Part shown: positions 1-64,000 of the stretch, one piece after another | Position numbering within the stretch: position 1 is the first letter of the stretch | Layout: every line of letters begins with the position of its first letter | Source: Brachionus manjavacas | Taxonomy: Eukaryota; Rotifera; Eurotatoria; Ploima; Brachionidae | Direction: 5' to 3' | NCBI GenBank assembly: GCA_019054805.1 | Contig: JAHQIY010000004.1 | Coordinates: 4,464,001 to 4,528,000, forward strand | DNA length: 64,000 nt | Program-made: the position numbers and the translations under genes | Notes under the pieces: model-generated | What the model was told of the DNA's origin: nothing | Database searches by the model: none | Seen by the model: only the letters and a program-made list of their open reading frames with translations

Positions 1-585
1 AAATTTTTAATTCATTTTTAACTACTTGAAGGTTTTGGGTCTTTCTTTCAGCATTCAAAAATGAGTTTCATTTTTATGATTGGTTTCTGAAAATACAATT
101 TATAAGGAAAATTAGATTTAAAAAAATTTAAAAATCAAAAATAAGAAAAATTGTTCAATTTATTTAATTGCGACACTTGAAATTTTTAAATATTTTTGAT
201 AAAAATTTGACTAAGCGCCAAAAACCTTAAAATTAAAAAAGAATATTTAAATGATTATAAATTAGAATAATTTGTCCCATGCTATCCTACAGAATAATAG
301 GAGAAGCGCTCATTTCCTTTTATATCTAGTGTTATTTTCTGATAGGTGATCACAGGCATTATAAATCAAAAATCAAAAACTCAATAACTTTTTTACTAAT
401 AGCTCAAAATATTTTATGTATGTCGGCTAAATCTATCATGTGCAGATGCTCTGCAAATATGTATTCAAATAATCTAATAATGGGTGTTTATTTTTAAGAA
501 TTTTTTTTGTATAAGATGATACATTTACAGTAAAATTTGAGTGTACTTATTTTTAGGTAAGATATTTATTTAGAAAATAGTTTAG

Positions 586-636
586 GCAAAGCCTTGGCCG
601 GTTGGAATGGAGACTTAGTCCTGCCTTTGAGCCACT
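586..636 (+). repeat. Dispersed repeat R0, copy 1
   Basis: About 50 bases, GC-richer than the surroundings, beginning GCAAAGCCTTGGCCGG. A nearly identical copy lies inverted at 21160-21211 and a diverged one at 38326-38372. Function unknown; it may be a SINE-like core or a retrotransposon end. Confidence 0.6.
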
Positions 637-836
637 TGATAGTATTTTTTGAAAAATAAAGAGAATACAAAATTTTGATGAAATGTTAATAAAATTGAAT
701 TTTTTTAAAGATTTGGAAGAACTTGTGGATGATAATACTAAGAAAATATTTAATTATTAGCATTTTATCTAAATAAAAATTAATTATGAAAGTTTCAATA
801 AACAAACTTTTATATCTTGAATAGATTTGATTCTTC

Positions 837-838
<2 letters not shown>

Positions 839-867
<29 letters not shown>
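839..867. repeat. Homopolymer A tract
   Basis: Twenty-nine consecutive A residues followed by seven T. It could be the tail of an old retroposed sequence or slippage; no flanking gene-like sequence was recognised. Confidence 0.9.
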
Positions 868-871
<4 letters not shown>

Positions 872-2044
872 TTAATTGCCCTTCTTTAATCTTACCTAAA
901 GGGAAAATCTTTTATTTTCACGCATGTGTCAATTTTAATAAAAAAAAAAAACAAATCAAACAGATGATGATATTCAAAATAGTACTGAAAACTAGCTCTT
1001 CTGTTTATTTATATACAAACTATTCAATTATCTAAGAATGCTTTTTCATATTTTTGAATTTTTTTTATTTTTACTTAATAATTCAATTTTTATCTTAATT
1101 TTTTTTTGGAACTTTTAAATTTACTTCTCCTTAAAAGAAGCTTAATTCAATTAAAAAATAAACAAACTGTATTCACAAATTTGCCCTTACATACTTAACT
1201 TATCTTTAACATGCTTTTATTTTAATTAAGTGAAAATAAATAAATTTTTTGTAAAACGTAAGCGCATCTCAAGTTTTAGAATTTTCCATTCATTTTCAGT
1301 AACTTACGTGAAAATAAACGTTTTCGTAACTTTTTTTTTCATAAATCAAGCTCGAAAAATTAGAAACAAAAAAGGCAAAAATATTATTACTGATAAATAT
1401 TCATGCTTTTTATTTATATTTTTAGATCTCTAGAAAAACATGAAATCGATACATTTAGTACAGAAATTATAGCTAAGTATTTGATTTTTTTTCTCTTGGA
1501 AAGTTCGTTTTTTTAAATTTCTTATTTCGCAAGGACATTAATCCAAAGCACTATTTTTTGTATTGAATATCAAAAAGAATAATATTAGATAGCTTGCTTT
1601 CTAAATTTTTATTATTTTCTTAATTTTTTATTTCTTTCGTTAAAACTAATTTAAAAATAAACTAAATTCTAATTATTAATTATTTTTAAAAATTAATTTA
1701 AAAAAAACAGAAAAATTAATCTTCAGACAAATAGCGTAAGTATTCGAATTTAGAGACATGCCATCATTTCAATTAATGTCGTTGATCCAGCTTTTCTGAA
1801 ATGTCAGAAAAATCATTCAATTGTGAGGTTTGCAAAACTACAGCGCTATCTGAATTTCTAAAATCTGCACACTTGAAAACTTAGAAAAAATTATTTTTTA
1901 GGTGTGGTCTAGATTTTTTTATGTCTTCCCTCAAAGATTTAAGTAAACAAAAGCTGGTTATTTTTTTAGCTTAAATACCTTATGTTCTAATAGACATAAC
2001 TTAATTAAAATATAGATATTCTCAAAGCGCATAGTCTCATCTTC

Positions 2045-2185
2045 CAAATAAAATAATATTCTGAAAAAGTACAAAAAGTACAGAAAGTACAAAAAGGAAC
2101 AGGGACAAATAAAATAATATTCTGAAAAAGTACAAAAAGTACAGAAAGGATTTTTATTTTTAAATATTTTCATTGTCTATACCTC
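2045..2185 (+). mobile_element. Element M fragment (right end with minisatellite)
   Basis: About two units of the AAGTACAGAAAGTAC-type minisatellite followed by the conserved right terminus CATTGTCTATACCTC. The left end and GC-rich core seen in the copies at 12783-13548 and 21356-21674 are missing, so this is a truncated copy. Confidence 0.75.
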
Positions 2186-3099
2186 GAAATATTGGGATTT
2201 GGATAAGTGGTAATCAGACCCGAAACGTGACTTGTAAATTGATCTTAATCTTTCAAATACCGTATTTTATTTTATTTATCCCAAAAACATTTCTTATTTG
2301 AGGAACTTTTAGGTTTAAATTTCAGATTTTTTATCAAATTTTTTTAAATGTCTTTTAAACATTTTAAATTAGTTGTTTGGCTTGGAACGACAAAGTTTGT
2401 ATTATTTATTTTAATGAAATTAGACCTTAAAAAATTGATTTTTGAAACACAATTTAAAAAATGTTTGACCCTATTGTGATTTCTATGGATCAATTTATTT
2501 GGAAGATCTTCGGATTGTTTAGCATACAGAGGAGAAAATAATTTTTAAGAATATACAGAATTCGCAAGGAAATTGAAAAATTAGGAATTTTTATAGTATT
2601 TTTTACAGATGCTCAAATTGTTAAGCGTTTAAAACTATAATTTTTTCTAATTATCTTCAGCTTAGACCTTTCAAAACATGTTTAATCTTATTAAAAAGAT
2701 TTAAATTTAGAACTTGTAGGATCTTGAAAAATAAATTTTTGAACAGTAATTTAATTTTAAGCTTATTAAGTTATGTGTTCAAATTCAACTTTATAATGAA
2801 TAAAAAACATGATGATATCGACTGATCTAAGAAACCGATTATGGCAAGAATACCTCAAAGTGGTTGTTAAATTAAAGTTTGCACTCTTTGCTGATCATAC
2901 CTCAATTTTTTTAATTGCCAAAAATGATCGATAAATTCGGTGACAAAAACTATTAAATGATGAAAAAATTGTAAAAATATTATAATCGGCATAATGCCAT
3001 AAATTTCTTTAACACACCCATAAATTCCTGGCGATCAAATCTCTTAAAGAAATCAAAAACACTGAAAGAGGCTCAGGAGAGTAGTGTTAGCAACCCAAT

Positions 3100-3560
3100 G
3101 ATCAAAACGACGCCATTGATGACACGTTAAAAACCTACAGGGAAGTGGGAAGCAAAAAGGTGAATTATTTAATGCGAAACACATATGCAATATCTGGAAT
3201 GTCGAAACTATTTTGAAGCATCAAGGTGTGCTCAAGCCATGTTGTCAATGGAAGCATACGGATTAGCTATGCTGAGATTATGCAAAAGACGCTGGACCAC
3301 ATCAGGTCAGACTAATAGACCAATAAATGAAAGACTGATTCGTATGCGATTAAAAGGGCAGCATTTAAACACATCCATCATACAATTCTATGCCTCGATA
3401 AACGAACCCAATGAAAAAGAGAAATTTATGTTCTGCGAACAACTACAAAGAAGAAAAGACCAAGATCCTGGACAAGCCTCATGATAGTCGTCGGTGACAC
3501 TGGTGTAGCCAGCAATTCTTATATGGTGGGGCAAAAATTTCTCAGGGGAGTATACTACTT
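3100..3560 (+). mobile_element. Decayed non-LTR retrotransposon, endonuclease part
   Basis: An open frame at about 3185-3484 resembles the apurinic-type endonuclease of RTE-like non-LTR retrotransposons. It carries RWTTSGQ, then INERLIRMRLKGQ and a FYASINEPNEKEKF stretch matching the FYAPTND..EEEKDxFY region. The following bases, in a shifted frame, still read IVVGD (the conserved GDLN strand). Frames are broken, so it cannot be active. It is the first of three pieces of what looks like one element; see 3594-3960 and 4375-4655. Confidence 0.7.
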
Positions 3561-3593
3561 CCTAGACATAAATCATCAGCAAAGTCTAGATCC

Positions 3594-3960
3594 TTAGGTC
3601 TTACTGTTAGCCCCATTGTACACCCTTGATCTTTCAGTTTTTATCATAACAAAATTAATTGCAAAAAGGAAGAGTTTTGGACATAGAACGCAACCTTTTC
3701 TAACTCCTGTGCACACCTTGAAGCTCTCAGATAGTCCCTTTATCAGAATTATGGTACACTCGGATTTCTCATAGAAGAGCTGTTTAAAGTTCACAATATT
3801 CTGTGACAGACTATAAGATCTTAATACAACCTACAAGTTTTCTCTGTGTATGGTATCAAAGGCTGTCTTGAAGTCAACGAAGTTTGCGAACAGTGAACTG
3901 AACCATTCCAAGATTAAATCTATGATATTTCTCAGAGCAAATATCTGTTTATTATTCTTT
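3594..3960 (-). mobile_element. Decayed reverse transcriptase core, inverted piece
   Basis: On the minus strand one frame reads through QIFALRNIID, NFVDFKTAFDTIHREN, a single in-frame TAG, YEKSECTII, then CTGVRKGCVL. These are reverse transcriptase motifs of RTE-type elements: the V-D-F-x-x-A-F-D palm motif and the R-x-G-C-x-L-x-P motif. The YxDD box is not seen. Its orientation is opposite to the endonuclease piece upstream and to the reverse transcriptase N-part at 4375-4655. It starts (in its own sense) at the same residue where that piece ends, so a local inversion split one original gene. Confidence 0.75.
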
Positions 3961-4374
3961 TCCTCAAATGATAAATTTTAGTTTCTAAGAAATTTATATT
4001 TTTAATGCTTTAAAAAAAAAATTTGCATCTTAGCACAAGAGGGAAACAAAAATATTCGATGCCACATGGATGAAAATAACCGAAAGAGTCCAAAATAAAG
4101 CAAAAATGCTTTAGAAAAAATCTGAGAGGGGTCATAAAATCAAGAATGAATGGGCTCATAAAATGAGAAGCACGACGTGGTAGAATAAGCTTTTTAAACT
4201 AGTGTGCAAGCGACCCAGAGGAAGAAAGCTCCATTTTGATCTATTTATGCTACATTGGATCATGAATATGCGAATCTTGACAAAGCAAGAAAAAATTCAT
4301 AAAAGTGGTGTGGAAAAGTGGCCTTATCTAAACCTTAATTTTTGAAAGAGAGAAGGCACAAAAATGTTTATAGC

Positions 4375-4655
4375 ACCATTGATGTTCTAAATAGACCAGA
4401 ATATCATACAGCCGTTTGGGGTCAAGAAGTCGATCCAGAACACTGACCAACGGGTTTAAAGGAGGAAAAATGATATGTGACAATTATCGAAGAATAATAC
4501 TGCTACCAATTGCTAGTAAAGTATTTTGCAGTTCTAATTCATTCAGCATAACTCTGGGCTGAATCAGAGTGCGATTGAATTGTATACTTAGAGAAGAACA
4601 ATTAGGATTTAGAAGAGTCAAAGTATGCAAAGACCAAATATTTATTTTATAAGTA
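4375..4655 (+). mobile_element. Decayed reverse transcriptase N-terminal part
   Basis: Plus-strand translation, with frame breaks, gives VLNRPEYHTAVWG and then YRRIILLPIASKVF, matching the NYRGITLLSxxSKxL motif. It continues with LREEQLGFRR, VCKDQIF, matching QAGFRxxRxCxDQIF. It ends at the sequence that the inverted piece at 3594-3960 continues. The DNA between 4000 and 4375 is probably the degraded endonuclease-RT linker. Inactive relic. Confidence 0.7.
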
Positions 4656-4699
4656 AATAATTGAAATTCTGTTTGCATTTTAAGAAAATATTTTTTTTC

Positions 4700-7590
4700 C
4701 CTAATAAAAGAAGAAAACTTTAATTTTTTTGAAACGCAAAAATATACGTATTTTTGACCGTCTGCTTAGGTTTAGCAGTTAGTTCTGAACGCGTCTCATA
4801 ATAATTTTCATACTATGTTCTTGATACAAATCCTGTAAAAGAAAAAGTTCGAAATGAACAGAAATATATACCATTCAAACTTTGGCAGTGAATAGACAAA
4901 TTTGATAAAAGTCTGATAAAACAGCCTATATGTCTGTTAGTTCTAAAATAATAAAAAATAATAAACAAAAAATTGCAGGCCGAATGATCTTAACCTGAGT
5001 CTCAAAAATGAATTATTTAGATTTTTAAAAGGTGAAAATCTAGCAAACCTTGGACAAATGATAAACCGTGAGCATTAAACTAAAAGTTCCACGATGATGG
5101 TGAAAACAAAAATTTTCTTTACAAACTAAATGATGCCATTGATGAAGTGAGATAGAAAGATAAATAGCAAATTTAATCTCTAAAACATGACGGTTCAACA
5201 ATGGAACAGACTGACACCAGAAAAAGTCAATTATCAAAAATGATGTCTTTTTTTCATCGAATAGGAATTTTTATATAATAAAATTAAATTAAGACAAAAC
5301 TAATTATTCGCTTTGTTGAATAATCTGAACATAAAACATTTTCATTTAAAAATCAATTTTTTTAGGACTAAATTATTTTTTTGAAAATATCCTGATTAAA
5401 ATTAAAATAATTTGTATTTCCTTAAAAAATGTTCTGATGTTATTTAATATAAATTTTGATCTACTCGAGCAAAAAAAACATTTTAACAAGATTATTTTTT
5501 AGGGATGACTAGATTCAAGCTTTTAAACGAGTTTTTAGTCAAGCATTCTTTTTATATGAGTCTATTTCTTTCTTTTTTAGAATAATTTTAAAATGATTAA
5601 AATTCAATAAACATCTTAAAAAATTTTAGAGGATTATTAATGATTAAAAAGCTTTAATTGAACAAAAGATTTCTTTACATATAAAAAAAAATCTAGTCAT
5701 CAGATCATACACATTTTAATAAAAATTGCATGTTAGTTTTTACAAAAAATTAAGCCTTCATTTAACTCAATTGTTTATCAATGCTTCATTATTCTCAATT
5801 TAAAATTTTGGTTTCTTTTTTTTTTATATCTGAAAAAAAAAATTAATAAATTTATTTAAATAAATAAATTAATAATTAAAGTTTAAATAGTTTAGTGGTT
5901 TTAATAAATAAATTTATTAGACAAAACAAAATTCTTTTAAAATATCTATTATAATTTATCTTTTCCACATACTAACATTTTACAAAAATAAATTTTTTTT
6001 TTATTTAACTTTTTTTCTAAAAATGCTTTTATAAAATTCTTTGAATTTAAACATAAATTTAAAAATAAATTTCGTAGTTTGAAAAATGTTTGGCTGACCA
6101 GTGGATGATCACGAGTCAGTCGGTTTTATTAAATTAAAATTAAGAAAAAGTTTCGAAAAGTATTTTTCTTTTGACACTGCACTAAAAGTTCAAAAATTTT
6201 TGAGGCACCAAAACCAAGTTTCTGGTCTTGTCGGGCGGTATTTTAAAACAAACGTTTTCTGTAACTAGTTATGATATTCAAAGAAATTTTTAGTAGTTAA
6301 AGTAAAATTAAATAAAAAATTACACGCCAATATGTAAGGAAAAAAATCATTAATTAAAAATTAAAAATATATGAGTCTATTTCTTTCTTTATAATTAAAA
6401 TTATTTTAAAAATACTAAATTAACAAAAACGTTCATTTCTACTCAATTTAAATAAATTAAGTTACATTTTTTTTTAATTTTATCATCGCCAGAATTGGCG
6501 TAAATTGAAAATAAATCACAATGATAACTATGTTTGAAAAAGGACAATTACTTTTCTCTGAGCTAATTTATTTTTTTAAATTCAACACAAAAATTTCAAT
6601 CGATTAAATGTTAAAATTTTGTCAAAAGATTCTTCTAAGCTAATTTAGTTTCGAATTTTGAATTCGTTAAATATTTTATTCTATGCTATAAAGCTAAAAA
6701 ATTAAAATTGTGGTGTTAGTTTACCAACTTTAAAATTAACACATTATTTTTGGTGAAATAAAGCGAATTCACAATGACACATTAATTTTTGATAAAAAAA
6801 GCTTCAAGTTTTTTATTAAGTAATTAAAGATCATATCTCCCGTCTAATTAAATTATTGATAAATAATAGAGATTTTGATTTTGATTGAATTTAAAATCTA
6901 ATTATAAGCAATTTGCAATTCTAATTATTGATGAAAAAATTACTTAATGAAAGTATCATTAATGTTAGATTGTTTGAATTTTGTATTTTTAATAAGCTAA
7001 AATTAAATCAAACACGATAGAAAATAAAATCAAAACTAGATAAGGACTGGCTTAGTCTTTTATAAGATATTGATACTAATAGAAAAAAATTTAAATTTTA
7101 AATTCTATTTTCAATTTATTTGATGTATATATTTCGTAAAACTAACACTTCTTTATTCCAATTACATTATTCAGACTTTCAAACAAAATATACCCTAAAG
7201 GAAGCTCTTTACTTATATAATGAAAGGAAAAACTAATTCTGAAAAGCAACATTTGGTAATGCATCATAGAATTTTTTTTCTAATAACTAAAATAATAATT
7301 ATTGATTTTTTATCTTCGAAAACTTGACTGATGCTGCTATTTTTACCTATCTTAAACAGGTATTTTGACGAATTTTGCTTAAAAAAGGTAAAATATTTCC
7401 TTCTTGCCAAAGACTAATATTTAGAGCTTCTTTAACTGAATAATTTGCACTTGATGTAGAAATCAATAAGTGCCACTAGTTATATTAGCAACCCACTTAC
7501 TTAAGAGTTTACCGAATCTAATTAATTTACTTAAAGATATTAAAGTTGAATTTTGAACAAAAAGATTAAAAAAATAAATATAATTAAAAA
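4700..7590. other. Gene-poor AT-rich stretch
   Basis: No exon supported. A short copy of dispersed repeat R1 (TTGGCGTNNATTGAA..AAATAAAT) lies at about 6481-6520. Otherwise I see only A/T-rich sequence with chance frames, including one of 65 codons at 5040-5237 on the minus strand with no recognisable motif. Confidence 0.5.
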
Positions 7591-7660
7591 TTTATTCATT
7601 TGATTTTTTAGATATTACCCAAAAAAAATTTTAAATGTAAATTTAATTAATATTTTTATA

Positions 7661-10171
7661 TTAATTCTTTTGTGCAATCATCGGATCAATTTCGGGTCCG
7701 CTTTCGATGTTTTTTTCTTGAAGATCCTTTTCATCTTTTGCATCTTTGTCTTCCGAAAAGTACTTATAAATTTTGATAATTATCAACAAAAAATATAAAG
7801 GTATATTAGTTAAAAATGCGACGCCCATTATCGGAAGAGCTAATTAAAACTTGGTCTTTAACTTGTTTTGGTTTAAAATTAAAAAATAAAATACCAGCAA
7901 AATCGGCTTCAGGTGAGGGCAAATTTGTGTATATTATTAAAAAAGCTACACCAATATTCTGAACACCAGTCTCAATAGCGACAGTTTTTACTTGATTAAA
8001 TGGAAGCCTTAAGATCCAAGCGGTAAGTCCACCAACAAAATATCCAAACCAAGGAATCAATGGTCCTTTGAATTGTGAAAAATTAAAAATTAAAATTTGA
8101 TTTATGCCACGTCTCACCACTAGTCCAATGTTTTAGCTTCAAAAGTTTGAATGAATAGAATTTTGTTACAAAAGCCAAAATTAAGAATGTAAGCAAAACA
8201 CACAAAGTAAATGGTTTGGCGACTTTTAAAGCAAATTTTTTCATTTTTGGATAACGTATGTTAAGTATAAGACCAGTAATGCATGGTACAATGGTAATCA
8301 TTAAATTTCCAAATAATCCAAGTATCGGAATTTGTATTTGAGCTTTTGTACTAAATACGCTTCCAAGTGTATACACCCAAAAAGGCATCATAACTTTAAA
8401 AAAATTAAATCATCAATTTTTAATTACATTTAGATGCTAACTCACACATTGAACTCAATACAGATACAAAAGTTAAGACTGCACTCAAGTCAAGATCGCC
8501 TAATTAATTTTATGAAAATTCAAAAATTTATTAAAAATATTAATGCTGTTAATTTAAGTAGAATTTGGTGGTTTGAAAAGTAAAAATTTTAAGTTATGCT
8601 CAAGTGATTTAAAAAATAAAAATTTTTCTAAATGCATAACTTTTGTTTTTTTCAAAATTGCAAACAACTAGAATCTAATTTAAATAACAACTCTGAAAAA
8701 TATTTTGAAATTTTACCGCCGAACAATATTGTCCAGTTGTTTGATCCTGCACCTCCAGGTGAGCATCCATAAATGAATAAAGCCAATGATTCAATTGGTG
8801 TTAGTCCGAAAATGTTACAAATTGAAAATGCAAGCTTGATAATTTAACAAGCTAATTTAGTTTTTTTTTTAATTTAATAAAAATTTCAGCTAGTAAAAAG
8901 TTAATTTTGAATATTTTGTAGATCTTCTCTATATTGCTCAGTATATTTTTTAAAGATACTTGATTTTATAATTTTAAAAAGAAAAAAAAGAATCACTATC
9001 ACAAATGCTTAAAAGAAATTAAATTGATAAGAAAGGTGCCATAAAAATTTGCACCTACTATTATGTGATCATGGTTTTTTTCTAATATCATACTCAAGTC
9101 ATTTTTAGCTTGAATTAAATAAGTCTAGTTGGTCTAGTTCATTTATGTCTTCAAAATAAATGAAATAAAAAGTGTTTTTTGTTTTCATGAAATTCTTTTT
9201 GGGGAAAAAATTCTTTAAAGTCAAGTGATTATGTTGCCTATTTAGAGTTGTACAATGCCATCTATTCAGACCAAAAAATTTTGACTAATCTCTTGATTAC
9301 ATGGAAAGCTTTTTGAAGCCCCAAAATATTTTAAAACTTCACTTTTTGTTCTTTATTAATTTTAGCTTTATCTCATGAATAATATTTTATTTTATTATGG
9401 TCTTAAAACTAATTATTTTTCTTAAGAAATTCTGAGAAATAAGAAGTCTGTTTGAACTTAAATTTAAAATGACTCTAAATTACTTTTTAAAATTTAACCG
9501 AATTTTATTCTGTCCTGAATTAGTTTTTAAAACTAAATTGATTAAAAGACTAATTTAAAAAAAATTGCTTTTAACTAGATTAAATTAAAAAAAATTACCA
9601 ATGGCATTAACAAGTATTGGCAAAAAAATCCAATAAACATTGCTCTTGGAATTTTGAAAATATTCAGGATACATTTTTTGTCAAGCAATATTCCCATTAT
9701 TAATGAGATCATCAAACCAAAGGTATAAATCATAATATCAAAAACAATATCGATAACACGTCTTGGTTGAGTAATTATAACAGGAAATGAATTTATTCTA
9801 ATCTGATCGAATGAATAAAAATCCAGAGCGGCTTTGCCAATAAGCACTGACTGGATTTCGACTTGGTAAATCTGATAATCCATTGATTTATTCAGACTAG
9901 GGAAATTGAAACCCTTCTTGGATGAACACTTTGGTCCGGAGCATAATGATATTCGGTTAAATTTAAAAACACTTTGATCACTACTGTTGATACTTAGAAA
10001 ATCAAGACTAATATCGCTACGAATTAGTACATCAAATTGGCATTTTTTGAACATTTTGCATTTTAAATCTTCATTTTTTAGTAGAATCAAATCAGTTAAG
10101 TTAGATTGCACCGAACATGAAATGGCTTGAATGAACAAAACTAGAAAACATATCGAGGAAACAAATTTCAT
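7661..10171 (-). CDS. SLC10-family transporter A (bile acid:sodium symporter family)
   Basis: Six exons on the minus strand (10171-9599, 8834-8717, 8499-8446, 8393-8118, 8065-7895, 7839-7661) join in frame at GT..AG borders into 456 residues. Residues 1 to about 20 are a signal peptide. They are followed by a roughly 120-residue ectodomain with four cysteines, then a hydrophobic SLC10 core of about nine membrane segments. Family signatures are GCSPGG at 214-219 (followed by SNNWT) and ETGVQN at 372-377, whose acidic and glutamine residues form the sodium site in known members. The long N-terminal ectodomain resembles SLC10A3/A5-type proteins, so the substrate need not be bile acids. Introns are 764, 217, 52, 52 and 55 bp. 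A possible AATAAA signal lies at 7591-7596. The start is the ATG before the signal peptide. The neighbour at 11868-14886 is a paralogue. Confidence 0.88.
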
Positions 10172-11867
10172 TTTGAATTTAAATTATAATAGTTTTTTTT
10201 CATTATATTTTAACAATTTTGATATTTATTTTCAAAGCTATGACCTGAGTTTTAGATATTAGACTTTTTATCCAAGTTACATTTCTGAAGAAAGAGATAA
10301 GAAAATTAATTACATTTAAACAAATCGAGTTGATAAATTAAATTGAAGTTGGTTTCGTAACACACAAATATGTTCTATTAAAATTCTTGAATACTTTTGA
10401 CGGTTGAATAAACACATTCTTAATTATTAGCAATTTTTTAGTGATGATAATTTTAGGCACAGTCTCGTGAGAATTGTCTGAGCAAATTAAATATGAACTT
10501 TTTTAAAAATTAAATGATTTTTTGAAAAAACCTGGAAATTTATGATTAAAAAACGAATTTTTGTTTTTATTTTTTCTTAAATTTTAAAAAGCTTTAATTT
10601 TTTTATTTATTTTAGAAAACATTTTTCAGGAAAGATTAAACGTAATCTTTTAATAAAGAGTGGTATTCTATGATAGATTTGAATTTATTATTTATAAGAA
10701 AACTGAGATTTAAGTGTATTTATTAAATGCTTGTTATTTAAGTTTATTTTAGCTCTAAAATCATATTTTAATCTTTAAAGATTAAAATATGATTTAAACA
10801 TTGTAAACGATCAAAATATTTTCAAAGTAAATCTTTGTTTGATTGTGCAAATAATTAACAATTAATTAATCTTCCATTTTTTTTAAACAATTATAAAATC
10901 ATTATGCTGATCATTAAAATTGAATCTATCTCGACATTATATCAGATAAAAGCTGTTTAAATGTCTCCTATAAAGAAATATAATAAAGAAAATTTAAATT
11001 TTTTTCATCATATGTCTAGGGCCAAGAGTTTATTAAAGTTATTTAAATATTTCAGAATAATTAAAAAGATTACTTCAATAATTTATCATAATTGGAATTC
11101 GATGTAACAACCATCAGATACACAATTTGAAAAAAAAATATTTTAATTTGGAATTAACAATATTTAAATTTTTTCTATGATAGCTTTCTTAAGAAAAGAA
11201 ATAAAGAAACTTTACATAATTTAAAAAAATATTAACTCTTTAGTTATTTTTAGTGCGAAATTTTGGAATTAAAAATAAAACCAAAAATTTTCGATTATGC
11301 AATAACTAAAAGATAAGAAATGGTATTAAGCAAATATTTCTTAAATAATTTTTTCAAAAAATAAATCAAAAAAATAATGATTTTTGAATCTATTTCTTTG
11401 AAAAAAGCCCTCATTCAACATATCCACAAATTTAATAAAAATAAGAACAAAATCAATTCATAACACACTATAGTGACTAAAACAATAACATTTTGATTTT
11501 TTAGCGTTGAGACATTTAATATTCAATTATTTATTTTAGGCCTATGCTATTTTATTTTTTTTGTTTATCTGTATAGAGCTTCAGATTAAAAAATAAAAAT
11601 ATTTAAAAAATGGAAATAAAATAAAAAAAATCTATACTTTTTTATCATTAATTTAACTTCTATTTAAAATATATTTTTGTGATATATTCATAAAAAATTG
11701 AATCTTAGGCTAAATCCAGAAAAAGCGATAAAAATGAAAATCGATAAAAAGTATTAGATTCATTCATATTTTAAAAAAAAATTACCAATATTTAATTTAT
11801 TTATTTTAAATTCTTGAATTAATAAAAGATTTTTTAAGTTTATTTTACAAAATTTATTTTACAATAT
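10172..11867. other. Intergenic spacer between the two SLC10 genes
   Basis: AT-rich, with no exon recognised. It should include the promoter of transporter A next to 10171 and the 3' flank of transporter B. It contains a 38-bp perfect palindrome at 10758-10795. Confidence 0.6.
10758..10795. repeat. Perfect 38-bp palindrome
   Basis: Two 19-base arms (AAATCATATTTTAATCTTT and its exact complement) meet with no spacer. It could form a cruciform or be the footprint of a replication or repair event. No gene is associated with it. Confidence 0.9.
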
Positions 11868-14800
11868 TCATTTTTTAACCTGATTTAAAAAATTTTCGGT
11901 TTGGTTTAAATCATTTTTCTCATTTTTTATTGAGTATTCTAAAAATTTAGGCTGATCTTTTTGATCTTTCGAAGCTATTCTCATTATAAAAAATAACAAC
12001 CACAATGGCACTGTTGTAATAGTGGCAACAGCTATTAGCGGAAGAAGTGCATAATCAGAATCAGGAGATTCAAAATTCAACATTATTATGAGAAATGCAA
12101 TACTAACATTCTGCAAACCAGTTTCAATTGAAATCGTATATATTTGCTAAAAACAAATAAACTTGTTTTGAAAAATTTAATAAACCTTGAGAAATTTACT
12201 TTGGTGGGACGCTTAGCAAGCCATGCTAACACGGCGCCGATGACAAATCCTGTCCAAGGAATTAGAGGACCCGTGATCCATTGTTGCCACGTAATTAATT
12301 TAAAAACGTAGAATTTTGAGACCAAATTTAAAAAAATAAAACTGAAGATCATGAATCCAATTATTTTTTTTGCATACTTCATTAAAATTTTTTTCATCTT
12401 CGGAAATTTTCGAGCCAATATCAAACCCAATAAACATGGAATAATTGTCAAAAGAAGATTCAAAATCAGCTTAAAAAATGGAATTTTGATTTCGGCTTTG
12501 ATATAGATTCTTTTGCCGAGCGTGTAAAACCACAATGGCATCATAACTTTACCAAAAATAAAATTTAAAACCTGGAATTTTTGGGACTTGTCAATTTTCC
12601 ATGGACAAACAATGAGATATAACTATTATAAAAAATTTTCAAGAAATACTTCATTTACAGTCTTCTCCTTTTTGTAATTTTGGTTATTTTTATCAATATA
12701 TTAAAAATTAAACAGGGTCCGATTAGAGAACTACTAATTAATTAAAATCCTAAATTAAATTATCAAAAAGTATAAAAAAGAACCATGGATAGACAATGAG
12801 ATCAAACTTTTAAAAAATCATTTTCCTTTCTTTACTTTTTGTACTTTTTCAGAATATTATTTTATTTGGCCCTGTTCCTTTTTGTACTTTCTGTACTTTT
12901 TGTACTTTTTCAGAATATTATTTTATTTGGCCCTGTTTCTGTGATTAATGATAATTTTAATAATTTTATTAAAACTTAAACGGGGTCCGGGGTGGAGCCC
13001 TGGTTTAGGGATTCGGGTTTGCTGAAGGTAAGAAAAATATTAGTTAAATATTAATAAAAGGTTTTTTTATTACCATTAAGAACCAAAAGTACAAAAAGTA
13101 CAGAAAGTACAAAAAGGAACAGGGCCAAATAAATAAAATAATATTCTGAAAAAGTACAAAAAGTAAAGAAAGTACAAAAAGGAACAGGGCCAAATAAAAT
13201 AATATTTTGAAAAAGTACAAAAAGTAAAGAAAGTACAAAAAGGAACAGGGCCAAATAAAATAATATTCTGAAAAAGTACAAAAAGTACAGAAAGTACAAA
13301 AAGGAACAGGGCCAAATAAAATAATATTCTGAAAAAGTACAAAAAGTAAAGAAAGTAAAAAAAGGAACAGGGCCAAATAAAATAATATTCTGAAAAAGTA
13401 CAAAAAGGAACAGGGCCAAATAAAATAATATTCTGAAAAAGTACAAAAAGTAAAGAAAGTACAAAAAGGAACAGGGCCAAATAAAATAATATTCTGAAAA
13501 AGTACAGAAAGGATTTTTATTTTTAAATATTTTCATTGTCTATACCTCAAAAGAACTGGACAATAATTAAAATTACCATTAAGTACAAAAAATACAAAAA
13601 GGATTTATCTCAATGAAAAGTGACCACAATTTATCATATTAAAGATTTAATAATATTTGGTTACAAAGATGCGTAACCATTATTGGTCATCTATTTAAAA
13701 AATTTAAATTATCTAATAAGATTAAAAACAAAGAAATGATAGTCTGAAAAAATCTGAACAATGCCTAATGAAAATTTTTATTTTTTACCTTGCCTGGATG
13801 ATTTTCTGTTAAATTTATTAATTCAAAATGGAGCTTGGAATTGGAGCTTTTTAAACTCTGGAGCTTTTTAAAAATTGATTCGTAAAATTTTAAATAATCT
13901 TTAATTCAATTAATTGGAAAAAAAGTTAAGGAGGATAATAAGTTGTTTTTTTCTGGTATCATATCCTTGCTTCAAAAATAAGTACAAAAAAATGGACAAA
14001 TTGACAAGACCGAATTTGTTAACGTACCTATACTGGACATTGTCGAGACGAAAGTCAAGATAGCCGATAAATCAATGTCTCCATTAAATATAATCGTCCA
14101 ATTATTTGAACTAACTCCACCGGGAGAACAACCTGAAATAATTTTTTTACACCAAATACTCTTACAAAATTAGAGAATTAATTTACCGTAAATAAAGAGC
14201 GCTAATGCTTCTATCGGCTTCAGGTTAAATATGTTTATAAATGCATAAGTTAACTTTACAATATATTTAATAATTAAAATTTTTTTTTTTAATTCTTAAT
14301 TTACCAAAGGCATGAACAAATATTGAGCTACTAAGCCGATCAATACTGGAACCGGTATTTTAATGATTTGAATAAGTGATTCCAAGTCCAGCAAGATTCC
14401 CATTATAACAGATACCAAAACTGACACAAAACTAATGTAGAGTATTTGAAAAATATCTATAAAACGTTTTGGGCCTTTGACTACAATACTATGGACCTTT
14501 TTGGCTACAATGGAGCTGTTGTCGATCAGGTATTCAAACTCGAGTAAGGCTCTACCAACAAGCTTGGGTTTTATGTCCAACAGGTACAATTTTTTGTTAG
14601 AAGAAACAAATTTCATAAATTTTGAACAATGTTTTGGCTTAGTATCGTTTATTGAACATTTTTTAATTGATTTGTACTCAAAAATTTTCGATTTGTCCGA
14701 CTTCATGTTGGAAAAAGTGATTAGGTAATTCGATGTTATTTTTACATAGCAGTGTTTTTGGTACATTTTGCACTCGGTTTTGTTTTCGATTCGGAGGGAA

Positions 14801-14886
14801 TCAGAAACCAAGCCTAAATTTGGTACAGAGGCTAAACTATTACCCAAACAAACCACAAATGCAATCAGAACAACTGACCGGATCAT
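11868..14886 (-). CDS. SLC10-family transporter B (bile acid:sodium symporter family)
   Basis: Five exons on the minus strand (14886-14305, 14253-14187, 14132-14028, 12546-12200, 12146-11868) join in frame into 459 residues. A signal peptide (about residues 1-20, ending near SLAS) precedes a cysteine-containing ectodomain and the SLC10 membrane core. GCSPGG lies at 217-222 with SSNNWT after it, and ETGLQN at 375-380, so both sodium-site regions are intact. The C-terminal tail is charged and cytosolic-looking. Introns are 51, 54, 1481 and 53 bp; the large one carries a minisatellite element (12783-13548) and an older fragment (12596-12730). Only two intron positions match transporter A: after the MPL motif (phase 0) and before MMP (phase 1). 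Alignable sequence throughout marks the two genes as tandem duplicates. The substrate is unknown. Confidence 0.88.
12596..12730 (+). mobile_element. Element M, diverged left-end copy
   Basis: TTCCATGGACAAACAATGAG followed by a diverged TCCTTTTTGTA segment and AAACAGGGTCCG. These follow in the same order as the left end and core start of the intact copy immediately downstream at 12783. An older, truncated copy inside the same intron. Confidence 0.6.
12783..13548 (+). mobile_element. Element M, full copy with minisatellite array, in an SLC10 intron
   Basis: The left end CCATGGATAGACAATGAG and right end CATTGTCTATACCTC share the inverted core TAGACAATGA. Inside lie inverted TTTTTGTACTTT-type segments on the left and a GC-rich core at about 12977-13025 (GGGGTCCGGGGTGGAGCCC). 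A minisatellite array follows at 13081-13512. No transposase frame is present, so it is non-autonomous, and the superfamily is unclear. It lies wholly within intron 3 of transporter B. Confidence 0.8.
13081..13512 (+). repeat. 61-bp minisatellite array
   Basis: The GGAACAGGGCC mark recurs at 13116, 13181, 13242, 13303, 13364, 13407 and 13468: spacing mostly 61 bp, with one 65-bp and one 43-bp unit. Because 61 is not a multiple of three, open frames appear in all three minus-strand frames here. They are artefacts of the repeat, not genes. Confidence 0.92.
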
Positions 14887-16411
14887 TATTTCATGATTTA
14901 CAAGCCAATTTTTTTCTCCAATAAAATTTTGAATTTTATCAAATTGTTATTCTCAATCTATAGCTTAAAGCATTTTAAAATTAAATATTTTAAAAATTAT
15001 GCTCAAGATAAACTAAATGAAAAAATCGAAACAAAAAACTAAATATGCATTATTTTTATCTGTCAAAATATAAAATGCTCATCATAAGTAGATAAGGATG
15101 AGTTAATTAAAAAAAATTTGATTTATAGCATCCTAAATAATTTGTAGAAATTTTTCATAAAAATCAAAAAAATTAATTTAATTTTTACTTATAGAGTTTT
15201 TTTTATTGTCAGGCATAAGCTCCTTTAGATTATGAAACAAACCAAATAATAAAAAACTCAATCCTGACCACTTTCTCAACTCAAAAAAATAATTTAAAGA
15301 AGAAGCGCCAGCTCAGTTAAAGCCTTGGAAAAGGAAATTTCAAATTTTACTTTTTAAAAGAAAAGGCTGAAAAATTTCAGATTACTTGCATTCTTTTTAT
15401 TTTATTTTTATTGCTATTATTTAATTCGAATAAAAAACTGCAAAATGTGACGTAAGATTAATTTAAAAAAAAAAATAAAAAAATGTCCATAATTTACTAT
15501 TAAATAGAATTTAAATAAGCATTTAATGGATAAGACTGCTAAATATTATTATTATTTATTAAATCAAGTCTCATAGGAAAAATAATATAAATATTTTAAA
15601 TAGAAAATCTTAAAATTTCGACTCAAAAGAGGTGTTTAAAAAATAAAATGAAGCCTATAAATAATGTATAAAATTTCACTTTCAATGAGTCATTCATGAT
15701 TTTAGACACATTAGTTTTGAAGAATTATTTTAGACAAGGAAAAAAATAACCTGATATTGACCTGAAAGATTCGTAAAACTAACTTGACTATTTAGATCCC
15801 AATTTATTTCGTTGAAGACAAAACATTGAAGAAAATATTGATAAAGACTCAAATTTTGTAAATCTCAGAAATTCAACGATAAATACCACTTTTTTTTAAA
15901 TTTTCTTCCTCATTAGACCAATTCATGTTGGAAAATGGTTTGTTTTGTTTTTTCCCAAATTTTTTTTATCGAAAAAGAGTGAATAAAAAGAATTTGATTT
16001 TAATTCGGAATGATTTTCGATTAGAGAATACAACATTATTTATTATTATCATTTATTAGATTATAAGCCTCATAGGCAAAAAATTAATTAATTAACTTAA
16101 ATTTCTTTTTATTTTTTCTTTCTAATTAAACCAATTGAAAAAAACGTTCATTTCATTGCAAAGCCAGTTATAAACATAAATTATTTTCACCAAAGAGAGA
16201 TAAATAATTTTTTGAGGCGTGCCATTTTCATGCACTTTATCAGTATATTTTATAAATTATTTAAAACAAATTTCTAAAATAAATAGCTGCTTGATTTTTT
16301 TTATATTTCTTTGTAAATATTGACAATTCAATTTTTGAATACAAATCGAAATTGCTTAAAAAAAAATTTAAAAGCTAAAATAAGACAAGAATACAAAATA
16401 ATAATATTTAT

Positions 16412-16437
16412 ATTAATAATAATAATAATAATAATAT
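16412..16437. repeat. AAT microsatellite next to repeat R3
   Basis: Eight or so AAT units directly abut the dispersed repeat at 16437-16500. A similar TTA-rich tail follows the copy at 53927-54000, as expected for the 3' tail of a short retroposon. Confidence 0.8.
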
Positions 16438-16500
16438 ATATAAGCTACAGCAAGACTAGCTTGCGGAGATGACCTACTAGGAGGTCACCTATGGTAGCTC
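16437..16500 (-). repeat. Dispersed repeat R3, copy 1
   Basis: It contains CCTACTAGGAGGTCACCTAT and the word AGCTTGC. A related copy in inverse orientation is at 53927-54000. Both are GC-richer than the flanks and end in trinucleotide tails, which suggests a SINE-like retroposon. Confidence 0.6.
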
Positions 16501-18432
16501 CTTGCACATAACACATAGAAAGTACTGAAAAAAAAAAATATCCTGTTTAAAATTTTTAGGTCAAAGTAAGAGTTAAGATTCTCGATAGAAAAAGCTGTAA
16601 GAGAAAAATTTTATAAATAATGTAAAATTAAAGAAAATTTTTAAAGACTTATTTAGTTTATTAAAGCAAATTAAAATTCCATGTGTTCCAGTATGTGGCA
16701 GTTAGAAATTAGATTTTATTAATAATATATTTAATTTATTCACTCTTTAACCCCTTAAATAGCTGTTATGTTTTAAATTCATTTTGTGGATGAAAAATAT
16801 AATCGTAATTATTTGAGTACTTAATATTTGATGATTTTGCTTGGATGAATTTTAGAAAAAAAACGCTCGAATAAATTAAAAAACCGATAAAAATGATTGC
16901 CTTCAAAGAAAATAATATTCATAATTTTGATTTTAATTTCCGAAAAAATTTTCTTATCATTAACTTTTTTAAAGAGGTAAATGTAAAAAATTAAAATTTT
17001 CAAAAATCAAAAATTATTTTGTTTATTGGACTCTTAATTTCAAAAAATTAATAAACAAGATTTAATATTTATATCTTTAATAAAAAATTTTATTTTTACC
17101 TATTTTTTAAAAGAGACAATAATGGAAATTTCACAAAAATCAATTAAGTTCGTGACTAGGAGATTTAATTGCGAATAGTATCACGAAAAAGCTGTATTTA
17201 TTTCAATAAAGTTAAAACAGAAACAATTTGCATCATTGAATGAATCAAATTAATAATTAATAAATGAAAATTATTTAGACATAAATAATTTTTGAGATAT
17301 GGATGGAAGTTTGAATTTTGCTATCCTTAAACTGATTAGATTTGATTTTTTTCCAATTTCCTAGTAATTTTTAATTAACTAGTCTGAAACCTAAGAGGAA
17401 AACTCGTGCTGGCTAATTTAATAAATCTATTTCAATTTCGCAGAAAACATTTATTGATAAATTTATCAAATTTTGAAACTTTTACAAGTCAGATTGCTAA
17501 GCTTTATTAAAAATTGGTCTTTTATTTAATTTTTGAACAGTGAATATATGAGATGGAAAAATTACCAAAAACTGTTAAAATTACGTGATTTCCACATTTT
17601 AATTGCATATCAATTTACATCAAAAAGAATTTTTGATTGAAAAATTTTTTTTAATAATTTTGGCTTGCAAATAATAAGGCGAAATAAATTAAAAACAAGT
17701 TGTAAATTTAATAATCTATTTATCTTGATTTTTTCATAATTTACTAGCTTGAAAATGACTAATCGATTTTTTTAAAGAAAAATTAGAATTACCCTTCGAA
17801 TTATTTATTGGGTTTTATATTTTATGTTTTATTTTTTTTGAAAAATTTTAATGAATTTGAAGTTCTTTTCAAATGATCTCTAGAATTATTTTTCTAATAC
17901 TCAAATTTAATCCAAAATAGAACTCTAAAAAAAGAAACAAGTCATCAGTTAAAATTTTTATACAGATTTTTAAAAAATTTTAAATATCAAAATATGAAAC
18001 TCATTCTTAGAATTAAAATTTATTTTTTTTAACCCTGAGCTATTTTTCTAAATCTAAACCAAGTGAATATGCCAACGGTTTTAAGAATTTAAACTAAATT
18101 GTTTATTAATTATTTTGTAATTTATCTTCTCAAGACGGCTGCTGCAAGGTTAAACCGCTTAATAAGTATGCATTTCTTTTAGGAATTAAGAAAAAAATCT
18201 CAATTATGAAATAGGAGTCAATTTTTAGATTAAAATTCTTTTAGATTAAATATTTTAATAATAGAATTCAAGAAGATTTTACACTATCATCTTACAGAAC
18301 ATAGAATTATGAGTTATAATTTAATCAGACTGCAAAAAATCAATTTTAATTTTACATTATTTGAATTAAATAGTTTGATAAAATTTTCAATCTCGATTTC
18401 CAATTTTTTATTTATAAAAAAAAATCCGATTT

Positions 18433-18840
18433 TTAGACAAAATTGGTGGCTAATGCGATTAGTTTGGTACAATTAGGATGACTTCTTAGGGAGGCGGGAA
18501 TCGGGACAGTCACCCTTGATCCAAGTGGAGTATTTTGATCGTCAACCAAAACGCAATTATTTGTGTCAAAGTTTGGAATTCCACCTTTTCTGTTATAATT
18601 CTTGCAGCCTACTATAATAGCCTTTTGTTTCTGACCCTTAACTGCGAGCAAAACTGTATCTCCGATTGTACCGATTCTTTTTTTATTATAAACATGAATT
18701 ATCTTTGGAGCTCTTTTGTACGCCATTCCATCTCTAGCCAATTTACTGTCATCGACTATTTTCATTCTACTCATGAATTGAACATGATTCAGTTTGGAAG
18801 ACACGCTTTTTAAATTTTTAAAATTAAAAATAAATTTCAT
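18433..18840 (-). CDS. MRPL14: Mitochondrial ribosomal protein uL14m
   Basis: A single exon of 135 residues, close to the roughly 145 of animal MRPL14. It is a component of the mitochondrial large ribosomal subunit at the intersubunit face. The first about 35 residues are basic and hydroxylated with no acidic run, as in a mitochondrial presequence. Characteristic uL14 stretches follow: RAPKIIHVYNKKRIGTIGD, LLAVKGQKQKAIIVG, then DTNNCVLVDDQNTPLGSRV and PIPASLR, ending in IALATNFV. The ATG at 18840 keeps the presequence in frame. AATAAA on the minus strand lies about 20 bases past the stop. No frameshift or missing core motif. Single-copy housekeeping gene, unrelated to its neighbours. Confidence 0.95.
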   Translation of the reverse strand: MKFIFNFKNLKSVSSKLNHVQFMSRMKIVDDSKLARDGMAYKRAPKIIHVYNKKRIGTIGDTVLLAVKGQKQKAIIVGCKNYNRKGGIPNFDTNNCVLVDDQNTPLGSRVTVPIPASLRSHPNCTKLIALATNFV

Positions 18841-19606
18841 TCAAATTTATAGTCGTTATCAGCACCTAAAATTCCTAGTCCAGAGAGACATGGTATTTTT
18901 AATACCACCGGCCAGATTGTTGAAGTTCATTTCTTTAAAGCAATCTTATTTAAACACTGATTTGAATTCAAGCTTTATGCAAATTACTTTGAGTAAAAAA
19001 AAATACTTTTTGATTTTGAAAATCTAACTTGACTTTTATATTGTTTAGTCTAGTATACCTAATTTAAATTTGTATTTTTGTTCATTTTTTACTTGATGCC
19101 ATTGACAGTTAATTAGAAATTAGTTAAAATGAATTTCAGAACAGTCCTACGATATTTAAAGTGCATCATGATTTAAATGTTCTTCGATTTAAATAGATAA
19201 AAGCAATTTAAGATTAGAAAAAATTTAAATTTTACTAATATTCGCAATTTAATTTAGACGCTCTTATTTTAGCAAGAAAATTTAAAAATTTTCTGCAGAA
19301 AAAGAACAAAAAAAAAATTATGTATTGATAAACTGATTAATGCTTGTAAGCTTTTGGTCAAAATCAATAAGAGTATACATGATATGACATAAGTGAGCGA
19401 AAAAGAAAGGAAAGTAAGAAATGTGCTAGAGGAAGGAATAAATAGCATTGGAAAAGTTAATGAGTTGTTTAGCTCAGTGTCCTAGTAAGAAATAATATAC
19501 GTTTTAATTCACAATTTTTAATTAGTATCATTATTAAGAATTAAACTTTTATAATTTTAAAATTATTTATATATTACTTAATTTTATATTATATTTTTTT
19601 ATATTG

Positions 19607-19655
19607 AACATCACCGATTGGCGTTTATTGAATAAATAATAATAATAATATATTA
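19607..19655 (+). repeat. Dispersed repeat R1 with AAT tail
   Basis: CATCACCGATTGGCGTTTAT followed by TTGAATAAATAATAATAATA. Related words occur at 55831-55875 and 6481-6520, each ending in an AAAT- or AAT-type tail, as expected of 3' ends of a retroposon family. Confidence 0.5.
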
Positions 19656-21159
19656 CTAGAAAAAGCTGAGCGACTTTAATTTTCAAAAATCTTATTTTAT
19701 CATTTATATTTAAATACGGTAAACTGATTAAGTCAATTTCAAATTGATATTTTTAGATTTAAAAGCTTCATTATTCATGGTGCGTTAAGCTTTCAAAATA
19801 AAATCGATTTTTTATTTTCAAAAGCTCAATACACAAAAAATATAATGAGACAAAAAATATATTAAAAAAGCATCAATTTTAGCAACAAATATTTCTTCTA
19901 AAATTCTATGATGAAAAATTTGAAACTGATAATTATGAAAAATATTGTTAATTGGAAAATTGATTCTTGTTTTGGTTAATTTTTATAATTTAAATTTTTC
20001 ATGGATTAGAAATCTGTGAAAAATTAGCTTTAGTTTTGATTTGATGCATTCTTTAATTGCACTGCACTTTTTTTAATGTTTTTTCAAAAATTTCGTAAAA
20101 TTTGAGAAACTAAAAAAAATTATCAAAACAATTCACAAAAGAGATAAAAATCGATTTGATCGATGACAGAGCAAACAAGCTTTTCTCTCCACCAAGCAAA
20201 ACCATAAACAAATCACGAGATCCAAGACTTCCTGCTTCAAAGCCCGTACAGAAACAATAGAAAGTAAAAAACCCTCTTTGATTCAACATTAAACACGCTG
20301 AACTTTCGGCAGAATTTTAATTTAACAATGTAAATAAAATAAAAATATTTATTAAGTCACAGAACAAAATTGTGGACAACTCGTTGGAACTGGAATTATG
20401 GAAATGTATTCCAAGCAAGTAAAGGATAAGGGGCAATATGACAAAAATCAAAATTTTAGATTTCTACGAGCTGAGTTTAAATAGTTCATTTAAAATATTT
20501 TTTATGTGCTTGTGATTATTTATTTACAATAAAAACTTTCCTTTGAAAAACAGCTAATTTCTCTGTTCATTCATTTTTTTCTATTTTTAGCTCATTCCAT
20601 AATTTTCCCTATAAACTTAAGTAATATGATCAGGTATAAAAAGCTAAATGTTTGTGCATGCTATGTGCAGTTTGTTTACCGAAACTGAGAAAGGATGGTG
20701 ACCAATTTTATTTTTCAAAAAGATGTAAAGAGACTTCTAAATAATACAAATGAAATACCAAGCTTTTTTTTGCGACATGTTTTAGTTCTTATTTCTTATG
20801 TCCATAATTTTTTCAACCTTATTTTTACTTTTCATAAAATTTTATTTGGTATAAAATTTTTTGTGTTTATTTTTTTTTCGTCTTTTAAAATTTTCTTTAT
20901 GTCTGTTTTATTGTTCTTTTTCTTCTGATTAGTTTAACCTCTAGTGTTGAGGTAAAACAAATCAATGAAGTATTTATTAAAAGATGCTTAAACTATTTAC
21001 AGAATTATATTTCAGAATTCTTTCGGAAGCTGAAATTGAACAGATCATCTTGTACAGTTTTTCTTTTTTTTTAACAAATTCACTGAAAAATTTGAAATTT
21101 ATCTTCAATCTAATTTAACATTTTGGTTAAAATTAGTTATAATTAAAAAAATTTTTCAT

Positions 21160-21211
21160 GTGGCTGAAAGGAAGGACTAAGTTTCCATTCCAACCGGCCA
21201 AGGCTTTGCTG
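21160..21211 (-). repeat. Dispersed repeat R0, copy 2
   Basis: On the minus strand it reads GCAAAGCCTTGGCCGG and is nearly identical over about 50 bases to 586-636. The flanks do not match beyond the core. Confidence 0.7.
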
Positions 21212-21355
21212 AATTATATTTTTAAATAAAATAAAAAATCTTGTACAGTTTACAGAACAAATATTTAAAATAAGTTTTTTCTCCCTTCAATTTTTCTTCA
21301 ATCCTAATTTTGCGAGCTATAAGGTTTGTTACTTCTTCATTAGATTTATAATATG

Positions 21356-21674
21356 ATGATAGACTTTTAAAAAATCATTTTCTTTTCTGTACTTTTTGTA
21401 CTTTTTCCAATTAATTTATTTGGCCCTGTTCCTTTTTGTACTTTTTGTGATTAATGGTAATTTTAATCATTTTATTAAAACTTAAACGGGGTCCGCGGCG
21501 GAGCCCTGGTTTAGGGATTCGGGTATGTTGGAGGTAAGAAAAATATTAGTTAAATTTAAAATTTATATTTAAAATATTGATTAATAAAAGATTTTTTTAT
21601 TACCATTAAGAACAAAAAGTACAAAAAGTACAGAAAGGATTTTTACTTTTAAATATTTTCATTGTCTATACCTC
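21356..21674 (+). mobile_element. Element M, short full copy
   Basis: It has the left segment TTTTAAAAAATCATTTTCTT, the GC-rich core GGGGTCCGCGGCGGAGCCCT (starting near 21487) and the right terminus CATTGTCTATACCTC. There is only about one minisatellite unit on each side. The left TAGACAATGA word is partly deleted. It shows the element without array expansion. Confidence 0.8.
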
Positions 21675-21829
21675 AATAATTTTATTCAAGTGGCGTGTCT
21701 TTGTCCTTTATAAGTTAGATACTAGAAAATATTAAAATTTGAAAAAAAAACTTTGTGTGAATAGCAGCGTCTCCTAAAGGCTTTTCAAAAATCTTCTTCA
21801 AAGAAAGTGGGTTCGCAATTAACCAAAAT

Positions 21830-22130
21830 TATACTTAAATGAATGCATCCAAAAGCGATTGGTACCTTTCATCAAATAGCACTATCCGGAAGGGGGTGCT
21901 TGTTTTGGTCAGACTTAGCGTCTTTTCATCACCCAAAAACCTGTCAAAAAATCGATTATTTAGCTAAGGATAAGAAGCCTTCTAATTTACCGGAAAGTAT
22001 ACCAATCAAGGACTTTTGGAGAATTTTGAAAGCAGAAGTGTTTAAGAAAAATTAGTGTGTTGAAAATATGGATCAATTTTCTAATAAAATTAAGAACTGC
22101 ATCAAAAAGATAGACTGAAGTTTTGATGGA
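21830..22130 (+). pseudogene. Mariner/Tc1-type transposase, C-terminal fragment
   Basis: A plus-strand frame at 21843-22055 contains FWSDLASFHHPKT and IPIKDFWRILKAEVF. These match the F-W-x-D-L-A-x-x-H and R-P-I-E-x-F-W blocks at the end of the DDE/D catalytic domain of mariner-like transposases. Upstream, in another frame, lies ECIQKRLVPFIK, the segment that normally precedes it, so there is a frameshift near 21885. After the stop the reading resumes as MDQFSNKIKNCIKKID. The N-terminal DNA-binding part and the first catalytic aspartate are absent. Dead relic. Confidence 0.75.
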
Positions 22131-23049
22131 ATGCGTTTTTCTCTCGAGTTGATAAAGTAAGAAGAAAAAGAGTAATTGAAAACAACAAAAATGTGGAAAA
22201 TAGTTTTTTGGCTTAGAATCGCTATTTTGAAAAAAAGAAAAAAAAAATGTCGAAATCTTATGTAGAAAATAACTGTATAGGAAAATTTTATAGAAAATAT
22301 TTTTTTAATTTTTGCATTTAATTTTTTTTTTAATTTATTTTATTTAAATTGACACCAGCGTGAGCCGTTTTAGCCAAAATCTAAAGAAATAAACAAAAAG
22401 TCTAATATAATAAAAGAATAAGATTAAAAGTTAAAGCTATTTAGTCCGAGTTGAAATATATACATAAAAATGTTTCATATTTATTTTTTAAATTTTTTCC
22501 TGATTTACAATTAATTAATACATAAGTCTATTTTATAAATTAATTTATATTAGTCCACAAACAATTTTAAAAAATTAACTCATTTGAATACAAATGAACA
22601 AAAGATCTTGGCTTATTAATGCTAGTTAACATTTTTTTTTTTTTTGACATCTTATTAATAATTATCAATAAAAATAAATTAAATTTTTTTTCTGTTTATA
22701 TAGCTAGAAAAAACTTCTAAGCCTCATAGACTCATTCATATTCGCTTATAAAAAAAGTAAAAAAATACAAAAAGAAAAAGTGTAAAAAAAATGTTGATTT
22801 ATAAAATATAAGAGATAAAAGCACTTTTTAAATCCGATGTTTAACAATCTGGATAAAATTTTAATTTTAAGTCTCAAGTTCCATATTTTATTTAAAAGAA
22901 TGAAATTGACTGAGTCAATTTAACCAAGCTTGTCGCAATTATCCATTGATCTAAGAGATTTTATCGTTTTTTCCACATCTTGAGAAACTTTTTATCAACT
23001 GCTTTTGATTGTTGAACTAGTGTTGCTTTGCTTCTCTTTAGCACTTTTT

Positions 23050-23350
23050 TTTCATGGATAAAAGTAATTTAAGATTAGAAAAAATTTAAATTTCATAAAT
23101 ATTCGTAAATTACAAACAAAAGAGTAGAGCGAGTAAAAGCTTTTTTTCAACTTTGGTATACTTTTTCTCAAAAAATTGTCAAAAAACGTTTTTTCGCCAA
23201 TTGGAAAGCCTGGGTAGACCATAGATTCATATTGTGGGATTTTATATGTTATCCACGATAATTTTTTGACCCCTATATGTCTGACCAAATGTCAATAAAT
23301 TCGACTTATCTGGATTTAACTTCATATTCTATGTAATAAAGTTTCAAAAA
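23050..23350 (-). pseudogene. Non-LTR retrotransposon reverse transcriptase 3' fragment
   Basis: The minus strand reads, with one frame change, KLNPDKSNLLTFG followed by YPGFPIGEKTFFDNFLRK, PKLKKSFYSLYSF. The order K-x-N-x-x-K-S/T, then L-G-F/V-P-I-G, then a lysine-rich helix and SLYSL is typical of the region after the catalytic core in CR1/jockey-like reverse transcriptases. A short part (23050-23105) is repeated at about 19195-19260. No catalytic motif remains. Confidence 0.5.
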
Positions 23351-23707
23351 ATTTTTTGTCTTATATTTTCCATATTAATTGATTATTTTTTTCTATACAA
23401 TAAAACTGAGTGATCAATACTCAAATTATTGTGATCACAATATAATCACTTATTTTGTAAATTTGGTGATCAGTCTAAACAGCATCATTAGGATGAACAC
23501 ATTTTGGTCGGGCTGGTAGACCAGTTCTAATTTTCAAATCGGTTTTAAAAGCGTATTTAAAATAAATGAAGATTTTAATTGAAAAATAAACTTTGTGCTG
23601 TTAACAAAAAAAATTTCCTTGCATGAAAAACATTTTTTTTTAGAAAGATATTAGACTTGAAAATCCAGGAGCTTTGATGAAATCTTTTCCTTTAAGAGGT
23701 TAAATCT

Positions 23708-23755
23708 TAGTATTATTACTACTATTATTTATTGATTTAAGCCTCATAGGAAAAT
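23708..23755 (-). repeat. Dispersed repeat R2
   Basis: On the plus strand ATTATTTATTGATTTAAGCC followed by TCATAGGAAAA. Similar copies are at 15543-15582 and 16035-16085. Read on the minus strand each ends in an ATA/TAA-rich tail, again retroposon-like. Confidence 0.55.
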
Positions 23756-24625
23756 TGAAAAAAAATAGTAAAAAAGTAATTAATTAAGAAGCAAGTTTTA
23801 AAAAATGGTAGTATACTAAATTTATTTTCATCATTTTAAAAGTAATAGAAAAATCAGTTTTTGCTACACTGTTCAATTCAATTTTATAAAATAATTTTAA
23901 ATCAAATATATATATATTTAAAAAAATATCTGATGAATTTTATGTGATAAATTTTTTCAACAATTCAACACTATAAATTGTTTGATAAACAAATAAATTT
24001 TAAATTTAAAAATATCATTTTTTGTTAAAATATAATTATAAACTAGCTAGTTGTAGTCATCAAATAAAAAAAGTATACAGGTCGTCTTTGAATATATTTT
24101 TATATTAGGCCAAGCACCATTTTTACCATCTCTAAAAGCAGTAACTGTTCAGACCGTATTAAATTCTATTCGTAAAATTTGTCGACCAGAATTCTTGATC
24201 AACAAATGAACTGGACTTTTGGCTTAAAAATTGATAACTTGACACATTTATTAATTTTTTCTCTAATTTTAAAAATTAAAAAATTGCAAAAGTTTGATAA
24301 TCAATTTATTATGCATTCAAAATCTAATGACTAGATAAATTAATAATTTAATTTTTTTAGTAAGTAAAACTGTAACTTAATTAACAATGTTAAAAATTAG
24401 AATTTTTTATTAGCCAACAAAAATTAATAAAAAAAAGAAAAAATTTTTTTCATACAAAAGAAAAAAGTAAGAAAAGAAAGGAAACCACAAAACATTTCGT
24501 AAATATTTTGCTTTATTTTCCCTTCAAAACGTGAAAATATTAATAGAGTAAAATTGATTAAACAAAAAAAATAAAAAGAATAACTTAAAAATTCCCAACT
24601 CTGAACACTTTAATTTGATTAAAAC

Positions 24626-26797
24626 TTAAATCTTAATTTTTTCGATTAGCTTGGCCGAATTTTGAACAGACTTGATGGTCGCATTGCCACCCTTTGAACC
24701 TAGAACCCCATTTTGATTATTGGGGCTTGTCAAATTGGACAATTGAGTTAAAATCGAGGGACTATCAACATACTTTGCACAACTAAAACCCTGGCCACTT
24801 TCACCACTAGTCGATATCACTTCCGTGTTTTCCTTATTGCTCGACGAAACCTTATTCATTACCGAAGACTTGGAGGCATTGTAGTCAAACGACCAGGCAT
24901 TGACACACTTGTCAAACGAAGCGCTGAACAAACTGCTGCCACAACTGGTCAAACTGGTCACTAGTCGACGGTGCCCGACCCGGTCATTCCGGTTCAGTCT
25001 CAAAATTCTTTCACCCTGCATGTTGTAGATTTTGATGTCCCGATTGTCCAGCGGAAGACACAGAAACGTTTCACTAGAACTATTGTCCATGGACATGGTC
25101 ATGCTGCATATTCGGTTGACGCCTGAGTTGCAATTAATGGTGCACACCGGACTTCGCATTATCCTCAAGTCCCATATCTTGACCGTGTGGTCATCGCTCG
25201 AAGTGGCTATCTTGTCATCGCCAACAAATATAGCGCTGTTTACACTGCGACTGTGAGCCTGGTAAATTTGCACACTGCATATGGGGTCGCGAAAATCCCA
25301 AATTTTAAATGTGGTGTCCTTGCTGGATGTGAGCAGAATTTTGTGAACTTGGTGAATATTTACATTGGTCAGATGGTCATCGTGCTGCAAATTGCACAGT
25401 ACTTTGCCAGTTTCAACATTGTACACATTGGCGGTGCGATCCCACGAAGCACTGGCCACGCACTCGCCGTCCGGAAACCACTCGGCAGCGATGCACGCGT
25501 CCTGGTGTCCGTCGAAGCGTTTTATTGGCGAGCGGATCACTGACGGCTGCGAAAATTGGTCATCAACTTTGCTGGCCGAGCTCGCCGCATACAAGTGACA
25601 GTTCATGTAGTTGTGCTCATTTTTGAGCTCGATGTTGTCCACATTTTGGCTCAGAACACACTGCCAAATGTGAACTTGAGAGTCGCCCGACGAGCTCAGC
25701 ACCAAGTTTGTGGAGTTGGCGAAAAATTTTGGATGAAAGCGGACCGAGTTGACGGAGCCCGTGTGGCCCGAGTACTCCTGGACACACAAAGAACTAGAGT
25801 GGTAATTTTGAGCGGTGACTTGAGGCGAGAGCGCCGGCGAATTGGCCGCATTGGCGCCCGTCGCGTTCAAGCTGTAGTACCAGAGTCTTGCGGTGGTGTC
25901 GGCCGAGGCCGTGCCCATCAGCAAATTGTGGCAATGCGGGCCGCTTTTGACCAGATAGCCGGGCACTCGGACACAGCTAATGTCCCAGATGCCGTCCTTG
26001 TGGCCGGTGAGCGACGCGTGGCTCCTGCACGTCAAAACACTGCTGTGGTTCTGGGTCTTGTTGACTATTTGAGCCGACGTGTTCTTTATTGACTGCATTA
26101 TGAACTCGCGCGCATTCGGCCTAAACTTTGGAAAAGACAAATTGTTGATTCTATTCTTGGCAACTATTTGGCTGTTTGTCTTGGACATTTGCTTGTCCGC
26201 ACCGGAGTTTATGGACGAAATGGCACTGATGGTTGCCGAGCTGTTCAGGCCCATTGGGGTCGTTTTTTCTTCAACGAAGCCCGAACGGTTGGGCGAAAAA
26301 TGGCTGTTGGCCACCAGGGTAGATGACGAAGACGAATTGGTGTTCATGGATGCATTGGTGTTCCTCAAGAGCGCGCTGTCCTGCTCCCCGCTTTTCTCAC
26401 ATTGCTGAATTTGCTGCTTCAGGCGCAAATTTTCCAAGTACAGCTGGTCGAACTCGCGTTCGATCTGCGCGAAGATTTCGTACAGTCGCGACTTGATCTC
26501 AGTGATGGGCCGATCTGGTGGACATGAGGACGAGGCAGAGGATGAGCTAGATGTGTTCAAGTTGGAAGAGTTGCTGTTGGCAGCGGCGCTTGCAGAGCCA
26601 GTCGCCGAAGCCGATGCCGAGCAGCTGACCGCGCTCTCGATTATGTTTGGCAGCAGGTCGTTTATGGAGTACAGGTGATTGGTCAAATTTTGGTGCTGGC
26701 TGAGCGAGTTTCGGCAGCTAGATGTGGGAGATTTGTGGTCCGACTCGGTGCTTTTTGCATGCAAAATTGACGATGTGTTATACTTTTTTAGAGGCAT
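24626..26797 (-). CDS. WDR37: WD repeat protein WDR37
   Basis: An intronless 723-residue frame, longer than the roughly 494 of human WDR37 because of serine/asparagine-rich inserts. Residues 1-95 are low complexity. Residues 97-133 form the family's N-terminal helix (LYEIFAQIEREFDQLYLENL), which in vertebrates mediates assembly and partner binding. The WD40 propeller spans about 263-640 with GHKDGIWDIS, GHTGSVNSVRFHP, SASWDRTANVY, SSKDTTFKIWDFRDP, SSDDHTVKIWDLRIMRSP and GHRRLVTS. The LPLDNRDIKIYNM and GHRRLV regions match WDR37 specifically. Residues 641-723 are a disordered tail. An in-frame TGA four codons upstream fixes the start. In vertebrates WDR37 partners PACS proteins in calcium handling; here this is by homology. 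The frame is distinctly GC-richer than its flanks, and lacking introns where neighbours have many suggests intron loss or retroposition. Confidence 0.95.
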   Translation of the reverse strand: MPLKKYNTSSILHAKSTESDHKSPTSSCRNSLSQHQNLTNHLYSINDLLPNIIESAVSCSASASATGSASAAANSNSSNLNTSSSSSASSSCPPDRPITEIKSRLYEIFAQIEREFDQLYLENLRLKQQIQQCEKSGEQDSALLRNTNASMNTNSSSSSTLVANSHFSPNRSGFVEEKTTPMGLNSSATISAISSINSGADKQMSKTNSQIVAKNRINNLSFPKFRPNAREFIMQSIKNTSAQIVNKTQNHSSVLTCRSHASLTGHKDGIWDISCVRVPGYLVKSGPHCHNLLMGTASADTTARLWYYSLNATGANAANSPALSPQVTAQNYHSSSLCVQEYSGHTGSVNSVRFHPKFFANSTNLVLSSSGDSQVHIWQCVLSQNVDNIELKNEHNYMNCHLYAASSASKVDDQFSQPSVIRSPIKRFDGHQDACIAAEWFPDGECVASASWDRTANVYNVETGKVLCNLQHDDHLTNVNIHQVHKILLTSSKDTTFKIWDFRDPICSVQIYQAHSRSVNSAIFVGDDKIATSSDDHTVKIWDLRIMRSPVCTINCNSGVNRICSMTMSMDNSSSETFLCLPLDNRDIKIYNMQGERILRLNRNDRVGHRRLVTSLTSCGSSLFSASFDKCVNAWSFDYNASKSSVMNKVSSSNKENTEVISTSGESGQGFSCAKYVDSPSILTQLSNLTSPNNQNGVLGSKGGNATIKSVQNSAKLIEKIKI

Positions 26798-28280
26798 TTT
26801 GTCCGCTCATTTGAAAGAGTAATTGTTATTTTAGCCAAAAAAAAGCATTTTAATTTTTTTTTTTAATTAGTTTCCTGTAATGAATTTTTGATTATTAATA
26901 TTTGGTTGTCATGAATTTTAAATTTAGAATTAAAAGAATGGAAATGATTGAAAAATTGGACTTAATTGATTCTTAATTTTTTTTAATTTTTTTTGTCTAA
27001 TTTTTTTTGTTTAATTTTTATTTTTGATTGAAAAAGTGTATACAAAAAGATGAATAATATTTTATTTTATGCTTTTGACGAACGAAAGAGAAAGAGTGTG
27101 AGAGATGAGAAGAACAACAAAATGTATGTTTAATTTGTTTCTAGAAAAAAAAAAGAGTAAAGAGAAAAAAATTTCCAAATACCTCTTAAATAATTTCGAC
27201 GTTTACACAACTAGACCTTTGAGATTATGGAATTAACTTGGATATTCGACAAATAAATTTGACATTTAAACAATATTCGCTAGATAACACTTTTTTTTCT
27301 ACAAAAACACACACACACATTTAAAATTAATAAAATTTTTGACAAATATTTTCAGTTGTTTTCAACATCATGTTAATTTCCTTTTTGATCTAGAGAAAGC
27401 TCACGCACGTGTTGAACGATTTTTAATTATTTGCTTTCAAATTGCATGATAGCTTTCTTAATATCTTCCTTGAGCAAGAGAAAATACATCTTAAATACCT
27501 GGCAATGGAGTCATGGCAAGATGAGCACAAAATTAGACTAATGACAATTTAAAACAACCTACACAATCATTTAAATTAAAATAAACAATTTGCGAAAATA
27601 GCTACAAGATGTTTTTTTCATATAGTAAAAAGGGTAAATTTGTAAATAATAATGGAATATTTTATTAAAGAGCTTTTATCGTTTTTGGACAAAAAACAGG
27701 ATGAAATACTCAGTCGTAATATTAGAATTTAAATTTAATTAGAAGAACAAAAAATGCAATTTTATTATTTAAAATTAAAAAATAAACATGTTTTTTATCC
27801 TGTGAACGAAGTGTTAAATTTTATTATTTTGAAAAAAATATTTTTGAGCTTCTAAAAATTTTTGATGATTTAAAAAATTTACTACTTTTGTTTTTAAAAA
27901 TGAAACTTTTCCAACAGCAAGAATAAAAAAATACTTTAAATTTTTAATTTTTTTTATTTTCAAACAAATTTAATAATTTAAAAATTTAGTTAATCGTGAT
28001 TGATAAATAGTCTAGACTTGTTCGTATATTTTTTAATTGCTTTAAAATTAATAAATTGAGCAATTTTTCAATACTTATTAATTTCATGTTTCTTTTTTGT
28101 TTTTCATTCAATATAATTATCGTGTTAAATTTTTTGACTGACCAAAAAATATTCTCATAATGGGATCGGAATCTTAATTTTATTTTTCTTTAAAAATTTA
28201 TTCTAAAAGTTTTTATTAATAATATAGTTCATTAATTTTTCTTTTTTTATTTTCCAAATTCTAAATTTAATTTTTTTTTG
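26798..28280. other. Upstream region of WDR37
   Basis: No exon supported. It should contain the WDR37 promoter close to 26797. A short AC-repeat is at about 27306-27319. The rest is A/T-rich. Confidence 0.5.
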
Positions 28281-28284
28281 AAAG

Positions 28285-28530
28285 CATTCAAAAGCGATCA
28301 AACTGAAAGAGAGGCTATTAAACTGGTTGATAATTAATAATAATCATAAATTTTATCCAGAATTAATTGTTTTATTACCTGGTAGGTGTTTGCAGTGTTG
28401 TTCCTCAAGGCTTAATATTTAGTCCTTAATTGTTCATCGTCTACATAAAATAAATCTCTGAAATAATTAGGAATATTTTCAAAACATATGCTAATGACAC
28501 AAACATACAGTATCAAATTTTTTTGCAGTT
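28285..28530 (+). pseudogene. Jockey/CR1-type reverse transcriptase relic, palm region
   Basis: Plus-strand frames read KLKERLLNWL, then SVVPQGLIFSP, LFIVYIK, and IFKTYANDTNI. These correspond to the helix before the palm, the G-V-P-Q-G-S-x-L-x-P-x-L-F motif and the Y/F-A-D-D-T catalytic box. The second aspartate of the box is lost in favour of Y-A-N-D and stops interrupt the frame. The element's 3' part seems to continue at 30005-30420 after inserted DNA. Confidence 0.65.
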
Positions 28531-28852
28531 AAAAATGATCAAGAAGGTAAAATGAAGAAAAGGAGAGTAAAAAATATTTTTTTTCTAATATCACCATTAT
28601 ATATTTGTCTGAGAGGAAAAAAAAATTGCTAAAACAAATAAAGTAAATAACTTGACTGAAAACTTAAGGCTTAAATACAATTCTAAGATTTTCAAAACAA
28701 TTTTAAAAATTTCTTACTTTGAAGAAGCCACAAGACCTTTCTATCTAGCTGTTTCGCACTAATAATACGGAAAGAAATATTTTTATTTTAATCTCTTTTA
28801 CTTTATTTTACTTTTTTTATCAATTTTTAAAATAAAAAAAATCTTAATTTAC

Positions 28853-29808
28853 GAAGTATAGACAATGAGAATAAAATCCTTTCTGTATTTTATGTTGATT
28901 TTTATTTATTTGTCCCAGCTCCTTTTTGTACTTTCTCTACTTTTTAATAATTAAAATAAAGTTTTTAACTAATTAACTATTTAAATGTTAATTTTAATTT
29001 TAATTATGCTAATATTTCTCTAACCTAACGGGTGTTCAAAAAAGAATGTTCAAAAGTTTGAAATTTAAACAAAATATGTTCCCATAGACTAAATTAAACC
29101 AAATTTTGAAAAGTTAATTTGTATCATCTAATAATTTAAAAATTTATATTAAGAGCAAACCTTTCCCATCTGGAACACCTTTGCCTAGTAACGACGAGTG
29201 TCCTTTGATGTATTAATTGTAAATATATATGTTTAATAGTTCATTTGAAATTGCAAAAAAAACAGATAAAAATGAGCCCCTGATCATTTTTAAAGATTTT
29301 TTGATCTAAAGTTATTTTTAAAAAATATTTAAATTTGAATTTCCTCAAGAATATTACGTATTAATATGCTTTTTGCTATATCTTGCGAAAGGAAGCTCTT
29401 TTAAGTAAATATAAATGTATTTACAATAAAAACATCAAAGGACACTCGTCATTTTTAGGCAAAGGTGTTCCAGGTGGCAAAGGTTTTCTCTTAATATAAA
29501 TTGTAAGAACTAGTTTTTTATTAATTTTTAAATTATTAGATGATACAAAATAACTTTTCAAAATTTGGTTTAATTTAGTCTATGGGAACATATTTTCTTT
29601 AAATTTAAAACTTTTGAACACCCGTTTCAACATACCCAAATCCCTAAATTTCAACATAGCCAGTGCTCCGCCCGCTTTTAATTGTTAATATGATGATCAA
29701 AATAACCAAAAATACAGAAAGTACAAAGGAATAGGGTTAAAAAAATTAAATTCTGAATAAGTACAAAAAAAGGTTTTTTAAAAGTTAAATCTTATTGTCC
29801 ATCCATGG
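28853..29808 (-). mobile_element. Element M, inverted copy carrying a nested insertion
   Basis: The ends are GAAGTATAGACAATGAG on the left and TTATTGTCC..CCATGG on the right, the reverse complement of the ends of the 12783-13548 copy. The GC-rich core on the right side (about 29636-29680, TCCCTAAATT..GTGCTCCGCCCG) is cut by the palindromic element at 29027-29626. One degenerate minisatellite unit remains at each side. Confidence 0.75.
29027..29626. mobile_element. Palindromic MITE-like element with about 215-bp inverted repeats
   Basis: It begins AACGGGTGTTCAAAA and ends TTTTGAACACCCGTT. The two arms (about 29027-29240 and 29405-29626) are inverted copies, matching through CCCATAGACTAAATTAAACC, GGCAAAGGTGTTCC and ATCAAAGGACACTCGTC. 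The right arm has a small internal insertion. The middle of about 165 bp has no coding frame. It sits inside the element M copy at 28853-29808. A clear target duplication was not found. Confidence 0.85.
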
Positions 29809-30004
29809 AATTTACATAAAATTAAGTTTTTTTTTTATTTAAAGCAAAAACTATTTTTCCCAAAAAATTTCAAAAACCTTCAAGATTCTTAAAAAAAATG
29901 CTTTTACAATTTATATTTTATTTAACTTGTAAAATAACAGTCAACCATCATATCAAATCAATACTGTAATTGAAATTATCACATATTTCCTATAAAATCA
30001 CAGC

Positions 30005-30420
30005 CTCTTGAAGAACATTGAAAATGTGTTAAGGTGGTTGATGGAATGGTAAACTGAACTAAGTGATGGCAAATGAAAGGTTGTACACGTATTAAGAAAA
30101 ATCTGGATATAACTTATTAGAAATAGAAAGAGTCCAGAAAAGGGCTTCAAAGTAAACCACAGAGTTTAAAAACCTCAACTGTGAACAACGCTTAGCTTAG
30201 CTTAAATGATTTTGATTTTTGAAAGACCCAACACTTAGGTGGTCATTTCATTAAAATATCAATATATCCAATGGTATTAACTACGACCTAAACGTCAAAA
30301 TGAATACTTAAAGATCGAGCTCAGGAGATGCAGTAAGAGTAAACAGAGAGAAAAAGTAAGAAATTGATTTCTACGATTTAATTTTCTATCGAAAAGAATT
30401 GTCAAAGAATAAAAAAAGTT
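30005..30420 (+). pseudogene. Jockey/CR1-type reverse transcriptase relic, C-terminal region
   Basis: It reads NVLRWLMEW and KVVHV (as in N-x-x-x-W-x-x-x-W...K-C-K-V-x-H), then LERVQKRASK and EFKNLNCEQRLA, then a region resembling R-R-x-R-G-D. These are in the order of the reverse transcriptase thumb and C-terminus of jockey/CR1 elements. A deletion and many stops are present. It probably belongs with 28285-28530, separated by the nested elements. Confidence 0.6.
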
Positions 30421-30429
30421 GCCAGTTTT

Positions 30430-33400
30430 TAAACACAAAAATCTCAAATTATTTGAAGGAAGAGTTAGATGCTTGAATGTTGGAACACTAAAGGAAAAAC
30501 ACCAAAATCACAGCTTTAACTCCAAACTGCAGTTTATCACACTGATTCTAGATTTTTTAGTTGAATATGTCAAAAGTCCCAATAAATTAACCTAAAGATT
30601 GAAAAATAAACCATTAGAAATATTTTTTTGTGAAATGAAATGAGAAAATTTTAGTTGTATTTTGTAGACATGGAAATTTCCCAAATAAGTCAAATGTCGT
30701 CTTTGAGGCTTCAAGAGTTAAAAATAAACACTTGTTTTCTTTAAACTTGTAAAATTTACTAAAAAGCTTATGATTAATCACTTCTAGTTAGAAATAAGCG
30801 TTTTATTTTTTTCACGAACTAAATCAAGAAAAAACTTAAATGTGCTGAAGACTTGCTAAATTGATTTTTTTTTCAAACTTATCGGTGCTTTTAAAGACAT
30901 AGAATTCTTCATTAATTGAAATTTTATCAAAACTATTAAAAATATACAAAATTGAATCTAGTTATCTGCTAGAAATAATAGAGAACACTAACAATCCAGA
31001 AAAATACTTGCTAACTTAAAGCTTTTTTAATTAAAAAAATTTGATTCAGCAATTCTATAAAAAACAAAAGCCCTATTTTTATTTGACCTAAAAGAATGTA
31101 AACAATTAAAGAATTCTACCGAAAAAACATTCAAAATTCGATTAATTGAAATATGTTGAAAAAAGAATTTTCATTGCATTTGATAATTTAATTATTTAAA
31201 TAAGCTTAAATTCTAAAGCAAAATTCTTATTTGGGTGTTTAATCACCTGACAAAACAAAGGCGTAATCAAGAAAGAAGTGTATTTCTATAAACAACAATA
31301 TTAAAGGCTATTGAATATAAAATTCTTTAACTTTTAAAATAATGTGCTGTCAGTATGCAAATTAATACTATCTATTTAAGACTTGATTAAAGACATTTTT
31401 TATTTGGAATTACTCCGTAGTGAGAAAATATTTTAAAATAATTTTAACTTAATAGAAGCATTTCACCCAAAATAAACTATAAAATAGCAGATAAGATTTT
31501 TGTATTTCTAAAACTCTAATTACTTGATTTGAATAACATCGCTGGTCTGTCCATTCAACAACTTTTGATTAAATTATTTATGATTTATCTAATCGTAAAC
31601 AAGGATCGATTTGATAAATCGCTTATATCAATAGATAATTTAGAGCACAAATTTTTATACAAGTGTTTTCTACAATCGAAATCTCAAGATAAATTAAGAT
31701 AAATTAAGATAAATTTGATCTTAAAATCAAACGTAAAAAAATTGCCGAAAAATGATTTAAGAGCTCATATCATCACAAAATTAAATAGATTATAATTTTA
31801 TTCATTAAAATTTTGTTCAAAACAGATTTTTTAACTTTTATCCTTTGACAAATTTATTATTTTTAAAAAATCCAATATTTACCTGTTTTTATCATTAAAT
31901 TAAAATATCTAGTGCAACTAGAATACTTGATCTCTATTTTAAAAGCGTTAATCGTACATTTAAAATTTATCCAAAAATCGCTTTGTCTAGTTGAAAAATT
32001 AAATTGGATCTTGAAATATTTAAAATTTGGTAAAATTAGATATAAAATTCAGAGCTATTTTTCGCTTAATTTATGATAAAAATTCTAATTTTAGTTAAAG
32101 ATAGTTTTTACGCATTTCAAAAAACAACACACCTTTAAGATCCTACCAAATTTAATTTTTTGAACAGAGAATTTTTTTTAATTTGGCACTTATCCCAAGG
32201 ATATTCGCTAAATAATCGGTTTAAAAACAAAACAAAAACAAAGTCAGCCCAAGAGTCAAATAGATAACTGATCTGAATTAAACCACTCCAAATCTTTGAG
32301 TGCAACCTTAACTCTATTTGCCAATTTTTCAAGATAATAAAGTTTAAAGAAATAAAATATTCTTGGATTACTAAAATTGTATTAATTACTCTCTAACATT
32401 TAAAAAGCTTTTCCATGCATCTTTAATTACTAGTTATTTAGAATATTATCAAAAATTGAACTTGACATTACTTCTTTTGAAAAGCATCTAGTAAACAAAG
32501 ATGGCCAAAATTTTATCAAACAAATGTTAAGAGCACTCAATAAAATATTTTTTTCAAGTTTTTTGGATATATGTTCGAAATTGAAAATATAAGGATCAGC
32601 TGAATAATTAAAACCAACGACAACTACTTAACAAAAATTATTTTATTTTATCGTAGGGCGTTTTTAAACTTGGGTGTTGTTTTCATGCCGAAAAATTTTA
32701 TTTGAGACAAAATGAAAAAATATTAACTTAAATTAATTGCATTCTGTACTTTAATAAAATAATTGAGATTATAAATAAATTAGAAAAATATGTAAAAAAT
32801 TAAAAAATGACTTGTTTTCGCGTTTAATTCATGCATTTTTTAAATTAAATAAATATTGGAACGATAAAATAATCAAAAATATGCATCTTGTCTTTGCTTT
32901 TTCTTATATAATCGCTGTGTTTTAACAAATAAATGTTTTAAATTAAAAAACGTGATATTTATTTTGATAACGACGCGTTGAAAAATATCCTAAAGGAAAA
33001 TAATATTAAAAAATTAGACTCAAAAATTAATAAAATTACTCTTGACGATTTTTAATAAAAAAAAAGTTAATTTGACATTTATTAAATACGGCACGCGTCA
33101 TTACCTTAATATGGTTTAATTACTCTAGCTCTTCCAGTTAAAGGCAGCATTTTTGCATTTTTAATTTGCTTGATTAGTAAGGCAACTAAAAAGCTTTAAT
33201 TTCAAAAAATCCAAAGTTTACCTTCAAAAATTTGCTATAAGAATCCCAGCTTCCTACTCTTCTGTGCTTTGTAATTCTAATCAGAATCATGTCTAACGAG
33301 ATTAGTCGAGCTCTAGATGGAGCTTTTTACAAAAACCGATGGTGTTACTGGATTGGAATTTAATTAAATTAATGATTAGCATAATCACTAGTGATTGTTA

Positions 33401-36400
33401 TCAATCCATGAAAATTCCATTAAAAATTAATCAAAAAAAAATATTAATATTTTAGATCAATAAAATGACTTAAATAGTTTAAGAGCTTAGTCGAATAGGG
33501 ATTAAATATTTGAGTACAGAATGGAACAATTTTAAAGCTGAATGCCTGCAATTCATCTTTAAACTATTCATCTATAGCATGAAATATTCATTTTTGATTA
33601 TTAATTATGAATTTGACTAGGACTCGAAATAATAAAAATGTTTATTTGCATGAAACAAAAAATTCACTCAATTGAAAAGCCTTCTTCTGAATTGAATTAA
33701 ACTCTTCTGATTATTATTCTAAAGAATAATTTATCTAAAATAACCAATATAGAATCTTGTTGATAGCAATGCTTAATGTGCATGGCACCTTCTCTGGATT
33801 TTATTACACTAAATCTTAAATTCTTTAGACCTCATTTAGCTAAAAATATAAACAATAATTGTATTAAGTTCTTATTTTGCTAAAAAAAAGAAAGATAGCA
33901 ATTAATTTAATTACGATGTTTAGATTTTTTTAATCTCAATCCAAAAAATCTTATTCCAAAAATAATACCAAACTCTTATTTAATTAATTTTTTCAATCAC
34001 ACTATTACCAAAAAACATTGGATTTAATATTTTGCCTAAAACTACTTAACCTTTCCGAAATATTTTTAGCCCAAAGCTTGTTCGATCAGATTTGAACTAA
34101 TTTATACAACTAATCAAGTTTGTACTCACGGATAAAATTTTGACATTTTTGTTGTCCGCGATTACTAGATAAATGCTAAATAATTGTAGCTCGAAAATAT
34201 TCTCCTGAATAAAATTACTAAAAACACGAATATGAAATTAATCTTACCATGCTTGAATGGACAATTTTTCTATTTTTTCGTTTGTAAATATTAGCCAGTT
34301 TTGCAAAGGTTTTTTGTAAAAATTTACAAAAATTAAGTTGGATCTAGCTAAAAAATTAGGTTATATTTATTCAGATTAGTTGGAAACATGAACTTATTTC
34401 TAGTGATTTTTTTAAAATAAATAAGTCAAAATAAACATTTTCGACAAGTTTTTAAGACCAAATTTAAAAAATTTTAAGCATGGCTTATAGAAGAGAAACT
34501 GTTCCAGAAATTGATCATTTCGAAGTAAGAGTTATTTTTAAAGTTGAATGCACAAACTTCTTTATTTTTTTAAAAAGAAATTAGATTAGAAAAAATGTGG
34601 AATTTTCATGATTTGTTTACAATGTAAATTACTCTGTAATTATCAATTCAGCACTTTATTTGGAATCATGATTCTAAAATATTTGATTTCTTGATAAAAT
34701 ATTCTTTCATTATAAAATTACAACATTGCGGTTCAATAAATAAAATATAACTTTCAAATCCTGATTATTGCTAAAGAAACTTAATACTGGTCTAGAGATT
34801 GAATTAACTTTAATAAAAATTCGAAAATAAAATAACACTTCCGACTCGGAGGGTCTGTAAATTGTTTCTTTAATTTGATTGAAAAAAATGTTCAGAAATT
34901 CATAATTCGTAATGGTTTATAGAATCAAATAAGACATATGTAAATAATATAAAAAAATAATCGATTAATTTTTTTAAAAATTTCTTTGACTTTTCTTTTT
35001 TATCTAACAATTGAAAAAAAATTTAATAATAAACAATTATCATGGCAGTAATTGCTTGATAACATGATAAAAAAGAATAAGAAAAATTAATTTTCATCAC
35101 TGAAAGATAAAAACAATTTTATAACTTTTTTTTTAGATATAAATAACCTAATAATTTTTTTTTCGTTGAAGGTGATTATTTAAAAAAAAACTATACATTA
35201 TTTCAAAGAATATCAAAATTTTGAAAATAAATTTGTTACGTAGAATAAATTATTAAAAAAAAATAAATTTTTTCAGATTTTTTTCTCTTAGCGCTCTTTT
35301 ACTTGATAAATTTTATCAAACTTTCAAGTCAAAATCTAAATCTCCCGCTTTTTGGTTCATCTTGTTAATTGTGTTAAAGTAAAAAAAATTAATAACATCA
35401 TTTTAAAACCTTTAGAGTTAAATCTTAACAAATAAAAGGTAAATTATACAATTTTTCATAAAATTCGTTTTATTTTAAAATAACAATTGAAATATCTTTG
35501 ATGATAAATTTTCTTGCTTTATTTTGCCCTTTAAGATTAAAAAAAAGATACATAATCTTTTTCTTTAAAAATTTTAAATTTGCTAAATAAAAATTATTAA
35601 AAAAATATTTAATGAAATTTACTTGTATCAATTTAATATTTAAAAACGATTTTGCAAGAAGTCTGTTTACACTTTAGACTGTTTATTCCAAAATTTTGAA
35701 ATAAAAGAGTCTAGACTCCTAATTAAATTATAAAAACAAAATTTGATTTCTTTTTAAAAAAATATCTTATCTAAAAGCGGAAATTTTCTACTATTTTTGA
35801 AAGATCTGCTTAGTTTATGTTTAGAACCAAAAAGACGCAATAAAAAATAGTGTTGGGAGACTGACGGAATCATTTATTTCAGCTGTTTACGCTAAAAGAA
35901 ATTCTATCGATTTAATAAAATACTTAAAAATTAATAAGATATAGTTTTGTGAACTTTTTTAAATTTTATATTAAGCAATTTCAGGATGACACAGTCACCC
36001 TGTTTTCCAACACAAAAAAATAGTTTTACTTCAAGTTTTTTTCATTTGTAGCTTTTTTAAAAAATATTTTGAAGAAATTTCGATGAAATCCAATTAACCA
36101 TTTTGCCCTAAAATTCAACCCACTAAAAATCTATTAGTAATCGCAACACACAGGAATATTTTTTTTATGTTATCCTTATTTATCCTCTAGGTTAGAGAGA
36201 TAGAAAGAATTACTCGAACAATTCAGTTTTAAAGAATCAAAGACCTAAAACTAAATAAATAATTTTTTTGAAAATCACCTGTTTTTTAAATTAAATTTTT
36301 TGAACCTCAAATTATTGAGGATGGCAAGGGAATATTCCACAGATAAAAATAATACGAATATTGTCAGTTAAGATCTAAAACAAGGAGCTGCGAAAAAAGG

Positions 36401-36530
36401 GTAAATATTATCATCATCACTACAATCAGTAGATGAAACGATGAAAATGGAAAAAATTAAAAAAGGATTAAACTAGACATATTAGAAAAGAATATATAAA
36501 AAAATAATTTTAATAATTTATTTGTTTGAA
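30430..36530. other. Long gene desert
   Basis: About 6 kb of A/T-rich DNA in which I found no supported exon, RNA gene or intact element. A short frame at 33286-33360 (MSNEISRALDGAFYKNRW) catches the eye but has no family match known to me. A 65-codon frame on the minus strand at 32135-32332 has no recognisable motif. Confidence 0.5.
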
Positions 36531-36544
36531 TAAAATGAAAGAAT

Positions 36545-36900
36545 GGTAAAATACATGGTTTATGAATTTTAACGAGGAAAAGGATAAAGTGATGGTTATC
36601 AACAACAAACATTTCAACATTAGTATTTCAATAAATGGGAAGTAAACCAAAAGTTATTGATAAAAGCGAAATGAATTTAGTCTTATACTCCAACTTAATG
36701 TGTGCACTACAACTCAATTACAAATTGCTAAAGAAGGCAAAAATACGCAGTAAAAAGTGTAAAAAAGAGTCGAAAAGCTTAAGAGAACTAAAAATTTTTG
36801 GTAAGAAATTAACTGGTACAATCCAAATAAGCTTAAAAATTCACTAGATATTGAAATTCAAGCTAGTTCTATCGTGGTTCGAAAAATATAGCTAAGTGAA
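36545..36900 (+). pseudogene. Probable reverse transcriptase fragment, heavily decayed
   Basis: A frame reads MNFNEEKDKVMVIN, like the W-x-x-x-F-N-x-x-K-C-K-V-M segment that follows the palm domain of jockey/CR1-type reverse transcriptases. The downstream lysine-rich sequence, including a 70-codon frame at 36635-36847, is not clearly alignable. Weak evidence. Confidence 0.35.
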
Positions 36901-36909
36901 ATAAATTTC

Positions 36910-38870
36910 AAGGAATCAAAGGTGACACTTTCTTTCAAACAGAGTGGTGACAACTGGAATCGCTTCTGGTTGTCATAATTTTATTAGAAATTACGAATAG
37001 CTTTAGAAAATTTTTTTTTAATTTTTAATGAAATAAAAAAAAGCAATAAAATATTCCGTTACTGCCAGTGTTAGATTAGCTGCCATAGTCAGAGCTAAAG
37101 GTCTTTATCTAGATAATAAAGTCTATTGCAGCTTTTTATTATTATTAGTATTATTATTATAATAATTTCCGAGATGTTTTTTTTTTACTGTTTATACCAA
37201 TTTTTTAAGTTTGAAAAAATTCTGCCTAAAGAACCGGAAAGAAGACTTTAGAAATTCCTAATATAATTTCAATTCAACAAATTAATAAGAAGTCAACTTT
37301 GTATTGACAAAAAACTAACTTTTTTGAATTCTCTTTTTTTAAATTTTCTTAATTAAAATATTGATTTGCATTTTTAGGGTCTCAAATGTACCCCCTATCA
37401 TTTGCCTAAAAATTGAGTCAAATTTTGTCTTTATGATAAAAATAATATTTAAGAAAATTATCTATAAATTTGTCTAGTAATTGGCAAATGTGTTGGATCG
37501 TTTGCGAAATTACAGCTAAATATAAATTTTTTAAAAAAATGGTTTTAATGGCATAAGATTTTTATTAGATTAGCATAAATATATGAAAATGCAATTTTTC
37601 TAAGCAAATGAGAGAAAAAAAATTATCTGACTTGATTTGTAGAAACGATTTGCTCTTTCAATCACAATTTGATAATTCAGTTTGAAAGCGTTATTAATTG
37701 AGGAATTAAATTTTTGAATTAGTTCAATTAGAGAGATGAGAGAGAAAATCATTCTTTCGTTTAACATCAATTTTAAAATGAAATAATTAATTTTTCTGAT
37801 AGCTTTAAGTATTTAGACATATTGAATTTTACATTATTCTCAAATGTGGTTTTCCATTTTAAATGAATCATCGATTCTGGAAATTTATTTATTCAAGCTA
37901 ATTTCGATCATGCGTCAAATTGGAATAGTTAGTGGCACGCAAGTTTAATCATTCGAAAATTTTCATTTAAAATTAAAGCCTTTAAAAATATCTAAATATT
38001 TTTAGTAAAGCTCAATTAAGTTTTTCAAAAGTCTAAACTTAGTCCAGTAAATTTTATCAGCTGATAAATTCAATACAGAAGGATTAATAAATGAAAAAGA
38101 AAAAATTTTTTGGGTCTAGTGGTTTATGAGAACGTATGTTGGTTTAGGAAATTATAATTATTTGGGGTTGTGAAGTTCGTTTGAATTCGCTCATTTCAAT
38201 ATGATTTTCCTTAAAATAAAAATTACTCTAATTTTATATCCATTATAAAAAAATAATTTTCATCTGTTTGTCTAGTAACAGTTTAAAATTTTGTTCACTT
38301 TTTTTAATTATCAAAACTACTTGACACGGGACTGAAAGAGAGGTAAATTACCATTCAGAACTGCCCAGGGTCATCTCCTAACTATTATTTTAAAAAAAAC
38401 TTAGATTTTTTGCTTATTCCTTTTGTAGGAAATTAAATAAATTTATTCTGCAAAATGTTACAACCTGTAGCAAGTTTGTTACACATGATTCCTTGGTTTG
38501 CAATAACTGCGCAAAGTATTAGCTCACCTTATTCAAAACATTCTTAATGTAGTGCAATATGCATAAGTTTGCACGCCATTTTGCAGACTCTATCTTGAGG
38601 TGCAAAATATATAAAAATCGTCATAGGTTGTAACATTTTGCATTTGTAACTCCTTGGCCGATAAATAAATAATAATATTACAATAAGTATACTATCTGAA
38701 ATTTAACACCTGATTAAGAATGACTAAAAAAATACAGAACAAGAGAAGCAATTACACGATATTTGATTACAAATGAAAACTAATATATTTCGGGTTTAGA
38801 ATAAAAAATGACTCAAAATTAATTTTATCATAAAAAAATTTTTATTCAGAGGCTTTAAATTTTTTTTTTA
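36910..38870. other. Gene-poor stretch
   Basis: No exon supported. It contains a TTA-tailed sequence at about 37065-37165 that may be a distant R3-type retroposon, and a diverged copy of repeat R0 (38326-38372). Confidence 0.5.
38326..38372 (-). repeat. Dispersed repeat R0, diverged copy 3
   Basis: The minus strand reads GACCCTGGGCAGTTCTGAAT and later CTCTTTCAGTCCCGTG. It aligns along its length with the R0 copies at 586-636 and 21160-21211 but with many substitutions. Confidence 0.45.
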
Positions 38871-38884
38871 AAATTATAACTGAA

Positions 38885-39420
38885 CCCTCCTATTTTGAAA
38901 AATTAATATCAGCAAAGGTATTGAATTCCATGACGACGAATGATATCGAGCCTAGAGAGCGAACAGTCTTGGCATGGTCTTGTACAACCTTTGGGTCCAT
39001 ATTACTCAGGCAAGTGCGAATTCTGTTTTCGAGTTGCTTAAGATTTTTGGCCTTCCAATCACTCTCATAAACTTGAGCTATCATTGAATTCTTAAATCAA
39101 TGGTTCAAGTCGTTTCTCAATACACTCTCCAAGGTAGACATGTTGATTGACCGCTAAACTACTAGGTGCAAAATATGGTTCGCTTATTCCGCGTTATGAA
39201 AAAGCTAACCAGACCATTAATTTTTCTTCAAATTTTTTAACGAATTTGTTCTTTACAGTCTCCGGCGTCTTGCTAACGTTACTGCTATAAAGTGAATCGC
39301 CTTACAACTTCAGCTTTTGGCAAATTTTGGTTACTTTTTACAAAGTTGTACAAATATTTTTTGATGGTTTCGTACATTTTTTTACTAACAACTAATTGAA
39401 AATTCAACATTTGGATATAA
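38885..39420 (-). pseudogene. Mariner-type transposase, C-terminal relic
   Basis: The minus-strand frame at 38890-39084 has SDWKAKNLKQLENRIRTCL and MDPKVVQDHAKTVRS, the C-terminal helices after the last catalytic residue in mariner/maT-like transposases. Upstream minus-strand sequence to about 39420 gives broken frames that could be the rest of the gene (FVKSNQNLPKAEVVRRF) but lacks a readable DDE core. It is better preserved in this segment than the copy at 21830-22130 but equally dead. Confidence 0.6.
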
Positions 39421-39429
39421 TTTTTATTT

Positions 39430-41360
39430 ATTTTAAAGCTAGGATCAGCCTGATTTTAAATTTTGAAACAAATTAGGAAAGGTCTTGTCCACTCTTATAG
39501 AAAATTAGACTAAAGTTTTGTGCCATATTTTATTCTACACCCCTTAAATAAAACCAAATAAAATGAGTTAAATTCTTCTGGTCCAGAGAAGGTTTTATTA
39601 ATAGCTGTATCTTTTTCCTTTTTTAATTTGTATTTGTATTTAGTTTTACTGTCTTTTTATTCTTTATATAAAACTTTAATTTTAATTCTAATCTTACTTT
39701 TACTTTTGGAAGCTAATTTGAATTAAATAAATAAAACAAAAACTACTAGGAAACATGATATATCTCAGCCAATATAGTTAAAATAATCAATTTTTAAACC
39801 ATTTCAAAACAAATAATGAAGACTATTTTATTTATCTTAATATTTCTAAAAAACTTCCTTGGTCTTTAAACAACGAGTCCTCTAGTGACTTAGCTAAAAA
39901 TGGTAGATTTAAAAGAGCCTAAAAAGTAAAGAATATATAAAATTTTAGAAAGATAAATATGAACAAAAAATAAGTAAGGCTTTTATTTTTCTTCAAAAAT
40001 AATAACTTCAAAAGTCTTATGGAAGAATTTTAAACGAGCATAATAAAAAAAATAAAATATACTGGCTTAAACTTTTTGAGATGATAAAAATTACTAAATG
40101 GAATGACAATTTTATTTTCGAACTAGTTATTTAATAATTTTGGAGTGACAAAATAAACTCTTTTTACCGAATAAATAAACTAAATCGGGTGACAAAATTA
40201 TTTATTTAAATTAGCAAAATTAAAATTAGAATTACAAAAAGGGTTCATTGTCTGACAAAAAATAAAAATTGATTTGAAAATTAAAGAAAAAGTAAAAATA
40301 ACTGAAAATATTTAATCCCGGAAATATTTAATTTTTTAGTTAATTAGTTAATTATTTACTAGAATTACTTGATGTTGAAGTTTTAAATTGGACTTTTAAA
40401 TAAAATAGATGTGTTGTATTGTTATACTTCATTTTGATTTTTATTTGATCTTATTTTATTAAGTTTATTTTTATTTTATTTTTTTTTATATTTCATTCTG
40501 AACGACTAAAATAGTTCGTTACAAAAAATAAATAAATAAATAATTATTGCGCATTTGTACTTGTATTTAAAATAAATTTCGGATCAATTTCAGACTCACA
40601 AAAAATTTTCATTTTTATATTGTTTTTGAAACAAATTTTTTTTCTATTTCGCTTTTTGGAAGTAGTGAGATCAGGTATTGCATTATTGTGGTAGATTTCA
40701 TCTTCATTGTCATCAAATTTTCAAAATCATTCCTGTTCATCATCATTAAGTTCAATGTTTTGATTTTTAAAAAGGGTATTTTTGATTTCAAACATTTTTT
40801 GCTCTAACTCAGAAAAAAACTAATTGAGAATTAATCACGCATAGAAAATTAAATATAAAAAAATTAATGATGATGAAGATTTGACGATGGTTCCGTAGAT
40901 CCGTTTGGTCATTTGCTGATTTTCGAGTTTTTTTTTCAAATAAATAAAATAAATAAATTTACTATTCCATTTCAAAGTTTCCAATTCTGATCATTCAAAT
41001 AACCTTAATTTTGATTTATTTTTTTTAATTTTATGTTTTTAAAGATCATGTTAATTTTATGTCGATTTTATTTTTACCTTGTAATGATGACTATTATTTA
41101 AAAATAATCCCCTTAAAATCAATGATAATAAAAATAAATAAATAAATTTCAAATAAATTTGAAATTTAGAAATAAAATGAAAAATAAAAAATTATTTCAA
41201 AATTATTTTATTATATTTTCTTATCAAGTTGGATTAATAAAATTTATTGCAATATTTTTAGTAATTTTTATTCATACATAAAAAATTAAAATTAAACAAG
41301 AACATATTTAAATTAATATAAAATTGATTCGGAAAATAATTGATTTTTCTAGTGCATAAC
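39430..41360. other. Gene-poor stretch downstream of the syntaxin cluster
   Basis: A/T-rich with several AAAT runs (for example 40526-40545 and 41127-41145). No exon supported. Confidence 0.5.
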
Positions 41361-41370
41361 TGTCCAATAA

Positions 41371-41733
41371 TTGAAAATTTCGTATCTAGAAGGATTACAA
41401 AAAAAAATAAAATTTACCCCTAACGAGACTTCTACAATATATGTTAAATTTGGAAATTATCTGGTTTGCATAATAGAAAATTTTGGTAATTACCAGACTG
41501 ACTTATTTTTTTACCATTTCAAGTCTCAAATAAATCATAATGATCTTATAAAAACTAATCTAAGTTTGTTAAATACCAAAATGTTTCTCTTCAATATAAT
41601 CCAAGTCCTAATACTTCATGTCCACAACCACCGGTCTAGTGCAAACAGAAGTCCTTATACGTTTAAAGTAACAAAATACTTGATTGAAAAATACAATTTG
41701 GGTCCGACAAAAAATAAAAAAATAAATTGTTAA
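41371..41733 (+). CDS. Unrecognised open frame
   Basis: About 120 codons without a stop in very A/T-rich DNA, ending at TAA 41731-41733. The frame begins at TTG, with no ATG until codon 71, so if real it is an exon or a remnant rather than a complete gene. Composition looks protein-like (for example NYQTDLFFYHFKSQ and HVHNHRSSANRSPYTFK), but I recognise no family. It runs opposite to the syntaxin genes just upstream. It could equally be a transposon fragment or chance. Confidence 0.2.
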   Translation: MKISYLEGLQKKIKFTPNETSTIYVKFGNYLVCIIENFGNYQTDLFFYHFKSQINHNDLIKTNLSLLNTKMFLFNIIQVLILHVHNHRSSANRSPYTFKVTKYLIEKYNLGPTKNKKINC

Positions 41734-41811
41734 AAAATTCAGAATAAGTTCAATTTTTATTGATTATGCCATTAGTATCGAAGGGGTAATTTCATGTTGC
41801 TTTGTGCTAGG

Positions 41812-44174
41812 TCACTTGATTTGTTTGATTTTAGAATTATTTGAAATTTTTTTAAAGATAAATCTTACTTTAAGACCAAGCCAACTGGCTGCCATAGAAC
41901 CCAATATCAAAATTATGACCACACAACATATCAACATGATTATTTTTTTCTAATTAAAAAAATTAATTTAAATCAAAATAACATTTAAATTTTTTATATA
42001 ACTTGCAACAATAAGTACAACATTCAGTCATCATACATTTCATTTAAAGTCAAAGAGTACTAGAAGGAAACACTTTGAATTAATATTTGATTAAAAGTGA
42101 CACAAATCAGATCCTACAAACATATAAACAACAAAACTATAACATTTAATTATAGAATAACTAACCCTTCTTGCTTCTCGCTGGAATTTTACTGCTTTTT
42201 TGGTATCTTGATTAGCTGTAAGTATAAAGTCAACTGACTGTTGTATATTAAACTCAATTCGATCTATCATTTCACCCTGTTGAAAAAAAAAATTGAGAAA
42301 AAATTATCTAAGTTATTGATTGGGACGTACCTGAGACTCGACCAGCATTGCCATGTCCATGAACATGTCGTGTAACTCTTTAATACTTTGCTCTAATTTT
42401 AAAATATCTTTATGACGAGCTTCGATATCAGCTAGAGTTTGCTTGGCTACTTTGGTTTCCATTAAAATCTTGGTAAAAAATTATTAAAAATGAAATTTTG
42501 GATTGAGGCGAAATTATACTCCTTCGGTGAAAATTTGCGGATTGCCGGATTCCAACATTCGCTCAATTTCTTCTTCATCTGTTTTTTTGCCGGCTAGAAT
42601 TTAAAAAAAAAAATTAAAATTAAACAAATAGAGATGGAATTATTTAATTAATAACTATTTTTTAAGATGAAGCCAAGAAAAGGTGAAAAAGAAAACACCA
42701 AATAGGGATAAAACATTGACCAGAAGCATAAGTAAGTGACTTACTGATTTCGAGCTGACGCTGTATTCTGGCCTTACAGCGTTCTCTGTAATCGATTTGG
42801 GCGTTATTATAGTCATTCATAACTTCGATAAATTTTCGAGATAGTGTGGAATGCTGAAATTTTGTTAGTTTAAAATTAAAAATGTTTATTTTCTAGTTTA
42901 ATACTTAACACTAGAAGACCCGAGAAGTTTTTTAGACTTCTTTTGACCATTAAAAATTAAATATAAGTAAACCGAGCAAAAATTTTTGCAAAATTTTTTT
43001 GGTCGCCTAATTTATTTTCAAAAATGAAATTTAAATTTTTTAAAGAATTTATATTGTCAATAATTTTTTTTTACGGTTCAACAGCTTCTGAATTTTGAAA
43101 GACCTCATAAACTTGATCAAGATGATCTACTGCAGTAACTTAAGCCATTTCAGATAATGGAGCCACTTGAGATACTTGAGCTCTTATAGAAAAGTTTTGA
43201 TGAAGGGTCTTTTCATTTTTTCTCTCGTCGAGGCCGAGTAACCAATTACCTTGGATAAAGATTTGTTATGCTTTAATAAAAAAAATATGCGATAAAGAAA
43301 AAAATTAAAATATTCTTAACTTTTTATTCATTATGCGATGGTTTAATTTTTTATGCTATAACATTATTTTTTATGCGTCAAAACCCCTCATCCATAATCA
43401 AAAACCATTAAAAAAATCAACATTAAGACCTGAGAAGTTTTCTTACTTTTGCAGTTAATTTTTCTTTTGGGTAAGCAATTTTGGATCAATTTGTACCAAT
43501 TCTGAATTTTTGTTTAATAAAATAGTTCTACATGATTAAAATGTCCAAAAGAAAATCTTAGCCATTAACCTAAAAACCTCCTTTTTCATTTTAATTTAAC
43601 AAAGAAGTTTTTAAGCTTCTCGGGTCTTTTTTAAAAATTAGTTCTTCTAGTGTAAAATCAAATCAGAAAAATAAATAAAAGTTTATTTTTTTTTAAATTC
43701 GTTTACCTGAGTTTTTCTTATTCTCAAATCAGCCGATTGTCTCGAAGAGTCAGACTCTTCCTGTTCTATGTGGGACTCCATAGCTAGATTTAAATTTGAG
43801 GAGTATTTTTTTTTCTAGATCTACTTAAAATTAGATTACTTTTTAGCTTTTGTCTAACTTTTTGAGCTGTCTTCTTTATTTCGGCCATTCTATCTTCTAG
43901 TTCGTCTTTAATTTTATCGTCGGTTGTCGGTGCCGCCAAAATTGTACTATGAAGCTTTTTAACTTCGTTTACATATTTATGGATGCTTTCTACATTGCTA
44001 CGAATATCTTCTACTTGATTGAAAAACTCTTCCATAAAGACAGACTGGTCCATATTGACATGAACCTCGTCGTCGTCGTTTTCATCTTGAGCCTGTGGTA
44101 AAAAATTAAAAACCTTTTTTAGCTATGTTCAAGTGACAAACCGCTTTGAGAGCCGCTAATCGATCTTTTGTCAT
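41812..44174 (-). CDS. stxC: syntaxin-1-like Qa-SNARE
   Basis: Eight exons on the minus strand (44174-44142, 44092-43840, 43783-43707, 42853-42745, 42593-42520, 42468-42331, 42276-42166, 41949-41812) join in frame into 310 residues. The first exon encodes the MTKDRL-type N-peptide that binds Munc18 in known syntaxin-1. Exon 2 opens with an acidic run and helices Ha/Hb; exon 4 is Hc, ending RQLEI in the linker. Exons 6-7 form the SNARE motif, with the central-layer glutamine at 228 at the exon border (ESQ|GEMID). The last exon is a membrane anchor ([17 protein letters not shown]) close to that of vertebrate syntaxin-1. The 19 residues after LGLK are odd: a GTAAGA donor directly follows LGLK, so a further exon might replace them. 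Expected role: target-membrane SNARE in exocytosis. Intron 3 carries an inserted TIR element. Confidence 0.9.
42908..43653. mobile_element. TIR element in intron 3 of stxC
   Basis: It begins ACACTAGAAGACCCGAGAAG and ends with the inverted words CTTCTCGGGTC and CTTCTAGTGT. The terminal inverted repeats match over about 35 bases with a gap in the right arm. A related internal word (GACCTGAGAAG) is at 43427. On the minus strand, about 43085-43260 is coding-like with one stop ([16 protein letters not shown] and [13 protein letters not shown]), possibly a transposase remnant. Superfamily unresolved; no target duplication seen. Confidence 0.65.
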
Positions 44175-45021
44175 TTTCGAAGTTTAGATTGTTACCAAGA
44201 TTTTTTATTTACACTAAATTTTTAAAAAAATAACACACACTTTTTTCGTAATAATTTTTCTAATTGACTATTTTAGATCTAAAAAAAACGAAAAAAAATT
44301 AAGATGTTTTTAAAATTTAATTTTTTTTAAATCATGAAAGAGAGAAAAATATCAATAAATAAATAATATTCTGATAATTTTAATTTAATTTGGCGATAAA
44401 AATAAATTTTTTTTCATTAATTGAATATTTTATTTCAGGTATGTAAATATGATTTTTTTTACTAATTTTCATTTTTCATCCATGTTGTTTATTAAAATAG
44501 ATAAGTGAAATTAGTAAAATTAATTTCATTCAATTAATTATTTGCTAAATTTCGTATTCATTTATTTTTCCTTTCTAAATTGATTTAAATGCCGACTAAA
44601 TAATTTTTATACAATTTTTGTATCCTTTTTTTTTAAATAGAATTTTAGCGATTAATCATTAATAAAAATATTTTTAAATTATAATTGTTTAAATTCATCC
44701 TTTAGAATTTTAATTTATTTTAATAAAGATTTACCACAAGTAAGATGAATTTAGAACATATCAGAGTTGGAATTCACCACCAGCGTTTCTGTTAAAAAAA
44801 TAAATTATTAGATTGATTTCATAGTACATTTATCTATAACAACAGCTACAACATTTAACAGAGGTTTCATACAGCAAGAAAAAACAAATATATACAAAAA
44901 AATAATATTTATTGAATAAGTTTTATTTAAAAAAAAAACAAATTTTAAAATTTTTTTAATTCACAAAACAATCTGTAAACGTTTGATTTTCGTTTGATTA
45001 AAAACACATTCTCTATTTCGA

Positions 45022-45111
45022 TTAATTCGATGAATTGGGTACAGCAATTGCGAATATTAGCATTAATATAATAACAATAAAACTCAGTATCAAAATTATT
45101 TGCATTTTTCG
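45022..45111 (-). CDS. stxB terminal exon, anchor form 3
   Basis: 90 bp from a ATTTAG acceptor to TAA, encoding RKMQIILIL, a membrane helix and the end AVPNSSN. AATAAA signals follow on the minus strand near 44910. Confidence 0.75.
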   Translation of the reverse strand, partial: RKMQIILILSFIVIILMLIFAIAVPNSSN

Positions 45112-48100
45112 CTAAATTTGTACAACATTTGAAAAAAATTCATTAATAAATAATTCATTCTCAAAAACATCTCCGGTTTAAATGAAATTTTCAAAAGAAA
45201 AATTATATACAGGATGAAATAGAAGAACTTTTTAATGCATCTGGACCCATTTTAATTTGTCTTATTACTTTTAGTATTATTCGTATTATTTGTATTATTA
45301 TTTGTTTGTGGCTTTGGCAGGTAGAGATATAGCAATAATGCCAATATGGATACGAGTAAAACTATGACAGCAATCACAATTATGATGATGATTATTTTTT
45401 TCTTTAAAAAAAAGAAATTCCTGATTGAAATGATATACAATTTTTTAAATTTTAAATATGCATTAAATGTTAAAAAATCGTATCAATATTAAAATAACTT
45501 AGAGTTTAATCTTAGAAAGATGTCTCGATACAATTATAAACTAAACTAAATAATCAATTAAATTATTTACTAAAAAAACAATTTTTTTATTGATACGATT
45601 TCGAAAAGGCAAAAAGCGTGTTAAGTGAAAAGTGCGATAGGTAAGAAAGTACATTTTTTTCCAAAAAGCTTATAAAAATTCTAAATTTCAAACAATTTAT
45701 TAATAAAGATTGATTCAATTGAAAATAAAATTATTTAATTAAAAAAAAAGGCATCAGTGTTCCTTCTGGCTATTATAAAATATCTTGGTCTAACCGGTCT
45801 TAATTATTTAAAAAAAATAAAAAAATATGATTTTATAAATTTTTAAAATTCATTTTGAATTTAAACATTTAAATTGAAATCATTGTTGATGACTTCAGAA
45901 ATTTTTTACTTTTAATGCAACTACTTTTTTGGTATAGACAACGCGATTATTATTCCTATTACCAACAATACTACCACCACAATTATTATGATATAAATTC
46001 TTTTCTAAAAAAAAATTATTGAAATTAGATTTTCCTGAATATTTCGATTCAAAATAGCATGATTCTTCAAATTTCATTCATCTATTCTGATTTAAATTTT
46101 CAATTTCCAAAAAACAGATCTTTTCTTTGAGCGCTATCTAATTTTTAAGCTAATATCTTCTTTAAAATACTGATGAAAAGTTTCAATTTTTAGAAACTCT
46201 CAGCTAAAAAATTTTAATTTTTACTCATTTAAAGTCTTTTTTTCTTATTAAAATTAAAAAGAAAATTCCAATTCCACAAAATTTGAATAAAATACTTAAT
46301 TTTTCTTTAATTAGTTTACGTTTTTTAAGTATAAGTGTCAATAGGTTTAAAATGTTGGATTTCTTTTAAATTTAGTGTAAACTAATGTATTTATGTAAAA
46401 TCTTAACAAGTGGAGAATTTTATTTGATATTTGGGGAAAAAAATAAAATTCGGGATAAAATTCGGGAAAAAAATAATATTCAAATTTTGTGATATCGATT
46501 TTAATCGTCCAAAATAATAATCGTCCAATTTTTTTTATATTGTTTTTAATTACTTATTTACATTAATTAAATAAAAATCAATTTTTAAAGAATAAAAAAA
46601 AATGGGCTCTATTTAAAAATATTATTTTTTTTAATATTTTTTAAATCAGCAGAGTTTCAGTTTGGGGTAAATTTTATAGCAGAAAAATTTTTTGGCGGAT
46701 TAAACATAAATATTATAAAACTGCTCGAAAAATCTCATTTTTTTTTCTAAAATTAAACTGATTTATCAAAAATTTTAACTTGGAGAAACTAAATTTAAAT
46801 AATACCACTTTTCTGCAAAATAACTAAGTCACTTTCACCTATTCATAATGGGTTGGTAATCTGAGAAATAAAAAAAAAATTCTCGCAAAATACTACTAAG
46901 TTGAAGACAAATTGTTACAAAATGATACCGATTCATCATTTTCCTTCAGTGAAATTATTAAAATGATTCTTAATTTTTTTGACTCAAATGAAAAACTTAA
47001 AAGTCTTCGAGTCGGTATAATTACAATTCTTTATTAAACCTAATTAATTTATAATTAAATAATTAAAAAATTATAAAATCTTGTCCATTTTATTTTTAAT
47101 TGAATTTCACTTCTTTTAAAAATTCAAATTTTTTTGTATTTCTTTATGATAAAGAGCTTTTCAAAAATCAAAAAATTTGTGATTGTAACAAAATAATTCG
47201 GAGAAAATGTTAGACTTTTTTATTAAATTTTAAAAAATTAGATAGCATTAAAATAGAAGCTTTATTTTTACCATTAAAGAGTTTCAAATTAATAGAGCTC
47301 AAGTGAAAAGTCAGTAATTAGCAAGTCTGAAAATTAGTAAAATATCAGAATAGATGTTAGCTATGGAAAATTATAAGAAGCAAAAAAATTTTAAAAGCTT
47401 TTTAGTAAAATTAGTTAAGCATTTAATAAATCGTGCGCAAGCAAATTAATTTAATAGCAAAAATCAACGACAATTCAGCCAAAATTAAATTTGAACACCC
47501 AAGGCTAACTAAAAATTATCAAACCTAAACATGTCCTAATCAACTTACCCTTCTCGCCTCTCTTTGGTATTTTACTGCTTTTTTGGTGTCTGCATTTGCA
47601 GCTAGTACAAAATCAACCGACTGTTGAATATTATATTCTATACGATCTATCATTTCACCCTGATTAAGGTGAATTAAAGAGAGAGTAGAATTTATTTTTG
47701 AATCATCTATTTTTGATTCAGTCGAATATGCCTCTTAATTGTCGTTCTTTCTGCCATTTAAATTTTGAGTGAAATAGAGCCCAGAGTAACTAAGTGATTA
47801 GTAGAGCAGTTATTTGAGAGTGATTTGTGTAAAAGCTAAATTTAAAACAAATATTCTTACACGTCTAGCCGCTTTTTGGTAAATAACAGCTTGTTTAGTT
47901 TCGGTTTTGGCTTGTTCAACATACTCTGTAGCTTGGCCTATATTACGTTCTATATTGTCAATCATTTCACCCTAAGTTATCACAACAAGTATTATCTTAT
48001 TAAACATTTGTTCGACTTTTGCATTCGATTGAATCAAAATAGCTGTTATTTTTTTTAATAAAATTTATGAAAAAACACACCAAGTTTACTTTACAGGCAA

Positions 48101-51100
48101 TTTTTTTTTTTAATTCCTAAATCGAAAATTCATCAAAACTTCGTTTCTGAAATAATTTAGATTTAAACTTAAAAAGGCTTGAAATTGTTTTTTCACTAAA
48201 ATAAAATTACTATACACAATTTTTGGTAGCTTGAGATAAAAAAAAGATTGCTGAATTTCAACATAAAATTAGGATTACTTAATTATCTTTTTTTAAAATT
48301 AATATATTCTCAACAAAAACATTTTGAAAATTAAAATAAAATAAATTAAAAAGAAAAAATACAAAATCAAAAATACCTAATATTGTCTAATAAGTTTATT
48401 GAATCTAAATTTACATTTTATATCAATAATAAATTTACACTTACAGGCGTACAATAAAACTTTTTTTAAATGCACAATTATTTTGACATAAGAATTATTT
48501 CTAAAATTACAATAGAGCTTTTCAGCTAATTCTAGAATGTTGATATGGAAAGTGAATTCGATAGTAGTTTTTAAAAAAAATGGTCACTCATGACACTCAA
48601 GCAATAGCTCGAGTTTGTTAAAAATATAGACAAAAAAGAATGAAGAAGACGCTGAGTATATTTGGGTTTAGAAGCCATCTTCAACAATTATGACGAGGTT
48701 GTTGAGAACACAATAAAATTTATTAAACAATCAATTAATCAATGGGTAAATTTTTTTTTTGAAAAATCTTTTAGATTTAAATGTCCTGATTAAAAATATT
48801 TATAAATTATTTCTATTTCTTGATTTTTTCATGCTAAATAATTAATAAAAGTTTCTGCCTATTTTAGGGAATCTTTCCTTTTTTGTCCTTAAAAGAGCTT
48901 TAATTAATTTTTTTTCCTAGAAAAACAGATTTCTAGTACTAATTTCAATGATGAGTCCTAAAATTTGATTAATTTTTTTTAACTTTTTTACTTTAACCAT
49001 TATTAATTAAAATAAACCAAAAAAGGTGTGTCAGTCTTTAATTGTCTTCGGATTTTTGCGATTTCCTATTCCCATTACAAGAAATTTTTTCTAAATTTTA
49101 ATGAACTTTGATTATTTCAAGCGTTTATTTATCCAAGGAAATCAATTCTGATAATTTTTTAAATCATTAAAGAATAGCGGAAGTTTAATATTCAGACACA
49201 TTAAAGACAGTCAAATTATTAAAAAAGTTAAATTAATACAATTCATAGTAAATTTCTAAAGCATTTTTTATAATGAGAACACTTTGCACTTTTTTTTTAG
49301 TCTCAAAAAGTGCCTTAAGTGTCCATGCTTTGAATAAAACTACAATCGGATTCACTTTTCAAAATTAAGCATTTAAGAATTTGGTGAAAAAATTATATAA
49401 TAATTTTTTAAATAGAGTTTTTATTTGAAATAAGTTTTTTTTTAAAGTAATTTTTTATAAAAAGTAATTTGAAATTCATGAAGCGTTTTTATAAAGCAAA
49501 TTTAATTAATTAATTAAAAACAATTTCTAGCCATCTATACTTTTTCTAAATAAATTCAATTAAGAGCCCACAAAATAAAAGTCAATCGACTCTCCTCAAT
49601 AAAAAAGTATCAGGTAAAATTGGTGTTTTAATCAGAAATTTTAGTCAATAAAAATTAAAATGAACATATCAATCAAAATCTAAAAAAAAAGAAAAAAAAC
49701 AGTTATTCTACATACCTGAGACTCGACCAGCATTGCCATGTCCATGAACATGTCGTGTAACTCTTTAATACTTTGCTCTAATTTTAAAATATCTTTATGT
49801 CGAGCTTCGATATCAGCTAAAGTTTGTTTGGCATTTTGTGTTTCCATTAAAATCTAAAAAATTTATAATTTCATTAGTATCTAAAGTTTTTTTGTAAAAC
49901 CATATGAAGTTATTACTCCTTCGGTGAAAATTTGCGGATTGCCGGATTCCAACATTCGCTCAATTTCTTCTTCATCTGTTTTCTTACCGGCTGAAAAAAA
50001 ATGATTATTTTTATTCACAAATATTAAATTAACAACATGTAATTGTTTTATTTAGCATAAAAAAATTCCATTCACACCCGAAAGTCTATCTTAAAATAAT
50101 AAAATTACACAAAATCAGGGACTGTGAAATTTTTTTCAATTGATTGACTTAGTTTGATTCAAGAAAATCTTAATCTCTTTAAAAATAATTTAATAAATTA
50201 GTATAAATAATGAATGATCGGAAATCATTCCAAATAATATTGCAAATTTTTATTTATGGCATTTTATGTAATTTTTGTAAGCTTGTGTAAAATAGTGTAT
50301 AAATGGATATTTTCCTTTTATTTAACCACTTTTTATATTGGGAACCCAAATTTTAAAACCTAAAATAAAATATTTTAGAGAAAAAACTTCATAAAACAAT
50401 TCAAAAGGAAAGGTTCGCGCGTAGCAAAACGACAGCACTATCTTAATCGTGCTTAATCGTCTTGCACTATTTTAGAAATTGAACTATATTTTGACTTTTT
50501 TTTGGATTAATTAAGCCTTAAATAAAAAAAGTGAAACCTGAGATTTGTTCAGAATTTAGTCTAGTTTTATAATTTAAATAAAAAAGTTGGGGTCTTGGGT
50601 CAATCCTCCGACGAGAATCAAAAAAACTGGAAAAAAGCACAAAAAAATGTGTTTTTTTGGTTTAAAGTGCAACTTAATTCCACTTAAAATACTTGAAAAA
50701 TATACCATTTAATAGAGAATTTTGCGTCCTTTAAAAATATATATAGATATAGTAACTTTTGAATGAAAACTCATCTAGAAAATTTCAAAAATCTAAACCA
50801 CTGTTTTCAAAAACTATCAAACTTCAAGACCCTCTAGTCAAAAATCTTTTTTTTTCCCTCCCCTAAAGAAACAAGTTTTCATAGGTTTTCATATACGTAG
50901 ATTACGAAAATGCTATCGAAAATTGTCGATTAAGATAGTGCTGTCGTTTTGCTACGCGCGAACCTAACATTTAAAAAATAATATGGTTAAGATTTTTTCT
51001 CGAGAAAAAGATAAGATTAAATTTTTTTCTTGTTTAAAGTTATTTAAATGGCAAAACTAAGTTTGTTTTTTAATTTTTATGATGCGACTAAACAATAAGA

Positions 51101-52644
51101 GGACCAGCATTGTAAAGAACCTTTTCAATCTAATTAAAGAGTAAATATTTATCTTCTCTAAAAAAGCCTATTGAAATAACTGGAGATCACTAAAACGAGC
51201 TATTAATTTTGTTTGAATCGAACCATAATTTACATAAATTTTTAAATTTTTCAAAATAGGTCAAAATCAGCAATTGGATATTCTGATGGTAAAACAGCAA
51301 TTAAGACCAAATAAATTAGAAAAGAAATTATTTTAGAAGAGTTAAGAAGAGCAATTATCAACAGAAGCATTTTAAGAAACTCAATAAAATATATTTCAAG
51401 GGTCTAAAAATAAAGTTAAAGTTGTTTAAGGAAAAAAATGTTAAATCAAAATCCAGCTTCTGTCAAAATTCTGCGTATTCGTAATTTAATACTTTTGATA
51501 ATGTATGCACAATGCGGAAAAGTACAGAATCTGAATATTAATAAAACAAATTTGTTTTCACCTTAAACAGTTTAAACTTTAATTTTTCAATTTTCGGATG
51601 AGGATTTTATTAGCATTCTGCAAAACCCTTCTGCTCTTAATTTCACTTTTCCATCTACAAGCTCTAAAAACTATTTAAAATTTTTCAGTCAATTTACAAA
51701 CTTTTTAAGACACTAGATGTTAATATTAAATAAATTAGGAATAAAATCTAAAAACTAAAAAGATTGTGCATAAAAATCTATAAAATAAAAATAAAATAAG
51801 CACATGGAAAGCTTACTAATTTCGAGTTGACGTTGAATTCGGCTTTTACAGGCATCACGATGCTGAATTTGGACATTGTTATAAGAACCCATAATATCGG
51901 AGAATAAATATGACAAATAAGAAAACTAAAAATGACATTTAAAAAAAAATTAAAAATAAAAGCATTTATTTTGAACATCAAGATTAAACATTGACCAGAA
52001 GCACACTTGACTTACTGATTTCGAGCTGACGCTGTATTCTGGCCTTACAGCGTTCTCTGTAACCGATTTGGGCGTTATTATAGTCATTCATAACTTCGAT
52101 AAATTTTCGAGATAGTGTGGAATGCTGAAATTTTGTTTGTTCAAAATAAAATAGAAAAAACATTAAAATTACGAACCTGCATTTTTCTTATTCTAAAATC
52201 AGCATTATTAGTTTGTTTCATACTTTCCAAATTTAAAATAAAAGCTTCCATTTCTGTTTGGGTTTTTTTGTTGATTAGATTATTTTGACTTTTAATTTTT
52301 TTATTTTACCTTTGAGCTTCTGTCTAACTTGTTGTGCTGTTCTCTTTATTTCGAACATTCTGTCCTCCAACTCATTTTTTATTTTATCATCTGTTGTCGG
52401 GGCGGATAAAATTGTACTATGAAGTCGTTTCACTTCATCAACGTATTTGTGTGCATTTTCGATACTTGTACATATATCTTGAACTTGGTTGTAAAACTCT
52501 TCCATAAATGCAACTGGATACATATCTATTTGAACCATGTCATCATCAGTTGAATCCTGAGCCTTAATCGAAAAATTAGATTTGTTTTTTGGGTGATTTT
52601 TTTAAACGAACCGCTTTTAGGGCTGCTAATCGATCTTTAGTCAT
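45022..52644 (-). CDS. stxB: syntaxin-1-like Qa-SNARE with alternative exons
   Basis: Constant exons on the minus strand: 52644-52612 ([12 protein letters not shown]-peptide), 52562-52310 (acidic run, Ha/Hb), 52253-52177, 49990-49917 and 49853-49716 (SNARE first half, ending in central-layer glutamine 228). Between them lie alternative sets. Hc comes from 52124-52016 or 51925-51817. The SNARE second half comes from 47971-47861 or 47659-47549. The anchor comes from 46004-45921, 45401-45252 or 45111-45022. Every combination keeps frame if one exon per set is used, giving about 292, 314 or 294 residues. Habc, the RQLEI linker and the SNARE heptads are intact, so all forms look functional. The N-peptide and acidic start match Munc18-binding syntaxin-1. 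Intron phases equal those of stxC and stxA, which flank it. Exclusive use is inferred, not shown. An inverted-repeat element (50411-50965) sits in the intron before exon 5. Confidence 0.88.
45252..45401 (-). CDS. stxB terminal exon, anchor form 2 with Asn/Thr tail
   Basis: 150 bp from a TTTAAAG acceptor to TAA. KK plus an isoleucine-rich membrane helix, then LYLPKPQ and a tail of repeated N-N-T ending in N-K-T-N. The tail would face the vesicle lumen or cell exterior and has several N-x-T glycosylation sequons, unusual for a syntaxin. Confidence 0.75.
   Translation of the reverse strand, partial: KKIIIIIIVIAVIVLLVSILALLLYLYLPKPQTNNNTNNTNNTKSNKTN
45921..46004 (-). CDS. stxB terminal exon, anchor form 1
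   Basis: 84 bp from a TTTTTAG acceptor to TAG, encoding KRIYIII, a valine/isoleucine-rich membrane helix and a short IPKK end. Phase 0 entry fits exon 7a or 7b. Confidence 0.75.
   Translation of the reverse strand, partial: KRIYIIIIVVVVLLVIGIIIALSIPKK
47549..47659 (-). CDS. stxB exon 7b (SNARE second half, form b)
   Basis: 111 bp, phase 0 at both ends; encodes [20 protein letters not shown] and on to YQREARR. It is nearly the same as the single stxC exon 7 (42276-42166). Acceptor CAG, donor GTAAGT. Using both 7a and 7b would keep frame but add 37 residues to the SNARE helix. Confidence 0.88.
47861..47971 (-). CDS. stxB exon 7a (SNARE second half, form a)
   Basis: 111 bp, phase 0 at both ends; encodes [20 protein letters not shown] and on to YQKAARR, the heptads after the central glutamine. 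Acceptor AACTTAG, donor GTAAGAA. It differs from exon 7b at about half of its residues and resembles canonical syntaxin-1 in the EYVEQA segment. Confidence 0.85.
50411..50965. mobile_element. MITE-like element with 39-bp perfect terminal inverted repeats, in stxB intron
   Basis: The left end begins AGGTTCGCGCGTAGCAAAAC and the right end is its exact complement over 39 bases (50411-50449 and 50927-50965). The 477 bp between them have no sizeable coding frame. It lies in the 1.8-kb intron between exons 4b and 5 of stxB, where perfect arms indicate recent insertion. No clear target duplication; family not recognised. Confidence 0.9.
51817..51925 (-). CDS. stxB exon 4b (Hc helix, alternative form)
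   Basis: Also exactly 109 bp with the same phases. It encodes [17 protein letters not shown] and on to [11 protein letters not shown], aligning residue for residue with exon 4a without gaps. Acceptor TTTTTAG, donor GTAAGC. Only 90 bp separate it from 4a. Including both would add 218 nt and shift the frame, so mutually exclusive use is required for a full protein. The first half of the helix is most changed. Confidence 0.85.
52016..52124 (-). CDS. stxB exon 4a (Hc helix, form a)
   Basis: 109 bp, entering in phase 0 and leaving in phase 1; encodes [17 protein letters not shown] and on to RQLEI. It differs from the corresponding stxC exon (42853-42745) at a single base. Splice sites are TTTCAG and GTAAGT. 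It is the constitutive-looking form because it keeps the HSTLSRKF sequence common to other syntaxin-1 proteins. Confidence 0.9.
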
Positions 52645-53524
52645 TCTCCGATTCTATTTACACTTCAATCTTTTAATTCGATTAAAAAATAACTTTTATA
52701 AATTATCTAAAGTTTTGCGAATTAATTTTATTTTCATTATCAAAAGTAAAAATAAATTCATAAAAAATTTTATCCGATTTCTTGTTTTTCAACTGTAAAT
52801 ATTAATAAATGTACGAATAGCTTTGAAATTTATCATCAAAAATATTTTTTTCTTCAACTATAGCTAAACAAACTTAAAATTATATTTAATCTAGTCTAGG
52901 CCAAATTTCCTTATAAAAACAGTTGGATTGTTTCTTCAATGATAATTACGGTAAAAAAATTAGCAAAATATTTTTTTAAATTAAATTTAGATTGATAAAA
53001 ATTAAAATTGTTCTACAAAAAAAATAATAATCGATGATCTAGGTTTTCGATTTGGCGCTTTCGACGCGTTTCAATTAAATATCGAAAACAATTAATTTTT
53101 TTTTAATTTTAAAATAAAAACTAGGTTTTTATTTTAAAGTAATGTATTTAACAAATAGTTGAAGGAAGCAAATTAAGAATTTAAAAGGAAACAGACAAAC
53201 CAAGTATTTTCAAAATGGCTAATTTCATCGAACAGTTTACGTCATCGAATGTTGACGATTATTTTATTTGTTTCAAAAAATAAATTTTAATATTAAATAA
53301 TTTAACTTTATTCTTTTTCGTTGACAAAAAAAATTAAATAAAAAAATAAACAAAATTGGTCGAAATTGTTCGAGCCTCAATTTTTATTTTGCGAAGCAAG
53401 TTTTGGAACTGTCCGGATTCGGTCCATCAAGCAAAAACAAAGATAAAGCAAATTTGTAAAAGAAAATGCAGGTGCAAAAAAATCGAAAAATTGGCTTTGA
53501 GCAAGTTTAAGTAATGATTGGAGT

Positions 53525-56500
53525 TTATTTTGCATAAATTGCCAACAAAATAATTATTATTACTGCGATCACAACAACAGCGGCGATAATTAGTGCAATA
53601 AAAATAACTTTTTTCTAATAAAATAATTTAATTTTGTTTCAAACATGGTTAATAGCATTTTTTCATTCTAACTTGTATTAGTAGTGTTAAAATGAGCTTC
53701 AAGAAAGTTTATCCCCTACTTTTTGAGAATTAAAGATTTTTTTAAAAGAGCTTAAAAAAAACAAGCAGAAATTTTAATTTCTAGAGTATTAAATTATATC
53801 GCAAATGAAATTTAATAATCTAACATAACAATATTAATTTTAACAAAAACATTCATTCTTAGTTTTATACTATAAATAATGTCTATTAAATCTAAAAACC
53901 TATAAGTTCTTCTATTTCTGTAATTAACTACCATAGGCGACCTCCTAGTACGCCGCCTCAGCAAGCTTGCTTGCCATAGCTTTTATTATCATTGATTTTG
54001 ATTAATAATTTAATAATTTTATGGAAAATTTTCATAGAATTGAACATCTGAGAATTTTGCGATGTGAACACAATTACTTAAACTATTGTGGATTGATATG
54101 AAATTTAATTTTTCCTTAAAACGATTTAAAATTAATTTTAAAATCACAAAGAAAATGGTGTAATTTTTTTTTAAATTTTTCAAAAGTTCAACTTTATTTA
54201 AATTTGAGAGAAAATTTAAAATTGAGAATTCGATTATTCAAATAATGTACCACTTGATATAATTTAAATAAACATGTTAGTTTTAAATCGAATGCTTCTT
54301 AAAGGTGATTTGAATCATTTTGAGGGTTTCATTCTAATACAACAATAATTATTGCATCAATTGTTAAAGTTTGCTTATCACTTTCAAAATTTTTACCAAA
54401 AAACTTCTCTTTAAATTTGTTAAATCATAGTAAATTTTCAGAATTTCGAAGTCACAGATTAACTGTGTTGAATTTTTTATGGAATTCTTGCATTCTCATT
54501 TAAAACTATAATTTTTTAGAGTTGAAATAATTTTTTATTATAAAAATAAGACTCAGTAAATTTAAGACATAATTTTAAAAATCCTTATAATTTAGTTTTA
54601 TATGAGAGATTATTAAATAGCTTTATCATTAAAATTTCAGTCCTGAAGTTTCTAGAAGAGGTGTTTGCTGAAATAAGCATGTTGAAATGTGGAGGATAAA
54701 CTGTTGAATACTTACCTCGGTAAATTGTGTTAGTCAGCTATTAAAGTTAAGAAAATGAGCCTAAATCGTCAATGGTTTACCTTTCGAACTTTTTTGACAT
54801 GTTCAACTGCTTTTTTAGTTTCTTTTTTACCTGTTTCAGCTTGTTCTATAGTATTAGCCATATTGTTTTCAATATTATCGACCACTTCTCCCTTTTATTG
54901 AAAAAATTATTGATCAAAATTAAGACCTTGGAATTTTTTCCAAAAATCAAACTTGAGAATCCATCAATACGGCCAAGTCCTGGAACATTTCATGAAGTTC
55001 GAGAATGTTCTTCTCCAGTTTTTTAATGTCTTTATGCCTAGCTTCAATGTCTTTAAGTGCTTGCTTAGCTGCCATAGTCTCATTTATTATCTAAATTTGA
55101 AATAAAAATTAATTGAAATTTTACCTAACATTACTTATAAGCCTGAATTAAGCATAAATTAATGCAAGATTTAGACAAATATGTGACAATAAAAATTACT
55201 AACTCCTTGGGTAAATATTTGTGGATCTTCCGACTCTAGCATTTCATCAATTTCTTCATCGTCTGCATCTCTGCCAGCTTTTTTTTTAATTAGAGCTAAT
55301 TAAGACTTTTAATAGGCAAAACTACTTATTTCTAGTTGCCTTTTAATGCGTGTTTTGCAATCATCTCTATACTTTGCTTGGATTAGATTGTAATTTTGCA
55401 TCAAGTTCGAGAATTTCTTTGACAAATATTCGGTCTTAAAAGGTAACTTTATTGAAATTCAAAGATATTAAGCTAGAATGATATTATTCCTCAATTTAAA
55501 GTGACATTTTAATAGTTGAAATATTTGTTTCAAAAGACAATTTATTTTCACGAAAAAGAACGGAATAATAGAGAGCAAATTTAGATCAGGAAAAAAAAAA
55601 TTACTTGTGTTTTTTTAAGCTTTAGATCGGCCGATGCACGATTTGATTCTTTTTGCTCATTAACTATTTCATCACTCATTTCTAAAAAATTCAAATTAAT
55701 AAATAATTTAAAAAACCCGAAAAAATAACGGTTGACTTGAAATATATATGAGTCCAAAATTTTAATTGAGAAAATTTTTTATAAAATTTAGCTATAAAAA
55801 AATTTTACTTTTACTAATTCATAACAATTTTTCATCGTCGTTTGGCGTTAATTGAAATAAATAAATAAATAAAAAAATTAGGAATTGTCATTTTTTCCGG
55901 TCATTTAGACCTGATGGAGTAATCAAGTAACTTAAGCTAAAAAATATTCAGCAATAAAATATTAATAAATAAATATTTTTTTATATTTTCCGATAAAATA
56001 TGTGATTAAATCGAAATAAGCTAAAGAATGAAATATTAGGATGATGCATTTAAGAGAAATCGTCAAAAAATCAAAAAAAAGTCTGTTTCCAGAATATTTA
56101 ATTCAAAAACTAAGAATTTTTAATTGAAGAAACTTAAAGCTCATTTATTTTAAAGTTATTGGCATCCAAACAATGATAAAAAAATGATTTCAAATTTATA
56201 TTCTTTTAAAAGTTTTAATTTAGCTTATCTTCCATTTATTAAATTTTAGTCAAAAATTAAAAACTTAGCTTTTATCCCAGCTGTCAAGTTTTATTCTAAA
56301 TTTTTATTTAATTCTAATTATTTTTTGGCTAAATTTAATTTATGGAAGATAAACTAGATTTAATGTAATTTCCAAAATAGAATAAAATCTTTTTTAAAAA
56401 CATGGATGAGAATAACTCCAAAAGAAATGGATCTCAAATTTTAAGTTAAGAGTTTATGGTAATTGTTATCGTTATTTAAATTACCTCTTATTTATCAGAA

Positions 56501-57671
56501 AATATATTTTATTTTTAAATCGGCATTGGGAATTTTGGTACCAAAAAAAATTTTAAAGATGCCAAAATTTAAATTCTGACGGGCTAAAATTTGTTCTGTA
56601 AATTGTGTCAACTAATACACCCTCTGTACCGCCAATATTCTGATTCTGCATTCTTGTATTTCTTTTTTCGTTTCTTTTTTTCTCAAAATTTCCTATGCCA
56701 AAAAATTTTAATCATTTTTATTTCTTTAATTACTGTAATTTGGTGAATTAAAAAATTATCTTCATTCCCATGGTGGATAAAATAAAAAAATTGTTCAACA
56801 AAAGGGGGATTTTAATATCAAATCATTAGAAAGTCCTTAAAAATCTAAAAAAAGAAAAAATTTTGGCTTATTATTTTTCATGTATTAGTTAATTCTTGAA
56901 AACTAATATCTTAAGTATACAAAGTTATCGGGGAATCAGCATTTTGATAAATTGAAATGAGAAAGTCCCTCTAACTTTTTTGAGACTTTTAAAAAAATTA
57001 AACTACTAAGAGCTTCGAATCGACTTTTTGAGCTGAGTGGAAGATAAGTCAGGACAGGACTGGGTCATTTTGTTCCATTAGTTGTCAGATTGGTGCATGA
57101 ATGCAGAACACGCTTTAAATCAAGATTTTTTAAGCACTCATCTCTTTTGAGTAATTGCTCCCTTACTTTAAGCTTTTTTAATGTAATTTTTTTGTTTTTA
57201 ATTCTAAAAGATGTAGAAGCAAATAAAAAAAAGTCGACCAATTTTCTCAATTGAAATTGACTGATTATTAAATAATAAGCTACTTTTTAGATTTTGTTTA
57301 ATTTTGATCGCATTGGATTTAATTTCATTCATTCGTTCTTCTAGTTGACTTCCAAGAGCTTAAATAGAAATTTGCATTAATTTTAAGCATTGCAGAATGG
57401 GAAATTGCTCACTGTTGTCGGTAGATGGGGATACCAGAATTTTTTCATGCAACCTTTTTATTTCTTCAACGACCAAACCCATTTGGTCAATGTTTCGCTC
57501 CAATTTTTTGGCCTCTTGTAAAAATGCGTCCGTTTGACTCGGCTTAACCGGAATCATTTGCAAGTCGGTCTCTGTCTGCATCTTTATAAAAAAAAAAATT
57601 TTCATCAATTTCATTTTTTCATTCTACTCAAAAATTACTGCTTTAAGTTCTTTTAAACGATCTTTAGTCAT
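53525..57671 (-). CDS. stxA: syntaxin-1-like Qa-SNARE
   Basis: Nine exons on the minus strand (57671-57639, 57581-57413, 57358-57284, 55681-55605, 55434-55326, 55277-55204, 55090-54953, 54891-54781, 53614-53525) join in frame into 291 residues, against 288 in human syntaxin-1A. It has the [10 protein letters not shown]-peptide and Habc helices ([32 protein letters not shown] in the linker). The SNARE motif has its central glutamine at 225 ([12 protein letters not shown]). The anchor is [15 protein letters not shown], ending AIYAK. Exons 5-8 have the same sizes (109, 74, 138, 111) as in stxB/stxC, but the sequence is much more diverged, and the Ha/Hb part is split into two exons. The acidic run after the N-peptide is missing, which may alter Munc18 binding. 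Most diverged member of the cluster; expected Qa-SNARE of exocytosis or a related route. Confidence 0.88.
53927..54000 (+). repeat. Dispersed repeat R3, copy 2
   Basis: CTACCATAGGCGACCTCCTA followed by AGCAAGCTTGCTTGCCATAG and a TTATTATCATT tail. It is the inverse-orientation relative of 16437-16500 and lies in the last intron of stxA. Confidence 0.6.
55831..55875 (+). repeat. Dispersed repeat R1, copy in stxA intron 3
   Basis: CATCGTCGTTTGGCGTTAAT followed by TGAAATAAATAAATAAATAA. Shares the TTGGCGT core and AAAT tail with 19607-19655 and 6481-6520. Confidence 0.5.
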
Positions 57672-57679
57672 TTAAAAAA

Positions 57680-60600
57680 TTTTCAAATTACGAAATCAAT
57701 GAGTCTATAATAAACTTATTCAAGGTAAATTGAAAATTTGTGAAAAAGAAAAATCATGAATAATATTAACTAGTCTCATTATGAATTTTCTAAATTTAAA
57801 TTCATGAGATTTAAAAATAAATTTCCTCATTGCTTTTTTCTACATTGTCTTTTATATAAATCAAAATCTCTAGTCACACCAATCGAGAGCCCGACGACAA
57901 AGTCTTTCAAATGCGTCAAAAATGACGTAAATGGGTTAAGCCTTTCTATTTCTTTCTTTCTGGGCCCTTTTGCCAACCACTTGTTCAACTACTTACTAGA
58001 CTTAACATATGATAATTTTTTGCCTATCCTTTTTTTTATTTTGTTGTAACAAAACTATGAAAAAAATTAAAAATCCTGAAAAATTTAATTTTTTTCTCTA
58101 AGTTTAAAATAAACTTTTCTCAAGTTAACAAGAAATTTTAATTTAAAAAATTCGGACATAGACCTGCTAATTATCCAAAGCTTGGCTTGAAAAAACAAAT
58201 GAATATTTTAAAGCCCTAAAGAAAAAATTATGAGTGCATGAAACGATTTGCTGACACGGATAGAGTTCCGATGGGACTAAAAACTTCTAATCAAATTCAG
58301 CATTCGGCTCTGATTTTATCAACAAAAAAAAGAGTTTCTTCTGCTCTCTACGGGTATCTAGGTAGATGGCAATTGAACTCAAAATTCATCTGAAGTTAAA
58401 TTTAAAGCCTGAACAAACTTGCTTCACAATAAATTAAATTTTTTCTTCTGATCATTTATTTAAAAAAAGGCTCATTTAGAACAAAACTTAACTCGGGACA
58501 ATTAATTAAGCCCGATTCTGATTTTTAATTAAATTGTCAGACATTTAAACTGCATTCATTTGCAATTGACATTTTAGTTTGTGTCAATGGCCGACTGGCT
58601 TTGCTAAAAGACTTTTGACGAAGGAATCACTTGGTATATAAATATAAATTAAGCTAAATCTGATAAAATAATCATTACATTATTTATCATTATTTTTATT
58701 ACTTTTTTTTCATATAATTTAATAAAAATGATTTATATATTGATGCAAAATAAAAAAAAATAAATAAAAAAGAAATATTGATTTTTTCCTCTTCATTTTG
58801 GTTGCTGCTGCCTTTTGACAACAAAAAATTCTTTTAATTTCTGAATTCTGTTCATTGTCGTCGTTTATTCCTTTACTTGATCCTAGTGCAATAATTATTA
58901 TGATTAGTTCAAATGAACAAGACAAAAAGACTGTAACAATTGTTGCCTAAATTACATGCAAAATAAAAAAGAAATTGGCAAGCGGCTTAGGAGTATTTTT
59001 GACAAAAACAAAATCATAAATGCGCTTTGAGTAAACACCATAAAACTTATCGCTTATTCTCTTCCCTCTGGTGCTGATTTGAATTGCCGCAAATTCCTAG
59101 GCTTTTGTTCAGAATGTGACAATAAATTGGCCAAAAATATTTGAATTAAAACCTCAAATAAACCAGAACTGCTTTATTGTAATAAAAATAATCAATAATT
59201 CCATGCTCTACTTTAAAATCTCTGAGAAGAAAAAAATCAATCAAATAATTTCTTAATAGAGCGCTGATGAAGCATGCTTGGAGAGTTTTTTGAGAAAAAC
59301 TCATTTAATTAGTTTTGATAAAGAGAATGATAAGAAATTTTCAATTTAAATTCTCCATTTCCCTATGGTAAACTGCTAGTTCTCGCCAGTGCATAATTTA
59401 TACAACAAATTCCAACTAACTAACAATTTGCTGGTGATTCAGATTTTTCTATTTTTTTCCCTAATTTGGTCACAAAATATCGCTTTAATTGATTCCCTTA
59501 AAAAATAATTCGTGCAAATATTTAAAATTAGGAAATCGATTCATTATGCCTAGAGCCAAACGGTAGAATTATTGCTGCCAAAAAGAGAGTATTCATAATT
59601 GAAGTAGTTGAATCATGAGCCACTGAATCACTAAACATGTAAACACAAACTAGAAACAAAATTATTAGCTAGACTTATCTTTTACATACTTTATTTTTAT
59701 AATAATTTATGTCTGATCACGATTAGGTAATTAAAAAGGAAAACAAAAACCCAATGTAATACCTAAAAAACACGAGTTATTAGCAAAAAGATTAAGTCTT
59801 TAGTCAAGTCGCTGTCTCAGTCAATAGAGGAAAAGAGAGAGGGATAATTGATAAATAGAAATATATTTTGACATCCCATTGAATGCATAATACAATTTAA
59901 AAAAATAAGAAAATTAATAATTTAATTGAAAGAACTGAAAATTTTGATCAATTTCTCTTTATGGCAAAAAAAATAAAATTTACATAATCTATGAAAATAA
60001 AATTTAAATAAATTATAAAAATTAGTTTACGTAAATTGTTGCTACCTGAATAATAAAACTTGTTAATTTTTTTCTATTATTTCAGCACCTTTTTTTTTAC
60101 AAATCAAAAAATCGATTAAAAATTTTTTTAAGCTAAATCGAAGATAAAGCTACTTCTAAGCTTTTTTGTCGTGTGAAGTCCTTTGCTTTATGATTATAAA
60201 ATATTGATTACACAAGTAATTTAAATAAAATGAACACTCAAAAAAGCTCAACCAAAACTATTATTTATCACAGAAACGATTTGAGTTTGTTTTTATCATA
60301 AAAAATATTTTCCTCCTATTTTCTTTTAAATTTATTTTTTCATTTTTACTATCAAATAATCATAATTAAATAGTCACAAACAAAAAAAATAATTACACAA
60401 CAAACTTAAACACAATCATGAGATAACCAAAAATAAACAATCATTTTGTCTTTTTTATTCCATTGCGGAAACGATTTGTTTTATTGAAAAAACATGATTT
60501 GTTTTTTTTTCTATTTTTCAGGGATAGTTTTTTTGACTAAAATATTTTAAAATTTGAATGTTTAATTACATTTTATTTAAAATAAAAAAAAATTGAACAG

Positions 60601-62180
60601 TAGTTAAAAGTTTTTAGAGTAAGTTATTTAACATTTCAAGATACTGTTTTTATTCAACAGTAAAATTTTTTAAGAGGTTATATATAAAAATGTAAATTAT
60701 AAAATTAAAAAATCGTTTTTATTGTCAAAAGTTAAAATTTTAAATTTAATAAATATTTTACAAACTAAGATTTTATTTTTAAAAAAATTATTAAATTGAC
60801 ATTTATGTTCTTTTTTTATGAATGCATCAAAGTTTAATTTTTTTGCATTCATCAGATCTTAAAAAAATTAATTAAAAATACTTCTTTAATTTTTTCGAAG
60901 AAATTCTCATTATGAAAAATTCTGAAGTCCAAAAGAATGAACAACCAAATTTTATAGACTATTATTTCCCTCGCCGCTAATTTAATAAAAATAAACCCCT
61001 AAATTTGAGACTAATTTATTAAAAAGACCATATCTTTCTGCTTACCCGAAACTCTAAACCGGGATCAGACTCTGCCCTGGACCCCTACTGACTGCACCTG
61101 CTTCTAATTTAGATGAGTTTTTATTAAAAATAGCGGTACCAAAATCTTGGCAAATTGAAAAAGTTGGTCTAAAGTCTGGTCGTTCAAATTATTTATGATC
61201 TAATAATTTGTTCGTCGGCTTTGACCATATAAGATCAAAAATATATTTTTTGTATACCGTCATCTTTTACAATTGAGTATTATATTGGTAAAACCAAAAA
61301 AGAGTTCGAAAGCTAATAAATGTATCGTAAATAATACAAACATTTTTGCAATCTTAGTTTAATAGCTTAAAATTTTAGTCAACTTTCAAATAATTTAAAT
61401 CAGAAGTAATAATTTTACTACAAGTTAAATATTTGTTAAATTCATTTGAATATTTAAATTTATAAAAATCTACAGGCAAAAATATGTTTTATAATAATAT
61501 GTTCAATAATATGTTTTTTATGGCTTGTAAACATTTTTTTTCGGGCAATTGAGCATTTCTAAAAAATTGTAATTTCAATGAATTTATATAAATTTTGGTG
61601 AAAAATTCCTACTTAACTTAATTTATACTAGCCTACAATTAATTGTTATTAGTTATGTTTTTTAGGAAAAAGTAATTTTCGATTATTCTTTTGTTTTAAA
61701 AATCTTTCTCGTAAAATTGATTATTAAAAAAATTAAGAATAAAAAACAATATTTTTATTTATACAGAAAATAATAGTTTATCATTAAATTAGCTTTAGAA
61801 CTTCAGATTTTTTAAACCATGTCCGGCGAATGCTTTTGTCATGTAATTTTAAATATGTATTAGCTTTTCATTCAAATCGTTTTTATTAGTAATATTGCTT
61901 ATTTTCTAATAATCAATTATTAAATTTAAAAAAAAATTTTTTTTAGTGATTTTAATCAAAAGAAAGTCTTATAATCACTTTAAAGGTAAAAGTTTAGTAT
62001 AGTTTTTTTTTTAATTCTATCATTTGACTCAATACGAATAATTAAAAAACATAATTTAGAAAAATAATAAATTCTTCTCTCTTAATTATGAAAATTTTTG
62101 GTAAATTTAAATAGATTTCAAGAAAAAACATGAAAAATAAATCAAAATAAAAACTTGCTCTAAAGTTTTATAAAATTATT
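57680..62180. other. Upstream region of the syntaxin cluster; no firm gene
   Basis: It should hold the stxA promoter; a CRE-like TGACGTAA lies at 57923-57930, about 250 bp from the start codon. Around 58720-58945 on the minus strand an acceptor-like site precedes a frame with a hydrophobic helix (IVTVFLSCSFELIIIII). At 58980-59120 another minus-strand frame reads STRGKRISDKFYGVYSKRIY. They cannot be joined with convincing splice sites and remain unassigned. A diverged element M core is at 61038-61092. The remainder is A/T-rich. Confidence 0.4.
61038..61092 (-). mobile_element. Element M, diverged core fragment
   Basis: TACCCGAAACTCTAAACCGG followed by CTCTGCCCTGGACCCC matches, with a small insertion, the reverse complement of the GC-rich core of the 21356-21674 copy. 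Termini and minisatellite are not visible. Confidence 0.5.
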
Positions 62181-62189
62181 AAATTTAGA

Positions 62190-63280
62190 ATGAATTTTAA
62201 TTTTCGCTGGGAATGGCTTAATTCAAGTCAAGATCAAAAAACTGGAAAAATTACCCATGAATGGACTCTCTTTGATGACATAATTAAAAAAAATTTAAAT
62301 GATGCCTTCGACAAAAATATGAAAACAGTAATTTTTCATATTTAATAAAAAGAAGTTCAAATAAATGTTTCTGTTAGGCTCAGTATGATATAAATGGAAT
62401 TTATTTTGAAGCCTTTCTTGACAGTCGTTCAATGCAAAAAAATAAAAAAACCGGGTTTGAGAGAAAAATAAGAATGTGCTTAAGTCAAGACAGAGACGAG
62501 CCAGAATCTGAAACAGACAAAAATTGGTACACTTGGCAGTGGCTGAACGAAGACAACATTTGGCTTTCCTTTTCACCATACACAATTTTTAAATTAGAAA
62601 AAGAATATTTAAATTTTTTGAATAACAAGTCAAATTCATCCAATATTTTGAAAATTAATTTTACGGAATTGAACAAAACTTATGTTTTCGATTTCCAAAA
62701 AATGACACAAACAAATGAAAAATCGAAATACAAACGAGAAATAAAAAGAGTTGCTTTTGACATTACAAACAGTGACGACTTGAAGACAGAAAACATTGGA
62801 GCCAGAACTCTGAGAAAACGGTCTGCCATAAATTATAATGAGTCAAAACAATGTGTTAAATCAGAGCCCATCAATCAAGATTCTGATTACGAAAACGACT
62901 CTGATTTTGACATCGAACAACTAAAGCAGGAATCTGATTCTACTGACCAAGAAAACGAAAATGAAGTAAAAACTAAAATTTCAACACGCGCTAAAAAATC
63001 ATATCAAAAGAGTGAACATGACTCAGAAAATGATGAACCCAAAAAGAAAAAAAAGAAATCTTGCGCGAAAAGTTCAAGTAAAAATGAAAAGGAAAATACT
63101 TGTAAGCTTGATCTTAATGATATTTTAACAATTGTTTTAATTTTTCTTAAAGTAAAAATTATTAAATATACTGGAGATATTCCACTGGATGAAAGATTTA
63201 CAGAAACTGTTGGTTTTGAGTATAAAATTTACCGTGAAGGTGATATAATTTATGATTGCATGTTAAATCAAGTAAATTAA
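62190..63280 (+). CDS. Tandem WWE-domain protein
   Basis: Two exons (62190-62327 and 62378-63280; 50-bp intron, phase 0) give 346 residues. WWE domain 1 spans about residues 5-80, starting FRWEWLN and ending FERKIRM. WWE domain 2 spans about 92-170, starting NWYTWQWLNED and ending YKREIKR. WWE domains bind poly- or iso-ADP-ribose and occur, two in a row, in Deltex-type ubiquitin ligases; no RING or Deltex C-terminal domain is seen here. Residues about 175-290 are acidic and serine-rich with a lysine cluster (PKKKKKK) that looks like a nuclear localisation signal. The C-terminal about 55 residues are unrecognised. The ATG at 62190 begins right before WWE 1. The stop at 63278 may be skipped: a GTAAAT donor at 63272 and AAAG acceptor at 63314 would exchange the last residues for a 14-codon exon ending at 63356. 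Probably a nuclear ADP-ribose reader; function inferred. Confidence 0.8.
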
Positions 63281-63359
63281 ACTTATAAATTGAAGATTAA
63301 AAATCATTACAAAGGGCTTGATACAATTAAAATTTCTGAAAAATAACCCATTTTAATTT

Positions 63360-64000
63360 ATCATTATAAAAAAAAATAAAAATTCTAAATCAAGATACAT
63401 CGAGCTTCCAACTACGTTATGTTATTATATTTTTATATTTTATTCTTTTTCCTTAAACGTTAAACTTGTTCCTCGGATTTATCGTTACTATTTATCTTCT
63501 TATTTTTTTCTTTTTACCTTTTTTTTATTTAACTTTTATTGATATTTTTATTCTGAATGAGCTTTAGATTTAAATTTTATCTCAAGTTTATTGACTGTAA
63601 TTATTTAGCTTTTAAAATCAAATTATTTATTCAAAATTCTAAAAATTTTGACCAAACATGAATGGCAAAATGTAAAGTATTCTTTAATTTAAAGGTTTTT
63701 TTAGAAAATATATAAAACACTTCTATTTTTAAAATAAAAAATAAAAATTATTTTTTAAGCGGAGCTAAAATTTGAAATTTATTTTTATAAAAAATTAAAT
63801 ATATCTTAAATTAAGTCTAAAATGATTCGAGATTTTTAAAATTACAATTAAATCTAAAAAGAAAAAAGAAATAAAATTTTTGCAATTTTTCTTAGAAGAC
63901 ATGGTTTGCATTTAATAACTTTCTAAGCCGGTGTAATTTTAGTAAATAGATGCCTCTAGTGTCAAACGGTTCACTAAAGAAATAAAATCATCATTTAAGA
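63360..64000. other. 3' flank of the WWE gene
   Basis: A/T-rich; AATAAA words follow the stop within about 100 bases (for example near 63376). No further exon recognised up to the window edge. Confidence 0.5.

Follow-up and report, generated by a model that had tools for sequence, protein, structure and literature searches.

A tandem pair of probably alternative exons for the C-terminal SNARE half of a rotifer syntaxin of the syntaxin-1 type

We found that a syntaxin gene of the rotifer Brachionus manjavacas carries the second half of its SNARE motif twice. The two versions are encoded by neighbouring exons, 7a and 7b, of the gene stxB, which lies in the 64,000-nucleotide stretch analysed here (the window; positions 4,464,001 to 4,528,000 of contig JAHQIY010000004.1, GC content 25.5%). 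Sequence comparison shows that the exon pair is real and conserved, and it looks functional. We consider it likely that this syntaxin-1-type gene uses 7a and 7b, products of a tandem duplication, in a mutually exclusive manner that tunes the control of release.

Three syntaxin genes are arranged in tandem on the minus strand: stxC (~57.6-53.5 kb), stxB (52.64-45.02 kb) and stxA (44.17-41.81 kb). Our model of stxB comprises exons 1, 2, 3, 4a/4b, 5, 6, 7a/7b and 8a/8b/8c, with AG/GT at all internal junctions. Internal stops are absent from the four stxB isoforms and the one stxA model that we translated. The features, in window coordinates, are as follows.

52612-52644, minus strand: stxB exon 1 with the start codon (gene model)
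52310-52562, minus strand: stxB exon 2, N-terminal three-helix region (gene model)
52177-52253, minus strand: stxB exon 3 (gene model)
52016-52124, minus strand: stxB exon 4a, 109 bp, differing from stxA exon 4 at 1/109 nt
51817-51925, minus strand: stxB exon 4b, alternative to 4a, 109 bp, same phase as 4a; the same type occurs in relatives
49917-49990, minus strand: stxB exon 5 (gene model)
49716-49853, minus strand: stxB exon 6, first half of the SNARE motif, ending on the layer-0 glutamine (gene model)
47981-47988, minus strand: TTGTTGTG, a CELF/UNC-75-type motif and candidate regulator site, 10-17 nt upstream of the 7a acceptor
47861-47971, minus strand: stxB exon 7a, SNARE layers +1 to +8, DNIE type, 111 bp, AG/GT, phase 0
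47549-47659, minus strand: stxB exon 7b, SNARE layers +1 to +8, DRIE type (syntaxin-1-like), 111 bp, AG/GT, phase 0
45921-46004, minus strand: stxB anchor exon 8a, stop included, without Cys
45252-45401, minus strand: stxB anchor exon 8b, stop included, without Cys
45022-45111, minus strand: stxB anchor exon 8c, stop included, without Cys
42166-42276, minus strand: sole exon 7 of stxA, 7b type, 32/37 residues identical to 7b
41812-41949, minus strand: stxA anchor exon, Cys-Cys, syntaxin-1-like (gene model, anchor scan)

stxB bears the marks of a syntaxin-1-type Qa-SNARE: exon 6 closes with MLVESQ, its last residue being the layer-0 glutamine, and layers +1 to +8 follow in both 7a and 7b. A C-terminal membrane anchor is supplied by 8a, 8b or 8c, and in stxA by its own anchor exon. 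Since exon 6 ends on the layer-0 glutamine, exon 7 codes for layers +1 to +8 plus the linker. The original prediction of two 111-bp exons, phase 0 at both ends, holding alternative versions of the helix directly after that glutamine was borne out: each exon is bounded by AG upstream and GT downstream, and both encode syntaxin residues 227-263, agreeing at 21 of 37 positions and differing at 16. The 5' splice site of 7b reads AGG/gtaagt. In either exon the coding frame is the sole open one among the three frames of the minus strand. Joined to anchor 8a, 7a or 7b completes a syntaxin of 292 amino acids. Inclusion of both would, as foreseen, add 37 residues in frame (329 amino acids by computed translation), moving the anchor 37 residues further from layer 0 and throwing the layers out of register by 2 positions in 7; skipping both also keeps the frame (255 amino acids). 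Exclusion at exon 7 must therefore arise in splicing itself. RNA pairing between the introns flanking 7a and 7b gave no clear signal, with 26, 5 and 16 of 60 shuffles equally low.

Several comparisons led us to reject chance open reading frames. Across all 37 residues, 7a and 7b match rat syntaxin-1A from solved structures (E = 6.3e-8 and 1e-11, respectively), and both exceed the Pfam SNARE (PF05739) cut-off of 26.8 bits, at 43.9 bits for 7a and 38.7 bits for 7b. Searching the whole 114-Mb, 61-contig genome with 7b (E <= 0.001) returned three places: 7b, 7a and stxA exon 7.

Introns of 1744 and 1544 nt flank the 7a/7b block, and one of 1826 nt follows 4a/4b; introns 1, 2, 3 and 5 of stxB are short (49-63 nt). 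In stxA, a 54-nt intron 6 lies ahead of the sole exon 7 and intron 3 spans 853 nt, so long introns are not special to alternative exons. The two genes are nearly identical over exon 4/4a (1/109 nt differing), exon 5 (2/72) and exon 6 (8/138), covering 42331-42853 and 49716-52124, and diverged over exon 2 (69/253), exon 3 (36/75) and exon 7 (20/111). This pattern is suggestive of patchwork homogenisation. By eye, the short introns between exons 5 and 6 of stxA and stxB are unlike. stxC (~53500-57578) is a third, diverged syntaxin gene, with a weak exon 2 match at 57285-57578 and exon 7 layers V-I-M-T-A-G-T-A.

We then turned to exon use in relatives, drawing on two protein searches (best 120 of 3628 and best 120 of 3190 matches) that, with a later region search, yielded 155 proteins. 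Among the best 120 of 3628, the two top-scoring matches were long gene models from a mite (65%) and a mosquito (57%) in which domains are repeated; the named record with the highest identity was Brachionus calyciflorus at 76%, a cDNA filed under barley (77%) aside. On a by-eye reading of these 120, all but P0069 carried both the SNARE domain (PF05739) and the syntaxin N-terminal domain (PF00804). Thirty-seven rotifer-like proteins were chosen by eye, namely those most like the query, those of Brachionus and the barley-labelled cDNA, leaving out the bdelloid rows P0037, P0072, P0121 and P0122. A single exon 7 was present in 33 of the 37 (27 7a and 6 7b, as typed by residue 232, which places the divergent P0128, P0129, P0134, P0137 and P0139 with 7a and not, as identity would, with 7b); four had none or were cut there, and none had both. 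Thirty of the 37 come from contigs of only 976-1909 bases, one of which fits 300 residues into 994 bases; unspliced stxB or stxA would be too long for any of them. From contig size, we infer that these represent spliced RNA. The remainder are P0010, P0016, P0128, P0129, P0137 and P0139 (contigs of 3.1-40 kb) and P0069 (no contig).

Either exon occurs on the same protein body. P0014 (7a) matches P0009/P0018 (7b) at every one of the first 94 residues and of the 71 preceding exon 7, and departs from them in exon 7. The same 94 + 71 residues are identical, with different exons 7, between P0024/P0025/P0026 (7a, with two anchors) and P0027 (7b), and between P0123 (7b) and P0126 (7a-like). They are likewise identical between the B. 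calyciflorus gene models P0010 (7a) and P0016 (7b), whose contigs each measure 32,780 and are presumably one. Alternative splicing inside the SNARE motif, as originally predicted, is thus supported in relatives by three transcript-like sets and one gene-model pair. In these comparisons 'same gene' rests on protein identity. Tandem genes kept alike by homogenisation, or chimeras made in transcript assembly, could produce the same picture, and stxA and stxB do have nearly identical exons 4-6.

Other forms were seen in the same searches. P0069 (UniRef F2E834, labelled Hordeum vulgare) is a rotifer-like syntaxin cDNA in which exon 6 is joined directly to the anchor without exon 7, probably a library contamination and a natural exon-7-skipped form. 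P0124 and P0125, also rotifer-like, break off just past exon 6 in residues that look intronic; they may reflect a retained intron 6, which would yield a soluble syntaxin lacking the C-terminal SNARE half. In two bdelloid gene models, P0121 and P0122 (Rotaria, Adineta), a pair of syntaxin copies in tandem seems to be fused. None of the four bdelloid rows showed an exon closely resembling the monogonont 7a, and the region search for 7a-like exons returned eight proteins (seven known from the earlier searches and the fragment P0155) and no vertebrate sequence.

The pair appears to be old. Window 7a is identical to B. calyciflorus 7a (P0010) at 32/37 residues and window 7b to its counterpart (P0016) at 33/37. 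We built a 37-column exon-7 tree from 43 rows: 27 of the 37 rotifer-like rows, three window exons and 13 others. With two long rows (o_Diaph2 and a_P0126) left out, 7a formed one clade (support 99/95; 100% of 200 bootstrap trees) and 7b one group with weaker support (63/0); with all 43 rows, the 7a exons did not group as a single clade and needed two changes. The single 7a clade of the reduced tree therefore points to a pair that is old and kept, and 7a and 7b both look to predate the split of these rotifers.

The differences between the exons are distributed unevenly over the helix. With layer positions assigned after the neuronal SNARE structure, layers +1 to +8 read I-I-I-A-V-A-T-A in 7a and I-I-I-S-V-A-T-A in 7b. 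Seven of the eight are identical, +4 being Ala or Ser. Fifteen of the 16 differences fall on surface positions, and 14 of the 29 surface positions agree.

We compared these surface changes with the STX1A and STX2 residues given in PMC10957171. 7b agrees with STX1A at residues 232, 235 and 250 (R, Y, D), where 7a agrees with STX2 (N, R, E); at 248, 7a carries the STX2 lysine. Residues 231, 238, 246 and 249 do not follow the STX1A/STX2 pattern, and 7a keeps D231. Sites differing between STX1A and STX2 coincide with those differing between 7a and 7b at 7/8 (hypergeometric on surface sites, 0.022), a weak overlap because variable sites coincide anyway. Among 23 distinct 7a and five distinct 7b rotifer exons, E250 occurs in 17/23 7a against D250 in 5/5 7b, and E245 in 21/23 against 0/5. 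K248 is found in 17/23 7a and also in 2/5 7b, R235 in only 9/23 7a, and N232/R232 is the typing residue itself.

According to PMC10957171, swapping the C-terminal SNARE half-helix between mouse STX1A and STX2 alters vesicle clamping, and surface residues of this half affect both clamping and priming, the layers of the two proteins being conserved. Spontaneous release frequency went up in all point mutants reported there, not significantly for E238V and V248K, and the pool was lowered only by D231N together with R232N. We propose that the splice fork directly after the layer-0 glutamine would give each mRNA one of two C-terminal SNARE halves. Because the core is preserved, both isoforms would be expected to zipper up with one and the same SNAP-25 and synaptobrevin. 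What would be switched is the exterior of the helix, presenting Arg232, Tyr235 and Asp250 from 7b, or Asn232, Arg235, Lys248 and Glu250 from 7a. Carrying the mouse data over to the rotifer, 7b may give a clamped form that resembles syntaxin-1 and serves regulated (neuronal) release, and 7a a less clamped form, similar to syntaxin-2/3A, for constitutive or non-neuronal secretion. Together, the three slots (4a/4b, 7a/7b, 8a/8b/8c) could produce up to 12 proteins.

The exons were originally predicted to alter zippering itself, and hence partner choice or fusion force. This is a quite unlikely account and fits the sequence less well than a switched surface. The exons do sit in the last-zipping half of the helix, layer +4 changes between Ser and Ala, a review of STX3B treats partner choice as possible for 3A/3B (PMC11476516), and the mouse authors do not exclude surface-residue effects on complex stability (PMC10957171). 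However, we set the core-partner model aside because seven of the eight layers agree. The A240S change was left out of the mouse tests because it is found in STX1B, which is functionally redundant with STX1A (PMC10957171). The genome holds at least one SNAP-25 family match (one found), so partner choice on the SNAP-25 side looks limited.

Two further readings concern the locus. stxA, whose one exon 7 is of the 7b type and which alone shows a Cys-Cys anchor in a scan of 41.0-47.5 kb, might have taken over the neuronal form, leaving one stxB exon as a relic and stxB in practice with 7a and 8a-8c; the pairing of 7a with other-type anchors in 24/24 rows agrees with this. We regard it as unlikely. 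Exon 7b appears still constrained because its splice sites and frame are intact and it differs from stxA exon 7 at 13 synonymous against 5 non-synonymous codons. It is very improbable that the assembly joined exons of two gene copies, 7a or 7b stemming from a separate or pseudogene copy, even with three tandem syntaxin genes sharing near-identical patches. Upstream there is a single exon 6, downstream a single anchor set, and 201 nt of intron part 7a from 7b, which also makes 7a unlikely to belong to a separate transcription unit, the case named as refuting the original prediction. B. calyciflorus has models of both types on contigs of equal size, and genome searches with 7b and the SNARE family brought up no further 7a copy.

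Exon 7 is one of three alternative slots in stxB. Exons 4a and 4b are a second pair of equal length; using both leads to a stop at codon 173, using neither to a stop at codon 148. The check suggested with the original prediction was whether exon 7 choice correlates with 4a/4b and with the anchor. In relatives, 7a is found alongside either exon 4, as is 7b. For the anchor there is a bias and not a rule in the 30 of 37 rotifer-like rows forming the anchor table (the other seven lack a complete anchor): the syntaxin-1-like anchor accompanies 7b in 3/5 rows and 7a in 0/24 (Fisher 0.0027, with rows that are related and not independent). P0009 and P0018 (7b) have syntaxin-1-like anchors and P0048 and P0123 (7b) the other type, while one 7a form takes two different anchors (P0024/P0025, which differ only slightly, versus P0026). 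Within 41.0-47.5 kb, the scan placed the Cys-Cys anchor in stxA only and found no syntaxin-1-like anchor in stxB. In mouse, the Cys of this syntaxin anchor is palmitoylated and STX3A is described as being without it (PMC9183232). We considered whether the absence of Cys from the anchor marks 7a, as it does in the window, and rejected this, as 7/24 7a anchors in relatives have a Cys within the first 20 residues.

A candidate for regulation of the pair lies just ahead of 7a. The published UNC-75 motif is UGUUGUG, which TTGTTGTG fits, and UNC-75 controls the choice between anchor exons 8a and 8b of C. elegans unc-64 (PMC4946901). In neurons, a CELF/UNC-75 protein might mask the 7a acceptor and so direct splicing to 7b, a proposal that we view as rather doubtful. 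The site's position 10-17 nt from the acceptor fits this, as do CELF-like genome matches (three strong, one with an internal stop). However, the window contains four such motifs on both strands against 2.64 expected, and for this reason we count the site as no more than a lead; it was also picked post hoc, and there is no orthologous intron for a conservation comparison. In unc-64, moreover, UNC-75 promotes an exon, so that the direction of effect at 7a is not given.

Among known systems, the pair is most likely close in kind to vertebrate STX3A/3B. There too the fork falls right after layer 0, a common N-terminal part is followed by an alternative C-terminal SNARE half and anchor, and one form (3B; here 7b) is nearer to syntaxin 1A (PMC11476516, PMC9183232). 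As described in those sources, 3A and 3B differ in exons 9 and 10, and the minor 3C differs from 3B in one exon; rotifer relatives, in contrast, pair one 7a with two anchors, exon 4 offers a further choice and the paralogue stxA holds one form only. Exon 5 of SNAP-25a/b is also a tandemly duplicated, mutually exclusive exon of a neuronal SNARE with few changes (9/39; PMC2581893), whereas the rotifer gene is a syntaxin, its exons differ at 16/37 and the SNAP-25 family match of this genome lies elsewhere. C. elegans unc-64 is likewise an invertebrate syntaxin with alternative anchor exons, 8a/8b, under CELF/UNC-75 control, but only the anchor is described as changing there (PMC4946901). The mouse chimeras swap the same half-helix artificially, with differences coinciding with those of 7b/7a at 232, 235 and 250 (PMC10957171), although STX1A and STX2 are separate genes. 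Searches of the open-licence literature, judged by titles and abstracts, showed the unc-64 anchors and no exon-7 pair in invertebrate syntaxins. As far as searched, the host group, the combination with two further slots and the clean core/surface split are new.

Similar arrangements exist outside rotifers. Among 44 named rows of the 155 proteins, mostly gene predictions, the exon 7 slot is alternative in Lineus (X2/X5/X6 versus X4/X7/X8), Diaphorina, Amphibalanus and Oppiella; the exon 4 slot in the nemertean Lineus (X5) and in X2 of two scallops; and the anchors in several species. Gene models of Diaphorina and Amphibalanus include two exon-7 units in tandem, which counts against strict exclusion, double inclusion being in frame. 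The second exon 7 reads DNIE in Diaphorina and DQVL in Amphibalanus, and both versions in Oppiella and Lineus are DR. With no consistent 7a signature across these four, common ancestry of all animal exon-7 pairs is unsupported as such, and repeated duplication is indicated instead. Tentatively, and with more doubt than confidence, we suggest that animal syntaxin-1 genes are modular, with slots 4, 7 and 8 repeatedly made alternative. The exon after layer 0 would have been duplicated in rotifers, insects, barnacles, mites, nemerteans and vertebrate STX3, or been alternative already in a common ancestor, with vertebrate STX1 and STX2 each keeping one version. If true, the choice between clamped and unclamped fusion in animals would be coded by splicing, on a single conserved zipper.

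A constant core with a spliced surface would separate the zipper role from the clamp role, which are hard to part by mutation. Rotifers offer natural, conserved pairs for the half-helix that mouse work reached by artificial chimeras. The pair suggests that release control can be diversified through exon choice rather than gene duplication, and stxA, with its 7b-type exon alone and its Cys-Cys anchor, may show the step from a splice form to a separate gene.

Two minor features of the window complete the survey. The stxB intron between 4b and 5 contains a 46-nt inverted repeat (50404-50449 and 50927-50972), its arms 93% complementary and separated by 477 nt, which may be a small mobile element. 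At 13044-13539, simple-repeat open reading frames (EYYFIWPCSFLYFLYFLYF..) leave three frames open on one strand.
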